Origin: Parietichytrium sp. I65-24A
Lineage: Eukaryota; Sar; Bigyra; Thraustochytrida; Thraustochytriidae
DNA length: 64,000 nucleotides
Direction of reading: 5' to 3'
Assembly: GCA_012862575.1 (NCBI GenBank)
Contig: BLSF01000078.1
Location: 1 to 64,000, forward strand
Position numbers and translations under genes: made by a program. Below, in pieces: positions 1-64,000 of the stretch. The notes under the pieces were generated by a model. It ran no database searches. It saw only the letters and a list, made by a program, of their open reading frames with translations, and was not told the origin of the DNA. Numbering within the stretch: the stretch's first letter is position 1; each line of letters begins with the position of its first letter.

Positions 1-767
1 GCGGGGCGACGCTGGCTGCGCCGCTGGCGCTGGAGCTCGGGAAAGGGGCGCCGCCGCAGGAGGTTTGCGATATGGCCGGGCTGCTGAAGAACGGCGTGCA
101 GCAAAAGCTGGATGTGGGCGAGAACTACTCGTGGATGATGCTGTCGGTGCCCCTGATGGTGGGCATCTTGGTCATGGGCGCGAGCCACTTGAAGAGCAGG
201 TCGCCGAATGGGAATGTGGTGCTCTCCGTGGGGCGGCTCGCGATTGGGGCCTCGCTGGTCTTGCTTGCGCGCATGGAGCTCATTCGCTCGTATGGCCTGG
301 TGTTTGGTCTCGCTGACGCCGTGAACGGCGCGCTCGGCATCATCGTCGGAGACATGCTGGTGTTTCACTTGTACTCGGTCGTCGTACTCGTTCCGCTGAT
401 CGTTGGGCTCGTGTTCGACCATAACGTGCTCATTATGAAGCTGAACGAGATTGTCTTCGGCCCTTTGGGCTTTGGGGAATTGGCTCGCGCGGAAGAAAGC
501 AGTGCGGAGTGGTACCACGTTTTCGTAGCGCTCCTCTTCGGGACCGGCATGATGATGATTTATGCCGCAGTGTGCTCCGAGGCACGAGCACTCCGCCTGT
601 GCAGCAAGTGCGCGTTTGGCGCGGCCTTGCTACAACTGAATCTTCACCTGCTGAAAATTGTGAACTCAGAAGCTACTTTTGCGCTCGCCTTGATCTTCAT
701 GCTTTCTTCGATTCCGACGCAGCTCACCGTCCCCAACAGCGTCCCTCCCAAGTCCAAGGACGAATAA
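1..767 (+). CDS. Multi-pass membrane protein, tandem paralogue 1 (5' partial)
   Basis: The reading frame is already open at the window edge (first full codon at base 3), so the gene begins upstream; the ATG at 72 is internal. The residues before that ATG align with the N-termini of the two downstream paralogues (a T-P near the start, then a P-x-E-x-C segment), which supports the extension. The visible part is about 254 residues with about six hydrophobic segments, a G-D pair in the middle, a conserved S-A-E-W-Y block and a short hydrophilic tail ending KSKDE. That tail fits the KxKxx dilysine signal recognised by COPI for ER retrieval. I do not recognise the family. It is most likely an ER or early-secretory membrane protein, by inference from the tail only. 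Confidence 0.8.
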   Translation, partial: GATLAAPLALELGKGAPPQEVCDMAGLLKNGVQQKLDVGENYSWMMLSVPLMVGILVMGASHLKSRSPNGNVVLSVGRLAIGASLVLLARMELIRSYGLVFGLADAVNGALGIIVGDMLVFHLYSVVVLVPLIVGLVFDHNVLIMKLNEIVFGPLGFGELARAEESSAEWYHVFVALLFGTGMMMIYAAVCSEARALRLCSKCAFGAALLQLNLHLLKIVNSEATFALALIFMLSSIPTQLTVPNSVPPKSKDE

Positions 768-1670
768 ACTGCCGCTCAAGGCTGCCAAGCACACTTTCAC
801 AAGACCAATCAGGACTAACAAATAGTGATTCATCTTTTTTCTTGCATTTCACCGCTTCTTCCCTTCGCATCCTCGATCATCGTTGATATAATCCTTCGCA
901 AAATGAGCCTCGACGGGTTTCAACCATTACGAATGGGAACCAATTGTGTGTGGGTCGCTATAGTAGTTGGAGTCCTTCTTCAGGAATTACCTCGGCAGCG
1001 AGAACAAAGCGCTGTGCGAGAATGGATGATGTTTGAGAGCGGCGGTTAGCGCCTTGGTGCTAGTACCAATTCCAGTTTACAACGAAATTCCATTGGGCAA
1101 GATGAAAAGAAATTCACTTTCCCGAGATCTTCGAAACCCAAATAAGAAACCCTCAAAAAGTAATTTTCTTTTATGATGACAGAGGGACAATGGATAGAAG
1201 GATATCTAATTTCAAGCAAGGCAAGGACTGCGCCATCAAAATAAACAAAGAAACGAAAGAATAGAAAGTGAAGAAGAGGAATCAGCGTAGGCTCCTATCG
1301 CGAATCGCGATGGTTTGAGCAAGTTAGTACGGTTTCTGACCGAGAGAACAGAGAGTCGGGTCACTCCCCCATGTATCCACACCTGCCATTGTTACAGCTG
1401 CTCTGTCAACGTACCACACGAGGGTGGAACTTTCTTCATTCACTTGAGAGTAGCACACGCTGAGCTTGCTTCTGAGTCTTCTGAGCCTCTGAGAAGGCCG
1501 TACTTACCGGTACTGACGGGCAGTACTGGTGCACTAGATCCGGAGCTCTCTCCTCATTCCATTCTGTGCAATACACACTCTCATATCCATTCCAGTTGCC
1601 TTCTCCTTTCCCTTTCATTCACGGGCACCGAGACACGGAGACACGGAGACACGTTGGCGCGATAGAAGAG
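768..1670. other. Intergenic region between membrane paralogues 1 and 2
   Basis: About 900 bases with no convincing gene; the open frames are short and lack protein-like composition. It holds an A/T-rich stretch at about 1080-1270 and, 18 bases before the next ATG, three copies of the octamer GAGACACG. Confidence 0.6.
1630..1653. repeat. GAGACACG octamer x3 just upstream of a start codon
   Basis: Three perfect head-to-tail copies end 18 bases before the ATG at 1671, so they probably lie in the 5' leader. No other gene in the window has this unit upstream. Confidence 0.9.
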
Positions 1671-2456
1671 ATGCCGGTCCTGGGCGCTGTGGCGGCCGCT
1701 GCGCTCGGCGCGGGAATGGTGACGCCGTTCATGATGGCGACAGTGCTGCGCGACTCCCCGCAGAGTCTGTGCGAAACCGTGTTTCGAGGGGCCTTCACCG
1801 CCTCGCCAGAAGACTCGTCGATGTGGATGAATGCGATGCTCGCGAGCCTGTGCGGATGCGTCGCGGCGTACCTGAGCCACTTGCACAAGAGGACCGTGCA
1901 AGGGAACGCCATCGTGGCCATGCTGCGCACGGCGTTTGGAGCCGCAGTGGTGTACATGGCAAATGCCAAGCTAATTGGCGGGAGCGGGTATGTCGTTGGC
2001 GGCGGAGACCTCGCGATGGGGCTCATAGGCTTGCTGCTCGGGGACGTGCTGTACACCCACATTCACCAGCTGATGGTATGCTTCGTTTTCATTGGGGGCG
2101 AAGTGCTGGACTCGGCCAGGTTCACGAAAATCTTGAATAAGCAGCTTTTTGCACGCCTTGGGCTGGAAGGCATGCACTCTAGGGCGGATTCGAGCACGGA
2201 GTGGTTTTACTTGTTCTTGGCGTTCCAGTTCGGGGCGGGCGTCATGTTCCTGCACGCTGCCCTTCTCAACGCTGAAAAGCCTCTACGAATGTGCGGAAAG
2301 TATCTGCTTGCCAGCTCGGTGCCAATGTCCGTCCTCTACCTCCGGGACAGCTCCTTTCTGCTCGGGCTCTACTCTGGTCTTGGCTCCTTTGTCTTTGCAC
2401 TACTGATTCTCGCCCTCGTTCCTGTCACGGCTACCAAAAAAGAGAAATCTTCGTAA
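1671..2456 (+). CDS. Multi-pass membrane protein, tandem paralogue 2
   Basis: A 261-residue membrane protein. The frame stays open further upstream, but that part reads through the GAGACACG repeat and has no match in the paralogues. The ATG at 1671 gives an N-terminus that aligns with paralogue 3: Gly/Ala-rich hydrophobic start, V-T-P, then D-S-P-x-x-L-C. It has about seven hydrophobic segments, a central L-L-G-D, a conserved STEWFY block before the last three membrane segments, and ends KEKSS, again a KxKxx ER-retrieval tail. It is clearly homologous to its neighbours on both sides and lies in the same orientation, so it arose by tandem duplication. Function unknown; membrane topology and ER location are inferred. 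Confidence 0.85.
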   Translation: MPVLGAVAAAALGAGMVTPFMMATVLRDSPQSLCETVFRGAFTASPEDSSMWMNAMLASLCGCVAAYLSHLHKRTVQGNAIVAMLRTAFGAAVVYMANAKLIGGSGYVVGGGDLAMGLIGLLLGDVLYTHIHQLMVCFVFIGGEVLDSARFTKILNKQLFARLGLEGMHSRADSSTEWFYLFLAFQFGAGVMFLHAALLNAEKPLRMCGKYLLASSVPMSVLYLRDSSFLLGLYSGLGSFVFALLILALVPVTATKKEKSS

Positions 2457-3630
2457 ATTGAATGGTCCCATATAATTATATCTTCATTTGCCATGATGCC
2501 TCGTCTTCTGACGGTCTCCTGAAGGACGAACAAAGGACGCTAGGCTGCAAGCAGATCAAGTTGCTTGCCTTTTGCTATGCTGATCCTGCTCGATGCGAAT
2601 ATCATTCGTTTCACAGGTTTGTTTCACAGTTTGACCATCCATCCCCGACGCTCGACGTTGAACACACCCTTTCAAGCTACTTTGCATGAACCTTGTACGC
2701 AGTTTGCACTTTCCAAATCAGCTCTGCTCTCTCTGCCGCGTCCAAGCTTTGACAGGACAAGTCGCGCGATTCCGATACTCAGCCCGAGCTAGAAGGCTCA
2801 CTTGCCTCGACACGGACAACCTTGCACCGATGCAGTCATGCATGCAGACATGCAGTCATTGGCACATTTCGGCACCACAAGAGCACCCAACAAAGTGCTC
2901 GAAACTTCGCCGTCGACCAACGCGCTCAGAGCCCGGTCAGAGCTCAGAGCTCAGAGCTCAAAGCATCTCACATCTCATTCTCCTCTCTCGCAACACCTTC
3001 TTGCCGTATGTGCACTTGAACTTGTACTTGCCCGAGAGCTTGTAAACTCCAGCTCGAGCTCCAACGTCTGAAAGAGAGCTAAATCTTCCAACAACTCTGA
3101 GCTGTTCGAATTGTTTCCACAATCCATCAATCCATCATCATCATCATCAAAATCGAAAGCCCCTCCCAGAGATTGCAAGAATTCGCAAGAGCCTCGGATA
3201 GCCTTTGAGAGCAACAACGTTACCGGTACCGGTACCTGTTCAAGTTCTCTGTAGTCTGAAGTCAGCAATGGCATTCCCAATAGTATCTATCGTTGCCACG
3301 TGATAGATAAGCTCAGCTCATCTCTTGCCAATGATCGATGCAACTAATGCAACTGATGGAATGGCTTTTAATTATCTTTCGTCCAGAGCAGATCAGAGAA
3401 TATCAGAGACCGTCAGAACACAATCACAAGTGAGCGCGTACTCAGTACACCTGTCCAGCTGTACACGTTGTGAGGCCGACGCAGCGAGGATAGAGAGACT
3501 TGCGCATCTGATCCATCTGATCCATCTGCGCCATCTTCGGTGTAGACGTGAGGGCCGAGTGGGCGATCTGTGCCGTTGGGCTCTGTGGAGACTGGGGAGC
3601 GTGGAGACCTAGCTTGCTCTCGAGCCTGCA
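2457..3630. other. Intergenic region between membrane paralogues 2 and 3
   Basis: About 1.2 kb without a supportable gene. It contains alternating AGAGCTC words near 2930-2960, a (CAT)n run near 3125-3145, a TACCGGTACC palindrome cluster near 3220-3236, a GTACTCAGTAC word at 3438-3448, and 9-mer repeats close to the next start. Confidence 0.6.
3505..3537. repeat. CATCTGATC-type 9-mer repeat upstream of paralogue 3
   Basis: Two exact copies of CATCTGATC, a third variant CATCTGCGC and a partial fourth, ending about 94 bases before the ATG at 3631. Confidence 0.85.
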
Positions 3631-4440
3631 ATGAAACTGGTGGGATCTATTGTGGCGGGCGCTGCCGGCGCCGCGTTGGTGACGCCAGTACTGAAAGGCA
3701 TACTTGGGGACTCGCCGGAAGAGCTTTGCAACGAGCTTGACCTTAAGCTGGAAAATGGCCAGAGCGTGAGCCCGCTATTGAACCATTTGTGGATGTTCGC
3801 CACAGTGTCTCTGCTTGTGTCTTCGGCAGTGATGTGCCTGGCCCAGGTCTTGCCGGGCAAGAGCGGCGCTGGTTTCCCGCTCTTTGCGGAGCGGGCGTTC
3901 GTGGCGGCGATGTTCGCATACCTCGGACATCACAAGCTCATGGGCTCCTACGCGCTGGGCTTTGCAGGCTTGTACGCAGGCTTGGCCGTGTTTGGGCTCG
4001 TCTTGGGCAAGTTTGCACACCTGCTGCAAGCCGTCTGGGATCTGCTTGTAGTCGCCGGTGTGATGCTTGACTCCAAGGAGGCTGCAATGCTGGCTAATAA
4101 GCACATCTTCTCTCAGCTGGGCTTGGATCCGATTCAAGCCACGGTCCCGAAGAGCACGGAGTGGTTCTACATCGACCTCGTCTTCCTTGGCGGCTACGGC
4201 GCTATGATGCTCGCCGGCGCGCTCGCGTCTGACAATCTGATGCTGCTCTTCTGCGGGAGACGCGCCCTTTTAACAGCGTTCGTGCTCCTTTTGATGAGCG
4301 TGTTCAAGATCTTTGACTCCGAACTCGCGTTCTTCTTTGGTCTGAGCTCATTCATTCCTGGCCTCATCTTGAGTTTAACGGTCTCGTCTTCGCCGCCGCA
4401 GTCGTCAACAGAGGGCGGGAAGAAGACGAAGAAAGAGTAA
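3631..4440 (+). CDS. Multi-pass membrane protein, tandem paralogue 3
   Basis: A 269-residue protein and the most complete guide to the family. It has a Gly/Ala-rich hydrophobic N-terminus with V-T-P, then D-S-P-E-E-L-C, about seven or eight hydrophobic segments, G-L-V-L-G-K at mid-length, STEWFY at about residue 170, D-S-E-L before the final membrane segment, and a basic tail ending KTKKE (KxKxx). All three copies keep the [ST]-x-E-W-[FY] block, which probably marks the functional core. No enzyme or transporter motif is recognisable. The ORF and homology are certain; the location in ER/early Golgi membranes is inferred from the tail. Confidence 0.87.
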   Translation: MKLVGSIVAGAAGAALVTPVLKGILGDSPEELCNELDLKLENGQSVSPLLNHLWMFATVSLLVSSAVMCLAQVLPGKSGAGFPLFAERAFVAAMFAYLGHHKLMGSYALGFAGLYAGLAVFGLVLGKFAHLLQAVWDLLVVAGVMLDSKEAAMLANKHIFSQLGLDPIQATVPKSTEWFYIDLVFLGGYGAMMLAGALASDNLMLLFCGRRALLTAFVLLLMSVFKIFDSELAFFFGLSSFIPGLILSLTVSSSPPQSSTEGGKKTKKE

Positions 4441-4724
4441 ATTGCGTCTTGCAAGAGTCACCGGGAGGTGTACTTTATAAAATGCGGTCCCAGCGGTGAA
4501 CAAAGCAAAGAAGAAAAATATAAGAGTAGATATTATTTGAATTCAAAAAGGAAAGATAAAAGAGAAATTGGAAACCGCGCTCCTTAGAAAAGAGAGAGGA
4601 CGCCGACACGTGCTGTGGCGTTCCATTTAAAACTTGCGTCCTCTCCGACGGCCAAAGTGTAAATGCGTATGTATAGGAAACAGGATCAAAGGCAGCTGCC
4701 GCAGGTATAGTATATTACAATCAC

Positions 4725-5789
4725 TCAAGATATGGCCACACAAATTTCGTCCTCGCCAAACCATGTGCGGGCCATCTGCTGCTCGGGTACGAGCTCTGTC
4801 TTTCGGGCGAGATCAGGAAACTCCCGCTCGAAAGTCAGCGCCAAAAGTCGGAAGCAGGAGTCCAGCGTATTTTCGTCCGTCCTGAACCGTCTGAGAAGTA
4901 GAGTAAGAATGGGATTCCAAGCAGGCTCCACGAAAACGGAGTAGCGAGCCAAGGCAACGCAAGTACAAGCCACAATATGAGGACTGTAAAGCTGAAACCT
5001 GTGGTCTTGTGCAGTCATGTTGGACAATATATGCGAGTACTCAATAACTGCCGCAGAGAGGTCATCATCGATGAACTCGCCACAATACCGGTCGTTCCGC
5101 CTTACAACCATGTTGCAAGAGATGAAGAGGTCGAGAACGTGGCTGGGAGTAAGGTATCCCACTTTCCAGTTGAGCGCATCAAGAACCCTGAATTCCATTT
5201 CACGAACGCAGACGTTTCGCTCAGCCAGGTTGTCGCGACCAAAGCGTTTCAGGAGATCCACCGTCAACGGAACATCAGTTTCCATCTCTTCGTACTTGCT
5301 CGCCACTTCAAGGCAGACCACAGTGATGTATGGCAGCTCGGCTCTGCACGGGCGAATCACGCGCCATGTCTTGTCGAAGAGGAGGCAGGCGAGATGCAAA
5401 GTGCTGGTCTCCAGCTTGGCGCGCTGGCCAAGCTGATTCACCCATGCAATTACCATATTCCTGTCAGGCGACACGTCTTGAGGACCAGCAAATGGCGGAG
5501 GCTGCTTGATGGATCTGTCGAGCATGTTGACCACCACCTCAGAATTGATGCTCGCGAGCTCCGAGTCCACTAGCTCCGCCTCTGTGGTGTTGACTGCAGC
5601 ATACCGCCTAGTATCGCGTTTCGTGAACCCCCCACACCCGCACGGCGGACAGCTGATTGCATTCCATGCCAAAATGCTCTCCTCCACATCATCCTCCACT
5701 GCATTTTTGTGCGCAGACATCCTCTTGAGCGCCTGTGCCTTTCGCTCTGCCTTGAACAACCTCGAAATATACTCGATCAACACGAACAT
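4725..5789 (-). CDS. Cyclin
   Basis: A 354-residue protein with a cyclin-box fold. Residues about 95-230 carry the first cyclin box: an amphipathic helix replacing the usual MRxILxDW hallmark (here N-M-V-I-A-W-V-N-Q-L), then L-H-L-A-C-L-L-F-D-K and V-C-L-E-V-A-S-K-Y-E-E, the signature around the conserved Lys and Glu that contact the CDK. A second helical box follows (V-I-E-Y-S-H-I-L, then A-C-T-C-V-A-L-A-R). The N-terminal 60 residues include a C-P-P-C-G-C-G cluster. It most resembles A/B/D-type cyclins that activate cyclin-dependent kinases in the cell cycle, but the subtype is not clear because the hallmark motif is degenerate. An alternative start lies at Met24. It is convergent with the preceding membrane gene. 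Confidence 0.85.
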   Translation of the reverse strand: MFVLIEYISRLFKAERKAQALKRMSAHKNAVEDDVEESILAWNAISCPPCGCGGFTKRDTRRYAAVNTTEAELVDSELASINSEVVVNMLDRSIKQPPPFAGPQDVSPDRNMVIAWVNQLGQRAKLETSTLHLACLLFDKTWRVIRPCRAELPYITVVCLEVASKYEEMETDVPLTVDLLKRFGRDNLAERNVCVREMEFRVLDALNWKVGYLTPSHVLDLFISCNMVVRRNDRYCGEFIDDDLSAAVIEYSHILSNMTAQDHRFQLYSPHIVACTCVALARYSVFVEPAWNPILTLLLRRFRTDENTLDSCFRLLALTFEREFPDLARKTELVPEQQMARTWFGEDEICVAIS

Positions 5790-6171
5790 AATGTCGCAAT
5801 TTCCACTGCCAGAATCAGCGGATCAGTCCGCCTTTTCAATTAAACCAAGTACCCTCGGCCAAAACCTTTGCCAAGCACTGACAAAATCAATCAATGTAAC
5901 GAAAAGCTGGAGGCGCAACAAACAACAAACAACAGCAGCAACAATTACGAATTCCCTTTTGGGACAGCCTCAACCCAACCAGCTGGCGCAGATTTGCGTT
6001 CGTCGAGCCAAATCTCTCTCTTTCTTCTCCTCACATGTCCGAGCTCGAAAGCTTGAGTACACCTTTTCACCACCTTGTGCACGCCCCTCATGCGCAAGTG
6101 TCCTCGCCGAGGACACCACACTGCTCCTCCACCTAGCTGATTTTCCACGCAAAAAAGTCCCCTTTTTTGTT

Positions 6172-6260
6172 TCTCTCTCTCTCTCTCTCTCTTGTCAGCA
6201 CTCTGTCGTGGCGTTGGAGAAAGAAGAAAGGAAGAAAGAAAGGAAGAAAGGAAGGAAATT
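6172..6260. repeat. (CT)n and GAAAGGAA simple repeats
   Basis: About ten CT units at 6172-6192, then a polypurine tract of GAAA/GGAA units at 6219-6260. They lie about 380 bases upstream of the cyclin start on the opposite strand. Confidence 0.9.
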
Positions 6261-9200
6261 TCGCCGCGGACACCTCGAAGACCGCACCAAGATGTCTCTG
6301 TCCGCTTTCCCGCAGCCCTTAGTTGGAACTTCGACTGGTCGAGGAGCGGTTCTCTTGTTCGTTGTGAGGCCCCTCTACCGAGCAGTTAGCGAATATGATA
6401 CCAGTGAGAGCGGACCTTGAGCTGGGAGAGAGGAAATTTCGGGCTTGTTGGTCCTTCCAAGGCTGTACTAGAGTTTATAGTAGGCATGGCATAGACGTCG
6501 GGCGGGAGGAAGTGTGACTGACTGAGCTTGAAACCGGATCGATTGCTCGTATGCGTATCCAGTAGAGGTGAGTAAGACTCCGTGCAGCCGGTTCTTGGGT
6601 CACGGACCCACACCCAGGAGTTCAATGACGTCAGCCTTGCATGGTCAGGTTTCTCATAACGTCATACAAATCGAACGCTAGCACGCGGGGGAAAAGTGCT
6701 GGCTAGAGTACTAAAGTATCCAGTAGGCAGTGCTAGAGATCTGAGATTTTGGGATGGCTCCATATTGCCCCCGTTCTGAAAGGCATTCTTGCTACTGTTC
6801 TCATTAACAAATATGATAGTGTCGTACGATCAAGTCGATCAGTCGTTTCGATCTTTCTTGTCTTTGCAAATTTTCCAAAATTGAACAAGTGGCGCGGTGC
6901 GCGTGCGAATTTCGTTGCTTTTTTCCGTGGAACGAACAAGAGAAAGACATCTCTCTTCGCCGGCGAAAATGAAAGCGAGAAATGAGGATAATGAGGATGG
7001 ACGAAATGGAAAACGAATAGAGAGAGTCTCTTCCTCGTGCTCAGGGGAGAACTTTCGTATCATTCACTACATTATACAAATTCTAAATTTTAAAAGTTCA
7101 GAAATTCAGACTTGAGAAGAAACGAACAACACAATCGCACGGCGACAGAAAAGCGCGGAGCTCGGGGTGGCGGAATGCTGGTCTTGGCTTTAAGTTTAAA
7201 CGTTTCTGAACTGTCAAGTGCTCCTGTTGCAGCTCGAGCCTTCTAGCTAGTCTAGAAACTGTTGATGGCGACAAAGATGAGGGCGTGTCTAGGCTTGTTG
7301 CATTTTCCCCGTGCGCGAGATTTCATTTCGGAGCACCGGAGAGCTCGCGGAACAGGTTTGTATGCGCGCAACGCGCATGCATTGTACACTGCGCGGAAGT
7401 TTCTGCAATAAGCTTACGCAAGAGATAGCTTTTCACTTATGAACTCAAGAGTCTCCTGTCCAACTTGTTGAGGGGGACACGAGCAAGGCAAACTCGATTG
7501 ATTTCTTCGCCTCCACAGCGCCAATCTCGCCTCTATTTGGGACGTGCAGTACGTGTTTTTCCACAACGTTGACTCAAAATTCTAACTTGAAGAATAAACG
7601 TAAGCTTTTTCTGACAGAGTGCAACGGTCTGCTCGCTCTTCCTTTGGAACCAAACGGCGGTACTCACTGTCAGTACTCACTGTCAGTACTGCCATTGGCC
7701 TTGTTCGTGTCACGGTCACGGTTGCAGGTGTACTGAGTACTGTGTACATTACCATTGGATACTCGCCGGTCGCGCGACTTGGAGCGTTGCAAAAAGTCTA
7801 GTTTAGCAACTCTCGCTCGTCCTTCCAGCCGAGCATTTTTTTTTAAATCGTTCACAGTTCACTGATAGGGAATGTAGCTTGCATATCGTAAATTGTAGAT
7901 TGTAGATTTGGAATTTTAGAAGAATTTTAGAATGTTAGACTTTTAGATCACAACGAGTCCGTAATTTTTTAGTCTTCAGATTTCGCATGTCAATCAATCA
8001 ACAACGCTTGATGATTGCTGACAGCCACAAAGGAGCCGGACGCGAGCTCTAATGTCGCTTAAGACCTTGGAAATGGTGACTTGCTGTTGGGGAATCAAAT
8101 ATTGTGTCCCGTCAGTCCCGGTCCCTCCTCTCTCTGGCCCTCGACGCAACTTGAATGTTGAACCTACCCTACGCGCAAAGCGCAACAAAAGGACAAAAGT
8201 GCCTGTTCAAAAACAATCAACAATCGCTCTCAAAAGCAGATCTCGCAACGCCTGGCAGACTTCAGAAAACAGACTTCTCTCTGAGTGGGCCACAGCAAAT
8301 TTCTGAGGTGCCGCTGTTACGAACAACCAATAGTGAGTGGTGCACTTGTCCCCACAACTAATACTCTTTTCCTCGTCGGTTCCCCACACTTGTCCGCTAT
8401 ACCTTTGCCCCATTAAATTCCTAATACCTGAAGAATAGCCGACACTCCCTTCACTCCTCAGAGTCTCGTCTCTTCTTCTTCATCCTAACGCAGCTAGATG
8501 GCGACAACAATGTATGACTACGGTAAATTATAGTCTATAATGCACTGTTTCTGTCGCCAAAGCGTTCGGGGCACCAAATGTGTCACGGTCAAGTGGTCCT
8601 ACAACACACTCACTTTTATCATTAGCTTTCCCGAGGCTTCGAACTTTCTTCCGAATTCCAAATTCTTTGGTTGCAGAGTCAAAGGACAGCTCTCCACTAC
8701 AGGACAGGATTTGCGGTCTGCACTGAGCCACAGTAAGCACAGCATACTCCTGTCCAACCGAAAGTTACATAGTGGACTTTGTGGACTCTGAGGAAGATGC
8801 AACGCAGGTGGGGCAATCGAGTGCTATTCGCAGCTAGAGCCCGCACGTAGTCCCCCATCCCTAGCAAACACGATATTAGGTCGATAACTTTATGCTGCGA
8901 TGTACAGTGAAATGGCGCCGCTTCTCATGCGTGGAGAGTTATATGGAGCTACTGTGGTGAGAGGAGAGCATGTGAGGACAGAGTGAAACCGCGCTGAATC
9001 ACGAACTGCTCCTCTTTCGACACGGATAAGCTTAACTAGTAGACGCTCTGCATGTGCTGACCTTTCCAATCGTTTCCCTTTTCGTTTTCTCTCCGAAAGA
9101 ATTTTAAAGATTTGCACGAAGAATTGGTTTAGGAACCAGAGATCAATCAAAAGGGCTCCAAGCCTCCAACAAGCTCACCTTCGGTTTCTCACATGCAATG

Positions 9201-9705
9201 TCGCTCGTGCCTGGCGGTGCAAAATATGACGACCAAAGAAAAGAGCGTAAGAAAAGAACGAAAGAAAATAACAGGGCCATCCTGGACCAGCGCACATCGT
9301 TCCTGGCAGAGTACAGGGAAGGAAGTGTGCACCGCAAATGCAAAAGTTACTTCAGAGACTGAATTGAATTAATTGATTTGCAGGTCCTGACACCAGGATC
9401 CTGAACATTTCCGCGGGGTGAAATAGCACACACTTGTATTGAGGCGCGAAGATGTAGGCTCGAGCGAGCGCACTGAATGGATCAGAATTCGAATTAATTC
9501 AACAGAGCTCGAGATTCTCTCGGAGGAATGGGGCCATCCCCACGTGGCCATCCCTTTAATTTTTTCATTCTTGATCGCATGCAAGTAACTATTTATAAAT
9601 GCAACAGTCAACGGAAGCCATTTCATCGGCCTGTCTCGCGCTCCGCAGATTTCGGCCGCAACATGCTGATCTTGATTGACACTGAAAGCAACGACTGACA
9701 GTTTG

Positions 9706-9738
9706 TTCTAAATTCTAAATTCTAAATTCTAAATTCTA
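9706..9738. repeat. TTCTAAA heptamer tandem repeat
   Basis: Four or more head-to-tail TTCTAAA units in the gene-free region, distant from any recognised gene. Confidence 0.9.
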
Positions 9739-10221
9739 GTCACAATTCAGACTGTGCTTCGGAGTTCGTGATCATCGACACCGCCACGATGACGACATAC
9801 TTGATTCCACTCCGCAACTCCCATCGATACGCTAGGCTTGCATTAGGGTCTCCTAATTACGAGACTCTTAGCTCGCACGATAATTTTTGTCTTCGGACCT
9901 CCCCAAGTCTATGGTACAGTTACTACCACTGTTACTGACAGGTTTTACTCTTAGAGGATAGGAATAGATAGCCTGATCGGTAGAGAGTCTCAGGAAAGAA
10001 GAGTGTGAAGCGCTTAGGAGTTGATAATATTCGGATAGGCGGGGATACCTGTGGAGCGTACGTGAAGGAGGAGGAAGAAGGTATACCTTAGACATGACCC
10101 TATGATCTCGCTCAAACGGTTGAATCGATCATTCACTTTCCTTCGGGAGTTGATTTTATAGTTTTGAAAAAGGTACCAGTGGTAAGCATAATAACTTGTA
10201 ACTTTGGAAGCCGGAACGAAA

Positions 10222-10242
10222 CAATTTACAATTTACAATTTA
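10222..10242. repeat. CAATTTA heptamer x3
   Basis: Three perfect CAATTTA copies in an A/T-rich intergenic stretch. Confidence 0.9.
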
Positions 10243-11107
10243 CAGACAGAGCCCTCCTTTGTTGAGAATGGAGAAATAAAACGTTTCTCTTCTGATATCG
10301 TACCATGAGACCATGATGGCTTGACCGGAATCAAGATTAATTACTTTTCACCAGTTCACGATGGTGCAGTAAAAAGTTTGGGACTTTTCCGAAGAGCAAC
10401 CTCGGGAACGTGAACGTGAAAAAAAGAAAGAGAAATTCAGTGAAAAGAAATTCCCAACATCTTCAAAATTCAACTCCGTCCTAGCGACCACCTACTAGTA
10501 CTACTAAACCGAACACACTACACTCCCTACCTCCGGGTCTTACCTGGATGGTGAGACCTACGAGACTGGTGAGGCTCTTCCTCCTTCCTCCTCCCCTCTC
10601 GCCCCCTCCTTTCTCCTCCTCCCCGCTCCTTCCTTCTTCCGCTCAAGGCTCCAGTCGGAGGACCAGAGGAAATGGAATACGTAAAAGGAAAAGCATTCAC
10701 AGTCAGGAGGAGCGCGCCCCCTCAAACCCATTCACCACTCAAAAACAAAACTTGTCAATTCGCGTCTTTATTTCTTTCAATGTATGAACATGTACAGTTA
10801 AAAAGAAATGTTCCTAGTCTACAGAGAAAAGTCAGTCAATTCACCGAGTGCGACATCAAGCACCGCGAGTGCGGAGGCCAAAGGAGAAAGAAGACCTCCC
10901 ACACTATGTCACACTAGCTAGCTTATACACAACAAGCCTCTGCTCTCTCTCTCTCTCTCTCTAACTACTCTAACTACACCGACTCCAGTCTACCTAGCCA
11001 ACAAAATAATGGGGCTCTCTCTCTGCCACAGATGACACACACAAGATGCTTTTACCAGGTACTGAGTAGCGAGAATGGAGAAAGGAGAAAAGGGTCACTC
11101 AGACAAT

Positions 11108-11161
11108 CTCTCACATCTCACATCTCACTTCTCACTTCTCACTTCTCACTTCTCACTTCTC
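11108..11161. repeat. CTCACATCT / CTCACTTCT repeat array
   Basis: Two to three copies of a TCTCACA-type unit grade into five copies of CTCACTT-type units, about 350 bases upstream of the histidine kinase start. Confidence 0.88.
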
Positions 11162-11230
11162 GCGTCCGGAATTGGATTGGCACAGAGCTGAATCGACGGC
11201 TCGCACCTCGAAGACCTCCTCCTTCTCCGT

Positions 11231-11330
11231 CTCTGCAACGCTCTGCAACGCTCTGCAACGCTCTGCAACGCTCTGCAACGCTCTGCAACGCTCTGCAAAG
11301 CTCTGCAAAGCTCTGCAAAGCTCTGCAAGG
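11231..11330. repeat. Ten-unit decamer array in the histidine kinase leader
   Basis: Ten decamers without interruption: six CTCTGCAACG, then three CTCTGCAAAG, then one CTCTGCAAGG. Variation is confined to the last three bases and changes in one direction. The array ends 186 bases before the first ATG of the histidine kinase and is followed by a GTGGTGGCT repeat at 11340-11363. Confidence 0.95.
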
Positions 11331-11515
11331 TTAGAATTGGTGTGGTGGCTGTGGTGGCTGTGGAGTGCTTGAAGAAGATTTGGGGAGAGTGTCCCGGTCT
11401 CTTTCGGTTTGGCTGGCTGCGAGGAGGTCCGCGAGCGGAAGCGGGGTTTCTCGCTGGCAGGGTTCAGGATACAGCGTGGTCGGCGTGGCTGCTGCAGTTG
11501 GAGATTCGGGGAGAG

Positions 11516-14500
11516 ATGATGCCGTACCACGGGACGGAGCTTCCGAAAGGCAACGCGAGGTATGATGCGAATTACACAAAATTTGAAGGCCCGGAAGAGG
11601 CGGCGAGCATGCGGAGCAGGAGGATTTGTAGGAGAAGGTGCTGCTATCGGCCACCATGGTTGACAAACTGGGAGCTCGGCGTGAGTCTCACGACGACGGT
11701 CATCGCGACCATAGCGATTGGTCTTGTGTTCTATTTCGAGAAGAAGGATCTTACCAACACCACCAACTCCGTATTCAACCAGCTGGCCCACTCGTACACC
11801 ACCATGGTGACGTATGCGGTTCTCACGGAATCACAAAACCTCAACACACTGGCCTCATTTGTCAAGCACTACGACTCAACCTACTACTGCGATGAGCCCT
11901 TTGTAGGATCGTTCCAGACTATCGCAGAGTCTCTGCGCAACCAAACCTCTGGCGTTGCAGCCTTTGGCGTCAGCCTCGTTCTCAATGGTGCAGAAGAGCA
12001 CCAAGAGTACTTGAACTATTCGAACAAGGCCTGGAATGAGCTCTTCGACACCGCCGACGTGTCTTACCCATTCATGGGTTTCGATGGCACCTCCGTTGTG
12101 GACAGGGGTGCCACGCTCTCCGGAACCTCAATTGTGGCCGCCCAGCGCGACCCAATCTTGTCTGTCAAGGGAAACGACAAGGTGGTCAACTTTGTCCAGA
12201 GCGATTTGAGTGGCATCTCGGAAACCTTCGCCTCAAGCATTCGATATGGTACACTTGCAGCAACTCGACGATTGGAAATCGGAGATAAATCTGGAGAGTT
12301 TGCAAGTATTATGTACGCTACTGCCTCACCCGTGCTTGGCGAACCTACACGCGCAGACCAAGGCGGAGATACGCCTGTGGCGACCTTTGCAACATTTGGG
12401 TTCAACGAACTTCTTTCCGGTGCTGTCTCAAATCTCGACGCAATTATGGAACACGATGGAAGTCAACCACTATTTGCTGACCTCAGCGGCCGTGCGCAAT
12501 ATGCAAGGCTCTATCTCGTAGAAGAGCTTGAAGAAGGCACGTTGCAATACCTCTCCGCATACGACGCGTCCCAGGGCAGAATAATCTCCGAGGAGGATGC
12601 TGACTTTATCAATTATGGTGATGAGGAGCTGAGAATGGAACTTGACGTTAGTGGTGGAAGAAACTGGAAGCTTGTGGTTATTAGCTTCCCTGAATTTGTG
12701 CAGGAGAAACTCTTCCTATCATACATCATTGGCTTTGTCATCTTCTTCATATACAGTAAAGGGACGGCATTTTATCTCTTCCGTCAGAGGTTAAAGTACT
12801 ATCAACAGGTCAACTACGACCGAATTAATCGCGAATCCCAAAACAGGCTCATGAGCTACATGTGCCATGAGCTGAGAAAGTAAGTTATTCTTGTGAGTTC
12901 TATGGCACCGCAAACACTCAAGATTGGCTCTAACAGCAGATTTGCTTTTCGTGCGTCTACACAAATCCCTCTTCTTCGAATCTTTTCATAGCCGTAAGTT
13001 TCCGCGTTAGTGTGTTTGGCTCTCAACTATGGCTCCACTAGCTTCGTTTGCTAACTTTTGAAACCCTGCTTTTTGACCTGACCACAGCACTGCATAGCTT
13101 ACAGTCGCTTGTTGGGGAGCTTCCCCGGACGGACGGCTCAGTCGCGGATATTCAGCAGATCGAAGCAATCTGCGCGCACATGAACTACTTGGTAAACGAC
13201 TTCCTGGATTATTCCAAGAGCCAGGTTACTGATTTGAAGCTCGTCCCGCTGCCAAGCAATGTCTCAGACTTGGCCCGAGACTGTGTCAACCAATATAGAA
13301 TATTCTCCCATGCCTCTGGTTTGACTTTGGAACTTGCGGTGGATCCTGACCTGGCCAACTTTGTAATCGAGGTGGACCCTCAACGCCTACGCCAAGTGCT
13401 TAGCAACGGACTCAGTAACGCCGTCAAGGTCTGTCAAGAGCGCGATGAGATCACGTTATCAGTTAGACGGGACAGAGTGCGCCGGCGTATCGTATTTGAG
13501 ATCTGTGATACCGGCCCAGGTCTCGGGAAAACCAATCCTGAGGACCTCTTTACCCCTTTTTGCCCCGGAAAGCAGAGCACAGTCCAGGGTAGCGGGTTAG
13601 GGCTTGGGATCTCGCGGGCTATCATGAATCTTATGGAGGGAGACTGCACAGTTTCCAACCGCACCGACGGCGTGCGTGGGGCACAATTTGTAGCATGGCT
13701 CCCATATCCCGACCCTTCACGGCAAGAGTCCCGCGGAGAGCGCCGCTTGACTGTTCGAGTGGATCCCCAAACATCCGCGAATGATTCAGAAGGATCCGTC
13801 TCACTCGAAACCGACTCCGGCCCGGCATCAGAGACATCCGCAGTCTCCAAGAGCACACCGGCCGCAGAGGAACAGCAGCGAGTCACCCCTTCTGCCTCCT
13901 TCGAAATGATTTCATTGAATTCGGACAAGATGAGTTCGTTGGAGTCTGACAAAAAGTCGTGCTCCATAGAGCTTCAGGATGATGAGGTCGCTGAGGAGAA
14001 AGATGTTCCGGCTCACTTGTCTGTCTGGCTGGATCCCACACTGAGTACGGAGCAAGCTGACACCATCAAGCGTGGATGTGAAGCCCTCGAATATTGCCGC
14101 ATCCGTGGTTCTCAAAATGAAGGGGCCGAACCTAGTCCGGACACCGCCGTGGTGGCGTTTGTCCAAGGTGAAAAGCTCAGTGTTGCACCGTTCGATCATT
14201 CCAACTTTTTCGTGGCGGTAACGGGCGACCTTTCCAAGGATAAGGACTTCTTCTACTCTGCCGGGTTTGACGGAGTTCTCTACGAAGGCCAAGACTTCGA
14301 ATCCGGAAAAGTCGAGAGTTTGATCAAGACATTCTGGGATCCTGCAGAGAAAAAGCCTGCTCGCTCCAAGAAATTAAAGATTATTGCCGCTGAAGACGAT
14401 GCAGTTGTTCACCGCATCCTCTCCAAAACTGTCGCCAAACTTTTCCATCCTCAATCCGTTGTGTACTTCGATGGCATCGATGTGATTGAGCATATCACTT

Positions 14501-14751
14501 CGGGTAAATTTGACCCCGATTGCATCTTACTGGACATTGTAATGAAATTTTCACGTGGGGACGAGGTTGTAGCGCGCCTGCGGCAAGAGTTCCAACTATC
14601 TACACCTGCGCTAGCTGTCACGGGCAACGCTATGGAGTCTGACACCTACAAGCAGATTGGATTTAATGATGTGGTCACAAAACCCTACGGCGCAAAGCAA
14701 TTGCAAAAGGCTGTTATTCAAGCCACCTGGGACCACTTTGCACGAAATTAA
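11516..14751 (+). CDS. CHASE-like transmembrane hybrid histidine kinase (three exons, one of 2 nt)
   Basis: Proposed splicing is 11516-12879, 12992-12993 and 13088-14751, giving 1009 residues. An Arg/Cys-rich cytoplasmic start is followed by TM1 (about 54-74), a roughly 320-residue outer domain resembling CHASE sensors, and TM2 (about 399-422). The H-box HELRNPLH has phospho-acceptor His451. The ATPase domain has an N-box (about 559-570), D-T-G-P-G-L (596) and G-S-G-L-G-L-G (624). A Ser/Thr-rich linker leads to a C-terminal receiver with the acidic E-D-D, Asp938 in L-L-D-I-V, a Thr in A-V-T-G-N and Lys in T-K-P-Y. The kinase should autophosphorylate His451 and pass phosphate to Asp938, then to a separate phosphotransfer protein. 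The first ATG in frame is at 11516; the frame upstream has none and runs towards the decamer repeat. ATG 11519 is equally possible. Confidence 0.88.
12880..12991 (+). other. Intron 1 of the histidine kinase gene
   Basis: 112 nt. Donor GTAAGTT, a CTAAC branch-site candidate, acceptor CATAG. It interrupts the Asn codon of HELRN in phase 2; retention would give an immediate TAA stop after HELRK. Confidence 0.85.
12992..12993 (+). other. Candidate 2-nt microexon (CC) in the histidine kinase H-box
   Basis: The two bases CC are flanked by an AG acceptor (12990-12991) and a GTAAGTT donor (12994). Joining AA + CC + CA recreates codons AAC CCA, giving H-E-L-R-N-P-L-H, the family consensus. Direct joining of 12879 to 13088 gives AAC ACT GCA TAG, a stop after three codons. 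No single acceptor between 12880 and 13088 keeps the downstream frame open. Confidence 0.8.
12994..13087 (+). other. Intron 2 of the histidine kinase gene
   Basis: 94 nt. Donor GTAAGTT, branch-site candidate GCTAAC at about 13050, acceptor CCACAG. It splits the Pro codon of the H-box (phase 1). Confidence 0.82.
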
Positions 14752-15111
14752 GTGCTTCTCACAAAGCGTCTCCAGACTAGTTTTATCTCTCACTTTCATA
14801 TGCTCTCAATTTCGCTGTTTCACACTATTCATTTTTAAATTTTTAAACACATTATTCTTCTGGATCATCGTTCTCACTTTCGATTGAAACAATACTAAGA
14901 ACAAAGACAAACGTTACTTTTGGAGTAAACCTGCATTTTTATATTTTGTATTTTTATTTAAAAAAGATATTGGGAATCTCTCATTGCAAATATTCAACGA
15001 GATACAACACATGGACACATGGGGAAACGACACAGAGACGGATACGAAGAGAGAGACCGACAAGTATTTGTAGGCAACATGCAGAAAGAGATGTTTAGCA
15101 GCGTCGCCTCT
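14752..15111. other. Convergent 3' spacer
   Basis: A 360-base A/T-rich spacer between the ends of the histidine kinase (+) and the MyTH4 myosin (-). It probably holds both 3' untranslated regions; no gene seen. Confidence 0.6.
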
Positions 15112-18100
15112 TTAGAGGCTCAAGGCTCGGTCCTCTTCGGGGGATGCGGCCTCGCCTTTCTCAAGTGGACTCTTTGGAATGGGCGCTGGCTTGACCCTAT
15201 TCGTAGGGCCAGTGAAAGCATCCGCGGCAATGGAGAAGCGGCTCCCGTCCTCAGTGAACTGCTTAAACTCCTTCCGCAATGTTGCCAAAGGCTTAGGGTC
15301 CTTCGAAGCCTCCTTGTCGAACTGCAGCTTGTGCAGAGCAGAAGTATATGGACGATACTCGCCACCTGGACCAGGGTTCTTGCGCACCCACATGACCAAA
15401 AAGTCTTCGAATCCGTCAGACGGTAGAAATGCAGACATGAGCAAACCCAGCAACTCGTACCCCTTGGCAGTCGACTCCTCGTTAGGGTTGTTCGTCACTT
15501 GCTTGACGACCTGCAGGAAGAGCTCATTTCGAAGAGATGGGTTGTCCCAACCAAACTTGACGTAGTCTTGCCCGGCCTTTTCGCGCTTCTTCTCGGCCAG
15601 CGGTTTGTCTCCCATAAACTTTTGAAGATTCAAAAACTGCTTTTTGCAGAGCGCCTTTTGCTTTTTCATTTCCTTGGTTTCTTCACGACCCTTCACTTCT
15701 CCTGGCATGAGAGTCACAGGCGATGGGATTGGCTTATCTGTCCAGTTGTACATTCCTTGCGCAATCGAAGACCTGCCGCAGAGCACAAGACCAGCTCCCT
15801 TTGCGTACTCGAGGGGCTCGCGAGCATGGCCAGAGCCCCACGTGTCCTGAAATTTGGACCCTTCTTTGTCGTAAAAGATCTCCTTCAGACGAATACGGCG
15901 GTGAATCTCGCGCGTTTTGTCTCCGAGCCTCTTGGCGGCCTCAAGCTCGAGCTTGACAAAATCTTCCTCCGGCATCTCAAACATGCGCTCGATCTCCTTG
16001 AGTGCTTCGTTAGTATGCTTGTACATGTTGGCCTCGTCCAAGCAAGTTTTCATCCGTGCACCATCCAGAACCTCCAATGAGTCCTGAGACTCTTGGTCAA
16101 TAAAGTCGAGACGCTCAAGGATGAAAGCAATCTTATCCACCGTTTCGGTCTGGTACCCAATGTCGTCCGACTTGTCTTTGACAGCTTGCATCCTGGCACG
16201 GTTGAGGGACTTGAGAGCCGGCCCGGCCTCTGCGTCCATCTGGCCAGGTGGCGAGTCCTGAATAAGCTCTTGGCAGAAGGCGTAGAGCTCGTCCTGCGCC
16301 GCAGTACGCTTCACATCCGAGAGCTCGGTATCAGCGCGCTTGCACATGTCAATGAGGTCCTTGTAGAGTTCAACCTGTACGTCTGGCGGTGTCATGCCCT
16401 CTGTACGACTCTCCATTTCGGCTTGAAGATCTTCCCAGGCCATGAGGCGGCTCTCCAAATGCTTTCCTTTGTTGTATAGATGCATTGGGTAGGCAGGAAG
16501 AAAGGCAAGGTTAGGCTCGAGCCACTCTTGGACTCCGTGGGCGAGCTCAAATCCCTCGCGTACCATGGAAATGTCGTTTGCCGTTTCAAGCGCATCGGAG
16601 AGCTTGTTTTGGGCGACACGAAGCTGGTTCATGTAGTGGCGCGCGATACTGCCGCGAATGAAAGCCTGGACGCTCGGTAGTCTGAGCTCTATTGCGATGT
16701 TTCGGAGCAAGACTAGAGGCTTGTGTACAGACACGCGGTAGAGGACCATGGATTCGCCGATACGGATGTCTTCCGCGAGCTCTTGCATGCGCGGGCTCAG
16801 ATTTAGAATCTCTGCGCAAACATTTCTCCAGTCGCCTTTCTCAACAAATTGCTTGGAGTACACGTGCTTAATGTTGATGCATCCAAATTGAAAGGCAAAC
16901 TGCTTGTGGGTAAGGCGAAATGGGAATCCAGTTTTGCGGATCTCGATCGTCTCGTACACGCCGCTGTTGTTCAGTTGGTCCACGATGAGACCAGCGTCAA
17001 AGTCCTTTGGACGCATGAGCGTATTTGGCTTGATGCAGCGAATGAATCGCGTCTCGGTCTTCTTGATGAGGTCCAAGAGATCATTCACGTTGACGCGGAA
17101 CTGTTGAGCAACTGGTTTGGTGTTGGAGATGTACTTGCCGACTGGGAACATTTGTTGCAAGAGCGGGTCCGTGGAGCTCGAGATCAGCGTGTACAGGCTT
17201 GCCCACATGGTGTCCTTGTTCTTGGCCACAAAATTAGTGGCGTTATAGCGAACGAGGCCAGCGTAGTGAGTGATCTGGAAGGTCAGAGTAGACTCGAACT
17301 TTTGCCTAAAGTCGGTTCCGAAGATAGAGTTGCTCTCGTGCTCCTTCTCGACTTTTCCAAGCCAGCCCTTGTCGCTGCCGCCTGGAAGTGCACCCTCGTC
17401 GTCGAGCATGATCAGCAAACCTTTTGGCTTCTTCTCAATAAGGTCGAGCACGGCTTGGTTGTCGCGTGGCTTGAGAAAGTGGTACTCAACGTTTTCACGC
17501 TTGTAGAAGGCCTCCTCAGAGTCAAACGTATGCTGATTGTGGAACTGCTGCAGCTTCTCGTTGCAAAAGTTGATGCAAAGCTGTTCAAACGAGTTTGTCT
17601 CGAGAATCTCAAAGCCAAAGATGTCCAGCAACCCGATAAAGTAGTCGGTTGCAGTGGTTGCCATGCTCGCGTTCAGTTGAGCCACGAGAGTCTCGAACAG
17701 CTTGCCATACACTGCTTTGCAAAGGGCGTCAACTCCGTCTTTTGCGCCAGCAGCGTCGAGTACAACAGTGGAAGTCTCTCCGCGCGCGGTCAGTGTGCGA
17801 GAAGTGATCATTTCTCTCAGAGACTCGATATCGACGGACCACATGTCAGCTACGTTAGCAAGTGCCTCTTCGTTGGTGACCTCGGACCCGGTAACGTTAG
17901 AAGCTTGGACCTGGTCTTTGAAGGTGATATTTCCCGCGTGCAGAATGCCTGCGATGATTTTGTAGATGGACTGCACCTCCTCTGCTTCAAACTCGAGATA
18001 CTCAAAAGCCTGTTGGACTTTGGCAAAGCCTGGCGCATCTTGACCGTCGCTTTTCAAGCTTGCTTTCGAATGGCGGAGGTAAGCGTAGTCCGACGGAGAG

Positions 18101-19161
18101 CCGAGGCCCAGCTGTTCCCGAATAGACTCATCTTGCAGGAGCATGTAGAAAATGTGGAAAGAGCGCTCCCCTTCTTGGTGTGACACGACGCGGGTTTTCT
18201 CCAGCATAAAGTTTTGAAACGTGGCGCCGGTAATTTTTCCAGACGACCGAGAAAAGGAAACCTTAATAAACTTGCCAAAGCGGGACGAGTTGTTGTTGCG
18301 AAGAGTGACGGCGTTTCCAAACGCTTCCAGCAGAGGATTTGAGAGAATGAGTTTATCGGCGACGTGGTGTTCCACGCTGTCGCTTCCGACCATTTCTGCA
18401 AAGAATTCGAGACAATATTTTGTGGCCTCCGTCTTGCCGGCGCCGGATTCTCCAGACACGAGAATCGCCTGGTCTTTGTCTCTGGCCTGGAGGGCATCGT
18501 ATGCCTCGTTGGCGACAGTGTACACGTGAGGTGGCACCCACTGGTCAGGTTTGTGCGGAATAGTTTTGTGCATGCGCATAGTCTCCTCGCTGTAGAGGTC
18601 CTCAAGCTTCTCGTAAGGGTTGATGGAGAGAAGTACGCTTCGGTTCGCCCCGATCCAAGTGTAAATCTTCCCGTCCAGGTAGCGCTTGCGGAGATTGTGC
18701 AAAATGGACGCCTCGTTGATGCCGTCCAACTTGATAATATCGTCCTCCTGCCAGTCCATGGCGGTCCAGCTCACATCCCACAGGGGCACCTTTTGGGTGC
18801 GGTTTCCGGTTTCCCGGCTGGGGCCAACGATGCCGTCCTTTGGCACGGTGAAGCTCGTTCCCTTGGCAGGCTGCACCACTGCACTCCCGTCCTTGTTGGA
18901 CTTTAGCAGCTTGGCCGGCTGCCAGAACTCGGTTGGGTGCGGGATCCACACCCACTGTCCGGCGCGCATCACCTTTTCGTTCGGGTCCATGAGCTCCTCG
19001 GGCTTTTGTATGGACACAATATCGTCGATGCCGGCCGTCCTGCTCGTGTTGAAGAAATACGGCCTGCCATCGTACACATTCCGCTTCACCCAGGACGGAG
19101 GCGCCTTCGCCTGGCCGCCGGTGCTCTTCTTCGAGGACACGCGAATGCTAAACAGCCCCAT
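15112..19161 (-). CDS. Unconventional myosin with WW-like and SH3-like N-terminus and MyTH4 tail
   Basis: A 1349-residue protein in one exon. An N-terminal WW-like segment (about 22-54: W, then D-G-R-P-Y-F-F-N-T, then a Pro, but without the second Trp) is followed by a myosin SH3-like subdomain (about 70-120). The motor (about 135-820) has P-loop GESGAGKT at 237-244, switch I N-N-S-S-R-F and switch II D-I-F-G-F-E from 513, so ATP hydrolysis and actin-driven movement are expected. One degenerate IQ motif, a long helical region and a MyTH4 domain (about 1150-1285) follow. MyTH4 domains bind microtubules or membrane cargo. There is no FERM domain; only about 65 residues remain after MyTH4. The ATG at 19161 is the first in frame; the frame before it has no ATG. 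Class assignment is not attempted. Confidence 0.9.
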   Translation of the reverse strand: MGLFSIRVSSKKSTGGQAKAPPSWVKRNVYDGRPYFFNTSRTAGIDDIVSIQKPEELMDPNEKVMRAGQWVWIPHPTEFWQPAKLLKSNKDGSAVVQPAKGTSFTVPKDGIVGPSRETGNRTQKVPLWDVSWTAMDWQEDDIIKLDGINEASILHNLRKRYLDGKIYTWIGANRSVLLSINPYEKLEDLYSEETMRMHKTIPHKPDQWVPPHVYTVANEAYDALQARDKDQAILVSGESGAGKTEATKYCLEFFAEMVGSDSVEHHVADKLILSNPLLEAFGNAVTLRNNNSSRFGKFIKVSFSRSSGKITGATFQNFMLEKTRVVSHQEGERSFHIFYMLLQDESIREQLGLGSPSDYAYLRHSKASLKSDGQDAPGFAKVQQAFEYLEFEAEEVQSIYKIIAGILHAGNITFKDQVQASNVTGSEVTNEEALANVADMWSVDIESLREMITSRTLTARGETSTVVLDAAGAKDGVDALCKAVYGKLFETLVAQLNASMATTATDYFIGLLDIFGFEILETNSFEQLCINFCNEKLQQFHNQHTFDSEEAFYKRENVEYHFLKPRDNQAVLDLIEKKPKGLLIMLDDEGALPGGSDKGWLGKVEKEHESNSIFGTDFRQKFESTLTFQITHYAGLVRYNATNFVAKNKDTMWASLYTLISSSTDPLLQQMFPVGKYISNTKPVAQQFRVNVNDLLDLIKKTETRFIRCIKPNTLMRPKDFDAGLIVDQLNNSGVYETIEIRKTGFPFRLTHKQFAFQFGCINIKHVYSKQFVEKGDWRNVCAEILNLSPRMQELAEDIRIGESMVLYRVSVHKPLVLLRNIAIELRLPSVQAFIRGSIARHYMNQLRVAQNKLSDALETANDISMVREGFELAHGVQEWLEPNLAFLPAYPMHLYNKGKHLESRLMAWEDLQAEMESRTEGMTPPDVQVELYKDLIDMCKRADTELSDVKRTAAQDELYAFCQELIQDSPPGQMDAEAGPALKSLNRARMQAVKDKSDDIGYQTETVDKIAFILERLDFIDQESQDSLEVLDGARMKTCLDEANMYKHTNEALKEIERMFEMPEEDFVKLELEAAKRLGDKTREIHRRIRLKEIFYDKEGSKFQDTWGSGHAREPLEYAKGAGLVLCGRSSIAQGMYNWTDKPIPSPVTLMPGEVKGREETKEMKKQKALCKKQFLNLQKFMGDKPLAEKKREKAGQDYVKFGWDNPSLRNELFLQVVKQVTNNPNEESTAKGYELLGLLMSAFLPSDGFEDFLVMWVRKNPGPGGEYRPYTSALHKLQFDKEASKDPKPLATLRKEFKQFTEDGSRFSIAADAFTGPTNRVKPAPIPKSPLEKGEAASPEEDRALSL

Positions 19162-19190
19162 TCCTCTCTCCGCCGCAGACTGACCCAAAC

Positions 19191-19213
19191 ACTCACTCAC
19201 TCACTCACTCACT
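19191..19213. repeat. ACTC tetranucleotide repeat in the myosin leader
   Basis: About five to six ACTC units starting 30 bases upstream of the myosin ATG. Confidence 0.9.
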
Positions 19214-19294
19214 GCGATCTCACTGCCCGCACCGCCTCTGCCGCAGAAAGCTTTTGCTGCCACCACCGCGACCACAACCACAACCACAACCACT

Positions 19295-19334
19295 CCACCA
19301 ATCCACCAATCCACCAATCCACCAATCCACCAAT
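19295..19334. repeat. CCACCAAT octamer x5
   Basis: Five perfect CCACCAAT copies about 135 bases upstream of the MyTH4 myosin start, preceded by a CAACCA hexamer run and followed at 19434-19490 by GA-rich simple sequence. Confidence 0.92.
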
Positions 19335-21843
19335 CCACGGAGGATGCGCAGACGCACTGTGCGTTTGAGACTTTGGAGACACTGTGAGCAACGAGGACTG
19401 ACAGAGGGAGCAAGGGAGACAAACAATGGCAAGAGAGAGAGAGAGAGATAGAGAGAGAGGGAGGGGGAAAGAAAGAAAGAAAGCAGAGAGATACACACTC
19501 ACACACCCGATGTCCCCTTCGGAGAGAGTGGAGAGAGAGAGAATGAAAAAGTTCAAGTTTTCATTACGATTACTGCAAAGAAGAAAAGAAAAGAAAAGAA
19601 AGCGTAGGCAAGAAAGGCACTGCGGCTAAGTCCAAAAGTCCCGATGTCTCACTTTCTATTCCACATTCTATTGATTTCTATTCCATTGTATTCCATCATA
19701 TTTGCCTGGCTTGGCTTGGCTTTGGTTTTTCATTCCTTTCTCTCTCTCTCTCTTTGCATTCAGCTGATGGTGACAGAGAAGAGAGGCCCTCAGGTCTCTC
19801 AAGGAGTCATTTCTCAGGATGGCTGTGCATTCACATGTAAATCGATTCCTGGATGTGGTGGTCCTCGCATATTCATGTCAAAAATAGATATGTCATGAGT
19901 TGGCATCCTTGGCATCCTCACTCTGACCGATAGAGGAACGCTCGCGGGTTTTATTTTCAAAGTATTCATTTCATTTGTCAATGAACTTTTGGTTTGCAGA
20001 ACACGTTTTCTGTTCAGAAGTTCAGAGTTCAAATGAAACACAATCGCACACACCTCCTCATGCACACGTTCTATCCTATCCTTCAACTAGTCCTTCGCGT
20101 AGCTAGCCACTAGACAGAAAATCTCTCTGCTGACTCACGGGTCTCATCCTAGCCACTCCCAAATCAATTTCTACCAGCCGCGGTCATTCTTAATCACAAG
20201 CGTAGGCAGCTGGAGAGAGGCAAGGCAGGCAAGGCCTCCTTTTTGCGGCGCAGTCTGACTCTTGTCCGTGGAGCGATTTGTGCCTTGAAAGCGCCTTCGC
20301 CATGGTTCTTTTTTGGGTTTTTTTCAGAAGGTTTGGGATGGTTCGGGATTCAGAGCCTCTGCCCTTAGAAGAAAGCGAGCTCGTCTTTTGCAAACAGATC
20401 AGTTCGCATATCTTGACCTTGACCGAGTGGTGTTTCCGAGCCACTGAATTCACTGGCAGTGAATTAGTTACTGTGAATCAGGACTCGGCAAAAGAGGCCA
20501 AACACGATCACGAAAGCGACTATCCAACACTAGCCCAAGAGCTAATCCTGTTGCGAGCTGTGAGAACTGACTGCGATAAGAGTAGATAACAGCTTGCTAG
20601 CTCTCTCGGCCCGTCGGATTGACAGAGAGAAGTGTGCACTATGCCTGAGATAGCGAAACATTTATGAGTTCTTGATTGAAATTAGTCTTTTTTCATGGGT
20701 TATGTTTTTTAGAATTTAGAGTTTAGAACTCATTGGGTTGGGGTTTGCCGAAAGAGCGAAGGATGAGAAGGATGAAAGGATGATGAAGGAGTTCCTTCCT
20801 TCTTGCTTTGTCGCCCCGCTGTGAAACGAATTAGTGTAAGCATTCGTAGTGAGTAACTGCGTTAATTGCGTTAATTGCGTCTCGCTGGGTGGGTAACTGG
20901 CGTGGCGCCTTTGGCACCCCTGGCGCGTCCTGCGGTCACCGACAAGACAGAGTCAACGTCACCTTGTCTGATCGAACACACTCTGCAGACACTGCCCACT
21001 TTGCTGCTTTGCTGTGCGTTGTTGCATTGGTTTGCCGTTGGGCGGTTTTTGCACGACAATGAACTGCGAGTCTTCTCGAACTGGTTGGTGTGCTTCGGAC
21101 ACTCAAGGGATCAGAACGTCAGAACATCAGAGCATCAGAATTCAGAATGACAAGACAAAACCAGGAACCAGGCATTGGTATCGATGCTTCTTGCTCATCT
21201 CATTCATCTCGCATGACCCTGTGTGAGCGTTTGCTGTCTTCGTATGGGTAACTTTTGGCGCGGACTTTGCCAAACGAGTAGTACTATTAGGAGCTGCTTG
21301 TAACCGCCATAGGCAGGACAGAAGGTGTGCACGTGATGATCCGGCCAAGAAGTCGACCGTCTATCTTGTCTGTCTCGGCAAAGCAGTGACAGTGCGTTTG
21401 TTGACTTGGTTGCAACGGTGAACGTGACTTGCAATTCGCGGCTCTCCCTGCTCAGCCTCTTCAAAATATAAAGAATTCACGGTCCGTAAGCTAAGAAAGC
21501 TTTTCCAGCGGCTCTTGGTACTTAGTTTGCCTAGCTTGTTTGCGTTCGCGAAGATTTTCAGTCAAGGAAGGCGCGTCTGGAGGGGCACACCCTCGTCCAA
21601 AACGTCTTGTTTGTTTGTTTGTTGAGTTTTGAAATTTGAATTTTGTTTTTTTCTCAGACGCCTGTTCGCGGATGTGCGACTTTTTCCTTCTTTGTTTTTT
21701 CGATTGAAAAATATTTTTCACTGACGGTGGGACTACAGTGAATCTCGCAGCACCGATTAGAATTTATACTAATAGGACATTGTGGACCTTGAGGCATCTA
21801 TACTTCTATCCATAGAACTAGCTAGCTTCTGTTGACATGCAAT

Positions 21844-23472
21844 TCATGAAGATGTGGCGAGCAGAAACGCCGGCTCGAGATGCCGCCGCATGACTTTCCC
21901 GGTCGCTGTGCGCGGCAGGTCGTTTGCACTCTCCAGGAACCAATAGTGCTGAGGGCGGAGAGTCTCAGAAAGGTGGGTGCCGCAATGGTCAGCAAGGAGC
22001 TGGTCAAGGTGCGGACGGGAATCAATTGATACATTCAAGAGCAAAGCGCAAACGATCACGTCCTCGCCGGTCCCCGGGCTTTCAAAAACGACGGCCACTT
22101 CAACCATGGGGTGCAGAAGAAACGCTCGTTCTAGTTCGGCAGGGTAGAACGATTGGCCGGAGGAGAGGTTTATTCTGTCATCAGCCCTGCCCACTAGAAA
22201 AAGCGACCCACTTGCATCTTTGTATCCTACGTCGCTAGTTTTAAACCACCCGTCGTGCGTAAAGCAGCTCTCTGTGAGCTGCGGCTGGTTCCAATACGAT
22301 GAAAACATCATAGGCGTGCGCACCAGCACCTCGCCAGGCTGTTCTGCAGACGCGTCAAAGACTTGACCGCTATCAATGTCTGCAAATCGAACCAGACTTA
22401 CACCGGGGGGCTCGCGCCCCACAGATCCTGGAGTGCACGCATCATCATTGTGCGCAAACATGGTAATCATCCCGCACTCTGTGCTGCCATAAACCTCAAA
22501 GAATTTCGCTCCGTCAAAGAATCGTCGAATCTTATTCTGAGTGGAGGATGCTGTCATTGCACCACTCAAAAGTACTTGTCGCAGAGAGCACTCCTCCAGC
22601 TGCTCGCTTCCGGCCGCCTTCATAACGTTTAGAAAGTGCGACGGCCCGCCCGTGGTGAACGTTGGCTTACAGCTGCGTAGTACTTTTAAAATGAAGAATC
22701 CATCCGAGCTCGCTTTCCTTGACGCTAGCAGTACCTTTGCCCCAAAGTATAACATCATGAACGAAAAGAAAAAGCTTGAGATTCCGTGCATAGGGTACAT
22801 GGCAAGAAATTTGTCTTTTGGCGAGAACGACATTGCCGTCAGGTGATTGAAAAACCCTTCAATAGAGCTTCGCTGGCTGCGAACTGCTCCCTTCCTCTTG
22901 CCTGACGACGTTCCACTCGTGTACATGATCACCCATGGCCTGTCCAGCACATCTGGCGGCTCCTGCTGCAACCCAGCGTCAAGTGCGGCGATAGCCTCTT
23001 CCTCGCCCTCGCAATTAACCATGCGGTCCAGTCTACAAACCCTGGGCGACAACTCCAAGGCGGCAATCTTCTTAAACGTCTCCTCGTCCCTGACGCAGAC
23101 AATTTTTGGTCCGGCATCGTCCAGAATCTGCTTCCATGCCGACGGAGGTGCTGCAAAGTCCACTTGCACAGCCACCCACCCAAACACGGCGCAAGCCAAA
23201 CACACAGCCAAGTGGTCCACAGAATTGTCTGCCACTATCGCTACTCTTTCACCAGCTGTCAGTTCCCCGCAAGACATTATCGCCAGCGCTACCTGGCCCG
23301 TGCGCTTCCTCAGTCCGTTATAATCCCACTCACGAACCTGCATCTCCTCTTGCCCCTGCTGACCTCGCTCTTTTTCGCTCTCTGCGGGAATGTCGCTCTG
23401 CGAAATAAGCTCTCGCACACATGGACTCATCCGGCTCCCGAGTACCTGCGCACCCACCGACGAGTACCCCAT
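21844..23472 (-). CDS. AMP-forming acyl-CoA ligase / adenylate-forming enzyme
   Basis: A 542-residue single-exon member of the ANL superfamily. It should activate a carboxylic acid with ATP to an acyl-AMP and then transfer it to CoA or another thiol. Visible motifs are the P-loop Y-T-S-G-T-S-S-G-K-R-K-G, Y-G-S-T-E-C-G, the G-W-F-K-T-S-D-V-G block with the ribose-binding Asp, the hinge G-R-A-D-D-R-I-N-L-S-S-G with P-A-E-L-E, and a C-terminal P-R-T-A-T-G-K-V with the catalytic Lys. The order and length match medium-chain acyl-CoA synthetase or 4-coumarate-CoA-ligase-like enzymes. The substrate cannot be read from the sequence. No C-terminal SKL-like peroxisome signal is present (it ends ATSS). 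The start is the first ATG in frame; Met at 23430 (M15) is an alternative. Confidence 0.88.
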   Translation of the reverse strand: MGYSSVGAQVLGSRMSPCVRELISQSDIPAESEKERGQQGQEEMQVREWDYNGLRKRTGQVALAIMSCGELTAGERVAIVADNSVDHLAVCLACAVFGWVAVQVDFAAPPSAWKQILDDAGPKIVCVRDEETFKKIAALELSPRVCRLDRMVNCEGEEEAIAALDAGLQQEPPDVLDRPWVIMYTSGTSSGKRKGAVRSQRSSIEGFFNHLTAMSFSPKDKFLAMYPMHGISSFFFSFMMLYFGAKVLLASRKASSDGFFILKVLRSCKPTFTTGGPSHFLNVMKAAGSEQLEECSLRQVLLSGAMTASSTQNKIRRFFDGAKFFEVYGSTECGMITMFAHNDDACTPGSVGREPPGVSLVRFADIDSGQVFDASAEQPGEVLVRTPMMFSSYWNQPQLTESCFTHDGWFKTSDVGYKDASGSLFLVGRADDRINLSSGQSFYPAELERAFLLHPMVEVAVVFESPGTGEDVIVCALLLNVSIDSRPHLDQLLADHCGTHLSETLRPQHYWFLESANDLPRTATGKVMRRHLEPAFLLATSS

Positions 23473-23531
23473 CTCTCGTTTCACTCTGAATCAACTCTCT
23501 CTTCCTCTCTTCCTCCCTTCCTCTTCTCCTG

Positions 23532-23549
23532 GACAGTCCCGACAGTCCC
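23532..23549. repeat. GACAGTCCC 9-mer x2
   Basis: Two perfect copies and a partial third, 60 bases upstream of the acyl-CoA ligase start. Confidence 0.8.
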
Positions 23550-23872
23550 GACGGGGCTCTTGGGACGCTGGGACTGCTTCCGCGTACCCCCTCACCTTCA
23601 CTGGGACGCGTTTTCCCCAAAGCGCTTTTTACCCCACAGTACACACCTCCTCAGCTTTCCACCGGTAAAAGTTAGCTACGGCATCCATAACACCTTGAAA
23701 GAGAGCGAAGAAACTTTCAACACTTCGAGTTCGTTTACCAGTATTTAGTAGCGATCCATAGCGACTTGGGTTAGGCGTACATTATGGTATGTGATAGGAG
23801 GAAGTGGTGGTAGAGGGAATGGTAGTGGATGGGGTAGGAAGTTGTGGGATCTTGTTTTAACAGTGTAAGTAA

Positions 23873-23896
23873 CGTAACGGCGTAACGGCGTAACGC
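23873..23896. repeat. CGTAACGG octamer x3
   Basis: Two perfect CGTAACGG copies and one CGTAACGC, 187 bases before the PGAM5-like start. A GTACGTACGT run follows at about 23940. Confidence 0.9.
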
Positions 23897-24082
23897 TCGC
23901 GATCTTTGATAGTGTGCAGAGACGTGAGGGGCATACGCGCGTACGTACGTAATAAATCGGTTACGCGTGCATGATCGACTGGGAGAAGCGAATTGTATGC
24001 TTTGAGGCTGTGATAAGGCAAGGCGGGGGTAGTCTTTAGTCAACTGTGAAAGCAGACCAAAACTAAAAATTAGGATAGCGAG

Positions 24083-24901
24083 ATGAGCGCGTTGCGGGCG
24101 TTCGTGGGGAGACTGGGACTCGCAGCCGTCGGCAGCTCGCTGGCTACGTGCGAATGGGACTCGAATTGGGATTTGCGCGCAGAAAGTGCGAATAAAGCCC
24201 GGCTTGAAGGCTCTGAAAAGCAAGACAAGGATGAGCAGCCCAAGCCGAGGGTGTCCAGGACTTTGTTTCTCATTCGGCACGGGCAATACTCATACGTGCC
24301 CAGAGGAAAGTTTCAGGGATCCGGCGAAGCGCAGCGGTTGTTATGCGAAGAGGCGAACCGCCTGACGGAACTTGGTGAGGAGCAGGCCAAGCTTACCGGC
24401 CAGCGTCTTCAGGAGCTGAGCAAGGCAGGCAATTTTAAATTTAGTGCACTGTTCTACTCGGACCAGATGAGAGCTACACAGACAGCGCGAATCATTCACG
24501 AGCAGCTACAAATCGGGGGCGAAGATGGCGCGCCAATGTACATGGACCAAATGCTTCGCGAGGGCAACCCTGTCGCCCCGGAACCTGCGCATCCAAGTTA
24601 TAAACCATCGGGAAAGTCCATTCGAGAGGATGGCGCACGCATTGAAGCAGCTTTCAGAAAACATTTTTACCGCCCTCCGCCGTCCCAGAAAGAAGATTCT
24701 TTTGAAGTCCTGGTTTGCCATGGGAATGTCATCCGCTATTTCGTTTGCAGGGCGCTTCAGTTGGATCCTGCTGCTTGGTTGAGGCTCTCAGTGTACAACT
24801 GCTCCATAACCCGCGTGCGAATCTCTAGTTCTGGCGGGGTTTCAGTGTCGGGTGTGGGCGACGTTGGACACATTCCGGCGGAGAAGGTGACCTACGCTTA
24901 G
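24083..24901 (+). CDS. PGAM5: PGAM5-like mitochondrial serine/threonine phosphatase
   Basis: A 272-residue histidine-phosphatase-superfamily protein. R-H-G-Q at 65-68 supplies the phosphohistidine (His66), and C-H-G-N with His213 is the second catalytic His. R-H-G-Q rather than R-H-G-E, the L-R-E-G-x-P block, E-D-G-A-R-I-E-A-A-F-R and N-V-I-R-Y-x-V-C-R-A-L all match animal PGAM5 rather than glycolytic mutases. A short hydrophobic N-terminus (about 7-21) could be the mitochondrial membrane anchor. W-D-S-N-W-D at 25-30 matches the WDxNWD multimerisation motif that activates PGAM5 by dodecamer formation. Known PGAM5 proteins dephosphorylate mitochondrial quality-control and cell-death factors; the substrate here is unknown. 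Confidence 0.92.
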   Translation: MSALRAFVGRLGLAAVGSSLATCEWDSNWDLRAESANKARLEGSEKQDKDEQPKPRVSRTLFLIRHGQYSYVPRGKFQGSGEAQRLLCEEANRLTELGEEQAKLTGQRLQELSKAGNFKFSALFYSDQMRATQTARIIHEQLQIGGEDGAPMYMDQMLREGNPVAPEPAHPSYKPSGKSIREDGARIEAAFRKHFYRPPPSQKEDSFEVLVCHGNVIRYFVCRALQLDPAAWLRLSVYNCSITRVRISSSGGVSVSGVGDVGHIPAEKVTYA

Positions 24902-26267
24902 TTTTTCCGAAGTTTAATCTTCCTTCAATAATATATTTTTCAAGCAAAAAATTCTTCTCCATTTCGGACTAGGCCATCTGGTGGGCAGTGTGATTAAAAG
25001 CCAAGTCCACATGATGCCTTGCTGGATCCGGGTTCTCTCCAAAGATGACGAGTTTCTTCAAATTGTTGTTGTTGAGTGTGATCTCGTCCGCCTTGGCCAC
25101 CTTGCAGTATCGTGTTCACTGTCAGCAACAGAACAAGATGGAAAATATAAAGAGAAATAGAATCCCAGTGAGTTCAATCGGCTACTTTGATGGCAAAAGC
25201 TTCGGATAGATTATATGAATTAACAATGAACTTCACTTTGGAAATAAACGTCTCGGGTTTCACGCGAAAGAAGGCGAAGGAACCGACTCGCGGATACCGC
25301 CACCGTGACGCGAAAAACAAGTTCATTTTCCTCCATACTCGGCATGTTCACAGTCATTGTACTGAACTCCGTGACCTTCAAGCAAGTTCAAAAATTAAAT
25401 TTTAAAATTTTAAAAAATTTTAAAAAAAGGTTTTACCGATACCAAATTTTCTCTCAGGCTTGCGTGCTGAGCGAGAGTGCGTGCACGGATGTGCACGCTC
25501 GTGCTGAACTACCGTTCACGAGTAACCCTCCTTAGTGCACCCTCAGAGAGTCTCGTGCCGAACCTCCATACGGTTTCCGCTAACCGCTCGGTAACCCCAT
25601 ACGCACAAGCCTCCGGAGAACCGGGACCAGTTCAGGCTCACGCCAGTGGGAGCGAACGATTACCACAATCTCTACCCACATCAGTAACGGTGTGGGCTCA
25701 TGCCGGTTCTCCGTTTCTTGCTAACAGTCGCCTACAGCACGCACTAGTCCCACGTTCACAAAGTATCACAAAGTGCTCGCTCGCCCGAGTCCGGTAACAG
25801 GCTGCCCCCATGTCCTTAGTACCAGTTGCTAACCGTGTCGGTAACCGCCGGGAGGAGGTCAGGGAGGTGAGGAAACAGAGGAAACAGAGGACACATTGGA
25901 AACATAGGAAACTGAGACAAAAGTGAGAGCCAGCGAGAAGCCAGCGAGCCAGCAAAAGGCGAAAAAGTGCGAGGGGCAGCGCGGAAAAGAGCGACGTGGG
26001 CTGTGGTTGTAGGGGAACATCTAGGCGAGTGCGCGGACGAGTGTTAGTTGGGACTTTGGGGCAAGGAGTTGCAGGGTTGGTTTGCACGAAACTAGCTGGA
26101 TAGATTTTGGACGAGTCGGAGTTGGTGGCCTGTGCTGCGTCTCTGTGTCTCTGTGGCTCTTTGGATCTGTGGATCTGCGGATCGTAAAGTCAGGAAGGTT
26201 TGATTTCGCAGCAAGGGGCGATTGAGTTCTTGGGTGGAAGGTTTGGGCTGCGAGTGAAAGTGGCGAA
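24902..26267. other. Intergenic region upstream of the IQ-rich myosin
   Basis: About 1.4 kb with no convincing gene. It contains an extended AT palindrome-like run of AATTTTAAAATTTT type at about 25390-25430, several GGTAAC words between 25580 and 25840, GAGGAAACA repeats at 25869-25890 and a CTGTGT/GGATCTG-type repeat at about 26130-26185 close to the start. Confidence 0.6.
25869..25890. repeat. GAGGAAACA 9-mer x2
   Basis: Two tandem copies and a partial third, about 380 bases upstream of the myosin ATG at 26268. Confidence 0.75.
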
Positions 26268-29200
26268 ATGTCGGACCTGGCAGCGCTACCAGAGGTGACG
26301 GAGAAGTCGATTGTGAGCGCGCTGCAAACGAGGTTCGGGAACAATAGGATCTACACTGCCCTGGGAAGCAATGTCATCGTCAAGGTGAACCCATTTCAGA
26401 AGCTGGAGCTTGCGAAGAGCGCCAAGAATGGCAAAAGTGAAGGATTTGGGGAGCCAGATATACAGAATTTGGCGAAACAGGCTCGAAACCGGGCCATTGC
26501 GTCCGGAAGGCCCCAATCATGCATGATGACCGGGGAAAGCGGGGCCGGCAAAACGGAGGCCACAAAGAGGTATCTCAGCAAGCTCGCGGACAGCAAGCAT
26601 TGCGCGGACAAATCTTTGCACGTCCAGTTGGCGGACAGCTGTACCTTGCTTGAGTCTTTCGGAAATGCTTCCACAGAACATAATAAGAACTCGAGTCGTT
26701 TTGCGAGATGGTTCCAGATTCGAGTCAGCAGACGTGCCGGCAAAGTGGTGGGGGGCAATGTGCATCAGTATCTCCTCGAGAAGGCACGAGTGGTGAAAGG
26801 GTCCTCTACCTCGTCAAATTTCCATGTGCTGTATGATATTTGTTCCAACGCGGATGAAGACAGCGTGGATGCTACGGCAGTGGAGCAGCCCAAGGAAAAT
26901 TTTGCGTACCTCCGCGGCCGCCCTGGTGAAGGCAGCTCTGATCGCCTGTTCAGAATGCAATGCCAGCTCCAGCGCCTTGGCGTCAGAGATGAGGTCATCG
27001 ACGGGGTTGAAGCGCTTCTGTGGTGCATTCTTCACATGGGCAACATAGACTTTATCTCAAAAGACAGAGATGCTGGCTTCGGGTGCCTGCTAGACGAGAG
27101 CACGGCAAACTCCGCAAAAATAGCTGCCAATCTTCTCGGACTCCAGTCATCCGACGATTTGGTCGAACTTTTTGCCTTTAAGAGGTTGCGCACCGGGAGG
27201 GATGTTGTTCGTAAAGAGCTAAGTGTAGAGCAAGCTAGAGACGCGCGAGACGCTTTGGCAAAAGACCTCTACAGCCGCCTCTTTCAGTGGGTCGTGGCAA
27301 CCATCAATGCGTCCATCGACAGTACGACAACCTCAGACACTGAACAAATCGTCAAGGAGGATCCGGACCATGTTGTCGTTGGGCTCCTTGACGTGTTCGG
27401 ATTTGAATGCTTTGAAAATAACTCATTTGAGCAACTTTGTATCAACTATTGCAACGAAAAACTCGTTCAGCAGTTTCACAAAGTGCTCGTGGATGCAGAG
27501 GTCCACGTCTGCACACAGGAGGGCGTCCCCGCAAATCTCATTGGACTAGAAAATGAATACGAAAACGAGGTGAAACGTAAGCAATTCGTGATTGGCGGGA
27601 TTGACCAAATCTTCTCTACAATCCAAGATGAGGTTCGGGTCCCAAAGTCTACCGACAAGTCCTTGACAGTCAAACTGCTCAAGCTCGAACTTGGCGAGAA
27701 AACGAAGGAGACACGTATGGCGGGCGCGGAGGTGTTCACTATTAATCACTATGCTGGACTAGTTACATACAATGTTAGCGGGTTCTTGGAGAAGAACAAG
27801 GATGAGGGGCCTTCAGACATTACAGAAGTGCTCATACACAGCGCCAGCAACCAGTTCGTAAAGTCGTTGTACGACTCGGAAGAGACCAGCACTCCGCCCT
27901 CTCGGTCCCCGTCCAAGAAAAAGACGCTGGGCATCCAATTTCGCGACGAGTTCTCCTCCTTGGCGTCACTGCTTGCTGCGAGCGATCAGCAGTTTGTCAT
28001 GTGCGTGAAGCCCAATCGCCAATCCACTCCGAGCTTGTTCGACGAGCAGACTGTTGAGCGCCAACTGGAGTGCAATGGTCTCTTAGCAGTGTGCCGAGTC
28101 CGCAAAGTCGCGTTCGCCTCCCATCTCCCATTCGAAGATTTTGTGGAAAGATACTCCATTCTTGCGCCACAAGTTGTCGTTCGCGGAAATGCCGCAAAGC
28201 AATCAGCGCAAAGTCTGGTAAACGAGTTTTTGGATGCAATGTACATGGAGGAGTCGGACGTGTACATAGGCAGATCCCGCGTCCTTTTGCGCCAGGAGGC
28301 CGTCACTTTTCTTAGTGTGCAGATGCGCGTTTACAACAAGAAGGCTGTGATCATTCAGTCCAAGTACCGTCAATTTGCAGCACGAAAGCACTTCGTGCGC
28401 TCCAGAGCTGCAGCGATTCTGCTGCAGGCTCGCGCGCGAGGAATTGCCTCTCGCAAGGCAGTTCAACACAAGCGCGTCGAACACACTAGTGCTCTCCGAA
28501 TTCAAGTGGTGGTTCGAGGACATCTTGCGCGTCGGAAGAGAGCAGCTCTGGCACATCGCCAGCAAGTTATTCAGAGCTGTGTGCTGGTACAAAGTGTAAT
28601 CAGGATGTACATTGCGAAGAGAATCCTCATTCGCTTGAAATTGGAGGCAGAACAAAGGGAGATAGAACGGGTTGCACAAGAGCAGGAGACGGCCCGTCTT
28701 GCTGCACTGGCCGAAGCAGAGGAACTGAGGAGGCAAGAGCTTGAGGAGCGAAAGCGCCGGGAAGCAGAAGAAACGGCCGCGAGAGTAAAACTCGAAAAGC
28801 AAAGACAACTCGAAGCTGATTTAGAGGAGGCCGAACGGCTTGAGGAGGAGCGGCTTAGAGTGCGCCGCGAACGAGAGGCTGCTGCCGCCGCATCTCTCGC
28901 AGCTATGCAAGCAAGATCAGCAGCACCCTCCTCATCGGCTGGTTCCGAATCTGTACCGTCCAAGGATCCGGCGTTGGACGATTTAAACAACAAAATCATG
29001 GCCCGCCCTACGATTCCACACAACAGGCGTCGCCCGTCAAAGACGACCGCAGCAGTGGCTTTAGGCTCGGCTGCTCTGGCAAGCTCCGCCATTGCTGCGA
29101 CAGCGGCCATGCCTGCATCATCTAATTCTCCGCCTGCGCTAAAGGTGCCAGCGCCGACCACCAAGCAGCTTGTTTCTGACTCTCCGGAGGAGTTAAAAAA

Positions 29201-30047
29201 TTTTGGAGAGCAGTTCGAGAATCCTGCCGAAGGTTCGGGGTCACCGGCCTCGATGAGCTCCAGTTTATCGAGGTCGTATTCGATCCCCACGGTGGAAGAT
29301 GTGGAATCCTATGTGGAGACTCCGTCTAGTGACCTCTCCAGCCCGACTGGATCCGCCTTTGGGGAGTCTTATGACGAGCCCAAACCAGCTCCTAATCAGA
29401 TTGACGATAGCGCCTCCCGTGCCTCTTCAAGCGAGGAGAGTGAGAGACCGGAAGTCGATGACAGCTTTGACGAACCTATCGTTGGGCTCGAACTCTCTGC
29501 TCGTTCTCCGGAGACTTCCAACCTCCTGGACTCTGCTGCAATCGCGATCCAGTCCGGGTTCCGTGGCTGGCTTCGGCGCCAGCGCTACCAGATGATCAGG
29601 CGCAAATGGAAGCGCATCCTTCTTGCTCGCGCCTTCCAGCAAGATCGCGAGGAGGACAGACAGCAGATGCAGAAGCAAGTATTCGCCCGCAACAGCAAAG
29701 AGTTCCAAGACCGTTTTGGGAAAACGGAAGAGGCCTACTATGAAGAAGTGGCCAGAAAATCTCCCGAGTATCGTTTCCTCGTGATAGATAAAGTAGTGGA
29801 CCCTCGAAAGTCATATAGAGCAATGGAGCAGCAAGCTGGGGCTGTTCGTAAACAACTACTCGCTGCACTCGATCGCCGCGATTTTAAGAGTCTCTCAAAT
29901 GCCATTCGCGCAGCGTACGACGTGCAGTTCAGTGGACCAGAGCTTTACACTGCGGAGACCGTGTTGGCTCACATTCGCAAGATCCACATCAAGCAAATGG
30001 AGGCCGAGCGAAAACTCGCAGAGAGATTCGGATACGTAGTTATGTAA
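26268..30047 (+). CDS. Unconventional myosin with IQ array, charged helix and distal IQ tail
   Basis: A 1259-residue single-exon myosin. It begins almost directly with the motor and has no SH3-like subdomain. The P-loop GESGAGKT is at 89-96, switch I N-K-N-S-S-R-F-A at about 139-146 and switch II D-V-F-G-F-E from about 375; the relay block N-N-S-F-E-Q-L-C-I-N-Y-C-N-E-K-L is intact, so it should be an active actin motor. About four IQ motifs (688-790) for calmodulin-like light chains lead into a Glu/Arg-rich helix (about 790-880) that may be a stable single alpha-helix or a coiled coil. A low-complexity Ala/Ser/Pro region follows. Near residues 1090-1122 there is another IQ motif, then a conserved-looking 130-residue helical end of unknown fold. 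Cargo and class are unknown. Confidence 0.9.
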   Translation: MSDLAALPEVTEKSIVSALQTRFGNNRIYTALGSNVIVKVNPFQKLELAKSAKNGKSEGFGEPDIQNLAKQARNRAIASGRPQSCMMTGESGAGKTEATKRYLSKLADSKHCADKSLHVQLADSCTLLESFGNASTEHNKNSSRFARWFQIRVSRRAGKVVGGNVHQYLLEKARVVKGSSTSSNFHVLYDICSNADEDSVDATAVEQPKENFAYLRGRPGEGSSDRLFRMQCQLQRLGVRDEVIDGVEALLWCILHMGNIDFISKDRDAGFGCLLDESTANSAKIAANLLGLQSSDDLVELFAFKRLRTGRDVVRKELSVEQARDARDALAKDLYSRLFQWVVATINASIDSTTTSDTEQIVKEDPDHVVVGLLDVFGFECFENNSFEQLCINYCNEKLVQQFHKVLVDAEVHVCTQEGVPANLIGLENEYENEVKRKQFVIGGIDQIFSTIQDEVRVPKSTDKSLTVKLLKLELGEKTKETRMAGAEVFTINHYAGLVTYNVSGFLEKNKDEGPSDITEVLIHSASNQFVKSLYDSEETSTPPSRSPSKKKTLGIQFRDEFSSLASLLAASDQQFVMCVKPNRQSTPSLFDEQTVERQLECNGLLAVCRVRKVAFASHLPFEDFVERYSILAPQVVVRGNAAKQSAQSLVNEFLDAMYMEESDVYIGRSRVLLRQEAVTFLSVQMRVYNKKAVIIQSKYRQFAARKHFVRSRAAAILLQARARGIASRKAVQHKRVEHTSALRIQVVVRGHLARRKRAALAHRQQVIQSCVLVQSVIRMYIAKRILIRLKLEAEQREIERVAQEQETARLAALAEAEELRRQELEERKRREAEETAARVKLEKQRQLEADLEEAERLEEERLRVRREREAAAAASLAAMQARSAAPSSSAGSESVPSKDPALDDLNNKIMARPTIPHNRRRPSKTTAAVALGSAALASSAIAATAAMPASSNSPPALKVPAPTTKQLVSDSPEELKNFGEQFENPAEGSGSPASMSSSLSRSYSIPTVEDVESYVETPSSDLSSPTGSAFGESYDEPKPAPNQIDDSASRASSSEESERPEVDDSFDEPIVGLELSARSPETSNLLDSAAIAIQSGFRGWLRRQRYQMIRRKWKRILLARAFQQDREEDRQQMQKQVFARNSKEFQDRFGKTEEAYYEEVARKSPEYRFLVIDKVVDPRKSYRAMEQQAGAVRKQLLAALDRRDFKSLSNAIRAAYDVQFSGPELYTAETVLAHIRKIHIKQMEAERKLAERFGYVVM

Positions 30048-30374
30048 TTAGGATTGATGAGATTAATTATTTCTCAACTCGAACCCTTTTTGTTGACTCT
30101 ACTCGCTTCACTTTCCGTAAATAAAAGCCTCCTTTCCTCCAAACCTCTCTCGGTATTGTCTTGACTGAAGAAGTAAATACCACAAGAGCATTAAACAGTC
30201 TGAATAGCTCGCATTTGTGTGTACAGTACCGGTATGTACGACACACTCAACTTTTCTCTGAAAACTGGATGAAATTTTCATTGCATTTGGGTTGATTTGT
30301 TTTCGTTGGTTGAATAATAGAAGGAAAAAATGCCAGATTTGGTTCACTCATTCGCTTCTCAGCTATAGTATATA
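30048..30374. other. Convergent 3' spacer
   Basis: 327 A/T-rich bases between the ends of the IQ-rich myosin (+) and the FYVE gene (-). Probable 3' untranslated regions only; a GTACCGGTA word occurs near 30227. Confidence 0.6.
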
Positions 30375-33300
30375 TCACGAAAGAATCGCTTCTCGAACAT
30401 GCTTCCGGCCTTTTGCTCGGCGTCTTTGTATTGACGCTGGGGCATGGGGCGGCTCCACGATCTCTGGCTCATTACTTTGTGCTTGATTCGGCAACGCAGT
30501 GCTGATTGTTGCCGGTGTTGTCGGCCCTTTACGCTGCGTGCCGGGGGTGGCTTCGTCTGCCTTCGCGAAGGTCTCTTGGCCAGCTGCGCCGGGCGCCGAC
30601 ATGGGCGAGGGCGCAGGCGCTGAAAGTGCGGAAAAGTCGCTGCTATCCTGAATCGGAAACTGTTCAGTGTTGTGCTGGTCGTCACCAAAGACCGAGTTGC
30701 CGTCTAATAAGTCAGCATCATCATAATCTTCATCCTCCTGTATCGGGCTGGGCCACGAAAGAGCTTCGTGGCAGCCTTTACAGACTCGCACCGGCTTATT
30801 GATACCAAACTTTGGTATGGCCATCCTGTGACTGCTGCATGCTGAGCATACCAAAGAAGAGCAGTGCCTGCAATGATGCCTTCTCGTTGTAACAGACCAG
30901 TGTACACCGCACGCTTGGCAATGGTCTACTTGGGAATCCTCTACCCACGAGGGGGGTTCGGGAAGCACTTTGAGCATTGCATTCGCCAAAAGCGGAAGCG
31001 GCCAAGACTCTCGCGCAATGCTGAGTGGGCTTTCGCCTTTCTCGTCGCGAGCGTTGACATCAGCGCCCCTCTTGACCAGTTTGGGCACCACGCCCAAGTG
31101 ACCGTATCGGACTGCGCAATGCAGAGGGGTGACGCCATCGTTGCCAGCCGTCCTAATGGCCTCATGACCGCCGGGGCAAGTAATGAGTATGCCGAAGAGG
31201 TGGTCCATCTGTCTCATGCCCGTCTTTCGTTGTACGTTATAGTCCTTTTGGGAGGCGAGCGAGATGGAGCTTGCGGTTTGTCGAAGAGCTGGGGAAGTGG
31301 GTTTGAGTTCTCCGCGTCGGTCGAGCACGTGAGTGGTTTGTCCCCCAAATGCAAAGTGAAGAGGAACATATCCGAGCTTGGTGCCCGCGTTCACGTCCGC
31401 CCCGGCATCGATGAGGGTCTCGATGACCTTGTAGCACCTGTTGAGGCCTTCCGAGCTCTGCAACTCCTGGCTGATAAGCTCGCAGGCCGTCCCAGCGGCC
31501 CTGTGTAAGGGCGTGCGACCGGTGAGGTCTCGGCAGTTCACTGCGCAGAGAAGATTGGACTTGTCCGAAGGCGGCGTTTTGGAATTTCCAAAGTCCCTAG
31601 ACCTGTCTCGGTCAAGCTCTCTGACGCAGTCCAGCATGACCAAGATGACGCGGTAGTGAGCATTACAGGCGGCGAGGTGCACTGCAGTGGACCCTTGCTC
31701 GTACTCGTTGGCCAGCAGAAAGGCCATGGCGCGCTTGGACTGTTGAAGCAGCTGCCGCGTCACTTCTGCGTGCCCCTTTCGCGCTGCGTGGTGCAGTGAA
31801 GTCCAGCCATATTTGTCGGGCATGTTCTCGTTCACGAGCGGCTGCAGAATTTCCACGATAGACAGGTGGCCCCGCCTGGCTGCCAAGTGGAGCGCCGTGC
31901 ACCCGTTCACATCCTGCTGGTTAAACACCGACCCAGTCTCCAACAGAACGCGCACGACATTTTCGTAGCCCGCCTCGGCCGCGCAGTGCAGAGCAGATCG
32001 CCCGGTGACGGGGTCCAGCTCGTTCACATCCAGGCCCGCGGCCAGAAGCGCCTTGACGTGCCTTGCATTCCCTAGCTTGGCTGCAAGGTTAAGCATAGGG
32101 TGTTGTTTCCACTCCGGGTGCTCCAGCACGTGCCTGGGTCCCGCTCCGGCCTGCTGCGAGCCGCTTTCTGACAGCGGTCCGCGCATTCTCCCATCGCGGC
32201 TCCCTCCCAGAATAAGAGTCTCTACGATCTTGTCCATCTCCTCGGTCGTGACCCAGTCCACGCTCATGCCTGGGTCAACCACACTCTTTTCCCTCACCAT
32301 CGCGCTTGAGCTGCCGCCGCCGTCGCCGTCCATGCCCAGATCTAACGAAGAGGATTGGTGCGAGCCCAGGTCCCTGTTGCACAGTCTGCCCACTTCCAGC
32401 GCGGTCTCTACGGGTAGCGCACCGTTCTCAGCAGGCGCGTCGGGGTCGATGCCGCGCGCCAGCAGGTCGATCACGATGTCAGCCCTGCCTGTGAGCACGG
32501 CGAGTGTCATGGCGTGGTCTCGCGCGGGGCACACGGCGAGGATCACATCGGAGCACACCGACGGCAGGCACTGCTCCGCGGCCGACCGATGATCGCTGTC
32601 CACGCCGAACGTCGCCACAGCGTCGTGCATTGCACGCAGCAGCCCAGCCTTGCTCTCCTTCCCGTTCCCGTTCCCATTCCCGTTCTCGTTGTTGTTGTTC
32701 TCGTGATCTCCATCATAATGATTGCTACATTCTGTGCTCAGCCGCGACTTGATCTCATCCAAACAAGCCTTGGCCAGCTCCGGGTCCGCGCAGCCGTCCG
32801 TCGGGTCCATTCGCATCGCGAACTGCAGCACCGCCAAAGCCACTGAGAACCACTGCCACCCGCCACAGTTCTCTCCATCTCCATCTACATCTCCATGTCC
32901 ATGTCCATCTCCATGTCCATCTCCATGTCCATCTCCATGTCCATCTCCCGGAACGCTTCTTCTCTCCGTGCGTTCTTTGTGTTCTTTGCGTTCTCCGCGT
33001 ACCGCAGCCTCGAGCACGCTCGCGGCTAGGCGCTCCAGCGTGCGCATTTCCAATCTCCTCGCAGCCGAGTGCACCTTGGCCGCGAGTTCCAGCGCCGTGT
33101 CCTCAGCGCGCACCCCCTGCCTCCGCCTTTTCGTACATCCACACAGCGCCGGCCCTTCTTCCGATTTGTCTGATGTGTCCCGTGTGTCCGGTGTGTCCGA
33201 AGTGTCCCCGCGGACAGGGACGCAGCTGTGGGGACAAGGGGTACGCGCGAGGCAGAGCGAGTCCGTGTAGACGAACCTTAGTATCGCGCGTAGGACCGGG

Positions 33301-33587
33301 CGCTCTTCGTCGCAGTGAACCTCCGTCGCGTTGCACCATTCGCCATCCTCCGCGAGGCGGGACAGCATTGTTGGGGAACGCATCGCCAGCACCACTTTGT
33401 GCGCGGACAGGTACGAGGTGTCCGCGTACGTGTTTGCGTCCCCGTCCCAGTCCCCGTCCCAGTCCGCGCGTCCTCTGGGGGACGTGCGCGGGATGAGACG
33501 CAGGTCCGCGAGGACACCTGTGGAGAAGAGGTGCGACAGACCGGCGCGCACGTCCGCGACGAGGGAGTCTCCCGCAGCGTCAGCCAT
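30375..33587 (-). CDS. BTB-ankyrin-FYVE protein, Rabankyrin-5-like
   Basis: A 1070-residue single-exon protein. The N-terminal BTB/POZ-like part (about 5-200) has A-D-L-R-L, A-H-K-V-V-L-A and a C-terminal helix I-L-R-F-V-Y-T-D, interrupted by low-complexity inserts including Asp-Gly-His repeats. Residues about 475-860 hold some eight to ten ankyrin repeats (G-x-T-A-L-H-L-A-A, G-x-T-P-L-H-x-A-A). The FYVE zinc finger (about 880-945) has W-V-E-D, four C-x-x-C pairs, R-R-H-H-C-R-H-C and R-V-C, all elements needed for PI3P binding on early endosomes. Acidic and Pro/Ser-rich sequence follows. The same domain order occurs in animal ANKFY1/Rabankyrin-5, a Rab5 effector in endocytosis. True orthology is not proven. 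The first ATG in frame is at 33587. Confidence 0.9.
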   Translation of the reverse strand: MADAAGDSLVADVRAGLSHLFSTGVLADLRLIPRTSPRGRADWDGDWDGDANTYADTSYLSAHKVVLAMRSPTMLSRLAEDGEWCNATEVHCDEERPVLRAILRFVYTDSLCLARTPCPHSCVPVRGDTSDTPDTRDTSDKSEEGPALCGCTKRRRQGVRAEDTALELAAKVHSAARRLEMRTLERLAASVLEAAVRGERKEHKERTERRSVPGDGHGDGHGDGHGDGHGHGDVDGDGENCGGWQWFSVALAVLQFAMRMDPTDGCADPELAKACLDEIKSRLSTECSNHYDGDHENNNNENGNGNGNGKESKAGLLRAMHDAVATFGVDSDHRSAAEQCLPSVCSDVILAVCPARDHAMTLAVLTGRADIVIDLLARGIDPDAPAENGALPVETALEVGRLCNRDLGSHQSSSLDLGMDGDGGGSSSAMVREKSVVDPGMSVDWVTTEEMDKIVETLILGGSRDGRMRGPLSESGSQQAGAGPRHVLEHPEWKQHPMLNLAAKLGNARHVKALLAAGLDVNELDPVTGRSALHCAAEAGYENVVRVLLETGSVFNQQDVNGCTALHLAARRGHLSIVEILQPLVNENMPDKYGWTSLHHAARKGHAEVTRQLLQQSKRAMAFLLANEYEQGSTAVHLAACNAHYRVILVMLDCVRELDRDRSRDFGNSKTPPSDKSNLLCAVNCRDLTGRTPLHRAAGTACELISQELQSSEGLNRCYKVIETLIDAGADVNAGTKLGYVPLHFAFGGQTTHVLDRRGELKPTSPALRQTASSISLASQKDYNVQRKTGMRQMDHLFGILITCPGGHEAIRTAGNDGVTPLHCAVRYGHLGVVPKLVKRGADVNARDEKGESPLSIARESWPLPLLANAMLKVLPEPPSWVEDSQVDHCQACGVHWSVTTRRHHCRHCSSLVCSACSSHRMAIPKFGINKPVRVCKGCHEALSWPSPIQEDEDYDDADLLDGNSVFGDDQHNTEQFPIQDSSDFSALSAPAPSPMSAPGAAGQETFAKADEATPGTQRKGPTTPATISTALPNQAQSNEPEIVEPPHAPASIQRRRAKGRKHVREAILS
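32876..32950. repeat. Coding minisatellite encoding Asp-Gly-His repeats
   Basis: Repeated CATGTCCATCTC-type units inside the BTB-ankyrin-FYVE gene encode D-G-H-G repeats on the minus strand, between the BTB-like and ankyrin parts. The unit is multiple-of-three in length, so the frame is kept. Confidence 0.9.
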
Positions 33588-33672
33588 CGCGCGTTCGTTC
33601 CAAGAAACGTTCCTCGGAACAGCGCGCACCCCCTCTGTCCCTCTGTGCTCCTCCTGTGCCACTCTCACTCAC

Positions 33673-33704
33673 CTTTTGGACTTTTGGACTTTCGGACTTT
33701 TGGA
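33673..33704. repeat. CTTTTGGA octamer x4
   Basis: Four head-to-tail octamers, one with a single change (CTTTCGGA), 86 bases upstream of the FYVE gene start. Confidence 0.92.
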
Positions 33705-33940
33705 GGCACCTTTTGGGTTCTTCATGGCGCTCGCCGCCAGGGTCCTCGGGTTCTCGGGTTCTCGGGGCCGTAAGGTGAGAGCCTAGCGAGATGAATCGGG
33801 AAAGTCCGGGGTCGACTCTTGAAAGTCTGTCAAATTTTAGGCTCACGTCCAAGACCATATCTTGCACGTCTTGCGCGAGAGACACGAAAGAGAAAGGGAG
33901 ATAGAGAGATACAGAAAGAGAAAGAGACACAGAAATGCAG

Positions 33941-34045
33941 AGATAGAGAGATAGATAGAGAGATAGAGAGATAGAGAGATAGAGAGATACAGAGATACAG
34001 AGATACAGAAATACAGAGTTACAGAGATACAGAGATACAGAAAGT
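33941..34045. repeat. GATAGAGA / GATACAGA array
   Basis: About twelve degenerate octamers of GATAGAGA that switch to GATACAGA-type units towards the DUF924 gene and end about 33 bases before its ATG. Confidence 0.92.
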
Positions 34046-34077
34046 GAGAGAGTTAGAGAGAGAGGGCAAGTATCACG

Positions 34078-34698
34078 ATGGAAAAGCAGTTGCGTATTCT
34101 GCGTTTCTGGTACGGCAGCGGATGGCCGAACTCATTCAAGAGCGAGCACTTGGGCCCGCTAATGGAGACTTGGTTCAAAGCGGACAAAGATAAGGACGAG
34201 GAGATTCGACGCGAGTTTGAGGAGGACGTGGAAAAGTACGGCCGTGGCGAGTATGACAGCTGGGCGGCAGACGCGGCGGGCGTGTCAGCGATGTGCGTAC
34301 TGGGAGATCAGTTCACGCGGAACTTGTACCGCGGCCAAGGGAAGGCCTTCTCACTGGATCAAAAGACTCTGGGCGTGGTGTTGAATGCGCTGGATGCAGG
34401 AATGGACGAAGGGCTACACTTCGTGGTGCGCAGTAATTGGTACTTGCCTCTGATGCACAGCGAGGACGCCGCTGTGCACGACCGCATGCTGCGGTTTTAC
34501 GAAAAGAGCGCGGCTGAGGAAACGGAAGACTGGGTTCGAAAGATGGCTGAGAATAACCTCAAATTCGGAAAAGAGCACAATGATATTATTAAGCGCTTCG
34601 GAAGATATCCCCACCGAAACGCGGCTCTTGGAAGGGAGTCATCTCCCGAAGAGAAAGAATACCTGCAAAGCGGAAACGCTCAGTCGTATGGCCAGTAG
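34078..34698 (+). CDS. DUF924 family protein
   Basis: A 206-residue helical protein. The family pattern is clear from end to end: F-W-Y-G near the start, W-F and D-x-x-I-R-R-E-F, L-G-D-Q-F-T-R-N-L-Y-R-G, then Y-L-P-L-M-H-S-E-D, H-N-D-I-I-K-R-F-G-R-Y-P-H-R-N and L-G-R-x-S-S-P-E-E-x-x-Y-L. DUF924 proteins have a tetratricopeptide-like all-helical fold and no established reaction. They are common in bacteria and present in fungi and algae, so an old bacterial origin is possible but cannot be judged here. The length is typical and there is no targeting sequence. It lies divergently from the FYVE gene. Confidence 0.92.
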   Translation: MEKQLRILRFWYGSGWPNSFKSEHLGPLMETWFKADKDKDEEIRREFEEDVEKYGRGEYDSWAADAAGVSAMCVLGDQFTRNLYRGQGKAFSLDQKTLGVVLNALDAGMDEGLHFVVRSNWYLPLMHSEDAAVHDRMLRFYEKSAAEETEDWVRKMAENNLKFGKEHNDIIKRFGRYPHRNAALGRESSPEEKEYLQSGNAQSYGQ

Positions 34699-36688
34699 CT
34701 TTTGTTGTGTTTCCATGGCTGAAATCAGGTTTACGGCCCGAACTATTTAAGCTCTGCATCAAAAGCAACGCTGTCTTTCCTGAGTTCGAAGTACCCTGCT
34801 GCGTTTAGTGCATACTTTCAACGAGGCACACCAAGTTGACCATCTTACTTAAGCCTTCAACTACTCTCTCTATAATTAAAAATTGAAAAAAGTCACGCCA
34901 ATTCTCGTGTACCGTAATGAAATGAGGAGTCAACGAAACCTTGTTTTTTCTTTCGCTCCCCAAAATTTCCCAAACCTTATTGGTTTGGCTTCTCGATTAA
35001 CAGATTCCGATGTGAGCTGCGCTCTTTGTTGTAACAAGATGCACCCGAAATTGTTGCGGTTGATTGCAACAACAAAACGTTATGCGGGCTGCGAATTCTC
35101 TTCTCGTGCCACGGTAGACTGATGCTCGCCGTCTTCTCATGCCTGGAGATGAGCTTGGCTTTGAGAGCCTCAAAGTAACTTGTGAAGCGGCAGTGAGGAC
35201 TCCCCTGTCTGCAAAAAGAGAACTTAGGAATAAAGTGCCAAAAGCAATCGTTTCGCCCGTTTTCCGTAGTTTTCGGCCAGGTATTAGAAGGGAGTTTCAA
35301 TTCAGCTTCTGTTTTGAGATAGAGGAGCTTCAAAGCTCAGCTTTTCTCAGCACGGTCTCGAATGCTCACTGGCTACACTTTTTAACTCAAACATACCAGT
35401 ACTTTCGCAAACTCGAGTGAAGAAAGAAAAGGCTTGACGCGATTGGCAGTCTGTCCTTCATCAGAGCCGCCCGCTGAACTACGAGTGCTCCAGCACGGGC
35501 ACTCTCCCCTCCCATACCTACCTTGCTTGTACGCTTAAAAGACACCATGTTGACCGGTGAAGTCTTTTAGTAGTCAATTTGAAGCTTCTTGCCGCGTCGA
35601 ATTGGCATACTCACGAGTTACTACTGCTGTACCACTCGCTACTAGGACGCTTCCTTTGCGCAAATTCCCATGCCACGACGTTCATTCGACGACCTCCTCT
35701 CACTTTCGTCTGTCGCTCAAGACCAGCATCGTTGAGGTAATTCCACGGTTTGCAATATCTACTAACAACCAGTGTATCAACCTTCCACAACTTTCTTTTT
35801 TCTTCCTCCCCACTTTCTTCGCGCCGCCCAGTGCAACCCGCTCTGCCTAGCGTTCACGTACCAAGCCAAGCGCGCCACAGTGCACTGCCACGTTGCTCCT
35901 CTGGCTGCTCTGGTGTAACGGCTCTGATTAGAGATTGCGGTAGGCACCACAGTGATAGCCGGACAGCAGGGAAAGAAAAGCTAACGAAAGGGAGGGACTT
36001 TGGAGACTAACATAGTGATGGCGCTTGCAGCGATGAGGTTTGGAGCGAAAGAGGCCTGAGCATTCGTTGTTAACAGTAAATCATGTTCCTTCGTTCTTCG
36101 TTCTACAGTGCACACGACGGTCAGCTACGCTGCGCACTAGTGCCACTTTGAGAAGAGGAGAAGGGAGGAATGCCAGGCGACGCTGATTTCATCGACTAAG
36201 TGTTGTGGTAAAGGTGAGAAGAGTCCAAGCAGGCGCTCTTTGAGGAGTTCCGAAGAGGTATTATTATTATTCTCGACCGCAGTCGTGTGATAGCGCTCGC
36301 ATATCTTACGCATCAAGGGAGATCGAATGTTTCGGTGCCTCAATTGGGAGATGTAACTGCGCGGAGCAGCCAGTATGAATGCAAATGTGAGCCACGTCTC
36401 TATGGCCTGTCTTTACTTGCCGACAAAAACGAAAAGCGCGTAGCGCTCTCCGTTTGAATCACAACGGAATGAATCTAATTTGTTGAGAATCTATTCCTTC
36501 AAGTACGATTCTTGATCAAATGAAACTGAGGAAGAGGAAGAGATATCACTCCCTATACCGCATTTAACAGCATAGCTATCTCAAGAAAATCTCAACTACA
36601 TTGAACTTGTCTCGTGCAAATTGGTTATTGGGGACAACTCAGCGCGCTGGCCGAGCAGCTCAACTCCGAGTCGCGCTCGCCTGCGGCC
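34699..36688. other. Intergenic region upstream of the seven-TM gene
   Basis: About 2 kb without a supportable gene; short frames only. A weak GAAGAG repeat lies at about 36527-36541. An additional 5' exon of the seven-TM gene could lie here. Confidence 0.5.
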
Positions 36689-37862
36689 ATGATGGCGGAG
36701 CTGCGAGAAGAGGCACTCCTGACCGTCTACGCAGCAGAGGTTCTGGTGGGGATGCTGTTGACGTGGCATTCTGCACAGCGGATCCAGGAGACGAGGGAGA
36801 AAAGCAATCGCAACACCGTCGACGTCCTTTCCCTCGTTCTGATCATACTTGCGACCCTGTTCCCGTACATCCAGGTCCCACTTCTTGCAACGCAACTCAG
36901 TGGCGCGAGTTGCAGCATCTCAATGAATGTGTGCAATTTTTTGCAGCTCGCATGTCGAGTTCTTTTGGATTGGATAGGGATGAGCAAGGCCGCGCTGTCG
37001 AATAGCATTTCAAATGCCATGCACCCTTTCTACTTTAGTGGATTTTCAATCATTATGCTCTATTCCGCCTGCAACATCACAGTTTTCGAGAACGCCAAGA
37101 CTGTCTCGGAACTCTCGAGGTCGTGCATTTTCAACTTTGCTGGTAAGTTAGTTCGCCAAAGACGCTCCCATTCTTTTCTGAAACTGGAACCCTCACTAAG
37201 ACTTAAAATTTCGATGAATCACAGGAATGCAGGCTGTATTTTGCATGAGCTTTATATGTCACATTGGCCTCTACCTATTCATGTCTTTTAAATTTGCCAT
37301 TCCGCTGTGGCACAAGGCAAGAATACACCCGGAGTTCAGCACTCACCACGACATTCATAAATACGCCTTGAAGAGCATTTTTGGTTCAATAATGATTGCA
37401 GCAATTAGTGCTCTAAACGATATCACGTGGCTCCTTGGAGGCGAGCGCGCGGTAGAGTATCGCATTCTCTTGACTTCGCTTGAGCTCGTCATTACCGCGG
37501 TCATTCTGCATTATAACACGCCAGTGAAGAAGGGGTCTTTGAAGCGTGGTACGCGACAAACCAAGTTGCAGAAATCTGTCAAAAAACCACCCGTTCAACC
37601 AACGAGTATGGTACAGGAGCAGGAGAATGAAGGCGGCGATAATTTTCCAATGACCGACCTTTCGCTCATGGTCGGCATTTGGTCGATTCCCGACACCAAT
37701 TGCAACACTCATAACTCGTTCAGTCTATTTTCCACAACTTTGAGCTCGAGATTCTCACAAGTAGGATCCTTCAAAGTACACCAGAATGGGAAAGTACCTT
37801 CAACTGGCCATCAGTCGCAGAATCAAGTGATTCCGGAACGCCGAGTGGCCTGGAATCAGTGA
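36689..37862 (+). CDS. Seven-transmembrane protein, unrecognised family (two exons)
   Basis: Spliced 36689-37142 and 37225-37862 gives 363 residues. Seven hydrophobic segments are visible: four in exon 1 and three in exon 2, starting with E-A-L-L-T-V-Y-A-A-E and ending with L-V-I-T-A-V-I-L-H-Y. A basic, Ser-rich tail of about 100 residues (K-R-G-T-R-Q-T-K-L-Q) follows. That topology resembles a G-protein-coupled receptor, but no family motif is recognisable, and a channel or transporter accessory is also possible. The ATGs at 36689 and 36692 are the first in frame, yet the frame is open upstream with a plausible 25-residue hydrophilic stretch, so a 5' exon may be missing. Confidence 0.72.
37143..37224 (+). 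other. Intron of the seven-TM gene
   Basis: 82 nt. Donor GTAAGTT, acceptor TCACAG, phase 1; the split codon is G|GA. Splicing joins two hydrophobic reading frames into one seven-TM protein. Confidence 0.88.
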
Positions 37863-38160
37863 GGAGTAGTTTCGTCATTTGATTCAGCCTTTCTTTCCGG
37901 GACGACTTGCCAAGGAAACGAACGCTATACTTTCGGGGCGTTGAACACAGATAATTAATATTAGTTTGGGAGCTCAGAAACGAACCCATTCTCCCCAAGC
38001 ATTTCAAGACTGCTGGGGCGGTGAGGATAAATTTTTTGGTACATTGATTGAGAAAAAGAGATACATTGCTTTGACTTTACAGTTGGTAGAGTTACACAGT
38101 TGCGCTTTCGCCCCGTCTATGCAGCAGAATTGCAGATCTGAAGCAAATGTCCAATCGAGC

Positions 38161-38685
38161 TCAAGCTTTGTCGGGGAACTGGCGCTCCGGATGATCAGTG
38201 TGAGAAGTGTACATGGCCTTCAATTGCTTCCCCGCAAGAAGTGCATCGTGATTCTCCTTCGCATGCTTTAGCTGATTGGAGAAGTGGGCCGTCTCGATTG
38301 CACACTTGGACTCCTCAGCCAGTAGCTCTTGCTCCTTCCTCTCCCTTGCGCTTTCTGTATGATCTATTGCTGCTGCAAGTGCGCTCTTTTCCTTGAGCGC
38401 CCTCTCTCGTCTCTCTTGCGCCTGTTCAAGTTTGTCCTGGAGGCTCTTCACATGGCGCTCGTGTTCTTCCAGCTGTTTGATGCGGATTTCCTCTTTCTTA
38501 TCTGCCACCGAAGACGAGTGATCTCCCGCAATGCTGGCGAGCTTTTCATGTAGTGCAGCTTCCTTCAGTTTGCTCGCGTGGTCCAGGGACTCCTGAATCT
38601 CTTTCAGATGCTTGCTGCTCATCTCAGCCGCCTTGGCCTCCATCTCCTCGCGCCTCGCGGACACCGCTTCTGTGTGGTCCTGCAT
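38161..38685 (-). CDS. Small coiled-coil protein, possibly stathmin-like
   Basis: A 174-residue highly charged helical protein. Heptad-like Glu/Lys/Ala-rich sequence runs almost throughout, with blocks such as S-A-R-R-E-E-M-E-A-K, S-S-K-H-L-K-E-I, K-L-K-E-A-A-L-H-E-K-L-A-S and A-R-E-R-K-E-Q-E. Spaced D-H or E-H pairs recur roughly every 40 residues. The composition and the A-x-R-R-E-x-x-E block recall stathmin-family tubulin-binding helices, but the match is weak and a generic coiled-coil protein is equally likely. The start is the first ATG in frame; the frame continues upstream without an ATG, so a 5' exon is possible. Confidence 0.6.
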   Translation of the reverse strand: MQDHTEAVSARREEMEAKAAEMSSKHLKEIQESLDHASKLKEAALHEKLASIAGDHSSSVADKKEEIRIKQLEEHERHVKSLQDKLEQAQERRERALKEKSALAAAIDHTESARERKEQELLAEESKCAIETAHFSNQLKHAKENHDALLAGKQLKAMYTSHTDHPERQFPDKA

Positions 38686-38891
38686 TCTTCTTCCGGGCCT
38701 TGGCTTTTTTCCGTTCGTCGGCAACTGATCAAGCGCCAAAACCCACGAGATTCCACCAGTCAGGCTCACTCTTGCTCTTGCTCTTGGTCTTGCTCTTCAC
38801 TTTGCTTTGCTCCACTTGCAAACGCTGCGTTAGCAGTTTGGGGTCTGCAAGTTTGGCACTCAAGTTAATGAGTGACTTGGAAGCATTGGAC

Positions 38892-38927
38892 CTTGTTGAT
38901 CTTGTTGATCTTGTTGACCTAGTTGAT
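38892..38927. repeat. CTTGTTGAT 9-mer x4
   Basis: Two perfect CTTGTTGAT copies, then CTTGTTGAC and CTAGTTGAT, about 207 bases upstream of the coiled-coil gene start. Confidence 0.92.
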
Positions 38928-38945
38928 TCTTTCTTACTGTCTCTT

Positions 38946-38990
38946 CAATCAATCAATCAATCCATCAATCCATCAATCCATCAATCAATC
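38946..38990. repeat. CAAT / CCAT tetranucleotide repeat
   Basis: CAAT units alternate with CCAT units over about 45 bases. Confidence 0.9.
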
Positions 38991-39737
38991 TTCTCAATCA
39001 AAATGAACATCAATTGTATTGATTGTGAGTGTTGTGATTACTGTGAACAGCTATGGACATCGATGGACAGCGGTTTCTGAGTGTTCCTGAGTGACTGTGA
39101 ACGTGACAGTTCGAGACCCGATTTCGATTTATTTCTGACTGTGAATTCTGAATTCTGCTTTTGCTCACATACCGGTACCCTTATGATACCTTACTGTTTA
39201 TTCGTGTCGGAGACGGAGTTTTTGTGCAGAAATCCTGGATGCGAGCTTTGCGAGCTTCTGGAAGTTTTCCAGAAATGGCTGCCAGTTGTGAAAGATGGAA
39301 GGTGGAAGACGAAAGGTGCTCAGGTTGCGTGGGTTGCATTCTTGGTTTCAAACTTTTCAATCAACCGTTATTTTGGCGACTTGCCAAGTGTCCGAAGTTT
39401 CAAAGATCTGAATATCTGAATTCTGAAAAGTAAGAACAGGTAAGTATCGTTAATAGTAAGAACACCGCATACGTTTGAGGTACACAATCCCGTTTCTCAA
39501 GAGTCTAATACTGTTCCTCAAGAGTTTGAAAGCCCACCTGTGAGGGTTGGCAATGTTGGCAAAGAAGTTAGTGCAAGGTTGTGGAAGTTCAATTCAAAAG
39601 TTCAAAGGTTTAGTATAAAGCAGATGGGCGTTGTTCTGGGCAACTTCAAGTTGACGATAATGTGCAGTAGAAAAGTGCCGCAATAGAAGACGAAAGGCCG
39701 TGCCTGCAAAAGTAAAGTGCATGAATGTGTGAGCCTG

Positions 39738-40859
39738 CTACGTTGGATTTTCAGAAGAGGCTCGGCGAATGCAGTCCACAAGAGATTGCACGTTTTCAGG
39801 GGTTGTCGACCAATGCGTGCACATTCTAAATGTGACGCATTTCGGGTCGGAGGGCAGGCCACGGGCCGCAGCAGAGCCGGTCGTCTGCGAAAGCTTGTGA
39901 CCTTCAGCGATGCACGCATCGAAAGCCTCCCTTCGCATTTCTACGTACACCATGTTGGTGCTCACTGCATGAAGGACCTTGACGCTAGGAAGGTCGTTCA
40001 AAGACCGGGCTAATAATTGCGCCATCTGGTTGGAACTCGCAGCTGCTTGCAGCCACGCGCCACCGTCAAGGTAGCCTAGGAGCTGGGAGGACAGGAAGCG
40101 GCTCTTCTCCATCAAGAGGCCGGCTCGTTTCTGGCGATACCTTGCTTCCATGGCCAGCTTGTCCCGCGTTTCTGCATCGCTAGTGAAAAAAAGCAATACC
40201 TCGCAACACAAGGTGCCATTCTTGGTGGTGCCGAAGCTTAGGGCCGATATGCCAAGCTTCCATGTCATCTCTGCGGGCTTCACGCCCATAGCCACAACAG
40301 CATTCGCAAACCGCGCACCATCCATGTGAACGTTCAGGCAATTGGCTTTCGCAATTGCACATATTCGGCTGAGCTCTTCCATAGTGTAGCACGCTCCAGC
40401 TTCTGTGGGTTGAGTCACTGATATGGCAGTCGGCTTGGGCTGATGAGGGAACTTTGGGTTGAGCCGCGCTCCAGTAACTAATTGCTCGAGGGCGTCAATC
40501 TTCATCTTGCCGTCGGGGTTGGATGGGACCAGGCAGAGCTTCCCTCCGCTCATGAAAAACTCCGGCGCACTGCACTCGCTAGTCTCCAGGTGCGCAGTGT
40601 CGGCGCAATACACACAGCCAAACGGGGGCACCAAGCATCCCAAGGCCAGAGCATTTGTAGCCGTTCCTGTAGGCAGGAACAGCGCGTCGAGGTGGACATG
40701 CTCGCTCGTTTCGAAGACGCTCTTGAGGGCTTCCACAGACTGCGCGCTGGCATCGTCGTGTCCGTAAGATGTCTGCGCCCCCAACTCTGCGTTGCTCACC
40801 ACGCTGGCAAGCACGCTCGGGAGGGTGCTGGCTGCGTGGTCAGCGATCCAGTCGCTCAT
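39738..40859 (-). CDS. Low-specificity L-threonine aldolase
   Basis: A 373-residue pyridoxal-phosphate enzyme of fold type I. It should cleave L-threonine or L-allo-threonine to glycine and acetaldehyde. Family landmarks are D-x-x-S near the start (S-Y-G-H-D-D), F-L-P-T-G-T-A-T-N, the His in D-T-A-H-L, P-T-E-A-G, the co-factor Asp block H-M-D-G-A-R-F-A-N-A, and S-F-G-T-T-K-N-G whose Lys213 forms the PLP Schiff base. The motif spacing is normal. I chose the ATG at 40859 because the frame upstream is a GCGACC-type simple repeat and sequence after this ATG aligns with the family start. No organelle targeting signal is obvious. Confidence 0.9.
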   Translation of the reverse strand: MSDWIADHAASTLPSVLASVVSNAELGAQTSYGHDDASAQSVEALKSVFETSEHVHLDALFLPTGTATNALALGCLVPPFGCVYCADTAHLETSECSAPEFFMSGGKLCLVPSNPDGKMKIDALEQLVTGARLNPKFPHQPKPTAISVTQPTEAGACYTMEELSRICAIAKANCLNVHMDGARFANAVVAMGVKPAEMTWKLGISALSFGTTKNGTLCCEVLLFFTSDAETRDKLAMEARYRQKRAGLLMEKSRFLSSQLLGYLDGGAWLQAAASSNQMAQLLARSLNDLPSVKVLHAVSTNMVYVEMRREAFDACIAEGHKLSQTTGSAAARGLPSDPKCVTFRMCTHWSTTPENVQSLVDCIRRASSENPT

Positions 40860-40899
40860 ATTCCCCACGCCAGTCAAGCACGTCGCCAGAACGACACTA

Positions 40900-40917
40900 C
40901 CGCGACCGCGACCGCGA
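40900..40917. repeat. CCGCGA hexamer x3
   Basis: Three perfect copies about 41 bases upstream of the threonine aldolase ATG. Confidence 0.88.
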
Positions 40918-41666
40918 CCTTGCTCATGCGCTGCTCGCCCTTCCCGCCAATTTGAGGTGTGCAACGCAGACCTTTGCTGTGGGACTTGTGGGACCTAGAT
41001 TCCCAAAGATTTCCAAAGATAGCAAGGAAGACAGATGCACATGGCCCCACCCAAGGCATGCCGCATGTGCCACATTGCATTGAACTCTAACTAAGTTTCA
41101 TAGATGATGCTTGGCTTTTTTGCCATTCTTTCGCCATTCTCTCGTCGCTCTTTTGCCATTCCTTCAAAGTTTGCTACGTCACATTGTCTTTGACAGAAAA
41201 CTGACTTTGGTGTTTCGTACTTGCCGAAAGACTCTGTTAATTCTTACCCGAATTCCGAAGTCTGCGAAATCTGATCCAACTTTTTCTGATCTGCAACCTC
41301 TTCGCAACAGCAGAATGCGATTTCGCCCAATTCTCGTATCCTGTTCTCCGCCGAAGCCCGCACTCTCCCTGCAGCAATCTCAATGCTTTGCCATTACCAG
41401 ACACGGGACCCCCACCGAAACTTCTTCCCCTCACTCACGCGGCGTGGGCAGCGTGCACCATCGCAAAATGGCACCCATTCTATAGTAATTAGTAGCTGGC
41501 GCATAGCGTGCGGGTGACCAAGGCAATTTCCTTTCCACCAATTCGACCCATTCCACCAACACAGTTGCGGGGATTGGAATGCGCAGCATTCTGCGGTGCA
41601 CAAAGAAGCTGCGAGGCGCAGCACTCTGCGTACCGCACTAGGCGCGGCAGCAGCAGCGGCAGACTG

Positions 41667-41690
41667 GCGGACTTGCGGACTTGCGGACAG
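41667..41690. repeat. GCGGACTT octamer x3
   Basis: Two perfect GCGGACTT copies and one GCGGACAG, ending 27 bases before the zincin ATG. Confidence 0.9.
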
Positions 41691-41716
41691 AGGTGTGCGA
41701 CTAGGGCTAGTGGAAG

Positions 41717-43042
41717 ATGGCTGAAAACGAGGTGTGGAAACCGCGGCTCGGGAGGTCGTATGGAGTGAGCTGGCGAAAGCAAGTGGCCGCGCTCGGGCTC
41801 GGGCTCGTGGGCCTGACGTGGAGCTACATGGTGTCTTGGGAGGTGCAGGGGAATGAGGGGCCTGAGGTTGGGTTGGTGAGAACTGCCACGGAAGAGTTTG
41901 CGAGCGAGCAGGTTCGCGTTGACGTCATCGGCGTGGATGGTGAAGAGCTGCCGGAAAGCGCGGACGGTGCGGCGGAGTTGGGCTTTGCTGGGTTTGTTGA
42001 GCCCGACTTGAGCAAGGTGCGACGAAAATTTGCTTCGCAGCCGATGATTACGGTTGATATTCCGTTTTATCAATTCACGGACAGGTACAATTTGTCATCA
42101 CCGCAGTTTGCTCCTCATGAGCTCGTGGACCTTCTCAGACAGGTGGTAAATGTCTGGATTCAAGGCAATATTTATGTGCGGTTCAAGCTCGGGGACGCGT
42201 TTGGGCTCCGCGAGCTAGACGACGCGCAAGCGAGTACATACCGGTGGATGATCGCTGGAACCAAGAAAACCGACAGCCCCAAGTTTGAAGAAGACGTGGA
42301 CGCCATTCTTGTAAACGGTCCGGCCAAGATGACTCCGAAAGAAGCCGCACTTATCACCAGGAATCTGTACAAGAAAAATCACGGCCATGGTCTCTTGAAT
42401 CGGATTTTGGGAATTGGAGGTCAGAGGGCTGACCTTCCTGCAGTTTTCCTTCATGTATACACTGTATTCTACTATGCCTGGTACAACGGCGGGCGCACTG
42501 GGAGGCGGATTTTTGTTCGCTCGGGGAGTTGCTTTGGAGACCCAAAATTTTATCCGGACAGCGGCGAAAAGGTAGTTTGTCGTGGTTGGCCACAACTCAA
42601 CAACGAAACGATGCACTCTGCTGAGTTTGTGCGAATCTTGGCCCACGAAATTGGCCACGCGTTTGGCTTGCAGTAAGTTATTAGCCATCCGTCTGGGACT
42701 TCATCAAGAGTCGAATCACGAATCTAACCGTTTTCGAACAGGCATCCGAAAGGAAGCTGCCAGGTGGCAACGAAAATTGAAGAGATGAGACTAATGCGAC
42801 AGCAAGTAGCTGTGACGGTTGACGGATATGGCGATTGTGGCTTGTATAACCCGGTCGCCAAATTCTCGCGCTATCTAAATGACCGGGAGATTGAAACGGC
42901 CCGTAGGCACGCATCTCGTTTCCAGCGACAACAAAATCTTCTTTACAGCGCTGTTCCTTCGCTGGCCACGGCTAAATTGTCACCCTCAGAGAAGGCTCTT
43001 GCTGATCTTGTGGAAATGCATCTCGTTAAGCCGTCGACTTGA
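41717..43042 (+). CDS. Membrane-anchored zincin metalloprotease (two exons)
   Basis: Spliced 41717-42672 and 42742-43042 gives 418 residues. A hydrophobic segment at about 23-42 after a basic start predicts a type II signal anchor, so the catalytic part should be luminal or extracellular. Exon 1 ends inside H-E-I-G-H-A-F-G-L-Q and exon 2 supplies the next residue, His, restoring the H-E-x-x-H-x-x-G-x-x-H zinc site of metzincins (His310, Glu311, His314, His320). The core resembles matrixins: a strand-rich half with D-A-I-L-V-N-G and S-C-F-G-D. A clear Met-turn is not obvious; M-R-L-M after the zinc site is a candidate. It probably cleaves extracellular or cell-wall proteins. The substrate is unknown. 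Confidence 0.82.
42673..42741 (+). other. Intron of the zincin gene, inside the zinc-site motif
   Basis: 69 nt, the shortest in the window. Donor GTAAGTT, branch candidate TCTAAC, acceptor AACAG, phase 2. Retention gives an immediate TAA before the third zinc-binding His. Confidence 0.9.
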
Positions 43043-43505
43043 TCGAGCACACTCGTCTCTCGTCTCTGGCTAACCACAGCCACATGAAATTTATAGCTTT
43101 GCTCGTTTGCAGCAGAGTTGACGCCTTGTATACAAGAACGTGCCACAAGTTGGTCACAACGCTTTGCGAAACCTCTCCATCTTGTCTCAACGACCCGAAT
43201 CAGCTGACGACAGTGAATGTGCAAACGAAGCAGGACACGGCATACTCATTCTCCACTCGACGTAGCTGGTCCCTTTCTCGAGCTCATTACTTTCGGCTCA
43301 TCTCTGGCTCGACAACATCGACCCTCATTCCACCACAACGCTTGACTCACCTTACTTCTCCACATCCTAACCTCCAAGTCTCCAAATACCCCTTCCATTC
43401 CTTCCATTCTCTCTTTGTCTCTATCTCTTTAATCTCTTTCTCCCTTCCACGCTTTTTCCCTGTCAGTCAAATTGAAATCGATCAAACTAGTCAAACACAC
43501 TCCAG

Positions 43506-43561
43506 TGCAAACTGCAAACTGCAAAGTGCAAACTGCAAAGTGGAAAGTGCAAAGTGCAAAG
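43506..43561. repeat. TGCAAAC / TGCAAAG heptamer x8
   Basis: Eight uninterrupted heptamers: TGCAAAC and TGCAAAG alternate at first, one is TGGAAAG, and the last two are TGCAAAG. The array ends 134 bases before the ATG at 43695. Confidence 0.95.
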
Positions 43562-43631
43562 CTGTCCCCACACCTCCGGACTGCCTTGTGTCCTCACAAG
43601 ACCCTGCCCCCGCAGGTGCCATTGCGCGGAC

Positions 43632-43635
<4 letters not shown>

Positions 43636-43663
<28 letters not shown>
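43636..43663. repeat. (GA)n simple repeat in the leader
   Basis: About thirteen GA units ending 32 bases before the ATG at 43695. Confidence 0.95.
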
Positions 43664-43666
<3 letters not shown>

Positions 43667-43694
43667 GTGCGTGTCTGACAGTGCTTTGCTCGGC

Positions 43695-45185
43695 ATGGAG
43701 GAGAAGGAGCTGGTGGACAAGGACGGTGAGGAGAATGGTGCGCGACGCAAGCTGGTGACGGAACACGAGAAGCTTCGCATCGGTGAGATCCAGGCCGAAG
43801 CTGTGCTGGACTCGTGCGAGGCGCTGTGGCAGCGAGGGTTTGAGCGGACTGCGCAGCTCCCTGAGCCGTGGAAGGTGGCGCGCGTAGAGGACTATTGTGC
43901 GCGAGATGTGGTGGTGTGGTGGCCTGCGAAGCAGCTTTTCTGGGCGAGCGGGGGCACGATCAAGTGTCACTGTGGGCAAGGCGGATCGACTTTCGACAAG
44001 GGGTGGTGGAGCCCCAATGTGCGCGAGGTGGTGGACATGGACAAGACGTTTTTCATGACTTATAGACAGTACCGGTGCGACGCTTGCCGCAAGGTGTTCT
44101 GTAATAATGATGAGAATGTGCTCGAAAAGAATCCGGAGGAGTTTAGGCTGCACTACACTTTCGTCAACTTTCGGAGAATTACTTTTACCACGCGACTGTG
44201 TCATGCCGTATTTGAAATCTCGCGAACCTCTCACGTGCTAGTCGCCATGGACGCCATGACGAAGCTCCATGTGACCGAGTTTGAGCGACGCCGACGCCTT
44301 TTCTATGGGCACTGGGACCGCGTGACCAAATTTCAGATGAAGAGAGCCCGCCAAGATATGAGGGAATTTGGGGCGATTCTTACAGACACCCAAAAGAAAA
44401 TTAACGAGGTGTTTAACATTCCAATCAAAAAGCGAGTACTCCCACGTATTGGCGAGGAAAAGGTTCAGCGCCTCAAATCAGCGAGAATTGAAGTGATTGG
44501 GCAGCTCGCCACACTGGATATAAAGGAGCTTGGCATGGACGTGGTAATGGATATCACGGGATCAAAAGAAAAGAACAAAGAGAACAGGGTTCGCAAGCAA
44601 TTAGATGGCTGGATAAAGGGAGCGCAGGAGTTGTGTGCCAAAGAAGCCGGGTTGGAGACCTTTCAAGAGTTTGCAGCACATGCGAAAGATCTCCATTTGC
44701 TCAAGGAAAAGTGCGCACAAGATATTCCCCCTGTTGTTGGTGATGTGTCAGCCGAAATGAACAAGGAAGTTTCCAGCGTACACCTGGATGGCCTTGGCCA
44801 CCCGCACCACCCATTCGCCCACTCTGCATCTTCACAATCTATTCGCTTTTCACAAAGCTTGGCCGAAAGTCAGCACTCGCTTCCCGACGCGGACCCAATT
44901 GTCCTCGACCAGCAGCAGAGACTTGCTGACGATACGTCGATGGTAGATACTAGCATCCAGCCTATCGACGTATTTGGCGAAGATGGGCCCATACCGTATC
45001 CCGCGATGCCGGACTTTGGTGTATTTGAGTCTAAAAAGGGTTACAACGGGTATCGTTTCAATAGGAAGCTCGTGGAAAACATTGTAAAGCACTATTTAGA
45101 GCACATGCAGAGTCAGCAAGGCGACACTTCGTTGCGTAAAAAGCGGAAATCCGGCAACAAATCTGGACATACTCTAGGAACATGA
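43695..45185 (+). CDS. Cys/His-rich protein, possibly derived from a transposon-associated family
   Basis: A 496-residue single-exon protein of unknown function. Residues about 65-140 hold a zinc-ribbon-like domain: paired C-x-C, a G-W-W with conserved spacing, R-E-V-V-D-M-D, then Y-R-Q-Y-R-C-D-A-C and a further Cys. This pattern resembles domains I associate with transposase-linked proteins of fungi and protists (DUF6729-like), recalled from memory and not searched. A helical, basic middle and a Ser/His-rich end (about 360-440) follow; a basic K-K-R-K near the C-terminus could be a nuclear signal. No RNase-H-like catalytic triad is seen, so it would be a stripped-down or domesticated relative. 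The start is the Met after the GA repeat. Confidence 0.6.
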   Translation: MEEKELVDKDGEENGARRKLVTEHEKLRIGEIQAEAVLDSCEALWQRGFERTAQLPEPWKVARVEDYCARDVVVWWPAKQLFWASGGTIKCHCGQGGSTFDKGWWSPNVREVVDMDKTFFMTYRQYRCDACRKVFCNNDENVLEKNPEEFRLHYTFVNFRRITFTTRLCHAVFEISRTSHVLVAMDAMTKLHVTEFERRRRLFYGHWDRVTKFQMKRARQDMREFGAILTDTQKKINEVFNIPIKKRVLPRIGEEKVQRLKSARIEVIGQLATLDIKELGMDVVMDITGSKEKNKENRVRKQLDGWIKGAQELCAKEAGLETFQEFAAHAKDLHLLKEKCAQDIPPVVGDVSAEMNKEVSSVHLDGLGHPHHPFAHSASSQSIRFSQSLAESQHSLPDADPIVLDQQQRLADDTSMVDTSIQPIDVFGEDGPIPYPAMPDFGVFESKKGYNGYRFNRKLVENIVKHYLEHMQSQQGDTSLRKKRKSGNKSGHTLGT

Positions 45186-46397
45186 AACTGCAGTTGGCTC
45201 ATCGCCAGCACGATCTTGACAACTTTTCTCTCGAATTTTAAATATTTCGGTACAAACAAATTTGTACCTCATCAAGAAGAAAGAGCACTATTACCCTCTT
45301 CAATCTGCCCATTACGACAAAACAAACAACAACAACAACTCACCAAGGCTTGTGCCGCGTGTCACAATTTCATTTATGCAGCCAAGGCAACACGTTCAAA
45401 AATCCGAAGGCGGCTTGCACTCACCTCTCAAACTCATACTCGTACATACCCTTGAGATTCTTGGTTCACTCACAAGTTTTGACCAGCATAAGCTCTGGTT
45501 AATCTTTACCGTAACGAAATCCGTTGAACCAGAAAGCCTCAGGCTCAGGCTTTCACTTTCCACACATGGGGTTGGATAGTCTCTCTGATTTCGCGTTTGG
45601 TCAGTGCAAATTTCCTTACACTGTCGATCTCGAAATGCCACGTGAGCTGCGACAGAAGTTGCCATCGAAAGCTAGTCGTTCGAGCTCGTTTCGCGTGACA
45701 GTCAAGAGTGTCCGTGAAGGAGCTTAAATCAACTCAGGTGATCAGAATTAGTTTGTGAGTGTCGATTCAGACGCTTTCTTGCCACGAAGCGGGCGAAAAC
45801 GTGACTGTGCCACTGGTACACGGACAGAAAGACAACAATACATTCACCATCTGCCTTGACTGCGTGGTCAGTAGCCTCAACGAACGATACGCTGGCAGGG
45901 TACAACATTATACCAGACTTCAAGTTGAGCAATTCACAAAAAACCGCATGGTAAACATGAGTAGCCGTTGCAATACTAGAAGTTGCCGCGCCAATGTAAA
46001 ATGCACGTGCTCTCTGTTACTCAGTACTGAAGCAAGGAAAGCAACCACACCAATCAATCATACCAACTGATGCATCTAGAATCAACAAATAGTTGGCGCT
46101 TCTTGAGCGAAATCCCCGGGCACAACAGAAGGCTGGCTCCTCTGATACTGACTGACTTTATAGAGTACAGAGAGTCTTCAGTTCAGAAAGCAGCGAGAAC
46201 ACGAGATTGTTGCTCCAGCTAGAGGTCGCATGGGCAGCTTCCATCTGAGGTGAAGGCGGCGAGTCATTCGGTAGACGCGAGTGCGAGCGCGAGCGGGAGT
46301 GGTCGAGACACATCGCGTCTTTGCTTTGCGGACCACCGGCACGCACAAGGCCAAGTGCCAGACACGTGAAGAGCCAAACTTGGGCGAATAGGGAAGG
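45186..46397. other. Intergenic region upstream of the GPC1 gene
   Basis: About 1.2 kb. GCGAGT/GCGAGC hexamers at 46277-46300 lie about 100 bases before the next start. A 103-codon frame at 45759 has no protein-like features and I do not call it. Confidence 0.55.
46277..46300. repeat. GCGAGY hexamer x4
   Basis: GCGAGT, GCGAGC, GCGAGC and GGGAGT in tandem, about 98 bases upstream of the GPC1 ATG. Confidence 0.8.
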
Positions 46398-47810
46398 ATG
46401 TCCCAAGTTGCACCGGCCAGCGAGGACAAGGTGCTTGATGGAATGAGCAAGCGCAAGGGAACTGATGGCACTGATTGTTCCTCGGATGAGGAGGACAATG
46501 AAAAAAGCAGCAACACGAATTTAAAGGAAAAAGGCCATGACGGCAAGTGGTGGAAGATGATCAAGAAAGCTCGTAGGCACCGTCGTTCTGAGATCCGAGA
46601 GGCTTCAGAAAAGTGGTTTTCAAAGGATAAACAAAGGCTGCTTGACAAACTGACATTGTAAGTTTCTTTTCTTTGCTACACGAGGGGCTAGTTTCCTGGT
46701 CACTGACTCTTTGACAATTGTTGGCTCGCAGCACTATCGCCGTCTGTGGAACCATCTTGTTTGCGTTCTGCGTATCGAGCCAAGAAGGAAGGGCAGGACT
46801 TCCAATTCTCTTCTGCACCTCGTTTCCTCTGCTCGTGGTCATTCGATTCATTCAGTATCAGCCTCGAAAATGGCATTACTTTTTGATGGATTTCTGCTAC
46901 TGGGCCAACCTCGCCTTGATTCTCTACATCCTCTTCTTCAACGAAAGTGCAATCTTTTTCGCCGTCATTTTCGCAGTCAGCCATGCCCCTCTTCCGTTTA
47001 CGGTCATTCTATACCGCAACAGTCTGGTGTTCCACTCTGTAGACAGATGCACGTCTTTTTACATTCACATGGTGCCCCTCGCGGTTACGTACGCTCTCCG
47101 ATGGTTTCCGGAGGATTGCTCCTGGGACGGGCGGAAATTTAGAACCAGCGAAGAGGCTTTGATAGAAGATCTCGATGAGCTCGGAGTCGACTCAAGCAAA
47201 GCTATGATCGCGTTTCTTCTTCCGATCTCGGTGATGCTTGTCTTCTTCGTGCAGCAGAATATTGAAGTATTTATCACTGACTGGCTCTCGGCACAACCTT
47301 GTTGCAAGCATGTGTTTAGGGTGTACCATGACGTAAGTTTTGAACGCTGCGCTGCAGTCTCCGCTTGTCTGTGCCTAGAAAGCCTCCAAAATAGCTAACT
47401 AACTTGGTTTTAAACTGCTCGCACAGAAATCATACCTAACTCTGTTCAGATACTCGGCTAGCTCAGGGAGTGGCCTTGTCTTCCGAACAATCAACTGCGC
47501 CGGGGAACGCCATCAGCTGAAGATGTGGCTAGTCATGAATAATTTCTTTACAATGCTCACAAGCTTGCCTGTGTACTTGTGGTTCAGCTGGCAGGTCGCC
47601 AACGCGGCTTTTGGGGTACTTGTGTTTTGCTGGGGAACTTGGAATGGCGCTAATTTTTACATGGAAGTGTTTTCCCGCAAATATGGCGCTAAGAAGGACA
47701 CTTTCAAAGAACCTAGCGTGCACATCACCAAGCTGGAGTACGACATGCTCGTAGAGTGTAAACACAAACTTGCCGAGCTGCAAGGCACGGATATCGGAGC
47801 GGAGGACTGA
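46398..47810 (+). CDS. GPC1: Glycerophosphocholine acyltransferase (three exons)
   Basis: Spliced 46398-46657, 46732-47332 and 47427-47810 gives 414 residues. A charged, cytosolic N-terminus of about 90 residues precedes about eight membrane segments. The family core is clear: R-K-W-H-Y-F-L-M-D-F-C-Y-W-A-N, P-L-P-F-T-V-I-L-Y-R-N-S-L-V-F-H-S-x-D, then T-S-x-Y-I-H-M-V-P and a lone R-W-F-P-E-D-C. GPC1 enzymes (formerly DUF2838; yeast Ygr149w) acylate glycerophosphocholine with acyl-CoA to lysophosphatidylcholine, recycling phosphatidylcholine without the Kennedy pathway. The splice junctions are in frame and rebuild a continuous family match (L-T-F-T-I-A; V-Y-H-D-K-S-Y-L). A C-terminal soluble tail follows. 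Its neighbour across 0.5 kb is convergent. Confidence 0.92.
46658..46731 (+). other. GPC1 intron 1
   Basis: 74 nt. Donor GTAAGTT, acceptor GCAG, phase 2 (split codon TT|C). Retention gives an immediate TAA stop. Confidence 0.9.
47333..47426 (+). other. GPC1 intron 2
   Basis: 94 nt. Donor GTAAGTT, branch-site candidate CTAACTAAC, acceptor CACAG, phase 0. Confidence 0.88.
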
Positions 47811-48286
47811 GGCGAAACTCAGCAAAGCATGGCAAGGTGAGCAAACGCTAGCAGGTAAAACTAGCGAGCGATTCTAATCAGTTTGCTTGGAGTATTGCAC
47901 CTCCTGTCAACCAATTTCCCAAAAGAACGAGATTTGGCGGACAACTAGAGCAGTAGAGGAGAAATGAGTTATTCTTTTGTATCCTTTTTTTTTTTTTTTT
48001 TTTCTGAATTTGGAAAAGCACAAATCACACGTTTTGAAAAATTAGTCTACCTACACGTAATGGAAAAGAAGGCTCTACAAGAGCTTTCACCCACGAAAAA
48101 TCTAGCTAGTTGGTGGTGGCACGCATCCGTCATTACAATGTTAAATTTGCCATCCTTGTCTGCTTCAGTGCCTCTGCTGGCATGGCATGGCATGGCACGG
48201 CGCGGCTCGATCTAAGTTTACGGCATCCTGCAAGAGCTCCTGCCCGCGAAAACACGGAACTACTTCGCGGTGGCCTGGACCCTTCA
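47811..48286. other. Convergent 3' spacer
   Basis: About 480 bases between the ends of GPC1 (+) and the EGF-like seven-TM gene (-), with a T-run at about 47985-48003. A GGCATGGCATGGCACGGC short repeat occurs near 48180. No gene seen. Confidence 0.6.
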
Positions 48287-49805
48287 TTACAAAGTAAAAT
48301 CCCTGTCACTCTTATCTGCTTCAACGTCTTTTGTTGCGTGGTGCGACTCGATCGACTCGACGGAGTTTGCAACGTACTCGAGTTCTTGCAAACGGACCTG
48401 GCGGAAGGCAAGCATCGTCAAAAATACATTCCGAATGTACACCACAACGGCAATGTGGACAAGTAGAATGCCGGCTGATGTAATCAGCAGAAACATCATC
48501 GACAACGACGTGTGCGTATGCTGATGAAGCATCATGACAGTTCCCGTTCCACCGACGAGAAGGAGAGCAAGAGCGAAATTCATCGTCACTGCTGCGCCAG
48601 AAATTTGCTCCAAGTTTTGCAGCACGTAACTGCGGTTTCTCTTTGGCCGATGCGACTTTAGCGGGATTGCGTTTTGCTGCAGAACTTGAAGCGTTCTAAT
48701 GGCCAAACGACCGTCGCTCTCGTCTCGCATGACCACACGAGGCTCCATGTCCGCAAGTTCGGCGGATGAGGTACAGAGGCCGTTGAGACAGAAGCATGAC
48801 CAGTACGGGATGACCTCGTAAGGACCGTCAAACCCATCACTTTTCGACGGTGACGATTGCGCTCTAGACTTGGCTTCTCTGTGACCTGCCGTCGCCAACG
48901 AGTGGCCGCTTCGAATGGTCGCGTCCTCGCATACAGTTTCCGCCACGCGAACCCTCTTGTAGACGCTATTTACTTTAACAAGAACCACAATGTAAGAGAT
49001 GGCGGCAAGAATGAGGAATGGCAAGCAAATGAGAAACGCTTGGTGCATCATGTTTAACACGGCCAGAACCACCATCGGTATGAGGAGCAACATGCAAAAC
49101 CCTACGACTAAGCGAGTCACTCGAATATTCGTTTGGCCGCCTAGAGGTACGAAGAAAGCATCGATCAGTATTTCTTCTTCAGGATAGAGAGAGACTTATA
49201 GTTGATCCAAGTATACAAAACTTACAAAAGTATGAGCTCTTGCGGCCTTGCAGTATTCCCAACCAAGTGAAACTTGTCAAAAGAGACTCGAAAAGTAGCG
49301 TGAAGATTGTCAGTGGAATGACGACCCGCATCGCTTTGCTCAATCCCAGCTGGTGCTCCACAGGCATCGCCCCGACGCCTTGAAGAACGAAATCTAAATT
49401 CCACGCCACATGTGCGAGGATCCCGACCAGCGAAACAAAAAGTGCTATCCACATCGGCCCCCATGTCAAGACCTTGTTTCGCTTAGCCTGCACGATTGTC
49501 AACGCCCCAAAAACAAAGTGCGTAAATTCTATCAACGTAATAAGCAGCCGCAAATAACGAAACAGGTGAGTGACAAAAGTCTCCTCCTCACAACGTGGCC
49601 CCTGTAGACCAAAGCTGCCATCGCACACACAGTACTGCGGAAACGCTTCCCCGGAGAACTGCGGGTACCCGCCCGCATTATTCGCGCACACCCCTCTGGG
49701 CAGCTCCTCGCCCCAGGCATTGATCTTGCAGTCCGTCGAGTTCCAGCACGGCATAGCCGTGCAATTCCATGGCGCGAAGATGCCGAGCGCGTCGCCGCAC
49801 TCCAT
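48287..49805 (-). CDS. Cys-rich/EGF-like ectodomain plus seven-TM protein (two exons)
   Basis: Spliced 49805-49226 and 49140-48287 gives about 477 residues. A Cys-rich first 75 residues hold an EGF-like module ending C-V-C-D-G-S-F-G-L-Q-G-P-R-C, so this part should lie outside the cell and contain disulfides. Seven hydrophobic segments follow, three in exon 1 and four in exon 2, with a long Ser- and Asp-rich loop between TM5 and TM6 and a short acidic tail. The layout is GPCR-like, but no known receptor motif is visible. The called ATG is the first in frame, but no signal peptide precedes the Cys-rich part, so a 5' exon with a signal sequence is probably missing. Confidence 0.72.
49141..49225 (-). 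other. Intron of the EGF-like seven-TM gene
   Basis: 85 nt on the minus strand. Donor GTAAGTT, acceptor CTCTAG, phase 1; splicing rebuilds a Cys codon (T|GC) and joins TM3 to TM4 in frame. Confidence 0.87.
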
Positions 49806-50023
49806 CTGCGCGAGCCCGCCCAGTCCCTCGCGAGCGTCTCTGCTACGGGCCGCTTCCTCCTGCCTGCTGCCCCAACATTCAAGGCCTTCCCTGCCTCGCT
49901 CCTTGCTCCTTGCTCTCCTTGCTCTCCGCTCTCAGGCCCAGCCGCCCACGACCATAAATCGTGGTCGCCCTCCCCGCGCACCGCCGAGCCCCCTTGTGTC
50001 CGCGCGAAGACTCCTTTGGTTGC

Positions 50024-50050
50024 CTATCAACACTATCAACACTATCAACA
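50024..50050. repeat. CTATCAACA 9-mer x3
   Basis: Three perfect copies and a partial fourth, about 220 bases upstream of the EGF-like seven-TM start. Confidence 0.92.
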
Positions 50051-50759
50051 CTATCAATCGAGCAATACTGCGCACTTGGTTGTACTTGGTTGTTGCCACC
50101 ACTTGCCACCACTCGCCAGTACGCACAGACAATCACAGACACTCAGTTTATGCTGCTCATGCCAGTTTATGCCATAAGATGGATGAACATTATGTCACCT
50201 TGCAATGCATACTTTGACTTTGAGTGAATGAGTGGACTTTGATTGATGTGCGTTGAAAACAGATCTCACTGGCAGAATTCAGAATTCGGAATAATGAATA
50301 ATGAAATAATGAACTCAGATTATCATTTCTCAACAAAGCAACTTGGATTATCAATCAGACTTCTCTTGACATGACAGTGAAACATAGTGAAACCAATCAT
50401 GATCAGAATACAAAAAACGCATCAATCTTCTTCCAAACTCCACTCGCTCTTGCTCACTTACTCGCTCTCGCTCACCTACCACTTCTGGTAATGCTACCTA
50501 CGCAAAAACGCTTCTTTCTTTCTTTCTTTCGACTCTCCAGGAAGAGTACAACGCAGGTACTCCTCAGGCTGACTAGCCTCAACCGCTAAGCTTCTGTATA
50601 ACAAGTAGCCTAGCCACCACCCAAGAGGAAAGGCAGACTACAGCGACCAGCTACAGGCGCGCTAAGGTACACACCGCCTGCGTTCTTGGGTCTTAAAGCT
50701 TGGCTGTGTGGTCTGTGTGGGGCTAAAGTAACTTTTAATGTTTGTGGATGTTTGTGGCC

Positions 50760-50801
50760 TTCTGGCTTCTGGCTTCTGGCTTCTGGCTTCTGGCTTCTGG
50801 C
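50760..50801. repeat. TTCTGGC heptamer x6
   Basis: Six perfect head-to-tail heptamers in the middle of a gene-free region. Confidence 0.95.
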
Positions 50802-52196
50802 CCAAGAGAATAGAGCCAACTTTCAACTTTTAGACGCTGGAGAAGGAGATGCAGAAGCGATGGAAAGGGCAAGTGTTTTTTAGTAAGTACAGAGACAGAG
50901 CAGCTGGTCCGGCACCAGTGATGGGTGCTGGGTGCTGGAAGCTTGTGCGATGCGTCAGGTTTCTGAAACATCAGGACCGAGAATTAGGAGGCAAAATTAC
51001 TTGCGCTGAGAGTGTCAGACCACTTTCTTGATGTATTCGCTTTGTGCCTGGGCTGGGCTGGGCTCCGACTGCAAATGGATAAAGTAAACGACGAATAGGT
51101 ACTTATTGGTCGATCAGCTGTGCTTCGGAAGCCGCTGGTGTGTGTACTGTGTGCAGCCGCCGGGGAGCCCGTAAGCTCCGTGACGCGAGAGAGCCGACTG
51201 TTATTTGGTTTCCGCCACCACGTTCCTGCACCACTGGCAGAGTATGTGAAAGTAAGCCTGGTAGCCAGCGAGGCATATCGCGCTCGTTGGTGGTTGCAAA
51301 TGCTTCTGGCAAATACGCAAGTACTTGTTGACGGAAAACAGCAAAGGCGTCAGTTGCAACGGATTCTCTTCAAGTTCGTTCTTGACTGTAAAAACAGCTC
51401 CATTACATCAGGCAACTCTGAGTCGTTACTTTCCACGCCGCCGCATTGGCAACCGGTGACTGGACCACACTCAAAGTGCAATAGCTCGGTCTGTTGCCGA
51501 TGTAAGCTTGAAAAGCCGAATTTGGAGGAAGTACCGCACTAGTGCACTTACCGCTGAGCGATTTTTACACGAGCCAGACGATGGCATGCCTTTTTATCAT
51601 TCCACGAGCTCTGCTCCCATTCACCATTCATCATTCACCATTCACCACTCACCACATCTCCACTCACGGTCTACGCAACCAAAGTTATGTCAAAGTTGAC
51701 GAGTCCCTGCAGTGCTATCGGAGAGGGTTATCGACCCTACAGGTCCAACTGGAAGGTACCGGTACTAGCTGGCGAGCTAGACTCCAGTACTGATGAGTTA
51801 ACGGGACCAGTATACATACCAACTAGTACACACAATTGTGTCGAGGTAGAGTTTGCTTAAAGCGATCGGTAGGATGGCGTTTGGAGCAAGATGAAGTTGG
51901 CGCAAGCTGGATTGGGAGAGGAGCGCATAGGAGCGCGCGAGTTGGGCAGCGGGAGCGAACGATATGATAGGATAGTGAGCAGCGGTACTAGCGGTACTCA
52001 GTAATCAACCCTGTAGTTGGATCGTTTTCAATGCAGCAGGCTCTTGTGTGCGATGGGTAAGAATTTGATTCCGATACAATCGGTCAAGGTGGCGCGAAGC
52101 TGTGATTGTTCGGAGCAAATGAAGAGGCATGGAAGACGGTGCGGTCCTCAGGCTAAAAGATTGTGAAACGGAAAGGTAGAGTAAATTGTCAATAAT

Positions 52197-53555
52197 CTAG
52201 TTCTCGGTGAGAGAGTCCGCGAGTGGGGATAGCATGGAGGCTGATGATGCCGTCCTGGACATGAGGGAAGCTTTGGACTGTTGATTGCTGCCCTTTTTGG
52301 AGAGGCTCGAGGGAACATCGACAAAACTTGGCAGGGCATTCCTTGCATTTGGGAAGGTGCGCTTGTAGAGCGCCGAGACCACGCGCTCCTGGGAGAGCAA
52401 TAGCTCCAAAACCTTTTCTCTGTCCGTCTCATCGAACTCTTTGCTTTCAAACGCAGAGTGGATGCTATCGCCATCCAAGCTTCGCTGGCTTGGTTGATGG
52501 AGTATCTTGGCGGACTTGTGCTGTTTGCGTACGTTGGATCTCACATCCTCCACGCACTGGCGGAGCATGACTTCGAGCTCTGTCCTGGTTTGCATGTCGG
52601 CGGAATAGGCTTGGCGCACCTTCTTCAGGTTTTGGCGCTCTGCTTCAAGTAATTTCTTCAGCCTCTTAATGATCTCCTTATACCTCATTTCAGAGTCCTC
52701 GGAAACGGCCCCAGTACTCTTCCCGGTGTGGCCCAACGAGTCGACGCTGCCATTCCGATTTGCAGGAGGAAGGACAGGGCTCCGTCCCCCAGCGCTCGGA
52801 GATCCGACATTCTGCAAGGTGCTGGACCGGCCCATGCTTTGCTTCTTGTAAGCGTTGAGCTGGTCAATTTCTTCCTGTTGCTTGGCAATAAGTTGCTCTT
52901 TATCTTCCATCTCCTGTCTGATCTGCACATTGTCTTTCTTGACAGCAACGAGCTGGCGGATCAAAAACTCCCTGTCATTCTCCTGAGTCTTGTACTGAGA
53001 CTTTAGTTTGGCATTCTCGGCCTGAAGCCCCTGATTGACCTTTTCGAGCCGGTCAGCCATCTCCTTAGCCCAGTCTAAACCACGCTCAAGCTGTCTGTTC
53101 TTCTCAATCCAGGCGGATGCCCCAACATCGGCCTTACTCTTTTCGATTTCTAGCTCTGACTGGATATCAAATAGACGTGCGCGGAAGGCTCTCAACAAGT
53201 CCTTTTCTTGATCTTGTAGCACACGGGCAGTGTTCTCCTTGACCGTCGAGATGTTCTTCATCAATTGAGTATGCATCTCGCGAATATTTTTGACCTTCTC
53301 GTCGCTCTCCATCCACGAGCTTCTGCCGTCTCTCAGCATTGTGACCTCTTCGTTCAGCTCGCGAATCTTCTCCTCAAACTCGCGCTCCCGGCGAATATAG
53401 GACTCTTGCCGCCTCCTCAAATCTGCTTGGAGTTGTTCGACTGTGGACGAGCTTTCAGTCGTCGGCCTGGCCGCAGCGTCCAGCTCATTTCTCAGCGACG
53501 CAATGCGCGCATTGATCTGCTGTTCTTTTGACGACGGCGAGGCAGGCGACTTCAT
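52197..53555 (-). CDS. Conserved-type coiled-coil protein
   Basis: A 452-residue single-exon protein. Residues about 15-230 and 285-350 are long coiled-coil segments with many Glu/Arg/Gln. The central block (A-S-A-W-I-E-K-N-R-Q-L-E, W-A-K-E-M-A-D-R-L, then E-N-D-R-E-F-L-I-R-Q-L-V-A-V-K-K-D-N) is unusually aromatic and specific for a coiled coil and looks like a conserved module, perhaps from a basal-body or ciliary protein. That suggestion is from memory and weak. A Ser/Gly/Pro linker at about 240-285 and a Ser-rich end flank the second coil. Its promoter side faces the HMMR-like gene 1.7 kb away. Confidence 0.75.
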   Translation of the reverse strand: MKSPASPSSKEQQINARIASLRNELDAAARPTTESSSTVEQLQADLRRRQESYIRREREFEEKIRELNEEVTMLRDGRSSWMESDEKVKNIREMHTQLMKNISTVKENTARVLQDQEKDLLRAFRARLFDIQSELEIEKSKADVGASAWIEKNRQLERGLDWAKEMADRLEKVNQGLQAENAKLKSQYKTQENDREFLIRQLVAVKKDNVQIRQEMEDKEQLIAKQQEEIDQLNAYKKQSMGRSSTLQNVGSPSAGGRSPVLPPANRNGSVDSLGHTGKSTGAVSEDSEMRYKEIIKRLKKLLEAERQNLKKVRQAYSADMQTRTELEVMLRQCVEDVRSNVRKQHKSAKILHQPSQRSLDGDSIHSAFESKEFDETDREKVLELLLSQERVVSALYKRTFPNARNALPSFVDVPSSLSKKGSNQQSKASLMSRTASSASMLSPLADSLTEN

Positions 53556-53945
53556 CTTTCTTCTTCCCCTCCGTTTCTACCCCTCGAGAAGCACTGCACA
53601 ATACTAAGACGGAATCTCAACCTGCACAGCGAGCATGCGCGCGCCCTCGCAGCTTGCACCTCGTTTCCGAATCCGACAACTGCTCTGCAAGAGGACACCG
53701 ACCTCAATCTCACTCTCACTATCGCTCTCGCGGCTCTCCCACTTGGCACGATGGCACGAGTCCGCTCTGCTTGCTGCTTGCTGCAATAGTTACACGCGAA
53801 AAGCAATTGCTATACCGCGGAGTGCCGACCACTACACAGCCAACACAGCCAACTCTCGCTGTTATCCCTTTCCAATCCCATACGCTTCCCTCTACCCTCT
53901 TGTCTGCCTCATTCCTTCCCTCCTCTTTTCTCTCTCGTTCACTGC

Positions 53946-54000
53946 CAATTCAATTCAATTCAATTCAATTCAATTCAATTCAATTCAATTCAATTCAATT
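53946..54000. repeat. CAATT pentamer x11
   Basis: Eleven perfect CAATT copies, then CAATC x2, CAATA and a degenerate GCAAT/CAAAA trail to about 54085. Confidence 0.95.
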
Positions 54001-54092
54001 CAATCCAATCCAATACAGTCCAACTTGAATTGCAATACAAAACAAAACAATGCAATACGACACAATGCAATGCAATGCAATAAAATTCCCAA

Positions 54093-54116
54093 ATCAAAAT
54101 CAAAATCAAAATCAAA
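54093..54116. repeat. ATCAAA hexamer x4
   Basis: Four perfect copies just after the degenerate CAATT trail. Confidence 0.9.
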
Positions 54117-54428
54117 AAAGAATCTGTGGACAATGCAGTGCAACACAGTCCAATCTCCTACCGCACAGCTACCCATTCGCGTAATCGACCGCAACGGATC
54201 TCAGCGGGTGGTGCGGACTGACCCGAACTCAGCAGGAGAACAGGGAGCTGTTCTTGTTTTGAGGAACGCAATTTAAATCGCATTTTGGCGAATTCCAGCT
54301 ATTTCATGCTATTTCTGCTATTTCAGTCATCGTTGTCATAGTCATAGTCATAGGATGTTTCTTGGAAAGGGTATTCTAACTGTCGCGGACGCCGAGGTCT
54401 ATCTTGAGATGATCGATTGAATGATTGA

Positions 54429-54456
54429 ATGATTGATTGATTGATTGATTGATTGA
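54429..54456. repeat. GATT tetranucleotide repeat
   Basis: About seven GATT units. Confidence 0.9.
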
Positions 54457-54547
54457 TGTATCGATTGTTGATGCATGCCATTGTGGATTGTGCGCTCAGT
54501 ATCCATGTCAATGTCAAAGCCAACGTCAAGTCAACGCTCTCGATCGC

Positions 54548-54583
54548 TGCGCTGACTGCGCTGACTGCGCTGACTGCGCTGCG
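54548..54583. repeat. TGCGCTGAC 9-mer x3
   Basis: Three perfect copies and a variant fourth (TGCGCTGCG). Confidence 0.9.
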
Positions 54584-54899
54584 TTCGTTGCTTTCCAAGT
54601 TCGCGAACGTTGAACATGGATTGTCGCGGTCCTTACTCTCAAACAACTCAGTTTCCAAAGTTTGAGTCAAAAAGAAAAGAAGACTCTAGTTACTCTAGAG
54701 TTGGCTGTGTTGGCTCGCGAGTTCCAGGTTTGCAAGTTGCAGATAAGCTTAGTTGCAGAATTCAGAATTCAGATAGTTGCAGGTTGCAGTGGTTGCAGGA
54801 CAAAGAAAAGAGAGCAAAGTTGTACTTTGCGCATTTTGCGCGTCACGAGAGAGGGAGCTCTGCGCGGCACTGGTGCCAGTGAACGCAGACGTGGGAATT

Positions 54900-54934
54900 G
54901 GAAAGTGGAAAGTGGAAAGTGGGAAGTGGGAAGA
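54900..54934. repeat. GGAAAGT / GGGAAGT heptamer x5
   Basis: Three GGAAAGT units then two GGGAAG-type units, again with one-directional variation, about 290 bases upstream of the HMMR-like start. Confidence 0.93.
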
Positions 54935-55223
54935 GTTTAGCGGAGTGGAGATCTGGTGTCGTTGACTTGGCAAGAGTCAAGCAGGGACCTGGAGAGAAAG
55001 GGGACAAAGGGCAAGAGCGAAAGCAAGAGGGACAGAAGAGCCGCGAACGGAAGCGACTCGGTCGATTAGGAGCCAAATTCTAACGTCCAGTGCGCAGAAA
55101 CCCTGAGCGATTGCATCGGAGTTTACGCAGGATTGAAGCCAGCAGCGCGTCTTGCACGTCCCGGCGGGCGCTTAAGTTGAACAGGAATCTCGCAAGCGTG
55201 CTGCGCGGTACACGTTTGGCGCC

Positions 55224-58200
55224 ATGTTTGGTCGATCTCAGCGCTTCACGCTTGAGAGCAAGGCTGGCGCGGACCTCGGGCCCGGCCACTACGATACGGA
55301 GAAGGCGGAGAGCGTGCTCAAGTCGCAGGCGTATCAGAACCTGCCCAAGTCCGAGTCGCGGCGATTTCTAGAGGAGCAAGCTGGTCGCGAGAACCTTGGC
55401 CCTGGCGCTTACAATTTGGATGACCTGGAGGCCGCCAAGCTGCATGCTGCACAGAAAATTGCAAGCGCAAGTGCGAGTGCGAGTGCAAACGCAAATGCGG
55501 CGCGGAGGAGGGTTTCCAGGGCGCTGCAGCCCATTGAATTCGACGTACCAGATGCCGCCGAGAGCGAGACAGAGAGGCTACGAAAGAGGATGCGTCAGGT
55601 GCTCGTGGAAAGGGACAATGCAATCATGGAGAACAGGAAGCTGCACAAGCAGAACAAGGAGCTTGCGGACAGGGCCAGGCACACGCAGACCGTGTATGCG
55701 GAGATTGTCAAGGTTCGGGACTCACTTGAAGCCGCCGGAGCCACCCAAAGAGACAATCTAGCAAGACTACAAGCGGCTCTCTCAGGATCGCAGCGCCTTC
55801 ACGAGCGTGTCGAGGAAAGGGCTGAGGGATTGAAGGCAGAGCTTTGCATGGCGACGCGGGAAGGCCAAAGCTTGAAAGAAATCGCCTCAACGCTGGACGC
55901 GAATGTGGAATCGCTACGAGTCCAGCTGCATGAGCTTAAAGACGAATCGGAGATCACGAATCTTGAGCTGGCGGCTGTGCGCAGTGAGAGTGGTGAACAG
56001 GCCGGACTCATCGACAAGCTGCAACAGGCCCTTCGAGAGAGCGAGAAACGCTGCCAGACTCTCGAAGTGCAATGCGAATTGGCCGAGAGGGACTCCCAAA
56101 ACTCGAAGGCTTCACTCGGCTCTACTCTGCAGGAGTTGGAGGAGGCGAAGGAGAAACTGGTGGATGCTGAAACGCGTCACGCTGCTTCTTTAGCTCAGGC
56201 AGATCTTTTAGCGGTCGAGAAAAGGAACGCGCTGGAGAGGGTCGAAACTATGCTTCAGGACCGCGACGCCATGGTGCACCAATTCCAATGCCTTGAAGAG
56301 CACACTAAGGTGCTGACCGGTGACCTCTCGACCTCGCAAGCGGCTGAGCAAGACCTAAGCCGAAGACTCGACGGTGCTCTCGAAGAACTTGAGCTGAATG
56401 GCAGGGTTGCAAATGATCGGCAGGCACAACTCGAGAAAGTTTGTGCAGAACTTGAGGAAGCCGCTCGGCAATTACAACTTGAAGAGACTAAAGTGCTCAA
56501 CCTTGAGAAAACTGTACACAACTTGGAGCAAGCGAACTCCTCGCTACAAGACTCTCTGGATGAGTCTAATAAATATAGAAATGACCTTGACACCGCCGTC
56601 TCATCGCTTGAGGTGGAGCTTGACAAAGCCAGGAAGACGATCGAGGATTCGGATAAGCACATTCACGAGCTTCAGGCAGCCAACTTGGAGGTTGAGGCAA
56701 GGTATTCCGAGTTATCGAACCATTGCGAGGGCCTTGAGCAGGAGAAGGGTTGCCTTTATGAAGAAGCCAGTGAGCGCGAGAGTCAAATTTCTGGCCTGAA
56801 AGAAGAAGTAGAGAAGGCGAATGCGAGCTGTGAAGATATCCGAAGACACTCTGAAGCGGAGCGCAACTCCCTCGTCAATAAAATCGCGCAGATAGAGGCC
56901 CAGTCCTCAGAATTGAGCGGACAAATTGATGCAATGTCTGACGCAGAGAAAGCTATGCAACATAAGATGGAAAGGTTGGAGAGCGAAAACTCTTCACTTG
57001 AAAAGTCCCTCCAGGCGACTGAAGAGCGTCAAGCTTCACTTCGCAAGGAAGCGTCCGAAGAGATCAGCGCACTAGTAGAGGATCGTGACCGACTCGCTGA
57101 GGACGTCGCACGGCTTGAAAATCAGTGCTTGGGTCTGACTGACAAAAATCAGGAGCTTTGCGTAGTGAAAGGCAAGCTCGAAGACGCCGTCGAACGCCTT
57201 GAAGGGGAGATGAGCTCGCTCAGAATCTCATTGGATGAGTCCCAAAACGTACAGAATGTAATGCAGCAAAATTTCTCCGAAGAACTCAAATCCGTGCTCG
57301 AAAAGTCCGGAGCAGAGCAAGATGCGTTGCGCATGCAGCTCGAAGATCTGGAAAATCGGTCTGAAACGCTTTCGCGCGAATTGGATTCGAACGTCAACGA
57401 GAAGGAAACTCTCCGCGAGGAGATGGAGCAATTGGAGAAAGATAAGCAAACGCTCAAGGCAGACCTGGAAAACCTGGAAAACGCTCTACATAGTAGAGCT
57501 ACAGATCGAGCGGCGATGGAGGAGTTCTGGAGCATGAAAGTGAAAGGCTTGGAGTCTAAATTGGAAGCCAGTGAGCGCGAAGTGGAACAGGCAAGAGGTG
57601 AAACGGCTGAACTCAGCCAGCAAAACCAGATTGCAGCACACCGACTCGAGAAAGCAGATAGCCTGCTCGAAGGCATAAAAGCTGTAAGGAGCGACTGCTC
57701 ACGTTCGCGAAAATCGATTTCCAACAGTCGAGAGGAGATTACAGTGTGCATGAATGAGTTCGCAGCCTTTCTCGAAGAAGTCAGCGAGCAGCTCGTGGTA
57801 AAATCCGATAAAGTTTTGGAAGACGAGAAAGAACAAAGAGAGCGGTTGGGGGAGCAAAGAGTCATAAGCGAGGACCTTCGCGACGCCCTTGAGCAAACTC
57901 AGGAATACTTGTCTGAAGCCGAGGAGCAGATAGCGTCGCTTGCGGGTGACTTGGAGCAGAATCGCAAAGCTTTGGAACTCACCCGGGCTGAGAAGGACAC
58001 CTATTTGGTTCTCTCGGAGAGTTTGAAAGAGTCTCTCGGCAGCCTTCGAGAGACGTGCGCTGGGCTCCTGCAGGAAGGCATTGCAACTTTCACGAGGGAG
58101 TGCGAAGACCGTGTTGCCCAGGACCTGACGAAGCTTTGTGACAAAATCCAATTGCTGGAAGCCCAATTTGGCCGTCTTGCAGTGCAGTATGATCATCAAT

Positions 58201-58871
58201 CGAAAGAGCTTGAAATGGCAGGTGAGGAGCTGACATCCTCGCTTAGCGACGCTGCTGAGATGAGGGCTCGATGCGAGGCTCTCGAGCAAGAGAGAGCGGA
58301 AGAGAGCGTGGAGCTTGAAGAGGCCAGGCAAAGCTATGCCGAACTCGAAGAAGAAATGCGTGCTGTTTCTCTCAAGTTGGCCTCCATCGAAGAAGTGCAT
58401 GACCAGAAAACTGCCAAAATGAAGCGAGTGTTGGAGTCCGAGAACCAAATTCTTCAAGAGGCAGTTTCGAGGTCCAAACATGTGGTGGAGAATTACGACA
58501 AGCTTGAAGGGACGGTCCGAGGGCTGCAAAAGGATTTGGAGCAAGCAGTTCGGAAAGAGGCTGGTCTGCACGAGATGATTCACAAGTATCAGGCACAACT
58601 GGTCGCGAACAACCTGCTCCGCTCCGATGAATTGTTCACCAAGGAAAATGAGCTCGCCATGACCCGGGCGGAGCAGGAGACCGCCAGACTAGAAGTTGAG
58701 CGGCTAGTTAACGAAGCTGCGGCCCTTGCTGGTCACCAAAATCACAAACAGAAAATCCAATACCTGAAGAAGGTGAAGCAGGAAAACGCAGACCTAAAAC
58801 TTCAAGTGTCAAGGCTAATGGCACGCATAAAGCACATGGAGATACGTCAAAATCACAATGCAAGTACATAG
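55224..58871 (+). CDS. HMMR: HMMR/RHAMM-like spindle-associated coiled-coil protein
   Basis: A 1215-residue single-exon protein, about 1.7 times the length of human HMMR. The N-terminus has two P-G-x-Y motifs (L-G-P-G-H-Y-D, 18-24; L-G-P-G-A-Y-N from 57), as in the HMMR N-terminal domain and sperm-tail PG-rich proteins. An Ala/Ser/Asn repeat (about 79-93) is followed by nearly 1000 residues of Glu-rich coiled coil. The C-terminal box G-H-Q-N-H-K-Q-K-I-Q with a following K-V-K-Q-E-N and leucine repeat (about 1170-1195) matches the conserved C-terminal bZIP-like box of HMMR, which targets centrosomes and spindle poles through dynein/TPX2 contacts. It should therefore act on microtubule organisation in mitosis. 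The ATG at 55224 has an in-frame family N-terminus directly after it. Confidence 0.87.
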   Translation: MFGRSQRFTLESKAGADLGPGHYDTEKAESVLKSQAYQNLPKSESRRFLEEQAGRENLGPGAYNLDDLEAAKLHAAQKIASASASASANANAARRRVSRALQPIEFDVPDAAESETERLRKRMRQVLVERDNAIMENRKLHKQNKELADRARHTQTVYAEIVKVRDSLEAAGATQRDNLARLQAALSGSQRLHERVEERAEGLKAELCMATREGQSLKEIASTLDANVESLRVQLHELKDESEITNLELAAVRSESGEQAGLIDKLQQALRESEKRCQTLEVQCELAERDSQNSKASLGSTLQELEEAKEKLVDAETRHAASLAQADLLAVEKRNALERVETMLQDRDAMVHQFQCLEEHTKVLTGDLSTSQAAEQDLSRRLDGALEELELNGRVANDRQAQLEKVCAELEEAARQLQLEETKVLNLEKTVHNLEQANSSLQDSLDESNKYRNDLDTAVSSLEVELDKARKTIEDSDKHIHELQAANLEVEARYSELSNHCEGLEQEKGCLYEEASERESQISGLKEEVEKANASCEDIRRHSEAERNSLVNKIAQIEAQSSELSGQIDAMSDAEKAMQHKMERLESENSSLEKSLQATEERQASLRKEASEEISALVEDRDRLAEDVARLENQCLGLTDKNQELCVVKGKLEDAVERLEGEMSSLRISLDESQNVQNVMQQNFSEELKSVLEKSGAEQDALRMQLEDLENRSETLSRELDSNVNEKETLREEMEQLEKDKQTLKADLENLENALHSRATDRAAMEEFWSMKVKGLESKLEASEREVEQARGETAELSQQNQIAAHRLEKADSLLEGIKAVRSDCSRSRKSISNSREEITVCMNEFAAFLEEVSEQLVVKSDKVLEDEKEQRERLGEQRVISEDLRDALEQTQEYLSEAEEQIASLAGDLEQNRKALELTRAEKDTYLVLSESLKESLGSLRETCAGLLQEGIATFTRECEDRVAQDLTKLCDKIQLLEAQFGRLAVQYDHQSKELEMAGEELTSSLSDAAEMRARCEALEQERAEESVELEEARQSYAELEEEMRAVSLKLASIEEVHDQKTAKMKRVLESENQILQEAVSRSKHVVENYDKLEGTVRGLQKDLEQAVRKEAGLHEMIHKYQAQLVANNLLRSDELFTKENELAMTRAEQETARLEVERLVNEAAALAGHQNHKQKIQYLKKVKQENADLKLQVSRLMARIKHMEIRQNHNAST
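55457..55500. repeat. Coding hexamer repeat encoding Ala-Ser/Ala-Asn
   Basis: GCAAGTGCGAGTGCG-type hexamers within the HMMR-like gene encode an A-S-A-S-A-S-A-N-A-N stretch; the hexamer keeps the frame. Confidence 0.88.
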
Positions 58872-59373
58872 AGACAGAAGTGGCCACTGATTTCGTCAAA
58901 CGAAAAGAACAAGAACGTAAAGTATTTCCGAATCCCATCATTTTGTAAACTTGTATCATTCGAGACGTGTAGCCGAAACTGCTTGCGAGGAATTGCAATT
59001 TTTGTCTTGCAGGAGCATGTCGGGAGGTGTGTGCGTGTGTACGTAATGCTCTAGGCGCCGGGAGTATGCACGATGGCGGAATTGAAGCCAGTTTCTTTAG
59101 TTGGATTTTTCATGTTTTTTTTTTTCTTTTTTGGCGACGCTGTAGCCCGACGAAAGTCCCAGCGGAAGCGAAGGAGAGTGAGCAACGGCAGTAGACCGAC
59201 AAAAGGGCCGCTATCAGTCTTGGAGATCTTTATGGGAAGAAACGAGCCAAAAGAAGGGAAAGAAGGCTGATAATTTTCGACACAGTAAAAAAGTCCAAAT
59301 CTCGTGATGGTAGTTTAGTTGGTGATATGAAGTTAGGGGCTAGTACAATACAAACTGTTTAAAAAAAAAAGAA
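58872..59373. other. Convergent 3' spacer
   Basis: About 500 bases between the ends of the HMMR-like gene (+) and the GGPPIG-motif gene (-). A T-run lies at 59111-59130 and an A-run at 59361-59370. No gene seen. Confidence 0.6.
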
Positions 59374-60210
59374 TTAAAAGAAGAGGTCCGCGACGCCGTA
59401 GAAAGTGTCGTCAACGGGAGGCTCCGGAAAGATGTCGCTCTCGGCATCCTGAGAGCCGCCCTGGCCCTCAGATTTCTTGTTGCCCGCGCGATCATAGTCC
59501 AGAGAAAACCGGCAGTCATCCTCTCCACGAGTTGGAGAGGAGTCTTGCGGGGAACACGACTCAGAATTCGCACAAGCAACGGGAACTCCAAGACCCCTGT
59601 TTGAGTCTATCCTATTTCTGATCGTGTTCATCACCTCCAACTCAGCCTTCTTGATGAGCTCGGGCCCCGTTTTGGCCTCCTCGAGCATCTGCCGTCTCAC
59701 TGTCGCTGGCACCCTGCCTTCGCGCGCAAACCTCTCTTTGCCCAGCCTCTGCGGCATGGGGCTCCCAACACTACTTTTCAGCCTTCGCCCCGTCTCGCGC
59801 TCCAACTCAAAGCTGTCAAGGCTGTGTGTCAGCATGCGCTTCATCCTCGGCGAGATCCCAATCGGCGGTCCTCCGTCGTTCGGGACCGCCGAGCCCCCGA
59901 TCTGAATGAACATCTCGCAGATCTGCACGGACTTGAACGCCACCCTGCGTTTCTTACTCGCCCTCTCCATTCCGCTTCCCAATCCGTTCGCCGCTCCGCC
60001 TACGCCTACGCCTACGCCTGCACCTCCCATGCCATTACTGCCATTACTGCCGCGCTTCTTCAGCGCGCCCTTAGGCTTGATGCTCTCCCGCGATTCATCG
60101 TACTTTGGACTCTTGCCCGGACCGAAACTCGGCGCGAAACCAGTCGGCGACAAAGTCGACCTACCGTCGAACGCCTGCCCTGTTTCGATAACCGCCGGCA
60201 CCACCCTCAT
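59374..60210 (-). CDS. GGPPIG-motif protein of unknown function
   Basis: A 278-residue, mostly disordered protein. After a Gly/Val-rich low-complexity stretch (about 62-78), residues about 87-125 hold a conserved-looking block: K-K-R-R-V-A-F-K-S-V-Q-I-C-E-M, then G-G-P-P-I-G-I, then R-M-K-R-M. This resembles a VxFxxVxVREY...GPPxxLGW motif that I associate from memory with many stramenopile and other protist proteins, some in several copies per genome. A charged helix follows (E-L-E-R-E-T-G-R-R, then V-R-R-Q-M-L-E-E-A-K). The C-terminus is acidic and ends F-F. A basic patch may be a nuclear signal. No function is known. Confidence 0.68.
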   Translation of the reverse strand: MRVVPAVIETGQAFDGRSTLSPTGFAPSFGPGKSPKYDESRESIKPKGALKKRGSNGSNGMGGAGVGVGVGGAANGLGSGMERASKKRRVAFKSVQICEMFIQIGGSAVPNDGGPPIGISPRMKRMLTHSLDSFELERETGRRLKSSVGSPMPQRLGKERFAREGRVPATVRRQMLEEAKTGPELIKKAELEVMNTIRNRIDSNRGLGVPVACANSESCSPQDSSPTRGEDDCRFSLDYDRAGNKKSEGQGGSQDAESDIFPEPPVDDTFYGVADLFF

Positions 60211-62344
60211 CTTCGCGACCGTCTTCCTTCGTTCCTTTGTTCCTTGGTTCGTTCCTTGGTTCGTTCGTAATCCGCTTTCGGTTTCGCGTTTCGCGTTCGG
60301 TTTCGCGCTCGCTTTGAGCTGCTACTGCTACCGTTTACGCTGGCCACTGCTACTCAAGCGCAAGCGGGGCAGACCAAACCTGCGCCACGCCGAGGGCTCC
60401 GGTGCAGCCGGTGCGCCGGTGCGCGGCGAGGACACCCCCCACCAAGCGCAGGGCCACACAGCTGTGTGTACGCGCGAGTACACCCGCGTTTCGTTGGTGT
60501 GGGGAGAGGGCTTGCCTGCCTGCCTGCCTGCCCGAGCGAGTTAAGACAAAGGAAATGTGCAGAGAGAAGAGAGAAGAGAGAAGAGCGCTTCCCGCTGCAG
60601 AGAGGACTGCTGCGCGCAGGTGCGCGTATGACACTGCGGGGACGCCCTCCTTATTAGTTCTTTGTTCTTACAGTACTGTGGAGCGCCGTGTGTCCGCGCG
60701 TCTGTATGCGTTTGTGTGTGTGAGTGAGAGTGAGAGAGAGCGAGAGAGAGAAGAAAAAAAAAAGTGGCAGGGAAATTTGGGGACTGTCTGGCTGGTACTG
60801 ATTCTCTCTGTAGAGTTTGGATAAGGGAAAGGATAGTGTAGGTGTTTTTTCCCTCTTGGAGTTTTCACTTTTCCTGATTCTGTTTCTGATTCTCTCTCTC
60901 TCTCTCTCTCTTCTTGCGCACTCCACCTCCTTCTTCCTCTTCCTGGCCTCCCTGTCTCTCTCTCTCTCTCTCTCTCTCTTTCCTTCTTTCCGGGGTTCTC
61001 CGCAAGGGAATAGCCGCTGTATAGAGGATTTAGTGGTACTCTGGAGTGGGAGTGAAGTACGTCCCAAGGGACGGTCGGTAAGATGCGATAAAGATGTGGG
61101 TAGGATCCAATCGCCGTGTCGTCGTTTTGGGAACAGTGCGCCCTTCACCCTTCGTCTTCTTTCTTTCTTTCTTTCTTTTTTCTTTTTCTTTGTCTCGCTC
61201 ACTCCCTCGATTTTTAAATTTATTTACAGTTCCCGGTACTCGAGTACTCAGTACGTTTAAAAAAGTCAGTAAAATTCCGCACAATCGAAGCAAGTAATTC
61301 CTCAACTGTAAAGAATCATCCTCGCAAGTCCTTTCTAATCAATTTTAAAAAAGTGTTTGTTTCACATCCTCTTCTAGCTGTTGCAGGAGCTGTGAAGAAA
61401 GGCTTGGGAGGAAGCGGAAGTGTGTACCCCTCTGAAGAACCGCGCACTTGTGTTGTTGTGAGGAGGTGTTGGCAAGGGTGACCCACCACTCCTCTAATTA
61501 GTTTGTGAGGCGGACTGGCTGGAGGTTCTTGTGAGTGGTTCTTGACAGTGGAGAGTAGAGATTGCAGAGACGTGGTGTAGTGTAGTGCTCTAATACTGCA
61601 GTCTTATGGTTCCTCCCTTTCCCGAGGCTCCCTATCAGGTATTAGACTTTCGTGTAGGACGCCAAACTTGTTTTGCCTCTCTCCTCCCAGCCCAGCATCC
61701 GCAGCAAGAGGAAAGTCCTCCCTCACAAAGCCCTCTCTTCTTTCCGCCTTTCACCTTCCTTTCCCGCATTCTGGCAAAACCTTCAAAACCGCAGCTATGA
61801 TTTACACTAATAGGAGACTGTCTCGCGTCACAAGGTGAGAGGACTTGACGCTCTCGTCTGCTATGGTTCTTTCCATGACCGCACTAATCCCTTCGGGTGC
61901 ACATGGCAGCTTAGAGAGATGTGGCGGACTACAGTTGGTTCAGTTGTACAGCTAGTAGTACAGATAGTACAGACGCATACATGCGTCTTTCGTGAAAGCG
62001 AGTAACACGAGGTTGTTCGTTACGCAACTTTGCGTCACAGGGACTCTGAAGTGACGTGCGGAGATGTGGGACGCGGATTACGCGGATTGCGAAAGGGCTG
62101 CTCGGGAAATGAATGGATGCGGCGTGTGCGGGACTGCGTAGCGATTTGGAACAACGTTGGACGTCGGCCAAACTGTTCCGTTTTCTGCTCCCTGTTCAAA
62201 AGTTTTCTGTTTTCTATTTTCTATTTTTGTTTTCCTATTTTTTCTTTCGTTTTTTCGTCACGCGTGGCTTGACAGTATTGACAGTTCAAAGAATTCGGAA
62301 TTCGGCATTTGCGTTCGCTTTTGTCGTTTTTGCGCTGGTGACAT

Positions 62345-62367
62345 CTGAATTCTGAATTCTGAATTCT
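62345..62367. repeat. CTGAATT heptamer x3
   Basis: Three copies of the GAATTC-containing heptamer; the inverse word recurs at about 62560 and 62790. Confidence 0.9.
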
Positions 62368-62636
62368 GATGAACTGGTGATATCTGGTGACAGTAGTGTC
62401 AGTGGAGATCAGTGGTGTGACTGCGGAGAAGAATGTGGCACGTTGGAGCTGTCGGAGCATGTCGGAGCCATCGGAGGAGAGCCGGTTTGAGAAGTGATTG
62501 GCGGAGAAGACGCGGTGCGAGACAGTTGTGTGATAGGGGCGAGGAAGGGAAAAAAGCAGAATTCAGAATTCAGGAGACGAAGAAAGACAAAGTGGCAGCA
62601 CAAGGTTGAAAAGGCAGGTTTCATGCGGGTTTGTGA

Positions 62637-62663
62637 ACGAATGAATGAATGAATGAATGAATG
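62637..62663. repeat. (ATGA)n tetranucleotide repeat
   Basis: About six ATGA units. Confidence 0.9.
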
Positions 62664-62692
62664 AAATGCTGCCAGTTGGCGACAGGAGGAGG

Positions 62693-62722
62693 GTACTCAG
62701 TGGTACTCAGTACTCAGTACTG
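62693..62722. repeat. GTACTCAGTACT palindromic-word cluster
   Basis: Three overlapping copies of GTACTCAG(TACT) within 30 bases, the densest cluster of a word that recurs at single sites across the window. Confidence 0.85.
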
Positions 62723-62785
62723 ACTGTGAGTATCCTCTTGAATTGTCGAATCTCGATCCTCGCTCCGAGCAATCCGTCTTCTGTT

Positions 62786-62813
62786 TCTTCAGAATTCAGA
62801 ATTCAGAATTCAG
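62786..62813. repeat. TCAGAAT heptamer x3
   Basis: Three head-to-tail units (reverse complement of the CTGAATT type), each creating a GAATTC site. Confidence 0.9.
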
Positions 62814-64000
62814 AGCATTGACTCAACAAAGTACTTGGGCTTTTACAAGGAGCAGCCGAAGATAGTTTCGGGTCGGTGGTGAAAGGATGCTGTGACAGAA
62901 GTGCCCAAAGTCCAAAGAGGTTTTTTCCATTCTTCATCAACGCATGGGGGCAATGGATGGTACTCACGTCAGTACTGTGTCCGCACACTACGCCACCACG
63001 GTGCTCGGCCGTCGTGTGATTTGCGCCGCCTGTTTGAACATAAATGAACACTGCAAACACACTCTTGACTCTGCGTTCGTACCAACGACAAAGGAGGAGG
63101 ATGGCGAGGAAAAGGTTGGAAAAAAAATAGAGTGAATGATCCTTTCGTGTCCCAGTCGGCACTTCTGATCCTTCCTTTCCTCTCTGGATCCCTCTGTTCA
63201 GATTTTTCCCCCCTCGAAATATGGGAACTGACAGTGGAAGTGCTGGGACAGAGTATGCAGTGCGTGTCCTTCACTGACAGTACGGTCTCTCATGGGACAA
63301 AACGAGAGTGGCATGAGTTTAGAGTAGAGTCCTAACAACGGGGTACAAAGGGGTCATTATAAGGCTCGCTAAGGAGCTAATGAAGGGTACAAAAGGGTTA
63401 TTGTTGGCTTTGTGGTCCGCCAATTGTGGAATTTGTACTGTCATCATAAGCATGGGTGGAAGTAAAATCCTGGCGAGGAAGGCAATTCCGATTAGTCCGA
63501 TTCATTTGTATAACTTCTCAGTAGCGCAGACGTCTGCTGTCCTTGTGAGGGGAGGAGGAAGGCTTAGGTGTTTCGAGACTGAGCAGTTGGAGGTTGTTTG
63601 TTCTTCTCACTGCCCGCTTCTTTCTTGTTTGGGCTTTGGACTTTTGGTCAGAGCGTTGGCGGGTCTGTAACTTTCTTCCCTTTTTAGCGTGATCAGTGGG
63701 GGCAGTACTCGGACCGTACCTAGTACGCACTCCGCGGCGAGAGTCATTTTGACGGGCCATCTTTTTAAACTCAAAAATGACATGACCATGAGTTCGGTAG
63801 TCACTGGTTTACAAGTGCAGAGTGTAACCAAAGAAAAGCGTTTCAACTTTTTATTTTTTTCCAGTGATCACCCCACCTTTCGATAGGATTTGTTTACGCT
63901 GCACTTCAAGGCTCCACTGATCAGGAGTCTTTTGCCAGATGAGTTTGGACTAGCGATTCGCAGTCGATTGTTCAAAACATTGTGGGCCTGCTTACACGAG

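Follow-up and report, generated by a model that had tools for sequence, protein, structure and literature searches.

A predicted two-nucleotide exon in the H-box of three paralogous hybrid histidine kinase genes of Parietichytrium sp. I65-24A

A gene for a predicted membrane-anchored hybrid histidine kinase of Parietichytrium sp. I65-24A appears to contain an exon of two nucleotides, placed between two short GT-AG introns within the H-box. From the gene sequences we infer that the RNA is spliced with this exon, probably constitutively, and that sequential removal of the two introns is most likely, a reading to which we give a probability of about 94%. The gene lies in the window, the whole stretch of 64 kb analysed here (C78:1-64000), and its parts are given in Table 1. 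In the genome searched (42.5 Mb in 172 contigs), the same anatomy is present in two paralogs, on contigs C102 and C43, and in each of the three genes the model with the two-nucleotide exon outranks all others enumerated. The exon is very probably real because two distant sister genes have the same tiny exon in the same place.

Table 1. Parts of the histidine kinase gene in the window (positions are those of the window).
Feature	Position	Strand	Description
Exon 1	11519..12879	+	Open frame with putative start codon; sensor region with hydrophobic stretches
Intron 1	12880..12991	+	112 nt, GTAAGTT...CATAG; CTAAC branch-like motif, A at 12933
Two-nucleotide exon CC	12992..12993	+	Last base of the Asn codon AAC and first base of the Pro codon CCA
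Intron 2	12994..13087	+	94 nt, GTAAGTTTCCGC...CACAG; CTAAC branch-like motif, A at 13054
Exon 3 with stop	13088..14751	+	Rest of HisKA domain, HATPase_c and receiver domain (Pfam)
Rival acceptor CATAG inside His-Ser codons	13093..13097	+	In frame, but PLHS deleted

Exon 1 ends with MCHELR plus AA (...CATGAGCTGAGAAA at 12879) and is followed by GTAAGTT at 12880; the His of HELR is presumably the phospho-acceptor. An earlier note on this DNA had described a kinase frame that ends in HELRK and a stop and resumes off phase 200 nt later. The frames of exon 1 and exon 3 are indeed out of phase with each other, and the gap between them measures 208 nt. The note's acceptor and second GTAAGTT donor around CC were found as CATAG/CC/GTAAGTT at 12987-13000. 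When CC is kept, the H-box reads MCHELRNPLHSLQSL (HELRNPLHS) in a frame of 1008 amino acids counted from the putative ATG, and with the splice sites in place, the H-box restored and the model ranked first in three genes, the note's central proposal of a two-nucleotide exon rebuilding the H-box is upheld.

By domain content the predicted product is a hybrid histidine kinase, with HisKA including the H-box, HATPase_c and a receiver domain in one predicted protein. The exon 3 frame matches the Pfam families HATPase_c (E = 1.3e-19) and Response_reg (E = 1.3e-10, 41.9 bits), and the joined protein scores 37.8 bits against HisKA (E = 2e-9; cut-off 26.9) and 71.1 bits against HATPase_c. The sensor region (11519-12879) has no match to a Pfam family at E ≤ 0.001, and a profile search of PDB with a limit of E = 10 was negative too; the region is common to the C78, C102 and C43 kinases at 34-37% identity. 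Just upstream of the putative kinase start, positions 11231-11328 hold a tandem array in which a 10-nt unit (CTCTGCAACG) is repeated 9.8 times, and a 7-nt array of TCTCACT (7.6 copies) occupies 11109-11161.

Gene models were required to be in frame and free of stops, and contained either a single intron or two introns around an inner exon of 1-150 nt, using GT or GC donors, AG acceptors and introns of at least 45 nt. Scoring used a profile built from 40 bacterial H-box segments, whose loci had been found by exon 3 alone. The two-nucleotide model ranked first of 813 in C78 (54.0 bits; best one-intron model 40.3), first of 1459 in C102 (56.5; 41.1) and first of 451 in C43 (61.8; 51.7). All 40 bacterial relatives have Pro at the site encoded with the microexon (one alignment is gapped after this Pro); the residue before it is Thr in 18 of them, Asn in 15 and Ser in 7. 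For every one of the 40, tblastn scored higher when the microexon was present. Within the same genome, Thr-Pro or Asn-Pro occurs in all eight kinases with an uninterrupted H-box (C66, C1, C39, C18, C122, C19, C8 and C16). Flanked by an AG acceptor and a GT donor and needed for both frame and product, the two bases have the features of an ultrashort spliceosomal microexon.

The earlier note had also held that no single intron keeps the frame, which proved incorrect. Scanning the region for in-frame, stop-free single introns gave 51 solutions (12 with GT donors, 11 with GC donors and 28 with AT-AC ends), and the narrower scan for the gene-model set gave 10. The donor at 12880 has one in-frame partner, the acceptor ending at 13097 inside the His-Ser codons. 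A single 218-nt intron between these two sites, with a kinase lacking PLHS and the CC between AG and GT left as a coincidence, would keep both the frame and the donor, and an equivalent CAYAG is present in both C102 and C43. This correspondence follows from the His-Ser codons, which are CAY-AGY there too, and may be due to chance because AGY makes up one third of the serine codons in these genes. The 218-nt intron is nevertheless very improbable: it would remove four H-box residues, so that the H-box piece scores 21.5 bits against HisKA, below the cut-off of 26.9, compared with 41.0 bits with the microexon. Its model score is 40.3 against 54.0 (41.1 against 56.5 for the C102 counterpart), it would have to pass over CACAG ten bases upstream, and it leaves the AG-2nt-GTAAGTT arrangement in three genes unexplained.

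Searching the genome with the joined protein returned 14 matched stretches, of which two were the gene itself, three each belonged to C102 and C43, and six to more distant kinases. The C102 and C43 kinases are 34-58% identical to the C78 kinase per stretch, and both matches break at the same H-box codon. In C102, AAA/GTAAGTT opens a 163-nt intron, followed in order by exon TC, GTAAGTTTCTGC, an 89-nt intron and CCTTGCACAGC; in C43, AAA/GTACGTT opens a 90-nt intron, followed in order by exon CC, GTAAGTTGCTGC, a 77-nt intron and CCTTACATAGT. The joined codons read HELRNPLHS in both. All three members found of the close paralog group thus carry a two-nucleotide exon at the same codon position, each with GTAAGTT directly downstream, a conservation known among paralogs of one genome only. 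The introns of the three genes can hardly be aligned, and MAFFT places the C102 microexon out of register with the others.

An error of sequencing or assembly, or decay of the gene, would be conceivable in that the joined frame is read from assembled sequence. Three separate loci with diverged introns show the same arrangement, however, and the remaining frames are long and open; we regard this explanation as extremely improbable, and misassembly, which the earlier note had named as a possible refutation, is hard to hold because the arrangement recurs at all three loci. A kinase gap on C87 that had been considered as an intron was ruled out by eye, the stretch being open and in frame. Among viral contigs, 300 stretches fit a pattern for relatives and none was confirmed.

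The motif AGNNGTAAGTT occurs once in the 64-kb window with both strands counted, at the two-nucleotide exon; at least one occurrence was present in 18 of 100 window shuffles (mean 0.18), and a lone occurrence in 64 kb is not remarkable. Within the gaps themselves, 20,000 dinucleotide shuffles of each gave p = 0.0005 for C78 (208-nt gap), 0.0006 for C102 and 0.00035 for C43, where the exon length of 2 had been fixed after seeing C78 and the C102 and C43 tests are free of that choice. The corresponding values for AGNNGTRAGT were 0.0029, 0.0041 and 0.0029. Across both strands of the 42.5 Mb, AGYCGTAAGTT occurs 39 times (reversed control pattern, 58), three of which are the paralog H-box introns. 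Six genome occurrences of AGNNGTAAGTTKCYGC (control, one) include all three paralogs, from which the pattern was derived, and therefore only its rarity elsewhere is informative; at the other three sites (C31, C48 and C50) no convincing frames on both sides were seen by eye. A codon-score scan of 30 AGYCGTAAGTT loci did not rank the true model best for known genes and was not used.

Intron definition would take out the two introns in turn. Given the footprints of U1 and of the 3' splice-site factors, the donor and the AG that precedes it by two bases could hardly be occupied at the same time. Once the first intron is out, the two bases would lie within an exon of normal size, and the two-nucleotide exon would not have to be recognised alone. 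Sequential intron definition of this kind would account for the facts without special apparatus. Inclusion of the two bases would restore the reading frame together with the H-box Asn-Pro, and skipping them, or keeping either intron, would end or shift the frame in or after the H-box. With the exon skipped, a stop follows HELRNTA in C78, HELRNLT in C43 and a further 42 residues after HELRN in C102; with intron 1 retained, C78 and C102 reach the stop directly behind HELRK, and C43 reads on for another 25 residues.

Five of the six kinase donors are GTAAGTT and one is GTACGTT. Each of the six introns contains a CTRAY branch-like motif, which speaks for the two-intron model. Counting against it, the acceptor regions are uneven. 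In the first intron of each gene the motif is 44-76 nt away from the acceptor. The acceptor tract before the end of intron 2 contains only 35-45% pyrimidines in C43 and C102, and in intron 1 of C78 two AGs directly follow the branch-like motif (12935-12939). Despite near-uniform GTAAGTT donors, no Rfam match for U1 snRNA was obtained in the genome (41 of 783 candidates scored), which says little because the control set had no eukaryote.

Adjacent introns that touch through AG-2nt-GT look like a stwintron (nested intron) or a recursive site without retained bases, for which all of 12880-13087 would be removed. We rejected this candidate, whose probability is minimal: it leaves no bases behind, and removal of the two bases breaks the frame in 3/3 genes: C78 and C43 would read HELRNTA-stop and HELRNLT-stop, respectively, and C102 would be frameshifted. 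The recursive sites and stwintrons described in the available text of earlier reports (PMC6110457, PMC9024468, PMC12403724) resemble the kinase introns in being removed in consecutive steps, but here two bases would stay in the mRNA and the external splice signals are uninterrupted.

Alternative splicing of the exon is unlikely, if less so than the other rival readings. Inclusion would then yield the active kinase, and retained or skipped forms would yield regulatory truncated sensors or an in-frame form without PLHS. Both retention of intron 1 and exon skipping would truncate the protein in or after the H-box, and the coding frames of the three genes require only these two introns each. Truncated forms are expected of almost any intron, however, and no sign of regulation was seen.

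The kinase exon adds to the known ultrashort exons and is notable for its retention in three paralogs of an intron-poor genome. The earlier note had placed two nucleotides near the lower limit of exon size; the size is not the lowest known, as exons of 1 nt have been published (PMC4674806, PMC8831610, PMC12940212). According to the available text of these reports, the authors propose sequential intron removal for the 1-nt exon of Arabidopsis APC11, which is constitutive and, like the kinase exon, too short for exon definition and essential for the frame (PMC4674806). The 1-nt exons of plant APC11 and VPS55, supported by RNA-seq and RT-PCR, are likewise conserved ultrashort exons that annotation missed, and the VPS55 donors are GTRAGT (PMC8831610). 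A 1-nt exon of Fusarium CYP621A, with transcript support in fungal orthologs, resembles our case in the reconstruction of frame and motif, in the conserved motif and in the many related genes (PMC12940212). Whereas the APC11 exon was proved experimentally and the other plant and fungal exons have transcript support, the kinase exon is 2 nt long and is deduced from sequence in three paralogs of one genome. No first is claimed for its size because the available text of PMC12940212 cites a 2003 study of exons of 2-5 bp; among the matches listed, no title or beginning of an abstract in the literature mentioned a two-nucleotide exon in a histidine kinase.

A two-nucleotide exon is hardly recognisable by exon definition, and the three natural paralogs with their different introns therefore offer a ready test of tiny-exon splicing and of the order of intron removal. 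Automatic annotation would split these kinases at the H-box, as a HisKA search of the genome gave six places with none of the three microexon kinases among them.

Many other genes of this genome, whose myosin, kinesin and CCT genes mark it as eukaryotic, are unbroken, and ribosomal protein L3 is encoded in one frame. Stops were present in 5 of the 138 rows for protein kinases and in 3 of the 71 for kinesins; frame-breaking introns appear as partial rows, and these counts therefore understate introns. Four ordinary introns were resolved in TCP1 genes (C4, C16 twice and C23; 71-105 nt, all with GTAAGTT donors), a set that leaves out C25, C55 and a second break in C23. The best model for the C25 break has a GC donor and lies only 0.2 bits above models with GTACGTT. 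By eye, four proteasome introns also begin with GTAAGTT, and the kinase donors are thus ordinary for the genome.

Another TCP1 gene, whose joined protein is CCT-epsilon, has a 217-nt break (C68:43407-43623) and likely contains a 3-nt exon unrelated to the kinases. The best of 86 models places TGT at C68:43534-43536 (ACGCAG/TGT/GTAAGTCT), flanked by a first intron of 127 nt and a second of 87 nt. It scores 132.5 bits, with the next models at 132.0 and 131.7 and the best one-intron model at 127.9, and AGTGYGTRAGT in shuffles of this gap gave p = 0.0003. The five alignments shown with solved structures are gapless through ICQWGF, with Cys at the exon site. Since skipping this exon would leave the frame intact at the cost of the Cys alone, and since the models score so closely, the argument depends on the Cys and on how well the splice sites match; it is weaker than that for the kinases. 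In two kinesin genes, at C77:77280-77800 and C15:505400-506000, exons of 29 and 59 nt, respectively, seem by eye to lie between short introns. Tentatively, the 2-nt exon of three kinases, the 3-nt exon of CCT-epsilon and the 29- and 59-nt kinesin exons might reflect recurrent, long-kept ultrashort exons in an intron-poor lineage with strictly sequential intron definition, and the paired kinase introns may conceivably persist because splicing gates the catalytic half of the sensor.

The frames of two TIM loci contained no TPI-GAPDH fusion; at L093, a loose motif match lies upstream in another frame. No tandem ACP array was found among the 11 PF00550 rows of the genome. Single frames of 4460 and 5583 codons on C7 and C66 encode several carrier-protein domains 3-5 kb apart, a spacing that we take to be that of modular synthases. 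Elsewhere in the window, a myosin heavy chain gene occupies a single frame of 1273 codons (26226-30044), and a frame of 1362 codons on the opposite strand (15115-19200) is, by visible motif, presumably another myosin.
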